In this document: positions 1-64,000 of the stretch, in pieces | How positions within the stretch are numbered: position 1 is the stretch's first letter | Layout: every line of letters begins with the position of its first letter | Assembly (NCBI GenBank): GCA_023374045.1 | Contig: CM041776.1 | Coordinates: 144,091,296-144,155,295, forward strand | DNA length: 64,000 bases | Direction: 5' to 3' | Source of the DNA: Limonium bicolor | Taxonomy: Eukaryota; Streptophyta; Magnoliopsida; Caryophyllales; Plumbaginaceae | Notes under the pieces: generated by a model | What the model saw: the letters and a program-made list of their open reading frames with translations, nothing else | Databases searched by the model: none | Told to the model about the DNA's origin: nothing | Position numbers and translations under genes: made by a program

Positions 1-2529
1 CCTTAAAACTTACACTAAATGCTTAAATAATGTTAGGGTTAGTTTTTAGTATTGAAGTATGTATATGAATGGTTGTAGTGTTAAAGGATTTGAGTTCCTA
101 AACCGGTGGAAAGAGAGAGAAGGAAGGAGGAAGGAGAAAAAGAACAAGGTAATTATACTCATCTTTGTGTAGCTTTGTAAATGCTTATGTAACAGATTTT
201 TTAGTAATGAAAATATGTATCGTAAGATGGTAGTGTAATGGTAGTGCAATGTGTAAGAGAATACAAGTGTTTTAAACCTTTAAAAGACATGTAAAACTTA
301 TTGAAACCTAGTTGGGATTGGAATGTAATGTGCAGGAATTTTTAAGAGTGTTAAGTGTTGGGATAAATGTATGGGAGCCTTGTATATATATGATTGTTGA
401 AAACAGGTGAGATGATAGAAATGTGTGAATAAATAATGTGGTGAGAGTATAAAAATATAGGGGAGACTATGGCAAAATTTACATAGGATTAGAACACTTA
501 GTGAACTAGAAACTAAGTGAATAATGAATGTTGTAACAGATTTTAAATGAACTTAATTAGTGGGTAGATTGAGAGAGGTAGTTGATGTGTTGTAAGGCAT
601 TAGGAGAGGGAGCTATAGATGGAGAGTAAGTGTCAAAATCTGAAACCTTCTGGAATGGACCGGACTTACGACCGGACTTGCAAGTTCGGTCGGACCAGAA
701 AATTCTCCCGTCTGAAACCTTCTGGAATGGACCGGACTTGCAAGTTCGGTCGGACCAGAAAATTCTCCCGTCTGAAACCTTCTGGAATGGACCGGACTTG
801 CAAGTTCGGTCGGGCCAAAAAAATTTCCGTAATGAAAGCTACTGGAATGGACCGGACTTGCGACCGGACTTGCAAGGTCGGTCGAGTCATACAAAAAAAA
901 ATTAATTAAATAATAATAACCTACATATATATATATAGGTATACCCACGTATATAAATGTACATATATCAATGTACCAATGTTAAGTAAGGAAAGAAACT
1001 AAAAGTAATTAAGAGTAAATAAATAATGTGTAAGTATAAGAAGGGTAAGGACATAGTAAGTAAGAGTTAGGAAATGTACTAGGAATACGAGTTAAGTTAA
1101 TTATAAACTGTTAATCACTCGATTACATGTGTACTATAGGACTTGATTTGTGAGCACCGAAGGAAAGTCGGATTACAAGTACGACGGTGAACGGTATGAA
1201 TTCCTCATGCCCCGTATGCTATCTTGGTTACTCTGATTTGTGTGTTGTGTGCTAATTGATCACCAAATGAGATAAATGCACGAATCAGAGTTACTATGCA
1301 TACTTGTGAGTATGTAGTGTTGTATGTTGTGAATGTTTTCTTTAAATCTTAGTTTGTATAATTCATGAAATGTATGGATGAATATGAATGCGTGTAAGTA
1401 TGTTGTATTGTACTGTGACCGATTGTGATTGTGATTGGACTTCTAACTGATTCCTAACAAGCTAACCAATCTAACTTAAATTGGTAATTAAATTGGAATG
1501 AGTAGAAGTCCGATATAGTTTCGGTCACGCGTGAGGATGAGGAGACACAAGAGGTTGGATCTGATTCCTGACTCTTAAACTGGTCCGCGGCCCAAATCCC
1601 TTAAGTGGGTAGCATCCCGGATTGGTGAGTCAAGTAAATCCCAGTGGTGGGACGGTGTAGTCCCCGGGCCGGAGGTCATACCGACTTAACTTGAGTATGA
1701 GTAAGTAAATAAGAATGAGTAAGTAAGTAAGTAAATGAAAGTAAGTAAGTAAAGTAAGAGTGAGAATGTGTAATGAGTGAAGAGTAAATAGCATTCCGAT
1801 TAACCCGGATGCGTAAATTGGCTAACACGGTGAAGGTAAGTAAGTGTGTGTGCTATTGTATCGCTATCCTACATTGTATGAAGTATTGCATGTGAATGTA
1901 TGTTGTATGCAAGCATGTATGTATGATAAAAATGAACCGCATGCCTATTTGACCTTAATTAGTCGGCGTGCCCTAGCTAGCACGCGGTATATGCGGAGTT
2001 CATGCGCAGCTTTTGCTGGGCCCCTTGGGGCGATGTTTTTACTACACGCAGGTACAAGAGAAGGATGAAGGTTGTGAAGAGATGTAGTTTTGTTTCTTTT
2101 TGGATTGTAATCAATGAATTATGAGTGGTGTACTAAGTTGTACACGGCTGTAGATTTTTGATAGCCGGTGTACCATGGGGTACACCTTTTTGGACATTGA
2201 TAGGTTGGAAATTGGGTATAGATGAGCAGTTGGTAGAAACTCATTATTTTTGGTAGATTGGAAAAGGAAATGTAATTGAATATACTTTAAATCCTCGGTG
2301 ATCCAGGAATGTGAGTATGCTATCTTTTATAATCAGTAAGTAATTGTAGTAGCTCGGTATACTTTGATCATCAGACCGTGACTGTAAGTAAGGTAAGCCT
2401 AGCTAGCCGTATGGGCGGTTAGCGGCGTTGTACCACCCGCCGTAATAAGTAGTAGTCTTCCGCTGTGAACTGATAGGATTAAGAGGACGTTTGGACGGTA
2501 AGCATAGGATTAACGGTAGGGGTGTTACA
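1..2529 (+). mobile_element. Tekay-like LTR (A), 3' part; 5' end outside window
   Basis: The segment ends in gggtgttaca, the same terminus as the LTRs of the complete element E1. Before the end it has E1-like landmarks in the same order: a palindromic GC-rich array, a g-rich hairpin near 2010-2050, and a ggcgttgta..accacc motif near 2425-2445. No PBS follows position 2529; the next bases belong to a Tat/Ogre-type internal region on the other strand. This is therefore a solo LTR or a 3' LTR inserted there. It is clearly diverged from the E1 LTR. No open reading frame in it looks coding. Confidence 0.7.
649..885 (+). repeat. 60-bp tandem palindromic array in LTR A
   Basis: Three units of exactly 60 bp, plus a variant fourth. 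Each carries a near-perfect palindrome (gaccggacttg next to caagttcggtc) followed by an AT-rich spacer. The last unit holds a doubled accggacttgc motif that ends in caaggtcggtcga. The array is open in several frames only because it is repetitive. Confidence 0.9.
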
Positions 2530-2990
2530 GGGAATCAACCGTGGACCGGTTGGGGATCCCGTGACTCGTGGACAAATCAGGTGACACAGAGGAATGCATG
2601 TCCTATGCTACCCGATGCAACAATGGGTTGACTCCTTCTAGGAAGGCCCCATTTACAAGAGTAGTAAATAAGCAATAACAAATAAAATATTACATCATGC
2701 ATGAAGAGCAGAAAACATAAGACAGTAAACACACAACAGTAAACAAAACCGAAGCATGCAAACATATGTGGCACTCAATGTCAATCTCAAAATCTGAACT
2801 CTCATCCTAACTATCCTCTTAAACACACTCTAAGTGTGGATTAGAGTAGTCCTAGTGGCTTTGAAATGAATCTCCTAAAGCTTATGAAAGAAGTGGGGAA
2901 ATCTCGACAATTTTGAATGGAGTTCAGTCTTCCTTGACCAAGTTTTATGAGAAAAACTTACTCAAGTTTTCCCCAGCAGAGTCGCCATTC
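2530..2990 (-). mobile_element. 5' internal fragment of a Tat/Ogre-type element
   Basis: Read on the minus strand this follows directly from the LTR end at 2991 and begins with the PBS. It is untranslated leader sequence with no supported ORF. It is cut off at 2529 by LTR A, so the gag-pol of this element lies outside the window or is lost. Confidence 0.6.
2970..2987 (-). other. Primer binding site, Arg-tRNA-like
   Basis: On the minus strand tggcgactctgctgggga lies three bases after the LTR end. Its complement would be the 3' end of a tRNA whose acceptor strand starts GACTCTG, as plant Arg tRNAs do. This fits the Tat/Ogre lineage. Confidence 0.7.
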
Positions 2991-4944
2991 TGTGGAGGGT
3001 GATTTTCGGTATGAGGGGGTCTATCTAAACATGGTCTAACTGAAAAGCCTAGATCCTAGAAAATGCCATTCTGTGGAGGGTGAGAACCCGTTATTTTGGC
3101 ATCCCTCAAATACCTACTACATCGTCCGTCTTTCCCAGAAAGCTTATGGGGAATGCTAATGAGCACTACACCCGCTCTCAATGGGCTCCACGCGGACTTA
3201 TGCCCTAAGGGCGGAAATGACTAGAGTCGTCACCTAGTTTGACCTAAGATACTAGGAAGGAAGGGAAGGATGGTTCTAAGAACCGTTAGTTGACTCTAAT
3301 GATTTGTTGCCTATAGATAGGACTTATCTGATCATACTAGAGATTCTGTGTGGGTTCGCACTGGGTTACACCCCTTAGAAGTGGCAACGACCACGACTTC
3401 GGATTGGTGCCCGAGGAAACCTCGGTCTCCAAATGTCGGGATTGCCTTCTTTCAAAACCTTTTTAGAGAGATTCAGTTAAAGCCAAAGGATAGGATCAAA
3501 TGAGGAGTGAGGATGATTGAAGAATAGGCTGGTCTTGGAGTTGGTCTGGTTGAAGTGTTTGAGAGGTTTTAATTGTTCTGAGAGATTTGAGGTTGTTTTG
3601 GGACTTCACGGGATTAAGAGGATGATGGGAGTTTTGAGGAGTAAAGGGGCATTTTGGTCATTTTTGGTGGAGTCAAGGGTATTTGGATCATTTGGCTGAT
3701 TTGAGGAGTTTTTTGTGTTTACGAAGTTCAGATTTTGAAATGGTCAGGTTCTTGAGGTGTTTTGTGGAGTTAAATGTGCAGAGGAGCAATTCGGGTTTTA
3801 AGGATGATTGAGTATGGAAGGGGATATTTGGTTTGCAGGTGTTCATGTTTTGAAGATGTTTCAGGTTTCCGGGAGTCTTCAAGAATTGGAAGTCTTATGT
3901 GACTTAGAGTTGGTTCAAGGGAGGGTTGAGAAGTGTTTATGGGTCCTAGAGCTCTAATGGAAATGTTGGATTGGTTTATTCAGAATTGTCTCTCTTAAAG
4001 CTTTGAAACCGAAAAATCATTTTTTGTCGTAAAGGGCGGATAATCCGAGGGATTACCCTATGTACCCCCTCGAACACGACACTTAATTATGGTAAGTGCC
4101 GAGGCTCGAAAGATGGGGCAATGTATGTTTATGGTCGAAAAATAGGATTCAGAGAGGAACACACCATGAATGAGATGTTCTCGATCGAACCCTAATAACG
4201 TCTCTAACTCTCGGGTTTTAAAACGTTAAAAACCAAATCATTGAAATCGAGCGAAGGGAAGTTAGACGATTTCTAAAATCCCGGCTGTCAACTAGGAAGG
4301 TCGTTACCTCCCTAGCAACCCCCCTGCCTGTAAAATCTAGGCTGCAATTAGGGGAGGTCTGTCACCCTAATGCCCCGCTAAAGATCCAGACTGCGACAAG
4401 GGAGGTTATGACCCTAGTGCCCCGCCTCGGATTTTTATTTTGGGAAGGGAGGCAAGCAATGATCTAACCATGGATGAAATGTTTTGAAGGGGTTAGACAT
4501 TTCTTGCTCCCTGAAAACGGCTTACTTGAGTAAAAGACTGAGTTGGAAAACTTTCGAAGTTGTTCGGAATTCTCTGTAAAGAAACACTGATTTTGAGAAA
4601 TATTTTAGGAGAAAACTTTCTGTATATGTGAGAAGAACTTTCTGCATTTGAGAAGAGTTTTATGTGATGTGAGAAGAGTTTTTCCTTTTAAAAATCTACA
4701 AAATGGTTTCTTTTGAAAACTTGACGTAACTTGAATAAGAGGATGGTTCGAAATTTCTTTTGGGTTTTGGATCTTAAAACTAATTTACAAGTCGGGTTTG
4801 AGTTGAACTGAGTTGGTTGAATTGAATCGGACTGAATTGGATGAAAAATGAGATGGTTTGGATCGAATGGAATTAGATTGAATCGAGCTTAGGCCAATCC
4901 TGATTTGAACTTTGGGGCGTGTTTGAACTTTGGCCGGGCCAAAA

Positions 4945-5180
4945 CTAGGTCAAGGTCAAATTTCTGGTCAAGGTCGAATTTCTAGTCAAGGTCAAAGCTT
5001 GGTCAAGGTCAAAGCTTGGTCAAGGTCAAAGCATGGTCAAAGTCAAAGCTTGGTCAAGGTCAAAGCTTGGTTAAGGTCAAAGCTTGGTCAAGGTCAAAGC
5101 TTGGTCAAGGTCAAAGCTTGGTCAAGGTCAACGCTTGGTCAAGGTCAACACTTGGTCAAGGTCCTGGTCAGGGTCAGGGT
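4945..5180. repeat. 17-bp tandem array (ggtcaaggtcaaagctt)
   Basis: About a dozen units of ggtcaaggtcaaagctt with few changes. The protein-like frames across it (such as repeated LVKVKAW) are by-products of the period. Confidence 0.9.
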
Positions 5181-5204
5181 AAGGTTTGGTCAAAGTTAGG
5201 GTAA

Positions 5205-5550
5205 GGTTTGGTTTTTGTGGACTTGGTTTGATTTTTGTGGACTTGGTTTGGTTTTTGTGGGCTTGGTTTGCTTTTTGTAGACTTGGTTTGGTTTTTGTGG
5301 ACTTGGTTTAGTTTCGGTGGTTTCGTTTGATTTTTGTGGGTTTAGTTTGATTTGGGCTTGGGCAGGATTGGGCTTGGTTTGGTTTTTGTGGACTTGGTTT
5401 GATTTCTGTGGGTTTGGTTTGGTTTTTTGTGGGTTTGGTTCGATTTGGGCTTGGTTTGATTTGGGCTTGGGCAGGATTGGGCTTGGTATTGGGCCGAATG
5501 GGCTTGGGCTAGGTAGTGGGCCGAATGGGCTTGGGCTAGGTAATGGGCCA
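5205..5550. repeat. Degenerate 20-bp array, then gggcttgggc repeats
   Basis: Units of acttggtttggtttttgtgg give way from about 5480 to repeats of gggccgaatgggcttgggct. The latter run resumes at 18850, after E1. This shows that E1 inserted into the array. Confidence 0.8.
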
Positions 5551-5818
5551 TGAAATACCCCAAACCTTAGTATGTTGTTTAAACACCTAAATGGGGTATA
5601 TTAAGACTAAAAAGAGTCTTAGAAACATTAGTAAACAATTTAAACCATAGAGAACACAAATAAATGCCTTAAAGTCAATTAGGGCTAAAATGTGCTCTAA
5701 GCTTGGGATGAGCTTGGTTAAGACCTAATGAACTTACCAAGACCTTATTTATATACTAATGAACATATTGAACCAATTACCAAAGAAAACCAAACTTGAA
5801 AACAAGTTAAAACACAAA

Positions 5819-5846
5819 ATGTGCTTTAAGGAGTCTTAAAGCACAT
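5819..5846. other. Conserved U3 hairpin, E1 5' LTR
   Basis: A perfect 12-bp inverted repeat (atgtgctttaag / cttaaagcacat) with loop gagt. The same hairpin is in the 3' LTR (15075-15102), in the solo LTR (24194-24221), and in E2 with a 10-bp stem (40907-40934). Confidence 0.85.
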
Positions 5847-6784
5847 TTTTGAAAAATTGTCTTGTAAAGCTTGTATTGCTTATGAAAATGATCTAAGGAG
5901 CCAATGGGAAGTGACTTAGAAGGATGCTCTTAAGGGCTTAGTAAAAGGCATATGTGTTGTTGATGTATTTGCAGGTCAAAGGCAAATATATTGTGGAAAT
6001 TGAGTGTTTATGATTTATGCATCTTAAGGGCCTAAGAGCCATGTTATTTAAGGGCCTAAGTGCCATGCAATTTAAATTATGCACTATATTGTGATGTAGT
6101 GCTAAATGTGTGAAGTTGTGTATAAGAATGTGTTTGATGGGTTTTAAGTGTTTTGGTTGTTTAATGGTGAAAGCAATGTGTTTGGTTTAGTAATGTTCTA
6201 GGAGAACCCATGTTGAAATTTAGATATATATAAGAAGCTTTAGGTGTTTAAAATGAGTTTTTAAGTTAGAAAGTGCTTAGAATGGTTAAGTGTTCTACTA
6301 GTGAAAGAAACATGCATTAAGGTATTCTAAGATGTAAAAAGGGCTTAGGCAATGTTCTAGGGGTTTAGAATGCAAAAGAATGTTTTGGGACATTTCATGA
6401 TCATGGTGAGATTGCATTTAGGACTTGTGTATTGTTGGTGAAAAGTGATGAAGTGATTTGTTGCATGGGAATCTATAAACTTGTAAAGATGTCCAAGGAG
6501 TTGTTTAGGAAGAAAAGATGCTTAGGAGATGGTGTAGTGGTGAGAAAACATTTGGGAATAGTGGGGTTATAGGTATGAAGCACCACATAGAAACTTAGTG
6601 AAAAACATTATAAGTGTAAACCTTTTTATAAGAATTTGTGTAAATGCTTGAGGAGGATTTTAGTGAATGATTTAAGGAGTTTTAAGGAGGTCTTAAGGTG
6701 TGTTTGAAGTGCCCAAATGAGGTTAGGACATGCTAGGATATATGAGGTGAAGTTTGGAGTTAAATGGGCAATGGAAAATAAGGG

Positions 6785-6985
6785 TCTGGAGCAGACCGAT
6801 CTTGCGACCGAACTTGCAAGGTCGGTCAGAGTAGAATTTTCTGGCGGTAATATGTTCTGGAATGGACCGACCATGGGACCGAGTTTGTATGGTAGGTCGT
6901 AGTGTAAATTTTCAAACCCAGTCACTGGAATGGACCGACCTTGTGTAAGGTCGGTCGGTAAGGTCGGTCGGACCAAAACTTGTAA
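6785..6985 (+). repeat. Palindromic ggtcggtc array, E1 5' LTR
   Basis: Units such as gaccgaccttg...aaggtcggtc form hairpins. There are fewer units than in the 3' LTR (17083-17490). The 220-bp difference lies between homologous units. Confidence 0.85.
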
Positions 6986-8344
6986 AAAAAAAAAGAAACA
7001 AAGAGTGGCAAATGTAGTTAACCCTAGGGGGTATAATGTAGGTAATGAAGGATTAGTTTGGGCATTAAAACATGTCATATAATCATGTTAAACATTAAGT
7101 AAACTTGGAGTTAAGTAATTAATTAACCGACATTCTTAAACATGTATAGGAGTGACCTACGGTGGAAATCAATCAAAGCAAGGACCAAGGTATGGTTTTC
7201 TTGCAGTCTGTTGCCTACCGGTTTACACCGGCTTGTGTGTTTTTGTTTTTTTTTTGTGTGTTTATAACGTTATAAGACTTAATCAAGTAATGAGTTTACA
7301 GTTGTTCATATTATTGCGATGTTGTGGTGTGACTCATTTCCCTTGTGTGTGTCTAACATGACTTACCACCTGTTGTGAATTGTTTGTTAAGTTCCACTGT
7401 TGAACTTCTAACAAGTGCTAACTGGGAAGTGAGGAATCCGGTTGTCCGGACATGCATGTAAGTTAAGAGTAGATATCTGAATCGGATTCGACTCTTATGT
7501 TGTTAAGATTGTTCTCCTTAATTTGGTGTTCGATCTCCCGCTAGCTTCCTCCAAAGCTTACCTATTCTGACTTATGATCGGTTTAGTGGGAACATGTGTT
7601 TGTGTGGTGTGTTCGGGTCACTATATCCGAACCATCTGTGACTTAAGTTACTCGTTCGAATAACAGAACGGTAATGAGTGTGTGTAACGAGCTTAACATG
7701 AGAGTGAACCATTCTCTAGGCTCTTATGTTATTTAACCTTCTTGGTTGTTATTGTGGAAAGAGTATCCACTGTGTATGTGATGTTGTGCTATGCAATAAT
7801 AATGCTATGCCACATGTTATATTATGTTATGTTATGTTTAAAATGAATGCCATGTTATCATGACAATTAGTTGCGGGTATCCCTGTAGCCGATGGGCTGC
7901 GCGTTAACCATACCAGCCAAGGGTTGCTGACCCCCTCGGGGGCTCCATATTTTTACTGCAGGATGAGGATCGAGGAAGCAGAGTGGCTGTAGGTTCTAGG
8001 CAGCAGTTGTACTTTTGGTTATTTTGGATGTTGAGCCCGGGATGCGCCTGTGCTCCCGTGGCATTATAATTTTGATTCCGTTGATACTACTATGGCGGTA
8101 TATTGGCAGTTTACAGTGAAGGCATGTAATTAAATACTCGGTATTGTATATGATGTAATTATGGTTTAGTTCTATGCTCGGGAGTCTGATCATCAGACCG
8201 GTACACTTGTATTTATTCTGCCTTGTCAACCACGTGGGTGGTTGACGGCGTTGTAGCACCGGAGCGTTTAGTTAATGTTTAGTTGTTTAATTCCGCTGCG
8301 ATTTCAATTAGTTGTGAAGTCCGTTGTAGGGGTGTTACAAAAAG

Positions 8345-8356
8345 TGGTATCAGAGC
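8345..8356 (+). other. Primer binding site (initiator Met tRNA)
   Basis: tggtatcagagc is the standard plant PBS complementary to the 3' end of initiator tRNA-Met. It lies five bases after the 5' LTR end and fixes the element's orientation. Confidence 0.95.
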
Positions 8357-8372
8357 GAAGTATCGCTCTGAT
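8349..8372 (+). other. Hairpin overlapping the PBS
   Basis: A perfect 9-bp inverted repeat, atcagagcg / cgctctgat, with loop aagtat. The first arm covers most of the PBS, so genomic RNA could fold it into a stem. The same stem occurs at the PBS of E2 (46438-46461). Confidence 0.85.
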
Positions 8373-8558
8373 GACTAGAATACCGAGCTTAGGAAAATAC
8401 CGAGTTAGGAAACCTAACTACAGTTACCTAAGTGAGCAGATATGGAAAGGTTAACCACTAACCAAGTGTGGAGATACCTTGTTGTCGGGAAAACGTTTCA
8501 ACCGTTGGAACCGATAAGTGTGTAAGCATAATGCTAATAAATGTTCATGTGAATTCAG

Positions 8559-9233
8559 ATGTCAGGTAGACCGAGAGGTAGAGGCCGCGGAAGCGGTACT
8601 GGAGATACGGATGACCGGGGCGAGAATACTACGGCTCAGGTTATGGCCGAAGCTGTAGCGGCCGCCGTAGCCCAAATGGTCCCACAACTTGTAGCTGCGA
8701 TTCAGCAGGGGCAACAGCCCGAAGTTCAACCACCACCGCCACCGCCACGAGAGACCAACTGGGTCAAGGCATTGGCAGACTTGAGACCCCCGTCATTTCA
8801 TGGGGAGACCGACCCACGTAAGCTGGAGGCGTACATCTCCGAGTTGGAGACCACCTACGAGACCTTGGATGTGCCTGCTGGGGCCAAGGTCCGTCTTGCC
8901 GCTTACTACCTGAAGGGTTCGGCACAGAGTTGGTGGAAGCTTGTGAGAGAGGACCGGATGGCGGATCCTCAGTTTGGATGGAGGGAGTACACGGCACTAC
9001 TGCGAGCTAAGTACTACCCTGTGCATGTTCAAGAGGCCAAGCGCTTGGAGCTGGATAGTCAGAGGCAGGGGGACAAGGTGTCGGTTGATGAGTACTACAC
9101 TGCATTCACCGGCCTTATCCACCTATTACCGGACCTGGGATACTCGAACCGGGTGCTGGTAAACCGTTTCTACAACGGTCTCAGCCACCGTCTTCGCTAT
9201 GGGATGGGGCCAGCTGAGTATACTACCTTGCAA
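8559..9233 (+). CDS. gag: Gag, exon 1 (capsid region)
   Basis: This encodes the N-terminal and capsid part of the structural Gag protein that forms the virus-like particle. It starts at ATG 8559 with an Arg/Gly-rich stretch (residues 1-20), then an Ala-rich helix and a run of prolines (residues 55-66). A retrotransposon-gag domain follows at about residues 80-220, with the typical LKGSAQSWW and FYNGLSHRLR segments. The ATG is directly preceded by gaattcag, so a 5'-UTR splice acceptor there is possible. The frame runs nine codons' worth of bases past the proposed donor (gtaatt, 9234) into TGA at 9240-9242. Splicing to 9337 continues the Gag similarity in frame. The exon itself has no stop codon. 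Family assignment is firm; the splice is inferred. Confidence 0.85.
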
Positions 9234-9336
9234 GTAATTTGAATGGAGTGTGATGTGAATAAGTGTAATCCATAAGTGAGTATTAATGTGAGTTGTGAAT
9301 ATGTTTTGCGGGGCATGACTGACATCCTAAATTCAG
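9234..9336 (+). other. Putative spliceosomal intron 1 in gag (103 bp)
   Basis: Donor caa|gtaattt, branch-like ctgac and cctaaat, acceptor aattcag|gag. It is AT-rich, in phase 0, and contains stops in the Gag frame. Removing it restores continuous Gag-like sequence (TLQ joined to ECYHAAAKVE). The size is normal for a short plant intron. Confidence 0.65.
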
Positions 9337-9598
9337 GAGTGCTATCATGCCGCTGCTAAGGTTGAGATCACCGTCCGTCTGAGGGACGAGAAGAATGCGC
9401 ACAAGCGCAAGGCCACGAGCGAGGGCCAGAGTCCGCAGGGGTACGAGGGAGGAAAGAAGAAGAAGAAACCTTATCCCTAACCCCAGAAGAGTCAGCACCA
9501 GGGTGACAAGGGCCAAGCCCAGACCACCACAGCTGAGGAGCCATTGAAGCTCACGTATGCTTATGCGGCGAAACCCCTACGCTCTTACCCACCTAAGG
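9337..9598 (+). pseudogene. gag: Gag, exon 2 (basic linker), with a nonsense codon
   Basis: In frame with exon 1 this reads a helix-like start and then a strongly basic linker with a run of lysines, as found between capsid and nucleocapsid. A TAA at 9478-9480 interrupts it. That codon is one C-to-T step from CAA, and the frame continues normally after it. The exon ends in phase 1 at 9598, before gtaatt. No catalytic role is expected. The break means this copy cannot make full Gag. Confidence 0.6.
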
Positions 9599-9678
9599 GT
9601 AATTATTTAATCATGTGTGACAAGTTGAAGTGTATGATGTTAAGTTGTGAAATAAGTATTGATTGTGTATTGTGATAG
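9599..9678 (+). other. Putative spliceosomal intron 2 in gag (80 bp)
   Basis: Donor aagg|gtaatta and acceptor gtgatag|cag, phase 1. It is AT-rich. Splicing joins the basic linker in frame to the zinc-knuckle exon. Confidence 0.55.
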
Positions 9679-10023
9679 CAGCTAGCACGGGTTCTGGACC
9701 GGAGCGCCACTACTACTGTAAGTGGTGTAACGGAGACCACCCCGGCAAGGACTGCAAGGGAAACAACGTGCAGTATCGTTACTGCGAGAAGTGGGGTCAC
9801 CGTGACTACGAGTGTTACCGGAACCCCAACAGCAGAGTCAACAAGCCCAAGGGGCAGTGGAAGGGTAAGGCCACAGCGACTATTGATGGCCCGAAGACGG
9901 CTAACCAGCCACCCACAGATCAGAGGCACACTGATTCCCAGAAGGGGAAGGGGTCGGGGTCCGGCAAGGCCGCCCTGAATGTGGTGGACCGGTCTGAGGC
10001 GCCAGGGCCCTCTTCTAGACCAG
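9679..10023 (+). CDS. gag: Gag, exon 3 (nucleocapsid zinc knuckle)
   Basis: This encodes the RNA-binding nucleocapsid part of Gag. A CX2CX3HX4C zinc knuckle (CKWCNGDHPGKDC) starts at 9717. A second knuckle follows at once (CEKWGHRDYEC), but its first cysteine is replaced by tyrosine (TAT, one G-to-A step). The rest is a basic, low-complexity tail of about 70 residues. The open frame ends at TAA 10032, just beyond a good donor, ccag|gtaccg, at 10024 in phase 1. That donor can be joined in frame either to the AlkB exon (acceptors at 10152, 10170 or 10218) or to the protease exon (acceptor at 11094). Confidence 0.75.
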
Positions 10024-11094
10024 GTACCGCCTAAACTGTTGAATGAAATAAATGATTGCATACCGCATTTCATGCATGTGTGTATTAGTGAGTCCAAGTG
10101 TACAATTATGTGAGTAAAGAGTTAAAGTATAGTGTGAAAGTCACCTAATTAGGTAATTCTAAACTTAAAGGAACCTTCAATATATGTTATCTAATCCCAC
10201 CCACACCAAACCCTGAAGAAACCACCATCAACATCACCGACTTTCCAATGGAGCTATGTCAGGTTATCCAGCCATGTATGATACTCTTAAATGGATACCT
10301 GACACCGGAAGCACAAGCCCATATCATCAGACGATGCAATGAACTTGGAGCAACACCTGGAGGTTTCTACACACCCGAATACCCGAACGGATCAAGAATG
10401 AGATTGAAGATGATGTGCATGGGTAAGGACTGGAATCCTTACACCAAGTCATATCAAGAAGTGTGAGCTGAAGACGGAGCAACTGTACCAATGATACCTG
10501 AGGAGTTCCTTGCGGTCGTTAACCACGCCGTGGGAATTGCTCAGCAAGTTGAAACAGATTCAATTCCAAGTGTTAAAGCAGATTTGTGTATTGTGAACTT
10601 CTACCCAAAAGGTGGTCGATTAGGTTTACACCAAGATAAGGACGAGTCACCCGAGTCTCTAAGTAAGGGAGTACCCGTGGTGTCTTGGTCCATTGGTGAT
10701 ACTGCAGTGTTTATATATGGCGAGCAGAAGCGTGCTGATCTTGCAAAGAAGTTAGTACTAAAATCAGGAGATGTGTTAATCATGGGTGGGCAGTCAAGGA
10801 TGCTATATCATGGCATCAGGAAGATCAAACTGAATACCGCACCGTCGGCAGTGGTCAATGCCACACACATAAAACCCGGACGTTTGAATTTGACTTTCAG
10901 ACAGTTTTAAAGCCTTGTATAATTATGTAATGTGTTAAGCCAGTGTATGTTAAGGCTGTTAAATATGTGTTAGTTATGTCAACAGTGTAAACCAACGAAT
11001 GATGTAAGAAGAGTGTGTTAATGAATAAAGTGGAGTTGTTGAAGTATATCAACCGTGTTGTTAAACAAAACTTATTATTTTGCCAATGAATTAG
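10024..11094 (+). other. Alternative intron spanning the AlkB ORF
   Basis: The phase-1 donor at 10024 (ccag|gtaccg) and the acceptor at 11094 (gaattag|gctgtg, preceded by a T-rich run) would join zinc knuckle to protease in frame and skip AlkB. A shorter splice, 10024-10152 (attag|gt), joins zinc knuckle to AlkB in the same phase. The stretch 10911-11094 has no coding sign. Confidence 0.5.
10153..10910 (+). pseudogene. AlkB-family 2OG-Fe(II) dioxygenase ORF in retrotransposon
   Basis: AlkB enzymes use 2-oxoglutarate, O2 and Fe(II) to remove alkyl groups from nucleic-acid bases. The sequence is most like plant ALKBH1, which acts on methylated DNA or tRNA bases. From ATG 10248 the frame gives an N-terminal part (10248-10466) with GFYTPEYPNGSRMRLKMMCMG, then a TGA at 10464-10466. 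The same frame continues to 10910. In the C-terminal part, counted from Met at 10491, the iron ligands H47, D49 (HQDKDE) and H107, and the 2OG-binding RxNxTxR (R131 to R137), are all present. The TGA is one C-to-T step from CGA. The frame is open upstream to about 10153, so an in-frame Gag fusion by splicing is possible. There are no introns within the domain, which suggests capture from a spliced mRNA. The AlkB identity is firm; its function is inferred. Confidence 0.9.
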
Positions 11095-14000
11095 GCTGTG
11101 CTCTCGGAACGGGAGGTATACTGAGTGTCTGCAATGAGGCAGAAGCCGGCAAGAGCGGCACAATCCTCACCGGTACCTTTCCAGTCAATGGCGTGGACGC
11201 TTCGATCTTGTTCGACTCCGGAGCCTCTCATACATTTATTTCGCTATCCTTTGCGAAGAGGCTGGGGTTAGACGGTGATGAGATGCCAGACTTCCTAGTC
11301 ACTCTCCCGTCGAAAGAGCGGATCAGGTGTACCCGCTACCACCGAGATGTTGTTGTGCGAATCAGAGGTGAAGAGTTTCCGATCGACTTGATAGAGTTCG
11401 ACGGACTTGGTTTTGATGTGATTGTCGGGATGAACTGGTTGGAGCGGTACAAGGGCAGAATCCTGTGTGCCGAGCATCGTCTGCTTCTTCGGAGTCCATC
11501 TGGGGTTACTATATCTTACCGCTAGAGGCCTAGGGAGCCTTCGACTCAGATCATCACCGCCATGGCTATGTGTCGTGAACTATGACGAGGGAGTGATGTA
11601 TACCTCTGCTATGTCCAGGACATAGAGAGAGACCCAGAGTTTAGTTCGTATGTGCCGGTAGTGTCGGAGTTTCCTGATGTATTTCCTAAGGAACTGTCGG
11701 GCATGCCGCCAGCACGGGAAGTAGAGTTTGAAATTGATTTGGTTCCGGGCACCAGACCAATTGCGAAGGCGCCCTATCGTATGGCTCCAGCAGAGATGAC
11801 AGAGCTCAAGGAGTAGCTGAGAGACCTACTCGACAAGGGATTTATCCGCCCTAGCGTTTCACCATGGGGAGCGCCTGTCCTCTTCGTGAAGAAGAAGGAC
11901 GGTAGTCTCCGCCTGTGTATTGACTATCGGGAACTGAATGCAGTTACGGTGAAGAACCGTTACCCTTTACCACGCATCGACGACTTATTTGATCAATTGA
12001 AGGGAGCATCAGTATTCTCCAAGATAGATCTACGATCCGGATACCATCAGATTGCCATCCGTGACAGTGATATTGAGAAGACAGCGTTCAGAACTAGATA
12101 TGGACATTATGAGTTTACGGTTATGCCGTTTGGTTTATCCAATGCACCAGCGAAGTTCATGGATTTAATGAACCGCTTGTTCCAAGATCAGTTGGACAAG
12201 TCAGTGGTAGTCTTCATCGACGATATTCTTGTGTACTCGAAATCGAGAGGTGAGCATGAAAGCCACCTGAGAAATGTGTTACAAACATTGAGGAAGAATC
12301 AGTTGTATGCTAAATTTTTGAAGTGTGAATTTTGGTTGAACCAAGTATCTTTTCTTGGTCATGTGATTTCTGAGGCCGGGATCGCTGTTGATCCGGCAAA
12401 GATTGATGCAGTGCGCACCTGGCCTTGGCCGAAGACAGTTACCGATATCAGGAGCTTCCTCGGTCTGGCAGGTTATTATAGGAGGTTTGTGAAGGACTTC
12501 TCCAGTGTCTCGAAGTCGATGACTTCCTTAATGAAGAAGGATGCACCATTCGAGTGGACAGTCGACTGTGAGAGTTCTTTCCAGAGTCTCAAGGATGCTC
12601 TGACATCTGCACCAGTCCTGACTATACCAGACGGTCCAGATGGTTTTGAGGTCTATTGCAACGCATCAGGTAGAGGTATGGGTTGTGTGTTGATGCAACA
12701 CGGGAAGGTCGTAGCTTACGCCTCCCGACAGCTGAAGAAGCATGAAGAGAACTACCCTACCCACAATTTAGAATTGGGTGCCATTGTCTTCGCACTGAAG
12801 ATATGGCGACATTATTTGTATGGGGTAAGTGTGACAATTTATTCGGACCACAAAAGCTTAAAGTACTTGTTCACTCAGAAGGAGTTGAACATGAGGCAAA
12901 GAAGGTGGGTTGAGTTTCTAAACGACTACGACATCAATCTACAGTACAAAGAGGGTAAGGCAAATGTGGTAGCTGACGCATTGAGTCGCCGAGCACACTC
13001 TCTCCATTCGCTAGTCTCTCATACTGGCTTGGTTGAAGAGGTGCGGAGTGCTCAGATGACGGATCAGTATATGATGGACATTAGACAGAAGCTTATTGAT
13101 GGCACATTCGAGGGTCAGAAGTATGACTTCAGACTCCACGATGATGACCTGATTAGGCTTAATGGCCGATTGTGTATACCGAGGAGTAGCGCTGAGTTGA
13201 AGGAGCGCATATTGAGTGAATCCCATTGTTCTACTACTTCGATTCACCCCGGAGCTTCAAAGATGTATAAGGGTATGAAAAGATATTTTTGGTGGACTGG
13301 AATGAAAAAAGATGTAAGTGATTATGTGTTGAGGTGTCTCACTTGTCAGAAGGTCAAGTTTGAGCACCGACGGCCTGGTGGTATGGTACAGCCAATGCCA
13401 GTGCCTGAGTGGAAGTTCCATGATATTTCTATGGACTTCGTAGTAGGGCTTCCGCCTACAAGGGGAGGTTTGAATATGATTTGGGTTATTGTTGACCGAC
13501 TGACCAAGGTGGCTCGATTCATACTGATGAAGGACACCTGGAAAGTGGCAAAACTGGCAGAACTCTTTGACAGAGAAATTGTAAGACATCATGGGGTACC
13601 GAAAACCATTGTATCTGACAGAGATACCAGATTCTTATCGAGGTATTGGAAGTCCACACGGGAAGCGCTTGGTACCGAGCTGAAGCTAAGTACAACGTTC
13701 CACCCGCAGACAGATGGTCAGAGTGAGCGTACCATCCAGACACTTGAGGATATGTTACGTGCTTGTGCACTTGACTTTCAGACCAGCTGGATTGATAAGT
13801 TACATCTGATCGAGTTTAGTTACAACAACAGTTACCATGCATCGATCAAGATGTCTCCCTTCCAGGCTTTGTACGGTAGACCATGCCGCACGCCATTATG
13901 CTGGGATGAGTCGAGTGAGACGGTCATTATAGGACCAGAGTATCTTGAACAAGTACAGGCAGAAGTTCGCCAGATCCGGGCTAATATGAAGGCAGCTCAG

Positions 14001-14474
14001 GATAGACAAAAGTCGTACGCAGATGTGCGCAGACGTGACCTGGAGTTCGCCGTGGGCGATCAGGTATTTTTGAGAGTATCCCCCATGAAGGGAGTATTTC
14101 GTTTTGGCCAGAAAGGCAAGTTGAGCCCAAAATATGTGGGGCCTTATGTTGTGATGGAGCGGATCGGCCCGGTAGCTTACAGACTTGATCTACCCGCCGA
14201 GCTGGGCAAGGTACATGATGTATTTCATGTGTCCCAGTTGAACAAATATATGTCTCATCCGTCTCATGTGCTTCAGCCTGAAAGGCTAACCTTAGAGCCG
14301 ACCATGCGATCTATGGAGACTCCGGTACGGATTCTGGATACTAAGACTCGAGACACTCGCCATAAGTCTGTGAGACTGGTGAAAGTTCTTTGGTCTAACC
14401 AGGACGTTGAGGAGGCCACTTGGGAGCTGGAAGATAAGATGAAGGCGAAGTACCCGCCATTGTTTACTTCTTAG
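11095..14474 (+). pseudogene. pol: Pol polyprotein: protease, RT, RNase H, integrase, chromodomain
   Basis: One frame carries the whole polyprotein. The aspartic protease has LFDSGASHT with Asp at 11214. RT begins near 11700 and has FIDD (residues 110-113 counted from 11886). RNase H retains E296, D321 and D364, but its first catalytic Asp is Asn (AAC, 12660). Integrase has an HHCC zinc finger (H447, H454, C484, C487), catalytic D517, D578 and E614 (35-residue spacing) and a GPY-type C-terminal module. A chromodomain-like tail is at about residues 805-862 (VKVLW...EEATWE). Three stops break the frame: TAG 11523, TGA 11583 and TAG 11814. Each is one C-to-T step from a sense codon, and there is no frameshift. 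From 11886 to the TAG at 14472 the frame is uninterrupted. The tail resembles Tekay/Del chromoviruses. Confidence 0.95.
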
Positions 14475-14794
14475 TGTTTATGTGTATAGGGTACGGGGCG
14501 TACCCCTTTTTAAGGGGGGTAGAGCCGTTTCGGTTATGTGTGTACGACGTGTATTTAAATACATCGTCTATGTTATGTTGTTATGTTACAGACCGTTGTG
14601 TCTGAATGATGTGGATGATGTTGTATGGACCGTGTGTCCAATGTTATGTATCCGATGTTATGTTGTATGGAATTTGTGTCCAATGTTATGTAAGTGTGTT
14701 GTTAATATTGTTATGGAAGTATTGTTTATATGTATTCCCGTGTTCTAACATTTAGGATATGTGGAAGTGTGAACTTTGAGGACAAAGTTCTTTT
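14475..14794 (+). other. 3' untranslated region of E1
   Basis: About 320 bp, T-rich and Tg-rich, with short imperfect repeats of tgttatgt and gtgtccaatg. The ORF in it is not supported. It ends in the hairpin gaactttg-agga-caaagttc (14771-14790). Confidence 0.6.
14489..14522 (+). other. Second polypurine tract just after pol
   Basis: A small hairpin (gggtac / gtaccc) is followed by aaggggggtag, almost a copy of the true PPT but 285 bp upstream of the LTR. E2 has the same arrangement (41924-41960). Confidence 0.6.
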
Positions 14795-14807
14795 AAGGGG
14801 GGTAGAT
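14795..14807 (+). other. Polypurine tract of E1
   Basis: aaggggggtagat directly before the 3' LTR: the plus-strand primer site. A perfect 8-bp hairpin with loop agga lies just upstream. Confidence 0.9.
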
Positions 14808-15433
14808 TGAAATACCCCAAACCTTAGTATGTTGTTTAAACACCTAAATGGGGTATATTAAGACTAAAAAGAGTCTTAGAAACATTAGTAAACAATTTAA
14901 ACCATAGAGAACACAAATAAATGCCTTAAAGTCAATTAGGGCTAAAATGTGCTCTAAGCTTGGGATGAGCTTGGTTAAGACCTAATGAACTTACCAAGAC
15001 CTTATTTATATACTAATGAACATATTAAACCAATTACCAAAGAAAACCAAGCTTGAAAACAAGTTAAAACACAAATGTGCTTTAAGGAGTCTTAAAGCAC
15101 ATTTTTGAAAAATTGTCTTGTAAAAGAGTTTTGAATGGCTAAATGTCCATCATTACTTTTTAATTAACATGTGTACTATATAGTATCACATTTGGAAGTC
15201 TATATCAATGGGAAATCAAAAATTTCACTTCTATGTGCCTTGTTTTTGTGAATAGTACTAAAATAAGCTAGTATGTAACATATGTTGTTATAAGTAATTA
15301 AATTGATCAAAAAAGATTAAAACACCCCTAAGTAACTATTGGGGGCCGGTTTTTGTAAGTGTGGTGACTCACCACTCTTGTTAACATGTTAAGTAAATAA
15401 AGAAGACTAGATAAGTTACTATTTACTTTAAGG

Positions 15434-15442
15434 TATAAATAT
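15434..15442 (+). promoter_or_regulatory. TATA box of the E1 LTR
   Basis: tataaatat about 627 bp into the LTR, followed by a CT-rich stretch typical of a plant transcription start. It lies inside the segment that the 5' LTR has lost. Confidence 0.6.
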
Positions 15443-17082
15443 CTTCTAAAAGCAAAACCAATCTTCATTCTCTCATTTCTCTTCATTTCACACGCCTCCC
15501 AAGCTCTCTTCTACCTCTTCTTCATTCTCCATTTACGGTTTGCAATAGAACACACCAAACTCCATCTTCCATTGTCATTATCTCCTAGCTCACTTAACCA
15601 AATCAAAAACAAACACCACCATTCTCTTCCTCTCATCAGGCTCTTCATTCCTATCTTCTCAAAACTTCAAGACCACCATTTCAGTTCCATGGAGTTCCAC
15701 CATTGAAGGAGCTTGAGCTTATATTTCTACATATTATTGATCTCCTTTGCTTCTAGGTAAGGAATCTCAAAGAAAAATGATGTTTCCTTCATGTTTTTAT
15801 CTTGACCGAGAATCACTCTTAATGGGGTCCTTATGTTGCTTTGTTCTAGCTTCATTTCAACCTTTCAAGGACTAGGTGGAGTCCTCTCTTGATAAATATT
15901 CAAACTCTCTTCAAGTTCTAAAGTAAAACAATTATCTTAATGCTTTTGAAACAATGTACAATCTAGGGTTTACAATGAGATGAAGCTTAAAGCTTGAATA
16001 CTCATTATGTTGTTTGTATAATGTTTAGAAGTTGACAAACAATCTAAAGCCTTGCTGATTTTGAACAAGGAAACAAGAAAGAAGTTTGTGAGGAAAAAAG
16101 GTAAATATGCTAACCTAATGTGGTTTAAACTCTTAGGAGAAATGAGCTTGTATTGCTTATGAAAATGATCTAAGGAGCCAATGGGAAGTGACTTAGAAGG
16201 ATGCTCTTAAGGGCTTAGTAAAAGGCATATGTGTTGTTGAGTGTATTTGCAGGTCAAAGGCAAATATATTGTGGAAATTCAGTGTTTATGATTTATGCAT
16301 CTTAAGGGCCTAAGAGCCATGTTATTTAATGGTCTAAGTGCCATGCAATTTAAATTATGCACTATATTGTGATGTAGTGCTAAATGTGTGAAGTTGTGTA
16401 TAAGAATGTGTTTGATGGGTTTTAAGTGTTTTTGGTTGTTTAATGGTGAAAGCAATGTGTTTTGGTTTAGTAATGTTCTAGGAGAACCCATGTTGAAATT
16501 TAGATAATATATAAGAAGCTTTAGGTGTTTAAAATGAGTTTTGGTAAGTTAGAAAGTGCTTAGAATGGTTAAGTGTTCTACTAGTGAAAGAAACATGCAT
16601 TAAGGTATTCTAAGATGTAAAAAGGGCTTAGGCAATGTTCTAGAGGGTTTAGAATGCAAAAGAATGTTTTGGGACATTTCATGATCATGGTGAGATTGCA
16701 TTTAGGACTTGTGTATTGTTGGTGAAAAGTGATGAAGTGATTTGTTGCATGGGAATCTATAAACTTGTAAAGATGTCCAAGGAGTTGTTTAGGAAGAAAA
16801 GATGCTTAGGAGATGGTGTTGTAGTGTTGAGAAAACATTTGGGAATAGTGGAGAGTTATAGGTATGAAGCACCACATAGAAACTTAGTGAAAAACATTAT
16901 AAGTGTAAACCTTTTTATAAGAATTTGTGTAAATGCTTGAGGAGGATTTTAGTGAATGATTTAAGGAGTTTTAAGGAGGTCTTAAGGTGTGTTTGAAGTG
17001 CCCAAATGAGGTTAGGACATGCTAGGATATATGAGGTGAATTTTGGAGTTAAATGGGCAATGGAAAATAAGGGTCTGGAGCA

Positions 17083-17490
17083 GACCGATCTTGCGACCGA
17101 ACATGCCAAGATCGGTCGAGCCCAGTTTACCCTGCGAGAAATGGACTCTTGAATGGACCGACCTTGGGGACCGGACTTGCAAGGTCGGTCGAGCATGGAT
17201 TTTTGGTACGGATTAAGTCTCTGGAATAGACCGACCTTGAGACCGAACTTGCCAAGATCGGTCGGGCCTGAATTTTCAAAGGGGAAAAACTCTCGGGAAT
17301 AGACCGACCTTGTGGACCGAACTTGCAAGGTCGGTCGGAGTAGAATTTTCTGGCGGTAATATGTTCTGGAATGGACCGACCATGGGACCGAGTTTGTATG
17401 GTCGGTCGTAGTGTAAATTTTCAAACCCGGAAGTCACTGGAATGGACCGACCTTGTGTAAGGTCGGTCGGTAAGGTCAGTCGGACCAAAA
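17083..17490 (+). repeat. Palindromic ggtcggtc array, E1 3' LTR
   Basis: Six or so units, each with gaccgacctt...aaggtcggtc in inverted orientation around a short gggaccggactt-like loop, separated by unlike spacers that often end in ctggaat. It is GC-rich against AT-rich surroundings. Confidence 0.9.
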
Positions 17491-18849
17491 CTTGTTAAAA
17501 AAAAGAAACAAAGAGTGGCAAATGTAGTTAACCCTAGGGGGTATAATGTAGGTAATGAAGGATTAGTTTGGGCATTAAAACATGTCATATAATCATGTTA
17601 AACATTAAGTAAACTTGGAGTTAAGTAATTAATTAACTGACATTCTTAAACATGTATAGGAGTGACCTACGGTGGAAATCAATCGAAGCAAGGACCAAGG
17701 TATGGTTTTCTTGCAGTCTGTTGCCTACCGGTTTACACCGGCTTGTGTGTTGTTGTTTTTTTTGTGTGTTTATAACGTTATAAGACTTAATCATGTAATG
17801 AGTTTACAGTTGTTCATATTATTGCGATGTTGTGGTGTGACTCATTTCCTTTGTGTGTGTCTAACATGACTTACCACCTGTTGTGAATTGTTTGTTAAGT
17901 TCCACTATTGAACTTCTAACAAGTGCTAACTGGGAAGTGAGGAATCCGGTTGTCCGGACATGTATGTAAGTTAAGAGTAGATATCTGAATCAGATTCGAC
18001 TCTTATGTTGTTAAGATTGTTCTCCTTAATTTGGCGTTCGATCTCCCGCTAGCTTCCTCCAAAGCTTACCTATTCTGACTTATGATCGGTTTTAGTGGGA
18101 ACATGTTGTGTTTATGGGTGTGTTCGGGTCACTATATCCGAACCATCTGTGACTTAAGTTACTCGTTCGAATAACAGAACGGTAATGAGTGTGTGTAACG
18201 AGCTTAACATGAGAGTGAACCATTCTCTAGGCTCTTATGTTATTTAACCTTCTTGGTTGTTATTGTGGAAAGAGTATCCACTGTGTATGTGATGTTGTGC
18301 TATGCAATAATAATGCTATGCCACAAGTTATATTATGTTATGTTATGTTTAAAATGAATGCCATGTTGACATGACAATTAGTTGCGCGTATCCCGGTAGC
18401 CGATGGGCTGCGCGTTAACCATACCAGCCAAGGGTTGCTGACCCCCTCGGGGGCTCCATATTTTTACTGCAGGATGAGGATCGAGGAAGCAGAGTGGCTG
18501 TAGGTTTTAGGCTGCAGTTGTACTTTTGGTTATTTTGGATGTTGAGCCCGGGATGCGCCTGTGCTCCCGTGGCATTATAATTTTGATTCGTTGATACTAC
18601 TATGGCGGTATATTGGCAGTTTACAGTGAAGGCATGTAATTAAATACTCGGTACTGTATATGATGTAATTATGGTTTAGTTCTATGCTCGGGAGTCTGAT
18701 CATCAGACCGGTACACTTGTATTTATTCTGCCTTGTCAACCACGTGGGTGGTTGACGGCGTTGTAGCACCGAAGCGTTTAGTTAATGTTTAGTTGTTTAA
18801 TTCCGCTGCGATTTCAATTAGTTGTGAAGTCCGTTGTAGGGGTGTTACA

Positions 18850-20423
18850 GGCCGATTGGGCTTGGACTTGATAACGGGCCGATTTAGGCTGATGGGCCTT
18901 GGGTTTCGGTTTTTGGGCCTTGGGCTTCAAGTTTGGTAATGGGCCAAATTGGTATGGGCCGAAATTGGGCTTTGGGCCTTGGGTCTCGGTTTTTAGGCCT
19001 TGGGTCAGATTGAGGGTTGGACTTGGGTTAGGGGGTGATCATGAAATTGAGCCCATTTTCCTTTGGGCTTCGAGAATGAATTTCCAATAAATGGGCCGAT
19101 TTGGAAGTTTTGTTGAAACTATTGGCTAGTGGGCTTAAGCCATGACTGAATGAAAATTATTTGAATTTACAAGAGGATTGGATTTTGTTGATTGTATGTT
19201 TTATTCTGAAATTAAGGGATGATTTGGAAAATTTTAGGGAATACGGGTATTCCTCACATGGACCGTGTCTAGGACCCGTATGCATTGAGGATACCCCAAA
19301 CCTAGAGCTGTCTAAAATGGACCTCAAAGGTCCACAAAGAGGGAAACCTGATGGGCTTTCTAGGGCCACCTGCTCCAGCCCGTTTGGCGGGTTATGGACC
19401 AAGCCAGAACAAAATTAGATTAGGGCCAAGGGTTACATGGACCCAAACGGGATTAGTCCATACATTTGCAAAAAATCATATATAGAAGTGAATTTCCCAA
19501 GCTGTATAAACACATATACATACGGATAAGGATTTTAAAAGCCATTCGAATAACACAAATACATGTAAAAAAGAAATTCCGAATCTGTTTAAGTAGTTAC
19601 ACGTGTAGCCATGGGTTTTCAAAAGCCTGAGTTATGTACGCTATATATATATATATATGCATGGAGCAGAGAAATTGGATGAGTAACATACTGACGAAAC
19701 GGAAGATAAGCCAGGCACAGGTACAGGTTTCTAAAAAGCTCATGGTGGCACATTTCTGAAGCTGATGAAAGGTGTGGAACCCTAAACCATGGGTTGCTAA
19801 TTCATTTTTTTAACGCCGTTTATTATCTTTCAATGGCCAAGCAAAGGTCACAAGTAAGAGAAAGTCTGAAAGGTGTAAGATATGGAGGACAGGCTATGTA
19901 CAACAAAGATAATGAATTAAACTAGGAAATGTCAGACAGATTAATACTAAGCATTACTTAATCTAGGCTAAACAGACCTTGCCTCAATACAAACTAACAA
20001 AAATGAGGGTCCTAAATGTGGGGTTTCTAATTCATTGTTACTTCTCCCTATTACTTATCTTTCAGTGATCAATTAAAAGGTTGCACGTGAGCAAAAGCGG
20101 AAATGATCCCTGAAATGAACAACTAAATAAAACACCACTTAACCTGGGCTAATCGATCTTGTCCTTAAAAAAAAGAAACTAGCAGAAATTATGGATCCCA
20201 AAAAGGGGTTGCTAATTTACTCCGTTATTTATCCATCCCCATTTACCGCATACGCATTTTTTAGGGGCAGTCAAATACCAAACTGATCCTGATTCTAAAA
20301 TCTTGCCCGTGACCCAACAAAACACCAGTTTAATACTTCTTTACTCAAGTTTGACAGCTGAATTTCAATAGCTAAAACAAGTGCTAAGTAGATCAAAGCC
20401 AGAAGCAAAATTAGAAGCATCAG
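18850..20423 (-). mobile_element. Tat/Ogre-type LTR, segment 2 of 3
   Basis: This continues the interrupted LTR after E1: gggccgattgggcttgg repeats to about 19000, then unique sequence. Three diverged units of about 200 bp begin near 19790, 20015 and 20200, each with a ggg(g)ttgctaatt-like start and a tcttt-rich middle. No gene is seen. Confidence 0.6.
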
Positions 20424-21919
20424 TGTTACACCCCATCCAAAGCCAATCGTGGTTATCGCAAAACTGAACACTTAATCGAATTCGTCGCAGCAGAAATAAC
20501 ATACACCTGGACCTTGCCACGGTCTGATCGTTAGAATATGCCGGCCTTATCAATTACAACACTTATCCAAAATAATTAAACAACTAAAACATTACCATCC
20601 AAAATACCAACAACCAACCGAGTACAAGTAACTAAGTCATAATCTCAACCTTACATCAGTTTAAATATAAACAGACGGGTGCACAAGCGCAACCCGTACT
20701 CAAAATAAACATCCCATCCTAAGTCTAACCGCTCCTACTCTCGTGGTGCGTCCTCATGGGCCTCTTACCTGCAAGTGTAAAAACAGCCCCCAAAGGGGGT
20801 CAGCACGAATGCTGGTACTCCCTCTCATGGCCCCCAAGCTAACGGGGCTACGACGACTAATTGTCGATAGCATGGAAATTGATTACATACACAAGCATGA
20901 TATGAAGTGCAATAACAATAATCCACATATGAACATGCATAGTTCACAACAATGAACGACTCAAGCGTTCCCTTATCAAGTGGGTTAGTAACCCCCTCCT
21001 TAGTCCTTATTTCCTTAATCTCAGTTCCTTACCTTACCTTAATCATAATCTCAACTTATTCTCAGTATACAAACCATTCCTGGAAGGGAATGGTTGTAGC
21101 TTAATTTCAAACCTGGGATTTAGGTGATCCCACCGCACCATCTTAATGCCACCTACCCTGGACGGGAGTCCAGCGTAGCTGAGCCGACAACCGGCCCTAG
21201 GCTACAAGTCCGAAGACAAGTCCTTAAGCGGAGGGCGGATCTGATACAGATACCGTCCCCCTTTCCTTAGCATGCATGACCGGAGTCAGTCCCGGGTTTC
21301 CTCACTCAAGTTCCAGTTAGTAGTAATCTTAAACACCATGTGTCAGTTAAACCTTAACGGGTATTAACCAACAATCACCAATACTTAACTCTTATTCTTA
21401 ACTCAGTAAGTACTAAACTTGGTTAGTAACAATCTCAAGTCTCGCGGGTTAGTGTAAAGAAAACACATACACAACGAGAACAATTATAACCGGTTGCATG
21501 CTTTATCTTGTCTTAGTCATAGCAATTAAACAGATAGCACACAAGCCGAGGGACACCTCGTTAGCAAGCAGGTCACAAGAAAGATTGTACCGTTCACCGT
21601 CGACGATCGTTTGGTTTATCTCCTTCCAAGTCCCAATTCACCAATCCTAAAACATTCATTCAGTTTTAGGTTATTATTCAATTCAACTCAATACAATTAC
21701 TTAGCCTTCCTAGACATCAACTTTTACTCATTGGTTTTCACTAAGCCTCATGGTTTTTAACTTAACTCCTAAATGCATCATTTCCTCATTATCTATTACA
21801 CTTACTCACCCACTTAATGACCATTACACCCACCAAACATGTCCTTAACAAACTTATAACATCAATACCTAATCATCCCCACCATTTCCCAACCTTAAAC
21901 AAAGTTTTTTTTGGCCAAA

Positions 21920-22185
21920 ACAGCACCGCGTCCGAACTTGTGTCCGAGCTTCCCAAGTTCGGACATAGGTCGAGACTCAAAAGGTGCTATCAGACGTGTG
22001 TCCGAACATGCGTCCGAACTTCCCTAAGTTCGGACATAGGTCGAGGAGAAATCGAAAGAAAAATTTCAAGTGTCCGAACTTCTAAGGTCGGACTGAAGTC
22101 CGGACACTGGCCGAGACTAAGAAAATTAAATCGCAATAGGGCATGTCCGAGCTTCCAAATTCGGACGGAAGTTCGGACATGCCAA
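21920..22185 (-). repeat. Palindromic array in the solo LTR
   Basis: Repeats of tccgaacttg...caagttcggaca with three or four hairpin-forming units. The core differs from E1 but the layout and LTR position match. Confidence 0.8.
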
Positions 22186-23857
22186 AATACCCATCTTCTA
22201 CATCCTTAAACACTTATCTCATTTCTTAGCATGCTCTAACCTCGTTTGGGCATTTAAAACACACCTTAAGCTCTCCACTAAACTCCTTAAATCACTCATC
22301 AATATTCATCTTAGTCATTATTTATTTCCTTGCAATAATGTCAACACTTGTAATGTTTCTCTTTAGGTTTCTAAGTGGTGGTTCACACCTATTATAACCA
22401 CTATGCCAAAATGCTTCCTCACCACTATAACATCATCTCCCAAGCATCTTTCTCCACCTAAAATTCCTTTATGCAACTACTTAAAGTTCCTACACAAATT
22501 TATGCCTCCTTCTTCCAACACATTATCTCCTTTCTACTAGTTTACCCATATTTGCCTAAGTCCTAAATACACTAGTACACTCATTTGGTTCCTATATCTT
22601 CCATGATCATGTCTAGGCCATTCTAACTCATTACACACCTTAAACTCACCCTTTTTCATCAAGACAACCTCTAAAACTTCCTAGGACTTCCTTAGTCATG
22701 AAATCTCCTTAGAACATCTTAAACACTTCGGTTCTCCTCTAAATTTTGCCATGGGTTCTCTAGTATATAGTTACATCCAAACACTTGGTTTTTCACCATC
22801 AAACAACCAAGACCACTCAAATTCTCACACAAACCTTAACACACAATTTACACCAAAACTACACCACATCATATAGTGTAAAACTTAAAATGCTTGGCAC
22901 TTAGGCCCTTAAATGACAATAATCTTAACCACTGAATTTCCACATATATATGCCTTTAACCTGCGAATACACACAACAGGCTCCCATTGAAATAAAATGC
23001 TTCTTGTAATTCACCTTGATATTCTTAAACTATCTCCTTTTCTCTTGCTCCTTAGTCAAAAGTTCGCAAGTATAGTCATTGTTTCTCCTAGGTTTTATAA
23101 CCCCTTTTCCCAATATAAACTCTACACGAAGCTCATCACATATCTAAATCCCATTCCCTTAAACAATAAAACACCTTAAGGTGAGTAATTTACCTTATTC
23201 TTTCACAAGCTCACAAACTTTCCTCCTTAGGTTTTTCCTTGCTCAATCTCGGTCACCACTTAAACTCTCCTTGCCAATGTTCTAACCAATATCCAATGAC
23301 TCCAATGAGTACTAGATAATACATTAACCCTAAGGAACAAACCCTAGGTTTAAAATGTGCTTTAAGGTATTAAGGTGATTGTTTTACCTTGGTTTCTCAA
23401 GACAAGTTGGATATGAAGCAAGAAGGACCTCCTCAATCCTTTGAAGAGTAGAAAACAAGCTAGAACAAGGCATTAAAATGAATCCTCATGAGCATGTATT
23501 TTCGGTCAAGAAGAAAAGTGATGGAAACCTAGATTTTCTTACACTTTCTTTACCTTAAGAGAATGGAGAAGCCAATAGAGTCTCCAAACTTGAATTTCCT
23601 CCTCTAATGGTGGTTTGTCTTGGAACCAAATCAAAGCTCTTGAAGTTTTGAAAAGGTAGAAAGAGAGAGCTTGAGCTAACTAAGAGGAATATGTAATTTG
23701 TTTTGGTTTTGGAGCTAAAATGAGTAAGTAGTGTACAAAGGAAGATGGAGATAGCATGGGGTTGTTCTTCATGTTAATGGAGAAGGGAGAGAGCAGCTCA
23801 AAACCGTGGGAACAAGAGAGAATGAAGAGATGAGGAGAGAGATGATTAAAGGTAGGA

Positions 23858-23873
23858 TATTTATCTTATAAAG
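23858..23873 (-). promoter_or_regulatory. TATA-like region of the solo LTR
   Basis: On the minus strand ctttataagataaatat aligns with the E1 TATA region (tttaaggtataaatat). It is followed by a CT-rich leader-like run. Confidence 0.5.
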
Positions 23874-26202
23874 TAAATAGTAGTTTTGCTTTATAATTCT
23901 TTGTTTACTTAATAACTAATAAAGGTGGTGACTCACCTTGTAAAAACCGGCCCCCATTAAGTAACAAGGGGTACTTAAGTCTTTATTGATCAAATATCTC
24001 ACTTATATTTACTTATGTTATAAACTAGCTTAATTAAATTACTATTCACAAAACAAGGCACATTGTTGTGAAATTTTTGATTTCCCATTGATATAGACTT
24101 CCAAATGTGATACTATATAGTACACATGTTAATTAAAGAGTAATGATGGACATTTAGCCATTCAAAACTCATTTACAAGACAATTTTTCAAAAATGTGCT
24201 TTAAGACTCCTTAAAGCACATTTTGTGTTTTAACTTGTTTTCAAGCTTGGTTTTCTTTGGTAATTGATTTAAAATGACCATTAGGATATTACTAAGGTCT
24301 TAGAACAATATTTGGGTACTCTCCCAAGTCTCTCCAAGCTTAAAGCACGTTTTTGCTTAAACTGCTCTTTTGGTGTTTCCTTATGTTTTCTTTGATTAGA
24401 AATGTTTCTAAGGCATTATTTAGCGTCCTTATATCTTAGTTTATCTTTTAAACACCATATCTAAGTTTGGGGTATTTCAATCAGAAGTCTGTAACTTAAG
24501 CATGTTCAAAGGGCAACCAAAAACATCAGGCATCAGAAGCACAAGTATGTTCAGGCAACAACCAGGAACCGACATTGCTATAGTTTTTACAGATGTAGAG
24601 AAAGGCAACTAATATTCACACAGACAACACAGAAGCATTTCGGTTTAAGGAAGGGTGTACCAGGGAAATGAAGACTAAGTTTCCTGCAAGGTCAAACCCA
24701 TGAACAGAGACAAATGGATTAGCATATACCCTCTCGGTCAACAGAAACTTGGAGGAAATTAAACAGAATGTACGAAGCTTAAGGAATGAGGTTGGGGTTC
24801 TGTTCATGTGAGAACAAGCGTGAACAACCTTGAGAGTTGGGAACAGATTCCTCCTACTCAACTAGGAAACAAACATAAGTGAAATGTAAAATCACATACG
24901 GAAGCATTATCATGAGCGGAAAAGAAAACGAACAACAGTGGGATACGCTTCTGGCCATAGAGGAGGATTTCTTAAGTAGCAATCACAGGGCAGGTTAGAG
25001 AAAAACCAAACTCATGACTGGAAAGGGACCAGTCTGTTACCAGTTGCAGATTATTACTTACAGAAGCATATAGATAAGGAAACTCCCAAACTGGAGACGG
25101 ACCAGTTTCACGATATAATCGGTTGTTTGCGATATAAACATAAACATAAAAGAAAGGGGAAGTATACTGATCCATTACCATACGTATTAAGAGCAAGTGA
25201 CGCTAAAAACAAACAACTTAACATAATCGAAGCGATTGAAATGCCGAAATGAGCAGAAACCGAATAGAAAATTTGTGTCCAAGCATGCCGTATTCGTGGA
25301 CTTCTGAGTCCATACCAGGCCGGATATTCATCCGAGAAAATTAAAGTAGGGTGAGATATGTAAAACAGAACAAGAACGACCGACAACCAGGACCAAGTGA
25401 TTCTGGGTGTAGGTTGCTTATACACATCCATGGAACCCGAGGCATGCAAAACGGAGATTCACAGCTCTGATTTAGGATTTCAACAAGACGAAAGGGAATG
25501 GGAAATGTCGGAAGCGAGAACGATTCTCTGGGCGAAGCGAGACAAACAACGCGAGCTAAACGCAAATAAAAAAAGAGAGAGAGTGACGAAAGGAAATAAA
25601 ACGTTGAGGATGAACTCGTAAGGGGCTTGAAATTGAAAACGTAATGAAGGGAGATGAATCGTAAAGAGAAAAATAGCCACTTGCATGGAGAATTCGATGC
25701 CACTTACTCTGCTGATTCTGGAAAGGGATAGTGTCTGGTCTTTTCTTTTGAACGAGATGGTATGGGGGTTAGTTCGAAGAGACGGGATGAGAGTAGCCAG
25801 AAGTAGTGGTGAGTCGTGAGGTGGTTCTGGGCCGAAAAGAAGAATAAGGTGAGTGGTGATGAACTTCAGACAATGGAACGACGTTGGTGGTGGTTTTCAG
25901 GTGCAAACGTGGAGTAGGTGATGGTGGTGGATGAGTTCGATGAGCAACCAAAGAGACCGGGGAATTCTCGGGATTTCAAACAGAGCTGGGAAGACAAAAG
26001 GAATGAGAATGGGGATTGGTGTCGGCTTCTAAGAACGTGGGTATACTGTAGGGTATTTTGATTGTTTTATAATGGGAGGGTATACAGATGTCAAGCTAGG
26101 GTTTCATTTGGGCTGGATTTTGATTTTGGGTCCCTTGGGCTGTGTCTGGACCGATTGAAAGAGAGAAAGGGAGTAACTAAAAAAAACAAGGCTAAGGTGT
26201 TG

Positions 26203-26278
26203 CTACCGAGTTTCGAACTCGGGTTGCCCAACAACACTCATCACCCCTTACCCGGCTGGACTAAAGCGGAACTCAGCA
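26203..26278 (-). other. tRNA-like sequence 1 (pseudo-tRNA or SINE head)
   Basis: The minus strand has an A-box match (tagtccagccgg) and a B-box-like gagttcgaaactc inside a perfect 5-bp T-stem (ccgag / ctcgg). The length is about 74 nt. The acceptor stem pairs poorly, so this is not a working tRNA gene. Confidence 0.5.
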
Positions 26279-26344
26279 TATGGGCATAGAAGACTACTAA
26301 TATTCTTCGAAACGAGTTAAAATGAAATGAAAACGCCATCTTGC

Positions 26345-26416
26345 TTGCGCCAGGAATCGAACCCGGGTTGGCGAAGTGTCTAGTGGGTACGCTGACCAGT
26401 TACGCTGGATCGACTT
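26345..26416 (-). other. tRNA-like sequence 2 (pseudo-tRNA or SINE head)
   Basis: The minus strand has an A-box-like cagcgtaactgg and a consensus B box, ggttcgattcc. The T-stem is ccggg / cctgg and the length is 72 nt. The acceptor and anticodon stems do not pair. It lies about 70 bp from sequence 1 and may be an old duplicate of it. Confidence 0.55.
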
Positions 26417-27046
26417 TCAGCATATTTGCGGGAGAAATAATACAAGATCTCTCATTTCGACTGGATAACTCTCCTAAAAAGCTGTGCATCCAAAAGAAAA
26501 TATATACAACAAAAAAGAGATGATTAATCTAACAACATAAAAGTATGGAATACAATTAAAAATAAGATTCAAAAAAACGTAACGAGATATAAAAAATAAA
26601 AGAATAGCATATGTACATGAAATAATGAAAATTAATGCTCGTAATGAAGATAAAACACTTAAAATAAAATAGAAAATAATAGTAGTAAAAAAAGGACACA
26701 CGAAATAATAAAAATAGTAACGATAAAACGGAGAAAGTCGACAGGAAATAATAAATAATGGTAAAAGTATAAATCAATCGAGTATATAAAATAATACTAG
26801 GTAATAACAAAACCGTGAAATGTTTTAAAACAAAAGCAACAAAATATGTATACAAAATGAAGCAGGTTAAAACGGATTACGATAAAAGGCTCGTGCTCCC
26901 TTTCTCATAGGAATGTGAGATTTAAAGGCCAGGATAAGTGAATTCCTTTGGTTGAAAACGGGGACGACCGCCTTATTTCTAGAAGCATGTTTATTTCCAT
27001 ATTTTGTGTTTCAAAATAAAATGGGTGAGAATTTTTGGTGTCTACA

Positions 27047-28394
27047 CTTTACTTTTTGTCTGTTAAAACTAACGGTACAACACGAGACTAACAGGTGACG
27101 TGATGGTGTTTATATTTGTCGGTGCTTAAATTCTGAATTGCTAAGTTTCCTGTTTCTCTGAGCAGTACAGCATTCGTCACTGATTTATTTACATGTCCTA
27201 TCTACTGCGAAACGAATGGCTTGGGAAATTTGCAACTTTTACTCTGCACAACACGCATACTGTCTGTGACTCATGAGGAATATCTCGACCCCTGCAAAAC
27301 TTCAAGTGTGAGGAAGAACATCTTCCTCAATCTATAACACCAGGGGAGTCTCATTTCCTAATTTAACTTATTGATGTTCCACCTTTCTTGCGTTGAGGGT
27401 TAATTATTGCATATGCATCCATTATGAGTATAGCATGTTTTGAAAGCTCTTTTCACTGCTTTTTCTATGACCAATGAGGACATTGCTCCTCTTAAGTGTG
27501 AGGAAGGAAAGACCTTTCCCTGAAAACATGCTAGTTGTTCTTTAATGCCACACTCGCTTTTTGCGGCTCTAATGACTGTGCACACCGATAAAATAATTAC
27601 AGGAGCATTTGAAATTAAACCAAGTGACAACCGTAAGAATCGTTTTGCTTGATGAGGTTTGATAAATAATTTTATTTCAAAAATACTCTATTTTTACTGA
27701 AACCAGGTGGATTAGCTGGTTGTGGAAACCAGATTATTTTAGCTTGGGATTTTGGAAATGAAGAGAATGTTTGGAATGAAAAGGATAAGGCAAGGTACTC
27801 CGCTGATAAAAAAAATTCTTTCCTAACAATAGCAGGCCTTGTCTATCCGGTTATTAAGTCTTAAGGGTGCCTTAACACCTATCTACCTAAGGTCTCGGGA
27901 TCTGGGATAGTTGGCCCAACACCATCTCAAGGATAGAGAGAAAAGTCTGGGTTACGGAATAACTCTGCAGAAATTTTCAATATTATCTTGTTTTATACAT
28001 AATTCTTGAAGAGGAATGCTTTTGCTTAAAGAAGAAATAATTGCAGTTAAATTTATGCTTATGATTATGAGTGCATGGTGTTGAAAGGTATTGCGGAATA
28101 AGGCATTACTTCACACCCCTTGTCATCCAAAGGTTAGAGGAATGAAAATTGGTGGAAAGTCCCAAGCTAAGCTAACTTGTTTTCTACAATCTAGTTTCTC
28201 TATGCTTTTACAAAATTGTTCTTCTTTCACTGTTTGTGAAAACCTACCTCTAAAGAGCAAGATTATTCTTTCATTTATCACTTTGTTTGATTTCACCCTG
28301 CACTTGTTTAATTTTGAGATTATGTGACGGTTTTAGAGATATTCTTATTCCTTATTTTGCTTGAGGACAAGCAAAAGCTTAAGTGTGAGTAAGT
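27047..28394 (+). mobile_element. E5: 3' internal region of an Athila-like element
   Basis: Non-coding 3' region ending in a hairpin (gcttg-agga-caagc, 28359-28372) and the purine tract aagcttaagtgtgag before the LTR. The same purine motif aagtgtgagg occurs earlier at about 27304 and 27494, with a perfect 8-bp hairpin at 27309-27329. The rest of the element is cut off at 27046 by the Tat/Ogre-type LTR. Confidence 0.65.
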
Positions 28395-28675
28395 TGATAA
28401 GTGTGAAACATATAAGCTTTTTAGGGCTTAATTACCTTATAATATGTTACAATTTAAGCAATGTTTCCCACTTATTCTGTGTTTTTCCTAAGATTGATGT
28501 TTTGATATGAACTGATGCATTTTATATGCTAAATATAGGAAAAACCCAGAGAAATGAAGATTTTACATCATAAGGATTGCAACACAACAAACGGGGAACA
28601 AATCCGGAAAAAGAGACAAAGATTGGTCACGTCCGGGTCAGAAGAGCCAGATGCAAATCCGGACGTCACACGTCC

Positions 28676-29175
28676 NNNNNNNNNNNNNNNNNNNNNNNNN
28701 NNNNNNNNNNNNNNNNNNNNNNNNNNNNNNNNNNNNNNNNNNNNNNNNNNNNNNNNNNNNNNNNNNNNNNNNNNNNNNNNNNNNNNNNNNNNNNNNNNNN
28801 NNNNNNNNNNNNNNNNNNNNNNNNNNNNNNNNNNNNNNNNNNNNNNNNNNNNNNNNNNNNNNNNNNNNNNNNNNNNNNNNNNNNNNNNNNNNNNNNNNNN
28901 NNNNNNNNNNNNNNNNNNNNNNNNNNNNNNNNNNNNNNNNNNNNNNNNNNNNNNNNNNNNNNNNNNNNNNNNNNNNNNNNNNNNNNNNNNNNNNNNNNNN
29001 NNNNNNNNNNNNNNNNNNNNNNNNNNNNNNNNNNNNNNNNNNNNNNNNNNNNNNNNNNNNNNNNNNNNNNNNNNNNNNNNNNNNNNNNNNNNNNNNNNNN
29101 NNNNNNNNNNNNNNNNNNNNNNNNNNNNNNNNNNNNNNNNNNNNNNNNNNNNNNNNNNNNNNNNNNNNNNNNNNN
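28676..29175. other. Assembly gap (500 N)
   Basis: Exactly 500 undetermined bases, so probably a fixed-size placeholder. It lies inside the ccggac array. Long ORFs of X residues across it are meaningless. Confidence 0.98.
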
Positions 29176-29491
29176 GGATCCGGACGCAAGCCGGACGTGA
29201 CCCAAACTCCAGATCCGAGAGTTATGTGTCTTGTCCGGATCCGGACAACGATCCGGACACAACCCGAGTTTCAGATCCAAAACCGCTGTCTCACGTCCGG
29301 ATCCGGACACAGATCCGGACGTCACACAAAGATGAAAAATAAAAATGCAATCGCGCTGATAATCGGGCTTTCAGCGCAATTATCAGCCGAAAGCAAGTTT
29401 AGCCCATACCTCCTTTAAATTAAGCAGCGGCCATGCTCAATTAATTTCCCCAACTCACCACACCACTAACCTATGTTCCTCCTCTAAAGCC

Positions 29492-29499
29492 TATATAAA
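29492..29499 (+). promoter_or_regulatory. TATA box of the E5 LTR
   Basis: tatataaa followed by a CT-rich leader (29510-29650). Confidence 0.6.
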
Positions 29500-30559
29500 C
29501 TAACTCCTGCTTCATTTCAAATCGTCCCAGACTCTCAGAGTCTAAGCAATACACTCTTCTCCCTCTCTACATATCCTCTCATCCACGACTCGCTCCATCT
29601 CCATTCACAAACTTTTCTCCATAACTCTTCACCCTCACTCACAGACAGAACCTTGCTCACAGCGCTTCAATTACCCGCGTCCGGATTTGACGTCCGGATC
29701 CGGATACAGCCAGAAGAACGCGTCCGGATCTACGTCCGACCCAAGACAGCCGGACGTGACACAGACGAGTGTGGAATTTGCAGAATCGTCGACGGCTTCT
29801 AAAATCAGTTTTTCTGCTAAATCCCTCTATCCTTATGCTGTTTATATTGAGCATTGTTATTTTGTCTATGGCTGAGTAGTCACTTTTAATTTCGGTTTAC
29901 TATGTATCTCTTGAATACTTAGTTCTGAACCTTTGTGATTTTCTGCAGTACAATAGAATAAAGTTCTTTTCCCTTATGAATTCCTAGACTTGTTAATCTG
30001 ATCAATTAAATGAGTTTATCAGTTTGTTAGCTTATAAGTGAGAACTGCGGCTATCAATTGACTACAGGGAAAGAACCTGTTAGTATAGAGATGGTAATTC
30101 CTCTAAACACTAGCTGACCATTAATCTAGACTACACTTAAAGCAATTAGTAAACAGTGGATTCATAACGAGAGTTAGGATTCGGTCTTTGCTAATTAGAA
30201 TTCGTGGAACGGGAGACCGAATACGAGTTATCCTTATTCTAGGGTTTTATTCAGAATTCTGTAGAAATCACTTAGGGGAAGAAATTGCAAACCTAGAGAG
30301 AAGTAGTAAACCGGAATTTCCCTTATCAAACAAAATCAAAACAATTATTTACCTGTTATTTATTGCTTATTGAACTCCTTTACAATATTCACCATCACAT
30401 AAAAAAACCCCCAATTTCCTGTTATTTTTATTGTTCTTGTTTGTAAGTATAAATTAAACTAGCCACTGCCTCCTTGGATTCGATACTCAGGGAATACTCC
30501 GAGATTTAAACTTGCTATAATCGACCGGTACACTTGCCGTTAGGTTAAACCCCCCAACA

Positions 30560-31286
30560 ACAATTTACCGTTAGGCTTTACCCCAACAGACGTAGTAAAC
30601 AGTGAGGGGTTGTATATCCCCTGTCCTAAAAGGACGTACTTGGCGGTGGGGGCCATCTCTCCCAGTTGATTTGATTCCACTCTTGAGTTATGGGTTCTTG
30701 GATCTCTTCTTTTATTCCTAGTCCTTGTGACTACTTGCGTTTTCCTATTCCTAACTGAAACTGAATCTAACACAAACAATGGATGTACACTAACTTATGG
30801 TGTGATTCTTCTGATTGATTAACTTTAACTTTCTGTTATGTATTACTTTCGCAACTTGTTATCTTGACTTGGTGATCTTTGAAGTGCCTTGTTCCTCTGT
30901 GTGGTTTTAAGTGATTGTATTCAAGCTATTATTTATTTAAGAGTTGTATTATAAGTTTGTTTTTGGAGGATCGTACCAGTTCCATTCCAGGGAACTGACC
31001 CACCCCTCTCGGGGTGGGCTGCTTGGTTTTATCTTGCAGGTACGAGTAATTATACAAGTGGCCACGAAGAGAACAAGTGATTGGGATTGGATTAGGTTTT
31101 GTGGAGAGCTTATGTGTTTTATTACTGTTTTATTTTTGTTAAGTTTTCTCGAGGTTCAGACCGTGACTGTTGTTATCTTTCAAGTTGTAAATTGGTGACG
31201 TTTGGTGCCGGGTGTTTGGAACCCGATGGTCTGTACGCCTTTAGTATTTTATTTCCGCTATAAATATGTTAAATCGGGGCGTTACA
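30560..31286 (+). mobile_element. E7: 3' end of a Tekay-like LTR
   Basis: It ends cggggcgttaca and has the E1-like order of a gacccacccctctcggggtggg hairpin, ttgcaggta and a late cagaccgtgac motif. E5 seems to have inserted into it. Its own insertion into the E2 LTR removed or displaced the outer roughly 170 bp of that LTR. Confidence 0.5.
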
Positions 31287-34200
31287 AATACATATATATC
31301 CGCAGTGATAACGAGATACTAACCTATACATCATTCTAAACCAAAAGTAATCTCATTGACAAGTGAGCGTCTAAATTTTCCCGATTGTATACAAAGCCAT
31401 TAACAAGGTATCGAATATCCATCTTAACACAATACAAAATCTCGTGCGGTAAAATGAAACCCTAACTATCCGGGACCCGCACTTCGGCTTCAACGGTAAT
31501 CATCACCTGCACAAATGCCGTAAAGGCTCAGCGATAAATGTTGAGTGTGCCGGGTTTGGACCCTATTGGTCACTTAATAGTCATGGTCGCCATTATTAGA
31601 TTCGTTACATGCTTTTACCGGTGTACAGGTATATTAAAGCAATACACGCATGAGTGGCGATAATATGAAACAGTTAAGACAGGCACTACAGTCCACACAC
31701 AAAGGCACATACATAAAACATTTAGTCATAACAACAATTAACATATAGCCATAATAACGGTCTTTGTATTTCAAACTTCACATACGACCCCCCGGGTCCT
31801 CATTACATCACATCACATCATAAGTGGGTATCAAGTTACGACAACCCATATTTGTTTTTATTTATGGACATTCCTCCTGGTGGCACCAGCGTAGTGCACT
31901 CCAGCCAAAGATATAAGATCTCGTGTCTTCCTCTTTGCCTAAAAGGCGTCATTTAGTTTGTGGCATTAAGCCGAGTACCAACAGCGGTACAATCTGGCCA
32001 ACGATCTATGTAGGCTCGTATGGGCTTCACTAGAGAAGAATCCCAATCTGGGAAAACACTCAAGAGATCTTTATGCGTAGCCAGTTAGTCCGAGACTACG
32101 CTGGTCTTATTCTTCACACACCAATCCTCCGATATATAATTAAATAGTTAATCGAATACCTAAGGTATAATTTTAGGTTATGGAGAATTCATTCATCATT
32201 TAGCTGCCCTAAGGGTCTTACGCACACCTAGAAATAATCTAGGTCATATTCATGTTCGAGAGCCGTGCTCTAGAGACCGACAGTGTCATGTCCCGTACCT
32301 AAGTATTTTGCTTACGTTATAATTTACATAACTTATAATACTTAGAATATTATGTCAGATCACGGCAGTCACAAACACATTGCTCGTATAGGTATGTTTA
32401 TATAAGTCGATCTATAGTTGACGTAGTATTAGTCCCGAAGGACGTTCACGCATAATTAAATAATTCGGGAAAGAAAAACAATTAATCATCACATCACGTT
32501 TCACCCATACACATACATACATATATTCACACAAGTTATAACAAACAAATCTGAGCCCGAGGAAGTCCTCAGGACAACTCAGATCAAACCCCTTTACATA
32601 CCGTTCACCTCAGACCTAGGATGCGCAGTAGACCACTAAGATTGTCAAGCGCCTCCATCGGTGATACGATATAAATATCAAACATACTATAAGTCAATCC
32701 GCATGACTTACTTAAGCTCGGTAAGTCCGAATAACGCTAGTAATCCCGACCTTTCATCCCCGGATTTCAACAGTTAGTTGTTTAGAGTAGCGTTACGTAA
32801 AACTCGTCGTTCGTATTAATTACTAACATCCGGGTTTATTTAAATACGTCGGTTATAAAAACGTCTCAGTTGTAGCGTTTTCGAAAGTTAGGATTTATCC
32901 CATTATATTCCATAATATTCACGAGTATATACATATACATTCACGTTTATACTTAGGTATTAAATTTACCCAATCCAGTTAGGTATACGAGTATACAATT
33001 ATAATATATAGTTGCATGAATACATGCAACGTTAGTTCGCATCATGTATTATGCTCATACACTTATGTTTATAATTCATTCTATGAATTAATACTGTTCT
33101 TATTTGAACTTAGGTATATAATATATAGTTGCATGAATGCATGCACTAATGTTTACATGGCTTTATTATTTAGCCATTTATTATAATACAATGTATTATA
33201 ATATACAAAGCTTATAACAAGTTATATCTAATTTCTAACTATATACTTGTACTTTATAAACTTATTAATGTAATAACATTTACTCTTTTATATTATATAA
33301 GTTCCAACTATATCATATACTCATTATTTATATTACTCTCACATACTTGCGCATCACATATAAATACACATATACTTATATTTCAAGATTCATACTCTAC
33401 TATTTTATGTCACAGTTATCATCTTAATGTAACATGATTATTTGATCTGTTGCATTATATTATGCAATTTATATTAAGAACTTATCTTAGTATTTTGTAA
33501 TATTTCATGACATATAATTATAATTCCTAAGGTTTATTTTACACTAACCTTAGTTTATAAATTCCATTTTCTCATTAATTGTCATATTATTTCATGTGAA
33601 TGTTATTAATGATAATTGTTTCATTCAATCACATTAATACTATATAATATCTATAGTATTTTATATCATTGTAGACCATAGTTCAAAATTCAATTTCCAA
33701 GACTTATTATTTGCGCACAGCACATTACTTTCTTTAATTATGTTTTTGACCACATAATTTATACAATGTTAAATTAATATCATTATACCATATAATATGA
33801 TATTTTATATTGCATTGAACATTATAATATATAGTTTTATAACTATATTTTAATTGCCGAAGCGCACAATATATAACATATTTATTATTTCTTCATTCCC
33901 CATAGTTTTCACTTATTACAATATAACCACATATTTTATACTATGTTACAAATATCATATTTTATAACACTTGTACTTTATAATGAAATATAACCTATAG
34001 TTTTTATATAAACTATATTGTTGCCGCATGACATATGTATTGAGAATTTGAATTCTCATCAACTCCAAATATTTTCCAATATCACAACATTGCCACATAT
34101 TTAATATAATGTTATTTATATCATATGTTATAACATTTTAACTTGTAATAAATATAACTTATAGTTTTTATTTCAAACCACTCACATTGCCGGTTTGGCA

Positions 34201-36539
34201 TATGTATTTCTATTTCATTTTTCTTCATATTATACACTTTTCTTTTATTCCCATCTATACCACACATATTATATAATGTAACATATACTTTATTTTATAT
34301 CATTTCAACTTTATAATTAATATAACCTATGGATATATGTTACCAAAATTTCAAACAGACCTTATGGGATGTCCTTATTCATTTTCCATCATTTTAACTT
34401 CTTATAATTACATATTCACCACATATTTCATAGTATGTTACATATACCATATGTTATAACATTTAAATCTTATATTAAGATATAACATATGTTTTTTTAA
34501 TTACTTTACCGAACAGGCCTTAGGTCTGTTTGGTTTATTTTCTAGCACACCATATTTTCTATATTTACGCTTTTACCACAATTATTAAAACATGTCACAT
34601 ATAGCTTATATTATATTATATTAATACTCATAATTTTATAACCTATAGTTTAGGCATCATTAAATTGCGTACATGCCCTAAGGCCATCTTAATTTATTTT
34701 CTCACCCCACACACTTTGCATATTTGCAATTTCACCCAGTTTTATAACCTATACTTTTAATATCATTAAAACCATATCTTATGCCCTTATCTTAATATAA
34801 CCTTTAATATAATTCTAAAAATTTCCAAACTTTATACATATGTTATAAACTGTTATATTTACCATATGAACACCAAATTTTCAGTAATTATGGTTTCTAC
34901 CCCATAAATTTTGTAAATTCAATATTTAGCTTATAATGTTATTATAAGTTCATAAATTAATTACTTATGTCATTAAATTTGCTCAAGGCACCTAACATGG
35001 TCTATATTGACCCATTGACTACCAGTTTGACCACAAGTTTCATGAATCTTGGTTTTGATCCAATATTTTCATAAAATTACATTTTGACCCCAAATTTTAA
35101 TAAAATTTTATAAAACTTATTATAATAGTTTTTAAGAGTGTGATTTTTGGCTATATTCTATATTTAGCCACCAAATTCATTTTAATTGCAAACTAACCCC
35201 TAAATGTTTTTGGTAAATATTTATTTAATCGTATAATTTAATTTAAACTTAATAAAACATAAAATAAGATGGCTTAAGATGTATAGCCTTATTACAACCC
35301 TTAATTCATAATTAAATTACACATAAATGTCACATTTAGCATCAAAGGCTCACGACTTTAACTATTTATACCCAAATATTTTCTAAAATTATATTCTTGC
35401 AACATATATTATTTCCTTGACTTAATAAGCCATTTATACACTAAGTAAACTCTCCAACAATGTTATATAACACTATAATACATGATTAAGTTATTTAACT
35501 CCTTATTAACTCACGGCTTTATTATATATGTAACATAATTTTATAATTTGTGTTTTAACAATTTAATTAATTTCTATGACATTATATGTCACATAAACAT
35601 TAGGTTATCTACCCAAAATGTTATAAAACATTTTAATATATAGTTTGATCATTGTAACCCCCTAATGTTCTCGATAATTATTAAATGTGTAACAAATGAC
35701 ATAAAAAACTTTATAATATACAAGGTTAGTATACTTACTTGATTTTCAAGCAAATAATTTAGCCACACTCCCTCCAAAGCTCACGGTTGTGCATATGTAT
35801 ATATTTTAATCAGTTTTTGAATATTAAACCCATATGAACACTTCATTAACACATCATTTAGGAGTAACTAGCTTACTTTGCTAGGTTTACTCTTGGATTT
35901 GACTTCTACAATTTTTGTAGAGTTCTCTCAAAGCTTCAACTGCTTGCGCCAGCATTTTATGCAAGGGAAAAACAAATGAGTTAGCCATAAGATACTAACC
36001 ACTAATTAAGGTATATTATGAACTTAATATGTCATTATTTTACCTTGATGTGTAGGGCTGGTTATAGGCTATTTTCGCCTGAATAAATGAATCCAAATAA
36101 GGTGTTAAAACACCATATAAATCAGCACACAAGACCGGTATTAACAAGGTGGGAATTAGCTAGGTTTTTACCTTGAGAAAGATGACTTCAATGGAGTCTC
36201 TAGCACCAAATGAAGCAGCACTTGGAGGGGTGAAATCTCCACTGAATTTCTACGTAAATAAAGAAGAGAATAAGCTGGAGAAGTGAAGAAAAGAAACCGG
36301 AAATGACTTAGGAGGACATAGGCTAGTTTAAGCATGTTTTTACCTTAATTACTACTTAAGGCTTTCTTCCCTTCTTCTTTGGATTTTTCAACCGAGAATC
36401 ACCTCCACTTTGAGCATCAACTCGGACTAAAGGGATGGGTGGAAATGGAAATATATTAGATCAATGGAAAGAAGAAGAGAAGAGGAGAAAAATGGTTATC
36501 TTCATGGTCTAAGATCTTATCTAGATCAAAATATGTGGT
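31287..36539 (-). mobile_element. E2 3' LTR, segment 1 (minus strand)
   Basis: Homologous over its whole length to 46645-47180, 53077-54359 and 60571-62996 of the right LTR. Strongly AT-rich, with many ttataacat-like words. No coding sequence is seen. The terminal 170 bp present in the right LTR (46471-46644) are missing here. Confidence 0.85.
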
Positions 36540-37592
36540 TGCAGAACGGAAAATGAGAGGGGTTGTAGATGACCGAGAAATCAACGACTTTGCTTGGTGG
36601 GAATAGGAATTCATGGTCATCTGCTCGACTACTTTCTGGAGGGTGCTCACTTTTGTTGCCTGCTGTGCATTGCTCTCCATGAGTTGCTCATGGCTTTTCA
36701 TCAGCTGGTCAAATTTGTTGTCACTTTCCCCTACTTGGTATAAACCTGGAGTGCCACCTCTTGATCCGCCCAAGGCCCAGTCTCTGATCTCTTCACAGAG
36801 AGACTCTATGCTATTCAGAAACTGTTTTCCTAGCTTTTTCAGAATGTCAGCCCCTAGAGAGGATAGCACCATTGTTCTGCAAGGACCGATTAAGCCTTTG
36901 AAGAACAATTGTGATACTTGTTCTTTCGTCAGACCATGGTGGGGGCAAGTAAGTAGTAGTCCTTTGAAACGGTCCCAAGTTTCACAAATGTTTTCCGACC
37001 CTGGCTGTCTAAAGTTGTAGATTTCAGCTATCATTTCCAATGTTCGGCTCGGGGGCAGGAATTTGTCGTAAAATTTGGTGGCCATTTCATCCCAAGTACC
37101 AATGGTACTTGGTGTAAGGCTGTGATACCATTTACTTGCGTTTCCCGTCAGGCTATGAGGGAATAATGACAGCCATGCGTACTGGAGTACTGCGTCGGTT
37201 GCAGTGAGACTGTTCGCATGCTGCAGAAACTTAGTGACATGCAACAGGGCTTCGTCAGGATTGGTCCCATCGAACATACCCAACTCCTTTACACATCGGA
37301 TCTGATGATATGGCTTAAGCTTCTGCCACTCGTCATATTTGGATGAAGTAAGGTGTGGAAAGATGATGGCGGGCTGTTGACCTTGGTTGGACGGCCTGTT
37401 GATATTTCGAACTGTCGCTGGTGTAGATGCCATGTCAGCTTCCGGGTTAGATTCTATCACTGTGGTGGTAATGTTTTGTTGAGTTCGTCTCTGCCTTAGG
37501 GTGCGCAGAAAGGTTCTCTCGATCTCTGGATTGTAACCAACCGTGTGATTATTAATATTTTCCGGGAGGCTGTGTGACCTGGTAAAAGGCAT
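36456..37592 (-). pseudogene. gag: Athila-type Gag, truncated and fused to flanking DNA
   Basis: The structural Gag of an Athila-lineage element. The 378-residue frame starts at ATG 37592. It has the family's typical run: FDGTNPDEALLHVTKFLQ, LFPHSLTGNASKWYHSL, TWDEMATKFYDKFLPP and the ERFK-like ETWDRFKGLL..CPHHGL segment, about residues 60-240. A Gln/Met-rich coiled-coil-like part follows to about residue 330. Intact relatives go on for several hundred residues. Here the frame runs into the 26-bp LTR remnant and then, past the element end, into E2 LTR sequence, so the last 40 or so residues are not Gag. No zinc knuckle or protease remains. The ATG lies inside the target duplication of the hAT element upstream. 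Confidence 0.9.
36540..36565 (-). repeat. 26-bp remnant of the E6 3' LTR
   Basis: Identical to 38803-38828, the end of the 5' LTR. It adjoins the target duplication directly, so it is the true element end. Confidence 0.9.
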
Positions 37593-37596
37593 ACAC

Positions 37597-38340
37597 TAAT
37601 GGTGGCCATCGGGTCCGGTTCTACCCGGAACCGGCGGTTCTACCCGGAACCGATTGGAACCGGAACCGGCCGGGAACCGGTGGGAATCGGAACCGGAACC
37701 GAACCGCCTCAGCCGGTTCCGAATACGAATACATGTTTTGAGATTCGGGCCCGAACCGGAACCGGAACCGCCTGGAACCGTCGTCGGATTCGGAACCGGA
37801 ACCGCCCGGAACCGGTTGAAGTTACCGTTGGGTTTTTAAAATGTAACCTCTTAGTAGCTGTACTCTTTTTCCTTATTATGGTTTTCCCAATGGATTTTAC
37901 CTAATAAGGTTTTAATGAGGCAGTGAATCATATAATAAAATTCTCTTTGTTCCTTATTTTTTGTAAATTCAATAAAAATTCCTAAGTCTTTGTTTCTTAC
38001 ACATTTAAGATTATAAACTTGAAGAATAACCTATCTAGGAGTAAAGTGGATGAAAAGAGCAACGTGTGCACTCAAACGGATCTCAAATCGGAGCTAAAAC
38101 GAAACAACTGGAGCCGACCGAATCTTTCCGGAACCGGTCGGAACCGATCAGATTCAGAACCGAAACCGGAACCGGCTGGAACGGCCGGAACCGGTTTTTT
38201 GACCGAATCCGAAGCGAATCCAGATTTCAGAACCGGAACCGGAACCGTAACCGGAACCGCCCAGACCGGTTCCGAATACGAATACACATTTTCTGGAACC
38301 GGAACCGGAACCGGTGGAACCGGACCCGTGGCCACCATTA
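37597..38340. mobile_element. hAT-type MITE (744 bp) with ggaacc repeats
   Basis: Terminal inverted repeats begin taatggtggccatcgggtcc on the left and, reverse-complemented, taatggtggccacgggtcc on the right. The flanking 8-bp duplication gcatacac (37589-37596 and 38341-38348) is perfect, as expected for hAT. Both ends are filled with ggaaccggaacc-type repeats (37615-37825 and 38100-38335) around an AT-rich centre. No transposase is encoded. The ORFs across the repeats are artefacts. Confidence 0.9.
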
Positions 38341-38348
38341 GCATACAC

Positions 38349-38781
38349 CACTCAAAGCAGAAAAAAGAAACTCGTGATGTGAGAAAATAAAATGTTAGGA
38401 ATTAGATGACAGAAATTTAAGGTTAGTAGTTAGAGACAATGGAAAGAAATGACAGAAAATTGAAATGACAATGGAAAGAAATGACAGAAAATTAAAGTTA
38501 GTAGTTAGTATACTGGAAATTATAAGTTAGTATACTGGAAATTGAAGGACAATGGAAATTAAATGTTAAGGACAATGGAAATTAAATGTTAAGGACAATG
38601 GAAATTAAATATTAAGGACAATGGAAATTAAATGACAATAATATTAAGAAGTCAGTAATTAGATGTCAGAAGTCAGATGTCCGTAGTCAGATGTCCAAAG
38701 TCAGGTGTCCAATTAATAGTAACAGATTATTATAATATAACAGGTGAATTATCCGGGGCTTAGGGACTAGAATAAATCAAG
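38349..38781 (-). other. E6 leader with short tandem repeats
   Basis: Region between the MITE and the PBS. It holds four units of aaggacaatggaaattaaatgtt (about 22 bp, 38545-38635) and three units of agtcagatgtcc (38660-38710). Non-coding. Confidence 0.6.
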
Positions 38782-38799
38782 TCCCCGGCAACGGCGCCA
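38782..38799 (-). other. E6 primer binding site (Asp tRNA)
   Basis: Minus strand tggcgccgttgccgggga, the Asp-tRNA PBS typical of Athila elements, three bases after the LTR end. Confidence 0.9.
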
Positions 38800-38802
38800 T
38801 TT

Positions 38803-40306
38803 TGCAGAACGGAAAATGAGAGGGGTTGGAACTGGTGTATTTTAAACAATTAAGAAAGAAATTAATAACTCAAATATCCTTCGGGCTGCAAACAAAACCC
38901 GGTCGCAGTAATATAGAAAACAGAAGCGGGCGGGGTCAAACCGTGGGACTTATAACGAAATAAAATAGAACCTAAGCTTGTCACAAAAGGGGGGAATAAT
39001 TGACTTGTTTTTGTAAAATTAAACAACAGATTAAATTAACTGAGTGGAAGATAATATTAAACGGGACTCCGGGTTCAGGTTTATATAATCTGACTAATTA
39101 TGCTAACTCTACCGGTTAATTATAATAGTTTGGCAAAATTCCTGTTATTATCTTTTAAGACTAAATCCTAGACTTGAAAGATTCGTTTACCAGAAAATGC
39201 TCAATCTACTCTAGATTTGAGCAAAACACATGTAAACAGATTAAGTGCGAGGAATTATATTTTGCATCTGAAATTACTAACTTATTTAATCAAAATAAGT
39301 TTTCCACAGATTTATCGATTAATTAACCTGTCTATTTATCACTGCTCTGATCAAAATAGACTTTGTAAAGCATTTTAATAAATTCATGAGATTTATTAAA
39401 AGGCGAGAGATAAACTTTAATCGTAACAAACTTTATTTAATTAAACCGGTAAAAATATAGATTACATAATTATACAAACTATAATTACACCTTCACCCGG
39501 AGTAGATCCTCTTAGCCCAACATAATTAAAAAGACAGAATAAGAAGTAAAAGAAATCATCTGGGAAAGATAATTAATTCAGCTCCTTTAATAACTGCTAA
39601 TATTTGGACAGAGGTTGGACAGAACAACGGTATGGAAAATGGAATGATTTTATGGGATGAGATGAAGTGAGGATTTATATGGAGAGAAAATGGTGATTTT
39701 TGTGGAAGAAAAATGGCATAAGTTTGGGGTGGAATGAGATATGATTTAATGGGGGTTATAGGTTTATTATAGTGAAAATGGGGTAGAAATGAAGGGGTGT
39801 CGGTGTGAATTGGTAAATATTTTATTTAACCAATTCACACCCATCGACAGGCTCTGTATGCTGTCAAAACAGATATGTCCGGACCACCGTCCGAACCAGG
39901 GTGGTCCGGACCATGTCGATTTCCCTTTTATCTGGCGCGCTGGCATGTTGGTCCGGACCAGGTGATCCGGACACTGGTCCGGACCATGTCGATTTTGTAC
40001 GGTTTCTGCGCTGGAAAGTATTAGTCCGGACCAGTTGATCCGGACACTGGTCCGGACCAAAATTCATTTGCCTCTAGAATATTCGTTTTAGCTCCGATTT
40101 GATCCCCGTTTGTTGCGTTGGAATCCTCATGAGTAAATCTACTTAATTTCATGGATTTTTCCTACATTGAACATATAAAATGCATTAGTTTATATCAAAA
40201 CATAAATCTTAGGAAAAACGCATAATAAGTGGGAAACATGTGCTTTAGATATTGCAATTTCATAAGGTATTTAAACCCTAAAAGTCTATATGTTTTGCAC
40301 TTATCA
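38803..40306 (-). repeat. E6 5' LTR (1504 bp)
   Basis: Minus strand runs from tgataagtgc (40306) to ttccgttctgca (38803). It has a TATA box (ccatataaat, 39673-39682) and a gtccggacc palindromic array at 39884-40060, upstream of the TATA box. Confidence 0.9.
39884..40060 (-). repeat. gtccggacc palindromic array in E6 LTR
   Basis: Two full units, each pairing ggtccggaccaggtgatccggac with cactggtccggacc, and one partial. They are separated by cgatttt-type spacers. Confidence 0.85.
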
Positions 40307-41351
40307 GTGGTCCTTGGAAGTTGATTGATGCCCACGGTCATGGAGAAGGAAGAAGAGAGGGTTTGTAGTTAGAGCTCTCGGCTGGAGGAAGGTAAATGAA
40401 GAAAGAGAAATCAACTTTGACTTATAAGGTAAAGTAATGTCATAAAGAGAATAGTAATAAGACGAGTCATAGGATAGGTAGATATTTTAGTTGGATATTT
40501 CTTCAGCATGAGGAAAGACCTTAAGGCTGCCGTAAAGGGCTGCCAAGGTGGAAAAAAAATGAGCTTGAATATATTATGTAATAAAGTGGTATTAATGTTA
40601 CTTTAGGAAAAAGGTTACTTATGAGTCTTATGTATATATATGTGGCCGCTTAATAGATGAGAGTAATTCCTTAAGTTGGAGGCAATGGGTGGTCAAGGTC
40701 AATGGTTGATAGTTGACCATTGACTAGATTAGGTAATTAGGTGTTATTTGGTTACTATTCACAAATCAATGCACATATTTCTGATTTTTTTGAGAAACTT
40801 TGATTTATACATTCTAATGTGATACATTATGTCACATTAGTATAAATTAGGGTAATCAAGTCCCTGAAGTCCATCGAAAACCAATTTAGAAGACAATTTC
40901 TCAAAAATGTGCTTTAAGGAGTTCTAAAGCACATTTTTTGTTAAAGCTTGTTTTAGAGGTTGAGTTTCTTTGGTAATGGTTTTATTATATCCATTACATG
41001 ATTATTAAACTTAGACATTCAATTTGGACTTTAATGGAGGTCACAAGACCTTTAAGGTTTCTTAGAGCACATTTTTGCCCTAAGTGACTTTTAAGCATGT
41101 TAATGCTTGTTCTTTATGTTGGAGTATTTTCCAATAATTTTATTACTTTCATTTATGGGTTAATATGCTTAGGAATTAATTTTGGGTCCTAAGAAGTTCA
41201 TTTGGGCATATATTTTCCCTAAATGGTCAGAAGGTGCACTATTAGCTTTATGTTGACCATTGTTGTTTTTAAATTGGTTTTAAGGCATGTTTAGGCCTTA
41301 ATTTAATTGATTAAATGTTTAATAAATGTTTAATTAGTTAGGGGTATTTCA
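40307..41351 (-). mobile_element. E2 3' LTR, segment 2 (5' start of LTR)
   Basis: The minus strand starts tgaaatacccc at 41351, right after the PPT. It contains the conserved U3 hairpin (40907-40934). No gene is seen. Confidence 0.85.
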
Positions 41352-41386
41352 GTCTACCCCCCTTAAAAAGACTTCCTCCCGAAGTC
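41352..41386 (-). other. E2 polypurine tract and upstream hairpin
   Basis: The minus strand reads a hairpin gacttc-gggag-gaagtc (41386-41370) and then aaggggggtagac directly before the LTR. Confidence 0.85.
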
Positions 41387-41923
41387 GTCTTTTCTCAAAT
41401 AGGTATATAATATATCTACCCATGATTCCCATAATGTACATCTATGTGATGTAACATTCACGTATAATGTGTTGTGCTCATATTGCACATAGCCCTCAAG
41501 TGTGGCGTTAATTCAAATATATGGATATAGGTGATCCATCAGCATCATCATTTCCTATTAGTTCTAACCATCCTGACAACCTCCCCGAGGTGTCCATAAC
41601 ATTCCACATCCCACATTTCATCATTCTATACTATGATCCATTCAGTATCTAAACGTACTTATGCAAAGGATACATAAAAAAACATGAAAATATATATATA
41701 ACATATATCTTTAACCAAGACTGCATTCATATCGTCATATAAGTATCTCATAGGATACGTACAAACACATACATTCGCAAGTGTGCAATGCACGTACAAT
41801 CAAACAATGCATGCCCCGCATGAAAAATAAACAATCCCAACAACAAAAACTAACAACAATTTATTGTATGCCCCGCATACGACTTATTAAATTTAGTGCA
41901 CACACTGTGCACGGCCAAGAGGC

Positions 41924-41960
41924 TATACCCCCCTTAAAAAGGGTTACGCCCACGTACCCC
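41924..41960 (-). other. Second polypurine tract of E2
   Basis: The minus strand reads ggggtacgtgggcgtaaccc and then aaggggggtata. The layout is the same as at 14489-14522 in E1. Confidence 0.6.
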
Positions 41961-44900
41961 ACAAGTATACGACAGCCGCTAACCGAAGAGCGCTGGATAC
42001 TTGGGTCTCATGGAACTCTCCCTCGTTCTTGCGGAGTTTTCTCATATTTGGGAGATGGGTCGATCATAGGCATTCGATCCTAAAAGAAATTATGTGGAAG
42101 GTGAGGCACGTACATTTCCAGCCAAGGGCATGGAGTACTTGGTGCGCTGTCTCAACCACGTTCTATTGGGCCCACTCGCTCCGTATTGAGGTGCAGACCC
42201 ACGGATATAGGGCTAATATGTCCTTCGTTTCGATTGTTATCTTAGATGATTTATTGGCAGTAGTTTATTGCTGACCTCGTTCCACTATGACAGTGTCGAT
42301 CATGGTCTTTATTAATTGGAAACAGAGGTATCTCAGTCGGTGCGGTAACGTTAGGTGTATGTGCACACGACTGGATCTAAATCGTATATCGATGTTTAGA
42401 TTAATAACGCGGGATATAGTTTGCGATATTACTTTCTTCACTCATTGATATAATGTTGAGATGAAGTATGATACTAATTATTGTTTGTATTCAGTGCCGT
42501 TTCGCACTAGTTTCATTAATTTCTTTGAAACATGTAGTTATAATTGCACATGGACAATTCTTGTAATCCCGTGTCTCCTGGTTGTTTTGTTCTGGAGTAA
42601 GGTATTTATTTGTAATGTCTGTTATATACTTCTCGTTGATACATATTGTGCTTTCCGTGTGTCGGTTTCACAACATTTCTTGTATGGTTCATCCCGTTTA
42701 TTAGGGGAAAACCCATTTTTATAATTACATTGTGTCCTGCACTACTTAACATCCCGTGGGGGTATGTTTTTGGCAGTTGAGGTATTTTCCTCGGTTATAT
42801 TTTGTATCTTTTTGTATTCACACTTTGTTCACAATGAACATAATTGTATATTTATGAGTTCATATGTGAGTATAGTTTGAACTCAGTATTTATTTTGGAG
42901 CGGTGTCCTTCAACTGTCCAGGCTGTTGTATAGTCTTTCTTCCATTTTATTTCTCATCATTGTGTTCTGTTCGAGTTTTACTTGTATGTGTTTGCAAATG
43001 TATTCATTTGTAATGGTCGCTTCCATGCGCACCATATTCCAGTCGATTCGACGGTTGTATATTTATTGTGGTACTTGCCTTAAAGTTTAGGGCATCCGCT
43101 AGTGTACTAGCTTTGCCTTTATTTTATTAGATAATAGTGCACTTGTGTTCAACCTCTTTTTCGGTTAAGAACGTACCACTATCCTTAATTTGGACACACT
43201 TAATTGTCATATCATTTAGTGTTGTTGTATATATTTTGTATCTGGAGAGTAGTTCTCTCTTGCCCTTTTTACGGTTAATGATTGTAATCATTAAGTGGTT
43301 TCTTCTGAGCATTTGAATTGTGTCAATGTAAGTGGTTACTGAACCTTCTTAGGTTGTTTTATATTTACCCGCCCATTTGGTGGGTTTTCATTGTTGTAAT
43401 CAGGTTGATTATCAATTTTCTCCACTTCGGGAGGTTTCCTTTTGAGTTATTGTATTAACCACTCCTTTGTGGAGTTATGACTTGGTCATATTATATTCAA
43501 GGTTGTTAGTTCCATTAATTTTGTTAGTTAAACTGGGGTTCCACTCGTTAATTTATTCTAGGTGGTTATTTACATCTCTGACCTTCGTATGGAGTTGACT
43601 ACTTCTTGTGTTCCTTTCACCACTTGTCTACGTGTATGGGGTACCGTACTGGTACATTACTACTTACTCGACTAACTTATGAATAAGTCTGTCAAGCCCA
43701 CAAGCTCCCATGGAGTGTGGTCGTCCCATAACTCGTTTATAAACTTGTAGTGTCCGTCTCACGTTCGTGAAGTATTCTGTTGTCAATCTCCCTTCTTATT
43801 AGTATTGGAGGTCTCCCGTGGGAATGTTTGGTTCCCGGGGTTTCCTGCCCAATGGTATGGTTTCATGCATTTGATTCTAGCGGGTGTTTGTTATAATTTA
43901 TCGTAGTGATAAGGTTTGTGTCATTATGGTAGGAGATGGTTTTTTTCTCCTCTTTGTTATTGAATATATTGTTGATAACGGTTCGTTGATTTCTTTAAGA
44001 GAATCCATGAGTTCTCGTATTTGTAAGTTTGTTGTTATTTATTGTTTAGTAATTTCTTTATTGAAGTTACTCATATACTAGGTCATATCTTTTAGCGTAG
44101 TACCGGACTCCATGGCGAGGATGCATGCATCCTTCCTTTATGGAAGCCCTTATGGTAGTTTGCTTCCAACAGTTCTTGTTATCTTAGTAACATACATTGA
44201 AAGGTAATCGGAGGCGGTATTCCCGTCATCCTGGCTTATGCCTTGTTTCATTGGTTGTACTTTGATGTTTTGTATTATTATGTAGGCTGTTTGCCACTGT
44301 TTAATTCACATATTCATTCATCACTAACAGTCGTCTGAATAGTGGACGACGTGCCTTTTACATATACACATAAATTACTTTTTACATGGTGGAACGCCAA
44401 TGGCGGTTGCCACTCTTTTACTTGGAACTTGTTCAATGATCAGTATGATCAATAATAATACAGGGATTAATCTTGACGTTTGTTCGTCTCTTGTTGGTTA
44501 CGGCACTCCTTGGCAAAGGTAGTGCCCTCGGGTGGTAATTATTCATGCGTTCTACATAGATTCGCGTCTATTGTTGCGAATGGTTGGGGTAAATAACCGT
44601 GTTACAGTATAATTTTTCTTTTCAATCTTGGTCCCACTGTGGACTGATAAGTTTTAAAACTTTTCTGGTGTTCATCACATGTTGGCGTAAGCCGTTATGG
44701 TGTAATATTGGTATTGATCGTTATGTGATCATACTTTCTCTACAATTCCCTATATGTATTGTATGGGACTCACAATTATTCTTATTTAATACTTTATTGT
44801 TAAATTGTTGCTAGCTGTTTGAAGCTAGAATATTGCAGTTCTCGTTTATTCTTACTGTAATTAATTGTGGCATCTTGTGAAGAGTCTCAGGAGTCATCCG

Positions 44901-45886
44901 ACTCTGATGTGATCAGCACCAGTGTTGAATTATCCTTCCACCCCAATTTGTGTTCAGCTTCCCTTGACCTGTACCGGATCAAGTTCCACCTCCCACGTCC
45001 ATATCAAGCCATTAAATAATTTTTATAAGTCTGTCAAAGTACTTGGCTCATAAGCCGATGTTATTGGTTCATTATCATTTAGTGACGGTATTTCGTTACG
45101 GGCTGGTGTATGCCCCTTTTTGTTATGATGGTCGGACTCATCAGGTCCTTCCGAGGTCATAGGCCTCGTACTTAAAAGGTTTATTACTCTATGGCGACAA
45201 TTGCAGTTATGAGGTTTATATTAAAGTTGCACAAACGTTCGGTGATTATTGGTAGCCATGGTGTTGTACCAGTGGTCTACTCGCCCTTATTAAGTTCAAT
45301 TGTAGCTACCGTTGCAACTATAGTTGCAGTTGGTTGCCGCTAGTTTTTGTTAGTTGCAGCACTTGGTGTGGCAAGTGCGCGAGGTAGGCGGAATTGTTAG
45401 TATTTTGTCTGTTATAGCGCTTGCTGTAGAAAGTGCGCCATGCAGGTTGAATTGTCGGTTTCAGACTTGTTCGTCTTATTACCGCTTCGGTTGTTCGAGT
45501 ACGGTTTAATGATTCTTTCTTAGAAAGGATGGTATTTTGGGTTGGAAAATTTGCCTGACCACATTGTCATTAGGATAGCATAAATGCTTGGAATTTGTTC
45601 ATTCATGTAGGTCGTCACGACAAGGTCTTAGTGTCACAGTAGTGTATATACCAGATTAGGCACCGAGTTCGGATATAACAAACAGGTGAACTTTTACAGG
45701 ATTCCCCATACATACAATATGGTTTCACTCTAGAGTTTGGTATCACATTACAATAGCATGGTAGTTAAAGGTCCCCATAACTGGCGACGGTCTCGCGGAG
45801 CTCAGGATGCTCCCGATCCGCTCGTCCGGGTGCCTTGGGTGATCCTTTCCACGACGCACCTCCGGCGGTGCCTATCACCACAATGC

Positions 45887-46229
45887 TTAGTCTTGAATGG
45901 AGGTAAGATGTTGAATTTTATTAACGTTATAAAAGTAAGTTACTATCCTTTCAGTGCGAAAATATTTAGGCGCTCCATTTGGGCTTGCTAGCCTCTTCCC
46001 CTTATTCGGGGATTTATGTTTTTCAGTTGTATTAAACTCATTGGGTTGTGGAGGGAGGGGTACCGTCAGCGGTAGTCCAAGCTGGACTTCCACATGAAAG
46101 TAGATTGTCGCCAATGTACTCGCGACGTTTGGTATGTCTCCTCCTGACTGAGCTCTTAGCTGATCCATGACGGGAGTAATCTTCCCGGACCTCTGTGCCC
46201 CTGGTCAGCTTCTTGGCCCGCACCACCAC
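45887..46229 (-). pseudogene. Possible decayed gag start in E2
   Basis: At the place where E1 has gag, two overlapping frames (46229-46038 and 46168-45887) give a basic start and then a segment with LTVPLPPQP that is reminiscent of the proline run in E1 Gag. No family motif is clear. This is a positional argument only. Confidence 0.25.
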
Positions 46230-46437
46230 TAGACATCGGTATTACCGTTCGTCTTCTCATTACTCGATAACCGACCATATTACAATCAAACACATTTGTG
46301 TGCGTCAAGGGCTAACACTTGCAAGCCCAAGGCATTGCCAACACATAAACTCATTAAAGTGAAGAAGTTTCTTACCTCACAACGTTTCCCGTATTTTCCA
46401 ATCCTAGGCTCACTGTCTTAAATCCTATTATCTCGTC

Positions 46438-46465
46438 ATCAGAGCGGTACTCCGCTCTGATACCA
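46438..46465 (-). other. E2 PBS (initiator Met) with hairpin
   Basis: Minus strand tggtatcagagc (46465-46454) followed by the inverted repeat atcagagcg / cgctctgat with loop gagtac (46461-46438). The stem is identical to E1; the loop differs. Confidence 0.9.
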
Positions 46466-46470
46466 CTTTT

Positions 46471-47180
46471 TGTAACAGTCCACTCGGTAATCACGTCATA
46501 ATCACTCATGTAGCATAATTAAACTCGTCTAGCAGCGGTAGTTAAAACATTAGTAATCCTCACTTGGGTGTCACATGCCATTACTCATCCATACGAGTAA
46601 AGAAGCAGAAATAGAATAATTACGAAACAACGCTGACAATACATACATATCCGCAGTGATAACGAGATACTAACCTATACATCATTCTAAACCAAAAGTA
46701 ATCTCATTGACAAGTGAGCGTCTAAATATTCCCAATTGTATACAACGCCATTAACAAGGTATCCAATATCCATATTAACACAATACAAAATCTCGTGCGG
46801 TAAAATGAAACCCTAACTACCCAGGACCCGCACTTCGGCTTCAACGGTAATCATCACCTGCACAAATGCCGTAAAGGTTCAGCGATAAACACTGAGTATA
46901 CCGGGTTTGGACCCTATTGGTCACTTAATAGTCATGGTCGCCATTATTAGATTCGTTACATGCTTTTATCGGTGTACACGTATATTAAAGCAATAAATGC
47001 ATGAGTGGCGATAATATGAAACAGTTAAGACAGGCACTACAGTCCACACACAATAGCTCATACATAAAACATTTAATCATAACAACAATTAACATATAGT
47101 CGTAAGTACGGTCTTGTATTTCAAACTTCACATACGACCCCCCGGGTCCTCATTACATCACATCAAATCAAAAGTGGGTA
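46471..47180 (-). mobile_element. E2 5' LTR, segment 1 (3' end of LTR)
   Basis: The minus strand ends ggactgttaca at 46471. From 46645 leftward into the LTR it matches 31289 onwards. It is interrupted at 47180 by E3. Confidence 0.85.
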
Positions 47181-48261
47181 TGTTGTGCAAAATAGTGGTG
47201 AGACTACTCTGCTAACTATGGGCAGTGAACCCAATCATTGTAGTACAACAAGGTCGTATCCACAGGGACTTCGTAACTGTCTAGCTAATTATAAGCTAGT
47301 AAATGTGCAAGAGGATATATACAAAAGTGCATAAATGTAAACTGGGGTTTTTGGGATTTTAGCTGATAGATGGAAAATAAAGGAAAGCAGTAAAACTAGA
47401 CTAACTAATCTAGGATAGGTGCTCGGGATGGATATTTGCACCCGTCCTCCCTTTACTACCAATGGTCAATTCTCGAACTCATGGCTAAACAACGGGAACA
47501 CTAAACTAACTAATATCCTAATCAAGGTCTACTAATCCTAACCAACAGAATGGAACCTGGTGGATCTTCCAAGTACCTAGTCAATTGATGGCATTAAGCA
47601 CAAATTCCCCTAAGTTGCAGTGTAGTCTAATCTCGAAATCCTCGATATTAGAATGCACTGATTCAGTCCTCACGGTCTAGATTTCTATCTCAGAATCACA
47701 TGTTGACAGAAATCCACAATAATGCTCAACTAATCGGTAGGCCAAACCAACCAGTTTAACACATAGTGCTAATTAATCAGCAACCTAGAATCTATCTCAG
47801 AATCTCATTTCAACAAATTCAAGGTAAACCAACCAATTTCACACAAAGATAACAAATTGGGCAAAACCCTCAACAAATCCCCAAATCATGGGAGACAAGT
47901 TCAAGAGCCACAAACACACAATCGTTATCGGTATTCAGCACACGAACTGAAATAAAACCATAAACGAGTTCAAGAATCTACAACAGAGTTTAGGGATTTT
48001 GGGGCAAAATCCCCAAATCCCAAGCTACAAGGAGACTACTCAAGCATTGAAGCTACAAAGGAGAGAAAGGAGGAAGAAATAGCCATTAATGGAGGTGGTT
48101 GAGCTCTTGAATGAGGTGAGATCCTCTCCTCTTCCTTCTCTTCTCTTCTCCTCTCTTTTTCTCTTCTTCTGTCGCCTCTACCGTCGCCTGGAGTCCAGGT
48201 CTCGACCTCCCCCTCTTTCCTCTCTTTTCCCCTTTTAAAATCTGATTTCTGGGCAAATTTT

Positions 48262-48385
48262 ACGACCGACCGGACTTGCGACCGGACTTGCAAGGTCGGT
48301 CGATTCCAGTAGCTTGCAAAAACGCAAATCTGGGCAAAATTTCGACCCGACCGACTTGCGACCGGACTTGCAAGGTCGGTCGGAG
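48262..48385 (-). repeat. Palindromic array, E3 3' LTR
   Basis: Two units of accggacttgcgaccggact followed by tgcaaggtcggtc, with an attccagtagc spacer. A 35-bp word at 48269-48303 is identical to 851-885 in LTR A. Confidence 0.9.
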
Positions 48386-48638
48386 TCAGTATAACTTCAA
48401 AACGCTGTATCTTCTTCGTTTTAACTCCGATTTTGGATCCGTTTGCGCCCACGCGTTCCTCTCTTCGTCTACTTTACTCCTAGCTATGTTACTCCTCCTG
48501 TTTAAACAATAAATGTGTGAAACACCAATGAAACACAAAACTAGAGGAAAACAAGCTAGAGTGGAGAAATGAGCATGAAAAGTGTTGATTAAACATATGA
48601 AATACACCCCTAAAACATGCTCATTTGGACACTCATCA

Positions 48639-48673
48639 CACCCCCACACTTACCTTTTTGCTTGTCCTCAAGC
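48639..48673 (-). other. E3 polypurine tract and hairpin
   Basis: Minus strand: gcttg-agga-caagc (48673-48660), then taagtgtgggggtg (48652-48639) at the LTR start. Two more copies of hairpin plus aagtgtggggg lie at 49367-49402 and 49599-49625. Confidence 0.8.
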
Positions 48674-50411
48674 AAAACCAAGCACCCATGCAAGTAAGGA
48701 ATGCTCAAGACTAACAAACACTAACATGAATTGTAGGATAAAAGAAGAAGCAAAAAGTGATTAAAACCTTTGAGGAGTGTGAACCATCTCTTAGTGGTGG
48801 CATGGGTGTGCTTAGGGCAAAATAAAATCTAGAGTTTCGGGGTATGATCCGAAGTGCTTCAAAGTTCTAAAGATTAGGTGACTTGGAGAGCTTTTACCAT
48901 GTCCAACTTCTCTCAAGAATGGGCATTGAGAAGAAAACAAAAGGAAAAATAGATTTATGCATTTGTTTCACTTTTGCATAAGAGAGAGAAGATAAAATTT
49001 TGGCATCATGCCTTTGCATTTAAGAACACTCAACTCTCATTGTTGGTTAACAATGGCGTCTCACAAGTCCCTTGATGGATTTTCACAAAGAAGCACCCCT
49101 TAGCAATCCCTAAGAAAGAAGACAGAAGGAACCCCAAAGCAATAAAAATCCAACCATACAAGATCACTTGGCCACACCGCATGTAAAATGCTCCTCAAAA
49201 GCAATCAAAATGAAAAATTTAAGCATTTATCCCACAATTCATAACAGTATTTGTTCTTAATGAGAACAACTCACAACACAAGGGTCCAAGTTTTTTATTT
49301 TGGACAATCGCAAGATAAGCATGAAGTATTAAGCATTTAAGCACACAATTCACCGAAAAGGTCACTCCCCCACACTTAAATTGAACAATGTCCCCATTGT
49401 TCACCAATCAAAACCGGGGAAGGTTCCAGAAGACCTTTGCGGGAAGCAGACAAAAGGAAAATCACACGGGACACAAACAAACAGTATAGCACAGAAGCGA
49501 TCCCCAGATTTGCAGATTCAAAATTAGAGAAGAGAGAACGAAAACTAAAAGGAACTAGTACTCCCCTGAGATTGCTATTGCTATCAGTTTGTAGAACTCC
49601 CCCACACTTGAGCTTCAGCCTCAAGTAGCGTAGCTTAGTTGCGGTGTGGAATTGAAATTCACCGCATAAAACACTAGAAGCAACCAAACTACAACTGGAG
49701 TTAAGGGTTAGCAAAAACAAAACCAAAGGAGAACGAAAACAAAAACAGGAAATAAAAATAGTGGAGTCGTTGTGGGCAAATATTAAAGGTGTGAAACGAG
49801 TACTCCCCGATAAGATGCGGATGGAAGATAGGGTGCCCGCACAATTGCTAGTGGGAGGGGTCGTTGAGGTGCTACCTTCAATCGTTGGAGATGAAGGTCC
49901 TCTTGGAAAATTTCGCCAGAGGTTCCTTTGTAATTGTTCCTAATTCCATCCCTTTTTCAGAGGGGCTTACCTGTTTCCAAAATATTACAACACAGACGCC
50001 ACCAATTGGGCGTAAAAGGGCAAGTCCAAAGAATGCCAAAATAGCCCATTATTGAAAACAATGCAAATCGAAACTAACAGAATTTAAAAGACAGGACACG
50101 AAATGAAATCCGGGTTGCCTCCCGGTAAGCGGCCCTTCTTTAAGGTCTTTGGCTAGACCATACCACCGTGAAGTCATCCGGGATCGAATATGAACGTTGA
50201 AGTCGGCTTCAACGGGTGGGTTGGGCGGGCATCATCTAGCAATGAAGAACGACCCGGATCAAAAGGAAATGTGGCCTCAACACTTAGGATGTGAAAGTGT
50301 AAACTCCACCGACCGTTCATCAGGTGGAAGTGTTGAGGTGGGTGATCCTTGGTACGAGGATCAAACTGTGGTGGAGCCTCTTCAAATTCAAGGATGTAAA
50401 CATCCTTATCT

Positions 50412-51185
50412 TCAGTGAGCGGTGCAGGGAGACTCCGGAGCGGACTTTGTCTTCAATCTTTGGTCCGGATCAAATGGGAAGGTGGCCTCCACACTTAGCG
50501 GGTGTACGTTGAGCTTCCACCCAACTTCATTAGTGCACGGGTGGGGGCCTTGATCCTTCAAGTGAAGATCAAAGTTTGATGGCTCCTCCTCCTCCTCAAA
50601 TTCGAGGATGTAAATGTCCTCAACTTCTTGGTGAGGCTCATGGGAAGAGCCTTGATGAAAATCAACTTCAGAGGGAGGTGGCTCCTTGAAGTTGATTATA
50701 GCACTCTCCTCTGATGGCTCGGAGGGAGGCGGCATCTCCTCCTCCTCAAGGTTGAGGATGTGTCCATCCTCATCTTCTGGGTGGAGCACAGAGAAGGAGG
50801 GGAAATAACGGTAGTTGACTTCAGAGGGAGGAGACTCCATGAAGTCAAGGTGGAAGCGGTCCTCTGATGGCTTGTCTTCGAACTCAGGCAGATGGTTGAA
50901 TGACGTTTGCTCAGGTTCGAACGGGGGAGGTGATAGAGAGCAACTCAAGTCCTCAGTAAGGTGATCCACTTTATGAACCATTTCGCTCTCCGGTTGCTGC
51001 GATGCAAGGTTTAGTAGACCTTCCATCATCGCGTTCATCTCTACTAATTTGGCATAGAGCTTCAGTTGGTTCATGTCGAGGTCTTTTTCCTTAGTCCGCT
51101 GCTCCACTTCATGGACCATTTCACTCTCTGGTTGTTGCTCCCTTCGAGCTAGTGTAATGAGCTGGTTCATGTCGATGGTGTTCAT
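50412..51185 (-). pseudogene. E3 acidic Gag-like protein, C-terminal part
   Basis: A 257-residue frame. Residues 120-180 match the E4 protein closely: PPSEVNY, PSFSVL, PEDE.G.ILNLE.EE and EPSEESAIINFKEP. The protein is very acidic and proline-rich, with two copies of an EQQPESEMVH-like segment near the start. The N-terminal zinc knuckle lies in another frame (51302-51484), separated by a stop and a frameshift. The second knuckle, seen in E4, is degraded here. It has no known enzyme domain. It is probably the broken Gag-like product of a non-autonomous element. Confidence 0.65.
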
Positions 51186-51301
51186 TCTAGCACTAAGATC
51201 CTCCAGTGGGTGAATCTACCCTTGCCGTGATCTCAGAACAATAAGCACTCTTCTGGTCTCCTCCACTCTCTTGGCACCTGATCCATCGACTGATGTCTTG
51301 T

Positions 51302-51484
51302 TCAGTGGGGTTTGGATTGACATAAGAACCGGTTCTCCATGAGAGTCTCCGATCTTGAGATTAGATCCTCACAAGGAGGGCACATATGAAAGGATCCACA
51401 CCCTTGACAATCAATGTATTGGTCGTAGGTTGCTCCAGAGGTGTAGCCGTAACAATCTTCTGCTTGATCATCAAGACCATCCAT
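51302..51484 (-). pseudogene. E3 Gag-like protein, N-terminal zinc-knuckle part
   Basis: From ATG 51484 the frame starts MDGLDDQAEDCYGY, matching the E4 start MDSHYDQAGDWYGY. It has one CX2CX3HX4C knuckle (CQGCGSFHMCPPC) and stops at 51302. The likely coding continuation is out of frame. The start lies about 110 bp from the PBS. Confidence 0.65.
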
Positions 51485-51596
51485 CAGAGATAGGTTCCTA
51501 AAAAAAAAGTAACACAAATTTATACAAAAGGGGAAATAAAGGAAATGAAAATATGCACAAAACTAAACAGATAATAAACAGATAGTTGGACCGAAG

Positions 51597-51614
51597 TCCC
51601 CGGCAACGGCGCCA
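51597..51614 (-). other. E3 primer binding site (Asp tRNA)
   Basis: Minus strand tggcgccgttgccgggga, six bases after the LTR end at 51621. Confidence 0.9.
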
Positions 51615-52704
51615 AAAACTTGTTGGCAAAATAGTGGTAGACTACTCTGCTAACTATGGGCAGTGAACCCAATCATTGTAGTACAACAAGGTCGTATCCA
51701 CAGGGACTTCGTAACTGTCTAGCTAATTATAAGCTTAGTAAATGTGCAAGAGGATATATACAAAAGTGCATAAATGTAAACTGGGGTTTTTGGGATTTTA
51801 GCTGATAGATGGAAATAAAGGAAAGCAGTAAAACTAGACTAACTAATCTAGGATAGGTGTAGCTCGGGATGGATATTTGCACCCGTCCTCCCTTTACTAC
51901 CAATGGTCAATTCTCGAACTCATGGCTAAACAACGGGAACACTAAACTAACTAATATCCTAATCAAGGTCTACTAATCCTAACCAACAGAATGGAACCTG
52001 GTGGATCTTCCAAGTACCTAGTCAATTGATGGCATTAAGCACAAATTCCCCTAAGTTGCAGTGTAGTCTAATCTCGAAATCCTCGATATTAGAATGCACT
52101 GATTCAGTCCTCACGGTCTAGATTTCTATCTCAGAATCACATGTTGACAGAAATCCACAATAATGCTCAACTAATCGGTAGGCCAAACCAACCAGTTTAA
52201 CACATAGTGCTAATTAATCAGCAACCTAGAATCTATCTCAGAATCTCATTTCAACAAATTCAAGGCAAACCAACCAATTTCACACAAAGATAACAAATTG
52301 GGCAAAACCCTCAACAAATCCCCAAATCATGGGTGACAAGTTCAAGAGCCACAAACACACAATCGTTATCGGTATTCAGCACACGAACTGAAATAAAACC
52401 ATAAACGAGTTCAAGAATCTACAACGGAGTTTAGGGATTTTGGGGCAAAATCCCCAAATCCCAAGCTACAAGGAGACTACTCAAGCATTGAAGCTACAAA
52501 GGAGAGAAAGGAGGAAGAAATAGCCATTAATGGAGGTGGTTGAGCTCTTGAATGAGGTGAGATCCTCTCCTCTTCCTTCCTTCTCTTCTCCTCTCTTTTC
52601 TCTTCTTCTGTCGCCTCTACCGTCGCCTGGAGTCCAGGTCTCGACCTCCCCTCTTTCCTCTCTTTTCCTTTTAAAATCTGATTTCTGGGCAAATTTTACG
52701 ACCG

Positions 52705-52830
52705 ACCGGACTTGCGACCGGACTTGCAAGGTCGGTCGATTCCAGTAGCTTGCAAAAACGCAAATCTGGGCAAAATTTCGACCCGACCGACCTTGCGACC
52801 GGACTTGCAAGGTCGGTCGGAGTCAGTATA
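52705..52830 (-). repeat. Palindromic array, E3 5' LTR
   Basis: Same two-unit array as in the other E3 LTR. The 35-bp word shared with LTR A is at 52705-52739. Confidence 0.9.
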
Positions 52831-53076
52831 ACTTCAAAACGCTGTATCTTCTTCGTTTTAACTCCGATTTTGGATCCGTTTGCGCCCACGCGTTCCTCTC
52901 TTCGTCTACTTTACTCCTAGCTATGTTACTCCTCCTGTTTAAACAATAAATGTGTGAAACACCAATGAAACACAAAACTAGAGGAAAACAAGCTAGAGTG
53001 GAGGAGAAATGAGCATGAAAAGTGTTGATTAAACATATGAAATACAACCTAAAAATGCTCATTTGGACACTCATCA

Positions 53077-54359
53077 GGTATCAAGTTAGGACAACCCATA
53101 TTTGTTTTTATTTATGGACAGTCATCATGGTGGCACCAGCGGTAGTGCACTCCGGCCAAAGATATAAGATCTCGGGTCTTCCTCTTTGCCTAAAAGGCGT
53201 CATTTAGTTTGCGGCATTAAGCCGAGTACCAACAGTGGTACAATCTGGCCAACGATCTATGTAGGTCGTAGGGCTTCACTACAGTAGAATCCCGATCAGG
53301 GAAAACACTCAAGAGATCTCTATGCGCAGCTAGTTAGTCCAAGACAACACTGGTTTTATTCTTCACACACCAATCCTCCAATATATGATTAAATAGTTAA
53401 TCGAATAACTAAGGTATAATTTTAGGTTATGGAGAATCATTTAGCTGCCTAAGGGTCTTACGCACACCTAGAAATAATCTAGGTCATATTCATGTTCGAG
53501 AGCGTGCTCTAGAGACCGACAGTGTCGTGTCCTGTACCTAAGTATTTTACTTAGGCTATAATTTACATAATTATAATACTTAGAATATTATGTCAGATCA
53601 CGGCAGTCACAAACACATTGCTCGTATAGGTATGTTTATATAAGTCGGTCTATAGTCGACGTAGAATTAGTCCCGAAGGACATTCACGCATAATTAAATA
53701 ATGCGGGAAAGGAATACAATTAATCATCACATCACGTTTCACCCATACACATACGTACATAATATTCACACAAGTTATAACAAACAAATCTGAGCCCGAG
53801 GAAGTCCTCAGGACAACTCAGATCAAACCCCTTTACATACCGTTCACCTCAGACCTAGGATGCGTAGTAGACCACTAAGCTCGTCAAGCACCTCCGTCAG
53901 TGATACGATCTAAATATCAAATACTATAAGTCATTCCGCATGACTTACTTAAGCTTAGTAAGTCCGAATAACGCTAGTAATCCCGACCTTTCATCCCGGA
54001 TTTCAACAGTTAGTTGTTTAGAGTAGCATTACGTAAAACTCGTCGTTCGTAGTAATTACTAACATCCGGGTTTATTTAAATACGTCGGTTATAAAAATGT
54101 CTTAGTTGTAGCGTTTTCGAACGTTAGGATTTATCCCATTATTTCCATAATATTCACGAGTATATACATATACATTCACGTTTATACTTAGGTATTAAAT
54201 TTACCCAATCCAGTTAGGTATACGAGTATACAATTATAATATATAGTTGCATGTATACATGCAACGTTAGTTCGCATCATGTATTATGCTCATACACTTA
54301 TGTTTATAATTCATTCTAGGAATTAGTGTTTGTCTTATTTGAACTTAGCTATATAGAAT
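53077..54359 (-). mobile_element. E2 5' LTR, segment 2
   Basis: Homologous to 31830-33120 of the left LTR with scattered substitutions and short indels. No gene is seen. Confidence 0.85.
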
Positions 54360-56326
54360 TGTTTGGGCAAATAGTAGTTAAACTATCTTGCTAATTATGG
54401 GCAGTGAACCCAATCTTTGTAGTACAACAAGGTCGTATCCACAGAGACTTCGCAATTATCTAATTAATTATCCAGTTTAGCAAATGTACAAAAAGGCAAA
54501 TAAAAATGCATAAAATGTAAATTGGGGTTTAGCCGGAGGCAAGCTTGATTTTCAGAATTAGTACAGAATAATAAATACAGTAAAATAAAGTAAATGGATG
54601 GAAAAAGGTATCCTAGGATAGCGGGGGAATTTCCTAAATTACTTAAACAATTTTTAATCCTGTCTCAAATATTTATTGCCTATTAGAGTTAATAATTGTC
54701 AGTTACGAACTCCTATTAATAGCCTAGTATTTTCCTGCTCAATCCGGAGTGTAAACCAAGATTAATTCCTTTGTGGTACTTTGACTATCTCAAAATCATA
54801 TATTGATAGCTACCAAATAAATGCAGTATTTTGTCAGAATAAGCATTAACAATATTTGCTGAAAGGAATTAAAACAAGTTTAATACGTGAAACAGGTGAT
54901 AAATATTTATTTAAGTACAGACAATAATTATAATCCTAATTTGCTCTTATTTGTCTGTTTAAGAATTAATCTTGTGGCCTTCCTAAATCAGAGATAAGGA
55001 CAACTCTTAATAAATCAATAGACTTTTTACAATCAGAAAAAGTCTAAAATCATTAATTAGCTTTAAGTGAGAATTCTTTTTATAACAGCGATGGATTTTA
55101 TCTGCTAATCAAGGAGATAATATCTAAGTTTTTCTCTCTTTGTGGTCTATTCTCAGATTTAAAAATCATTGAAATAAGAGAAACCGTAAATGCATAAAAA
55201 TGATCAGTTCTTAAGCATTAATAATTAGAGAGACAAAAAATATTTATAAGCAAACTTGGTATTAATAATAAGTCTGAATTATTAAGGTCAAACCCATCCT
55301 AGGATACGAGTAAAATCACTCAGACATTAACAGTAATAAAAAGGAAACAGAGATAGCCATTAATTTGGAGACTGCCGGCGGAGACTGGACTGCGATTCGC
55401 TTCTGCTCCAGCTCCCTTTTCTTCTGTTCTTCTTATCGTGTTTCTGCTTCGTGGTGGAATGAAGAATAAAACTAAAATGGAGAAGTGGGAGATAAGAGGA
55501 TGGAATGGATCGTGGGAGTGAGCGATGGTTTATTTACTGGATGGGAGATAGTCTACTGCTTTGGATTGTGAGGAAGGGAATGAATTTATTGAGCAGAGGG
55601 CGTGGGTTTATATAGAGAAAGGAAGGAGAATGGCTGGATCACGCGAAGATAAGAGGTGCCAGTTGATTGCTCAATGATTGCTCAATTGATTGCTCTCATT
55701 ATTGCAGGGGACAGAGCGTGCAGAGTAGATGGATAAGCAGACAGTGGACGAGTTGCAGAGAGTCGGCGAGGCAAGTTGGAGACGACGACGGGCGAAGAAA
55801 ACTGGTCCGCTCGCGATTTTTATTCACGTCCGCATGTGTCCTCATTGGCGTCCGCCTCTGAAGCACGCGGACGTCTCTGTGTGTTCCCTCCGTCAGCCGG
55901 CCACTCTGTCTGTCCGCGTCTCCAAACCGCCCAGCAATCAGGCGGACGCGCTCTGCCGTCCCTGGCCCTGCTGTCCGCCTCCCAAACCGCCTAATCATGG
56001 GGCGGTTGCCCTTAGTGATGTCCGCCTACTTACAAGGCGTTGCCTAGGCGGGACACACCGCTGTTCTGTGCTCCTCGCGTGACTCTCTTCTACCGGCTCT
56101 AGATTCTTCGTTTGGACTCCGTTTTCTGAGCCGTTTGCGTCTATGTGTTCGTCTCTTCGTTACTCTACTCCCAGCTTGGTTTTCCTCATGTTAAACCAAA
56201 TTAGTGAGATAAACAATAAAATATAAACTAGAGGAAAAACTAACCGAAGTGGAGAAATGAGCAAGAAAAGTGCTAATATTATATATGAAAATACACCTAT
56301 AAAACATGCTCATTTGGACACTATCA
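54360..56326 (-). repeat. E4 3' LTR
   Basis: Minus strand runs tgatagtgtcc to caaaca. It has a TATA box, ctatataaa (55615-55607), with a ggcggac/gtccgcc array at 55800-56055 upstream of it. Confidence 0.9.
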
Positions 56327-56360
56327 CACCCCCACACTTATCTTTTTGCTTGTCCTCAAG
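56327..56360 (-). other. E4 polypurine tract and hairpin
   Basis: Minus strand cttg-agga-caag (56360-56349), then taagtgtgggggtg at the LTR start. Further hairpin-plus-tract copies are at 57059-57094 and 57281-57305. Confidence 0.8.
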
Positions 56361-57516
56361 AAAATCGGTAACCAAGTAAGTAGGGAATGCTCAATAATAA
56401 CAAATATTATATGAAGGGTAGGATAAACATGATCTTTAAACTTATTGAGGAGTGTGAAAAATTAACTTGGTGGCATAGTGTGCTCAGGGTAAAAATAAAA
56501 TATAGAGTTTCGGGGTATGATCCAAGGTACTTCAATGTTTCTTTTTAGGTGACTTTGAGAATTTTACATGGCCAAACTTCTCTCAAGAATGGGCATTGAG
56601 GAGAAAACAAAAGGAAAAATAGATTCATGCATTGTTACACTTTTGCATAAGAGATGAGAAGATATATGTAGGCATTAAGCCTTCGTATTTTAGAACACTC
56701 AACTCTCGTTGTTTGGTTACCAATGGTGTCTCGCAAGTCCTTTCTTATTTTCTATTTTTTTTTAACAGAGAAGCCCCTCTTAGCAATCCCTAGAGAGGAG
56801 AAGACAGAAAGAAAACCCTGAGCAAAAAAAATCCAACCATTTGCCAGATTAATTTGTTCACACCCGCATATAAAATGCTCCTCAAAAGTAATCAAAAATT
56901 TTAAAATTTTGTACAATTTATCCTACAATTCATAATAGTATTTATTCTTAAAGAGAACACCTATATTAAAAGGGACAATAATTTTAATTTTGAACAAATG
57001 CAAGATAAGCAGAGGATTAAGCTTTTTTTAGCATAAAATGTCACGAAAAGGACACACTCCCCCACACTTAAATTGAACAATGTCCTCATTGTTCACCAGA
57101 AAAAACAAGGGAAGGTTTCAGAAGACCTTTTCGGTTAAGTAGATAAAATAGAGATAACACAATGGTCACAATTTAAACATTTAAGCACATAAACGCTCCT
57201 CTGCAGTTTTATTTAATTAAAAGCATAATTAAAGAAACTGGTACTCCCCTGAGATTATTTTTGCTAGCGTTATAAGAGTTCCCCCACTTGAGCTTCAGCC
57301 TCAAGTAGCGTAGCTTGGTTTGTGTAGACATGAAATTGCACCTGCATAAGACACTAGAAGCAACCATACTACAAACGAGGTTAAAAGTTTAGCAAAAATA
57401 AAATTAAAGGGAACCTGAAAATTAAAACAGCATAAAAGCATATAAAAGATAAGTTCGTCCGGGTTGCCTCCGGAAAGCTGCCCTTCTTTAACGTCTTTGG
57501 CTAGACGCCTGCTTCG

Positions 57517-58464
57517 TTATCCTGGATCAAAAATATAAGTAGATAATAGTTCTGCCAGGAAAACGAAGTTGGCAGAAATTAAAAGCAAACCACCTGGATC
57601 AAAACAAAACGTTACTTCGGCAAATATAGTAGGAAAATGAATACTCCACAAAACCTGGTGTTTGAGGAGGTACTGCCGGTAGCGTAGTTCTAACAGGAGA
57701 CCAGGTGTGATGGGTTTTACTTCCTCAAATGGGAAGATGTAAAAATCCTCCTCTTGTTGTTGAGGCTTATGGTAATCAATGTCAGAGGGAAGTGGCTCCT
57801 TGAAATTGATTATAGCACTCTCTTCTGAAGGCTCGAAGGGAGGCGGTATCTCCTCCTTCTCAAGGTTGAGGATGTATCCACCCTCATCTTCTGGGTAGAG
57901 CACGGAGAAGGAGGGGAAAAAGTAGTTGACTTCAGAGGGAGGAAACTCCATGAAGTCCAAGGAGAAACTCTCTTCTGAGGGGTTGTCTCCATAATCAAGC
58001 TGATGGTTGTTTGGTGATGGATTCTCTAATTCGAATAGGGGAGGAGGTGGAGAGTAGCTTACGTCCTCAGCAGGTTGTTCCTCCTCATGAACCACTTCAT
58101 TTAGTTGTTGAAGCGGTTGTTCCATGCGTTCGATCTGATCTAGCGTTCTCTGCTGGATCCTTTCAAACTGTGAGGTAAATTCTGCCATCATTTCCCTTAA
58201 AATGGCGTTGTCTCTCTCTATTGCAACCATAGGACAATGGGAACTTTCATGGTCTCCTCCACACTCTTGGCACACAAAGATGGGGATAGGCTTGAGAGAT
58301 GACTTGTAATCCTCCAAGAGAGCTCTCAATTCAGCATTTGGGTCTGAACATTGGGGGCTTTCATGGTACTCTCCGCACCTTTGACAGACACTCCATTGAT
58401 TGTAGTCCTCTGCGCCATAGGGGTAACCATACCAATCTCCTGCTTGATCGTAGTGACTATCCAT
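57517..58464 (-). CDS. E4 Gag-like protein: two zinc knuckles and an acidic tail
   Basis: An uninterrupted 315-residue frame, the only coding region of E4, starting about 115 bp after the PBS. Two CX2CX3HX4C knuckles (CQRCGEYHESPQC at about residue 28 and CQECGGDHESSHC at about 64) suggest RNA binding like a nucleocapsid. A coiled-coil-like segment follows (about residues 82-125, ERDNAILREMMAEF), then an acidic proline-rich region (130-240) containing EPSEESAIINFKEP. The last 60 or so residues are hydrophobic and not conserved with E3. No capsid, protease or polymerase domain is recognisable. Conservation of the same architecture in E3 argues that the protein was selected for. I infer a packaging or trans-mobilisation role; I do not recognise a named family. 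Confidence 0.7.
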   Translation of the reverse strand: MDSHYDQAGDWYGYPYGAEDYNQWSVCQRCGEYHESPQCSDPNAELRALLEDYKSSLKPIPIFVCQECGGDHESSHCPMVAIERDNAILREMMAEFTSQFERIQQRTLDQIERMEQPLQQLNEVVHEEEQPAEDVSYSPPPPLFELENPSPNNHQLDYGDNPSEESFSLDFMEFPPSEVNYFFPSFSVLYPEDEGGYILNLEKEEIPPPFEPSEESAIINFKEPLPSDIDYHKPQQQEEDFYIFPFEEVKPITPGLLLELRYRQYLLKHQVLWSIHFPTIFAEVTFCFDPGGLLLISANFVFLAELLSTYIFDPG

Positions 58465-58577
58465 CAGAATTAAGTACCTTTAAAAACAAAACAAAAAAAA
58501 TTATACACAAAAAGTGGCAAATAACGAAAAATAAAATAAAAACTAAACAGATAATAAATCAGATAGTTGGACCGAAG

Positions 58578-58595
58578 TCCCCGGCAACGGCGCCA
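58578..58595 (-). other. E4 primer binding site (Asp tRNA)
   Basis: Minus strand tggcgccgttgccgggga, six bases after the LTR end at 58602. Confidence 0.9.
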
Positions 58596-58601
58596 AAAAC
58601 T

Positions 58602-60570
58602 TGTTGGGCAAAATAGTAGTTAAACTATCTTGCTAATTATGGGCAGTGAACCCAATCTTTGTAGTACAACAAGGTCGTATCCACAGAGACTTCGCAATTA
58701 TCTAATTAATTATCCAGTTTAGCAAATGTACAAAAAGGCAAATAAAAATGCATAAAATGTAAATTGGGTTTAGCCGGAGGCAAGCTTGATTTTCAGAATT
58801 AGTACAGAAATAATAATACAGTAAATAAAGTAAATGGATGGAAAAAGGTATCCTAGGATAGCGGGGAATTTCCTAAATTACTTAAACAATTTTATAATCC
58901 TGTCTCAAATATTTTGCCTATTAGAGTTAATAATTGTCAGTTACGAACTCCTATTAATAGCCTTAGTATTTTCCTGCTCAATCCGGAGTGTAAATACCAA
59001 GATTAATTCCTTTGTGGTACTTTGACTATCTCAAAATCATATATTGATAGCTACCAAATAAATGCAGTATTTTGTCAGAATAAGCATTTAACAATATTTG
59101 CTGAAAGGAATTAAAACAAGTTTACGTGAAACAGGTATAAATATTTATTTAAGTACAGACAATAATTATAATCCTAATTTGCTCTTATTTGTCTGTTTAA
59201 GAATTAATCTTGTGGCCTTCCTAAATCATAGATAAGGACAACTCTTAATTAAATCAATAGACTTTTTACAATCAGAAAAAGTCTAAAATCATTAATTAGC
59301 TTTAAGTGAGAATTCTTTTTAACAGCGATGGATTTTATCTGCTAATCAAGGAGATAATATCTAACGTTTTTCTCTCTTTGTGGTCTATTCTCAGATTTAC
59401 AAAATCATTGAAATAAGAGAAACCGTAAATGCATAAAAATGATCAGTTCTTAAGCATTTAATAATTTAGAGAGACAAAACAAATATTTAAAGCAAACTTG
59501 GTATTAATAATAAGTCTGAATTATTTAAGGTCAAACCCCATCCTAGGATACGAGTAAAATCACTCAGACATTAACAGTAATAAAAAGGAAACAGAGATAG
59601 CCATTAATTTGGAGACTGCCGGGAGACTGGACTGCGATTCGCTTCTGCTCCAGCTCCCTTTTCTTCTGTTCTTCTTATCGTGTTTCTGCTTCGTGGTGGA
59701 ATGAAGAATAAAACTAAAATGGAGAAGTGGGAGATAAGAGGATGGAATGGATCGTGGGAGTGAGCGATGGTTTATTTACTGGATGGGATGATACGTCTAC
59801 TGCTTTGGATTGTGAGGAAGGGAATGAATTTATTTGAGCAGAGGGCGTGGGTTTATATAGAGAAAGGAAGGAGAATGGCTGGATCACGCGTGAAGATAAG
59901 GAGGTGCCAGTTGATTGCTCAATTGATTGCTCAATTGATTGCTCTCATTTATTGCAGGGGACAGAGCGTGCAGAGTAGATGGATAAGCAGACAGTGGACG
60001 AGTTGCAGAGAGTCGGCGAGGCAAGTTGGAGACGACGACGGGCGAAGAAAACTGGTCGCTCGCGATTTTTATTCACGTCCACATGTGTCCTCATTGGCGT
60101 CCGCCTCTGAAGCACGCGGACGTCTCTGTTGTTCTCCCTCCGTCCGCCCGGCCACTCTGTCTGTCCGCGTCTCCAACCGCCCAGCAATCAGGCGGACGCC
60201 TCTGCCGTCCCTGGTCCTGCTGTCCGCCTCCCAAACCGCCTAATCATGGGCGGTTGCCCTTAGTGATGTCCGCCTACTTACAAGGCGGTTGCCTAGGCGG
60301 ACACACCGCTGTTCTGTGCTCCTCGCGTGACTCTCTTCTACCGGCTCTAGATTCTTCGTTTGGACTCCGTTTTCTGAGCCGTTTGCGTCTATGTGTTCGT
60401 CTCTTCTCTACTCTACTCCCAGCTTGGTTTCCTCATGTTAAACCAATAATTAGTGAGATAACAATAAAATATAAACTAGAGGAAAACTAACCGAAGTGGA
60501 GAAATGAGCAAGAAAAGTGCTAATATTATATATGAAATACACCTATACATGCTCATTTGGACACTTATCA
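58602..60570 (-). repeat. E4 5' LTR
   Basis: It has a TATA box at 59860-59852 (minus strand ctatataaa) and an array of gtccgcc / ggcggac words at 60060-60305. Three 13-bp units of attgattgctcaa lie near 59910-59945. Confidence 0.9.
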
Positions 60571-62996
60571 AGAATATAGTTGCATGAATGCATGCACTAA
60601 TGTTTACATGACACTATTATTTAGCCAATTATTATAATACAATTATAATATACAAAGCTTATAACAAGTTATATCTAATTTCCTACTAAATAACTTGTAC
60701 TTTAAAACTTATTAATGTAATAACATTTACTCGTTTATATTATATAGTTTCCAACTATATCATATACTCATTATTTATATTACTCTCACATACTTGCGCA
60801 TCACATATAAATACACATATACTTATATTTCATGATTCATACTCTTATATTATATGTCACATTATAATCATCTTTATGTAAGATGATTATTTGATTTGTT
60901 GAATTATATTATGCAATTTATATTAAGAACTTATCTTAGTATTTTGTAATATTTCATGACATATACTTATAATTCCTAAGGTTTATTTTATAATAACCTT
61001 AGTTTATAAATTCCATTTTCTCATTAATTGTCACATTATTTCATGTGAATGTTATTGATGATAATTGTTTCATTTAATCACATTAATACTATATAATATC
61101 TATAGTATTTTATATCATTGTAAACCATAGTTTAAAATTCAATTTTCAAGACTTATTATTTGCGCACAACACATTACGTTCTTTAATTATGTTTTTGACC
61201 ACATAATTTATACAATGTTACATTAATATCATTATACCATTTAATATGATATTTTATATTGCATTGAACATTATAATTTATAGTTTTAGAACTATATTTA
61301 ATTGCCGAAGCGCACAATATATGACATATTTATTATTTCTTCATTCCCCATAGTTTTCACTTATTACAATATAACCACACATTTTATACCTTGTTACAAA
61401 TATCATATTGTTGCCGCATGGCATATGTATTGAGAATTTGATTTCTCATCAACTCCAAATATTTTCCAATATCACAACATTGCCACATATTTAATATAAT
61501 GTTATGCATATCATATGTTATAACATTTTAACCTGTAATAAATTAACTTATAGTTTTTATTTCAAACCACACTTCACATTGCCAGTTGGCATATATAATC
61601 TATTTCATTTCCTTCATATTATACACTTTTCTTTTATTCCCATCTATACCACACATATTATATAATGTAACATATACTTTATTTTATATCATTTCAACTT
61701 TATAATTAATATAACCTATGGTTATATGTTACCAAAATTCTGAACAGACCCTATGGGCTGTCCTTATTCATTTTCCATCATTTTAACTTTTTTTTAATTA
61801 CATATTCACCACATATTTCATAGTACATATACCATATGTTAAACATTTATGTTATTTTAATTACTTTACCGAACAGACCTAAGTTTAGGCTTCATTAAAT
61901 TCCAGCACACCATATTTTCTATATTTACACTTTTACCACAATTATTATAACATGTCACATATTGCTTATATTATATTATATTAAAACTCATAATTTTACC
62001 TATAGTTTAGGCTTCATTAAATTGCGTACATGCCCTAAGGCCATCTTAATTGATTTTCTCACCCCACACACTTTGCATATTTGCAATTTCACCCAATTTT
62101 ATAACCTATACTTTGAATATCATTAGAACCATATCTTATGCACTTATCTTAATATAACCTTTAATATAATTCTAAAATTTCCAAACTTTATACAATGTTA
62201 TAAACTATTATATTTACCATATGAACACCAAATTTTGGTAATTATGGTTTATACCCCATAAATTTTCTAAATTCAATATTTAGCTTATAATGTTATTATA
62301 AGTTCATAAATTAATTATTTATGTCATTAAATTTGGTCAAGGCACCTAACATGGTCTATATTGACCCATTGACTACCAGTTTGACCACAAGTTTCATTAA
62401 TCTCGGTTTTGACCCAATATTTTTAGAAAATTACATTTTGAACCCAAATTTTAATAAATTTTATAAAACTTATTTAATAGTTTTTAAGAGTGTGATTTTT
62501 GGCTATATTCCATATTTAGCCCCCAAATTCATTTAATTGCAAAAATCCCCTAAACGTTTTTCGGTAAATATTTATTTATCCTATAATTTAATTTAAACTT
62601 AATAAAACATAAAATAAGATGGCTTAAGATGTATAGCCTTATTACAATCCTTAATTCATAATTAAATTACACATAAATGTCACATTTAGCATCAAAGGCT
62701 CACGACTTTTACTATTTATACCCAAATATTTTCTAAAATTATATTCTTGCCACCTATATTCTTTCCTTGAATTAATAAGCCATTTATACACTAAGTAAAC
62801 TCTCCAACAATGTTATATAACACTTTAATACACAATTAAGTTATTTAACTCCTTATTAACTCACGGCATTATTATATATGTAACATAATTTTATAATTTA
62901 TTTTTTAACCATTTAATTAATTTCTGTGACATTATATGTCACATAACATTAGGTTATCTATCCAAAATGTTATAAACATTCTAATATATAGTTTGT
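60571..62996 (-). mobile_element. E2 5' LTR, segment 3 (interrupted at 62996)
   Basis: Matches 33120-35650 of the left LTR with many small indels. The match stops abruptly after atatagtttg at 62996. AT-rich and non-coding. Confidence 0.85.
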
Positions 62997-64000
62997 ATAT
63001 CTCCTCCTTTACAGCATTACAAGCTCCACAAAACAAGCCAGCCAATGATGAATGTCCGACCAGGTGACCAAATGAAAGGAGCCCGGCTCCTAGACAACAA
63101 CTTCACAAGTCCAAAGAAGCAACGCCGCTACCGAGACGATGAAATGATCCGCAAATGGTCCCAAAGCGACACAGGATCCAAAGAGCTCACATAAAAAAAT
63201 AGGTCTCGAAGTTCAAAAACGGGAACTACAAGAACCCCAAAAAGGAAAAGGATGCAAGGCAAATCTGAAAAGCCTAAAAGAAATCCGATTCTAAAACCAA
63301 AATAAGAGAGAGATGATGACTTCAAAGTTCCAAGTCCAACGTCCAAAAGCAAGATCAACGTAAAGTAGCCAAACGACGTCAAGACAAAGAAGGCAAATCC
63401 AAGAGAAGGTGCAAGTTGCAGCTTTGGTCATCCTTATAGCTCCACATATCCCAAACATTCCATCATGGTCCCGTTGTCATCGTCACACCCCATGGCCACG
63501 TTATAAGCTTTAAAGACTTCCGACCTAGTAGTTGTGTATCCAATCACGTGAATGTAACAGGTTGAACACGTAAATTTAACAAATGTCAAATTCGATGGTT
63601 GAGATGTTTTGACCAAGAGGGGAGCACGAGGGCAAACACCCAACACATTGAGTGTAGGTTAGGAAGCACCATCAAAACATATGCCTTGACCTTGTGAGGA
63701 CGAGACTCGTTCGCACGTTTAATCAAAGAAAATACTAGGGGCAATCGATCGTCCCGATCGATTTCCTTAAGGAAATTACTGGGGACAATTGTTGGTTCCA
63801 ATAATTGCAAGCACAGTTGAAACTCAACAGCTCAAACATCACCACCACCCTCACATTACAGGCACACATAAGCCCTACCTCCACATCATACACCACAGGC
63901 ACACATAAGCCCTTTACTTCCACATCATATACCACAGCTAGTCATAATCCCCAACCACCACTCACACCACATACTCCCACCAGCGGCACGTTCATTTTCT
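62997..64000. other. Unclassified sequence interrupting the E2 LTR
   Basis: It begins tatatctcctcctttacagc and has a higher GC content than the LTR around it. Minus-strand ORFs (63128-63382, 63434-63646) have no motif I know. Near 63855-63940 a unit of about 45 bp (ggcacacataagcccta..tccacatcata) is repeated about twice. It could be the end of a LINE or another insertion; its other end lies outside the window. Confidence 0.4.

What the first reader, a model, noticed from the sequence alone, without database searches (positions are those of the whole stretch)
10153..10910. AlkB (ALKBH1-like) dioxygenase carried inside a chromovirus
Seen: an AlkB domain with HxD, distal His and RxNxTxR all present lies on the same strand between the Gag zinc knuckle and the protease of a complete Tekay-type element. 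Known: AlkB domains occur in some plant RNA viruses, and host AlkB homologues demethylate RNA or DNA bases; I recall a host ALKBH9B being linked to activity of an Arabidopsis copia element. I do not know of a described gypsy element with its own ALKBH1-like domain. Inference: it could strip m6A/m1A marks from element RNA, or 6mA from its DNA, to escape silencing or aid replication. The lack of introns in the domain suggests capture from mRNA.
Basis: partly seen in the sequence, partly recalled or inferred. Interest (0 to 1): 0.95.

Follow-up and report, generated by a model that had tools for sequence, protein, structure and literature searches.

The report
Jumping gene with spliced-in AlkB enzyme
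A plant retrotransposon family with thousands of copies has captured a host enzyme of a class that removes methyl groups from DNA or RNA, has kept it under selection, and appears to join it to its coat protein by alternative splicing, with copies of the spliced messages left in the genome.

The parts
5551..8339 (+). 5' LTR (2,789 bp; TG..CA)
   Evidence: matches the 3' LTR apart from two long gaps of 1,008 and 220 bases
8345..8356 (+). primer binding site TGGTATCAGAGC
   Evidence: sequence; tRNA assignment recalled
8559..9233 (+). gag exon 1 (capsid, PF03732)
   Evidence: ends in phase 0 before GTAATT
9234..9336 (+). intron 1 (GT-AG)
   Evidence: exactly absent in genomic copies L077, L078, L079; absent at the same point in subfamily C copies L012 and L014
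9337..9598 (+). gag exon 2 (in this copy with a stop TAA at 9478-9480)
9599..9681 (+). intron 2 (GT-AG, phase 1)
   Evidence: exactly absent in L076, L077, L078, L079
9682..10023 (+). gag exon 3 (zinc knuckles); ends phase 1 at the shared donor CCAG|GTACCG
   Evidence: donor GT in 46 of 46 covered copies of subfamily A
10024..10170 (+). proximal intron (gag to AlkB), phase 1
   Evidence: exact joint at 12 genomic sites in A, read in L075 and L076
10171..10910 (+). AlkB exon (ALKBH1C/1D class 2OG-Fe(II) dioxygenase), stop 10908-10910; premature TGA at 10464-10466 in this copy
   Evidence: sister copies
10024..11094 (+). distal intron (gag to pol) containing the AlkB exon, phase 1
   Evidence: exact joint at 12 genomic sites in A, read in L077-L080
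11095..14474 (+). pol exon: protease (PF08284), RT, RNase H, integrase, chromodomain (PF00385 E 1.2e-4, under its cut-off); broken by stops in this copy
14808..18849 (+). 3' LTR (4,042 bp)

Best explanation
A Tekay-like chromovirus captured an ALKBH1C/1D-class dioxygenase once, probably from a spliced host mRNA, and keeps it as an alternative last exon inside its gag-pol intron. Three products follow from one transcript: intron 3 retained gives Gag (a stop comes 2 to 19 codons past the split codon); the near acceptor gives a Gag-AlkB fusion; the far acceptor skips AlkB and gives Gag-Pol. Splicing thus sets the Gag : Gag-AlkB : Gag-Pol ratio, where other LTR elements use frameshifting or a short Gag message. 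Inferred step: as a Gag fusion just behind the nucleocapsid zinc knuckles, AlkB is carried into the virus-like particle and removes N-methyl marks or alkylation lesions from the packaged single-stranded genomic RNA or the new cDNA. Shown: presence, copy number, common descent, purifying selection, phase-matched splice sites, genomic copies with both spliced joints. Inferred: that Gag-AlkB protein is made, packaged and active, and its substrate.
Against: No RNA or protein data. Copies with spliced joints are rare (24 against 6,378 unspliced donors in A), and some stand in tandem, so they may trace to few events. The subfamily C search for gag|AlkB found 0, and L014 of C has lost its pol acceptor. 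The gag|AlkB copies read are themselves not intact: L075 meets a stop and L076 a frame break inside AlkB. Within subfamily A the pre-Met part shows weak constraint (pN/pS 0.52, few sites), though A-D gives pS 0.69, pN 0.21. The AlkB acceptor of A lacks a strong pyrimidine tract (TAAACTTAAAG). Packaging and substrate are not tested.
Confidence: 0.77

Rival explanations
1. AlkB is expressed on its own, from an internal start codon or a subgenomic transcript, as the separate ORF2 of the orchid elements is thought to be, not as a Gag fusion.
For: Subfamily A has an ATG at exon codon 27 in 16 of 18 intact copies. AATAAA lies about 113 bases after the AlkB stop in 44 of 48 A fetches.
Against: The start is not conserved: first Met at codon 77 in 9 of 9 B copies, 11 in 3 of 3 C copies, 9 or 37 in 4 D copies. 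The segment before the A start is conserved at protein level between subfamilies (F/Y-N/D/K-I-C) and with hosts. Indels just upstream shift the reading frame yet keep AG|G. gag|AlkB joints exist in the genome.
Confidence: 0.1
2. The gag|AlkB and gag|pol genomic copies are DNA deletions through short repeats (AGG at both ends), not reverse-transcribed spliced RNA, and the splice model is wrong.
For: Donor and acceptor share AGG, so a microhomology deletion could give the same joint.
Against: L077, L078 and L079 lack three introns at once, each at its GT-AG ends; intron 2 has little shared sequence at its ends. Three subfamilies show the same gag|AlkB joint. In subfamily C, L014 carries an extra GT-AG insert that L012 lacks exactly.
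Confidence: 0.03
3. AlkB is an inert passenger or processed pseudogene carried along by the element.
For: The window copy itself has a premature stop; only some of the 28 protease-selected copies have an unbroken AlkB frame.
Against: omega 0.133; pN/pS 0.18 in copies chosen without regard to AlkB, whose intron parts diverge by 0.10 and 0.08 against 0.047 in the AlkB exon. Iron and 2OG ligand motifs kept in 33 of 34 full-length frames (these were chosen as unbroken).
Confidence: 0.02
4. The enzyme acts away from the particle, in the nucleus: like rice ALKBH1 it clears 6mA from unpaired DNA or R-loops and opposes silencing of the element's chromatin.
For: Its class is OsALKBH1, for which removal of 6mA in R-loops and hindrance of PRC2 are reported (PMC10469495, abstract and passages).
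Against: It is joined to Gag behind the zinc knuckles, which suggests a particle or RNA-bound role. 6mA in plants is itself debated (recalled). No nuclear signal was tested.
Confidence: 0.2

Closest known systems
Phalaenopsis Gypsy_Pa_2799 elements with an AlkB (2-ODD) ORF2 (PMC9289625)
   Same: Plant Ty3/gypsy element with its own AlkB-type dioxygenase, cofactor ligands kept, high copy number; there in vitro m6A demethylase activity was shown.
   Different: There: Ogre/Tat lineage, 25 kb, AlkB of the ALKBH5/9/10 class on a separate 565-aa ORF2, gag-pol one ORF, domain not detected in the other plants of a 121-genome screen. Here: chromovirus, ALKBH1C/1D class, between gag and protease, as an alternative exon of a gag-pol that has introns.
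Plant ALKBH1C/1D (rice OsALKBH1, PDB 5xoi/5xeg)
   Different: TE clade is separate with a long stem; lacks the long N-terminal region of the host proteins aligned; no introns within the coding part.
EVADE and BARE (Ty1/copia) and Ogre: plant LTR elements that use splicing
   Same: Splicing sets which of several proteins is made from one element.
   Different: There splicing favours a short Gag message or removes an intron (PMC3735527 abstract; PMC12786077 passages); here it chooses between two in-frame partners for Gag, one a captured enzyme.
AlkB domains of plant RNA viruses (flexi- and closteroviruses)
   Same: A nucleic-acid demethylase carried by a selfish element.
   Different: There part of the proteins of RNA viruses, thought to repair their RNA (Discussion of PMC9289625; details recalled).

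Membership tests
Tekay/Del chromovirus (Ty3/gypsy) | LTRs and domain order gag, protease, RT, RNase H, integrase | tested here: met
Tekay/Del chromovirus (Ty3/gypsy) | chromodomain at the integrase C-terminus | tested here: inconclusive
   PF00385 E 1.2e-4, 22.4 bits, under the 25.1 cut-off, at the expected place
Tekay/Del chromovirus (Ty3/gypsy) | RT groups with Tekay reference elements | not testable with these tools
   no reference RT panel; among the 120 RTs listed of 7,993, those of named plants reach at most 72% identity
Plant ALKBH1C/1D (OsALKBH1) class | HxD...H iron ligands and RxNxTxR for 2-oxoglutarate | tested here: met
   33 of 34 full-length frames (L048 has lost the first Arg)
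Plant ALKBH1C/1D (OsALKBH1) class | nearest by sequence and fold | tested here: met
Plant ALKBH1C/1D (OsALKBH1) class | nests among host genes in a tree | tested here: inconclusive
   one TE clade beside all 41 other sequences; no outgroup, root by midpoint only
Plant ALKBH1C/1D (OsALKBH1) class | 6mA or other demethylase activity | not testable with these tools
   needs a bench assay
Orchid AlkB-bearing Ogre/Tat elements | AlkB of the ALKBH5/9/10 class | tested here: not met
   the named ones among the 120 proteins listed are ALKBH1-type or unspecified AlkB-like, none named ALKBH5/9/10; no ALKBH5 entry among the 21 PDB sequence hits; in the fold search ALKBH5 appears far down (rank 46)
Orchid AlkB-bearing Ogre/Tat elements | AlkB on a separate ORF2 apart from a single gag-pol ORF | tested here: not met
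   AlkB lies between gag and protease
LTR element with regulated splicing | introns with GT-AG ends that are really removed | tested here: met
   genomic copies without them at exact ends; not found for gag|AlkB in C
LTR element with regulated splicing | spliced RNA seen in transcripts | not testable with these tools
   no RNA data at hand
Processed pseudogene inside an element | one-off insertion without selection | tested here: not met
   same place in four subfamilies, omega 0.133
Processed pseudogene inside an element | own poly(A) tail and target duplications | not tested
   not searched for separately

The most novel reading that the evidence does not exclude
A retrotransposon uses one splice donor and two competing in-frame acceptors to tie either its polymerase or a captured demethylase to its own coat protein. 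The Gag-AlkB fusion is packaged beside the nucleocapsid and cleans methyl marks or alkylation damage off the genomic RNA and first-strand DNA before or during reverse transcription: a particle-borne editing enzyme under splicing control, kept through the split of at least four subfamilies and probably present in more than one plant.
Probability: 0.45. Interest if true: 0.92.

Novelty: new variant of a known kind. Interest (0 to 1): 0.82.

Why it matters
It would be a second capture of an AlkB enzyme by a plant Ty3/gypsy element, of another class and in another lineage than the orchid case, which turns one curiosity into a pattern: such elements may need protection from base methylation. It also points to a way of making Gag, Gag-enzyme and Gag-Pol from one transcript that I did not find described in the listings seen, and that can be read from genomic copies of the spliced forms. 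Because the family is large, the question whether methyl marks on element RNA or cDNA restrain retrotransposition becomes testable with the element's own enzyme.

Tried and rejected
Considered and rejected: single freak copy (28 of 30); inert pseudogene; ALKBH5/9/10-type as in orchids; AlkB started at its own ATG; the open frame running 5' of the acceptor as coding (indels there).

Led nowhere: viral-contig scan with the AlkB alignment, no relative. RT search to name the lineage or the host plant: nearest named RTs at most 72%, one unnamed at 86%. The host plant could not be named. The Ogre-splicing and ALKBH9B-ONSEN papers are not held. Subfamily C gag|AlkB search 0; C copies vary at this joint, so the pattern may miss some. 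A possible poly(A) signal after AlkB (A 44 of 48 fetches, D 4 of 4, B 1 of 9, C 0 of 10; 12-19% expected in shuffled segments) is not consistent enough to use. Statements that this is not in print rest on searches of an open-licence library; I saw the listings only (20 of 82 papers, 12 of 2,605, the others in full), apart from the papers named in the report.

Weak points of the counts: one search scored only the best 150 of 38,326 candidates, so unbroken frames are favoured there. In some searches the window copy is in twice (WIN and L047) and one other element twice (L045 and L051), confirmed. L067 was dropped from the codon set for lack of the start motif (34 of 35 used). In one search the C pol-acceptor anchor fell on a mutated reference (L014), giving 0 of 9; the 9 other C copies read all have AG there. 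The B phase was read by likeness of STNPG to the A exon end, since zinc-knuckle frames of L001 and L008 carry indels. One-base indels are frequent in the copies and may be partly assembly error, so frameshifts were not used as evidence of decay. The LTR divergence is a rough figure.

Full report
What was checked. The element spans 5551-18849: LTRs 2,789 and 4,042 bp, TG..CA ends, flanks GGCCA/GGCCG, K2P between LTRs 0.057, inflated by LTR-internal repeats. Pfam finds gag (PF03732), the AlkB domain (PF13532, E 4e-36 on the part after this copy's stop), protease (PF08284), RT, RNase H and integrase, and a sub-threshold chromodomain at the C-terminus (PF00385, E 1.2e-4). This copy is dead: it has a TGA in AlkB (10464-10466) and further stops in gag and pol.

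It is a family. With PF13532 the genome gives 150 scored hits of 38,326 first candidates, 149 of them listed without a stop; these are the best hits and so favour unbroken frames. A protease query, blind to AlkB, listed 150 matches; of the 30 loci fetched, 28 have AlkB upstream (one is the window copy), and the 2 others also lack the zinc-knuckle exon. A 33-base pattern across the unspliced gag donor of this subfamily, up to 3 mismatches, matches 6,378 places, reversed control 0. Four subfamilies were told apart: A (the window), B (L001 and others), C (L009-L018) and D (L071-L074). For A, B and C (L001-L018) the order gag, zinc knuckle, AlkB, protease, RT was checked by tblastn; L005 lacks an RT match and L007 and L013 a gag match in the stretch held. 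For D the zinc knuckle and protease flanks were read in two of its four copies.

Selection. One omega over 11 sequences of four subfamilies is 0.133 (first estimate 0.134, final). NG86 gives 0.087-0.119 for the A-B and A-D pairs (two A copies used); the other between-subfamily pairs are saturated at synonymous sites. In the 28 copies chosen by protease, AlkB pN/pS is 0.181, and the exon diverges by 0.047 against 0.102 and 0.076 in the intron parts on either side. AlkB dN is 0.204 (A-B), 0.313 (A-C) and 0.322 (B-C), protease-RT 0.148, 0.242 and 0.219 (the B copy differs between the two), so AlkB is held nearly as tightly as the replication enzymes. The three catalytic motifs are whole in 33 of 34 full-length frames.

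How it is expressed. The gag-pol frame of A is broken by three stretches with GT-AG ends; joined, gag and pol are in one frame. The third holds AlkB. In all four subfamilies the gag donor is in phase 1 (A CCAG|GTACCG, B CCAG|GTATTC, C ACCG|GTAAGC, D CCAG|GTACCG); an acceptor in phase 1 stands before AlkB (AAAG|GAACC, GTAG|GAAGC, ATAG|GTTGT, TTAG|GAAGC) and another in phase 1 before protease (TTAG|GCTRTG, TTAG|GTTGTG, CCAG|GCCTCG, TTAG|GTTATG). Across A copies the donor is kept in 46 of 46, the pol acceptor in 47 of 47, the AlkB acceptor in 42 of 46 as aligned, and the other four have 1-2 base indels just upstream that still leave AG|GAACC (two loci counted twice). So the open frame 5' of the acceptor is accidental. 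The exon has no conserved start: first Met at codon 27 in 16 of 18 A copies, 77 in 9 of 9 B, 11 in 3 of 3 C, 9 or 37 in 4 D; codon 77 lies inside the domain. The part before the A start still shows protein-level constraint between subfamilies (A-D pS 0.69, pN 0.21), though within A the signal is weak (0.52, few sites). If intron 3 is kept, a stop follows in the intron 2 to 19 codons past the split codon in the five copies read, which would give plain Gag.

Genomic copies with spliced joints. If the model holds, spliced RNA that was reverse-transcribed should have left copies with exact joints. They exist: gag|AlkB at 12 places in A (3 without mismatch), 11 in B, 6 in D, none found in C; gag|pol at 12 places in A (none without mismatch, 4 with one); every reversed control 0. 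Gag|pol was not searched in B, C or D. Six places of A were read: L075 lacks the proximal intron and keeps introns 1 and 2; L076 lacks intron 2 and the proximal intron; L077, L078 and L079 lack introns 1, 2 and the whole distal intron with AlkB; L080 lacks the distal intron and keeps intron 2 (intron 1 seen in part). L078 as it stands is one 367-codon frame from capsid through zinc knuckles into protease; L075 runs from the zinc knuckle into AlkB in one frame but meets a stop 55 codons into AlkB, and L076 is open across the joint only for 135 codons. A deletion by the shared AGG could mimic one joint, hardly three introns at once. In subfamily C the first intron is absent at the same point in the two copies read, and L014 holds an extra GT-AG insert that L012 lacks exactly.

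What it most likely does. Shown by sequence: a selected ALKBH1-class enzyme whose conserved route to translation is as a fusion behind the Gag zinc knuckles. Inferred: Gag-AlkB co-assembles with Gag into the particle and works on the packaged single-stranded RNA or the nascent cDNA. The substrate may be m6A (in Arabidopsis ALKBH9B frees ONSEN RNA from stress granules, PMC12786077 passages), m1A/m3C lesions that block reverse transcriptase (AlkB class, recalled), or 6mA in unpaired DNA (rice ALKBH1, PMC10469495, abstract and passages). I put the particle model at about 0.45 and the nuclear 6mA model at 0.2; the rest is open.

Against what is known. PMC9289625 (parts 1-4 of 7 and the Discussion read) reports Phalaenopsis Ogre/Tat elements with an ALKBH5-class ORF2 active on m6A in vitro, and no such domain detected in the other plants of its 121-genome screen. 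PMC12786077 (passages) gives that orchid case and says that plant LTR elements generally lack introns, with Ogre and EVADE as notable exceptions. PMC3735527 (abstract) shows splicing in BARE to favour Gag; PMC7730604 (passages) shows alternative splicing of sunflower elements. PMC11728184 (passages) describes other extra ORFs in sunflower Tekay elements, with no mention of AlkB. The listings of the eight paper searches named in Tried and rejected showed no AlkB in a chromovirus. So: known kind (AlkB in a plant gypsy element), new variant in lineage, enzyme class, place and mode of expression.

Noticed in passing
L014 against L012 (subfamily C), gag: L014 carries an extra GT-AG insert of about 85 bases in gag that L012 lacks exactly: an intron present or absent within one retrotransposon subfamily.
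   Followed up: partly
G000 C1:98426690, 98437730, 98448728; C7:92180188, 92191104: gag|AlkB-joined B copies stand about 11 kb apart in rows, as if such elements had multiplied in tandem.
   Followed up: no
G000 C3:703305 (L049) and C3:133829173 (L050): The plant's own ALKBH1 gene appears twice on one chromosome, near-identical in the open frames: recent copy or assembly artefact.
   Followed up: no
window 6787-6990 and 17090-17480: The LTRs hold repeated ACCGACC..GGTCGGTCGG-like palindromic units that differ in number between the two LTRs.
   Followed up: no
window 4951-5468: 17-base and 20-base tandem repeats directly before the 5' LTR.
   Followed up: no
window 10911-11094 and the same place in subfamilies: AATAAA about 113 bases after the AlkB stop in 44 of 48 A fetches and in 4 of 4 D, but 1 of 9 B and 0 of 10 C; may mark early polyadenylation of a gag-AlkB message.
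   Followed up: partly
window 36456-37592 (-): 378-aa ORF that looks like the gag of an Athila-type element (recalled resemblance).
   Followed up: no
window 28676-29175: Run of 500 N.
   Followed up: no
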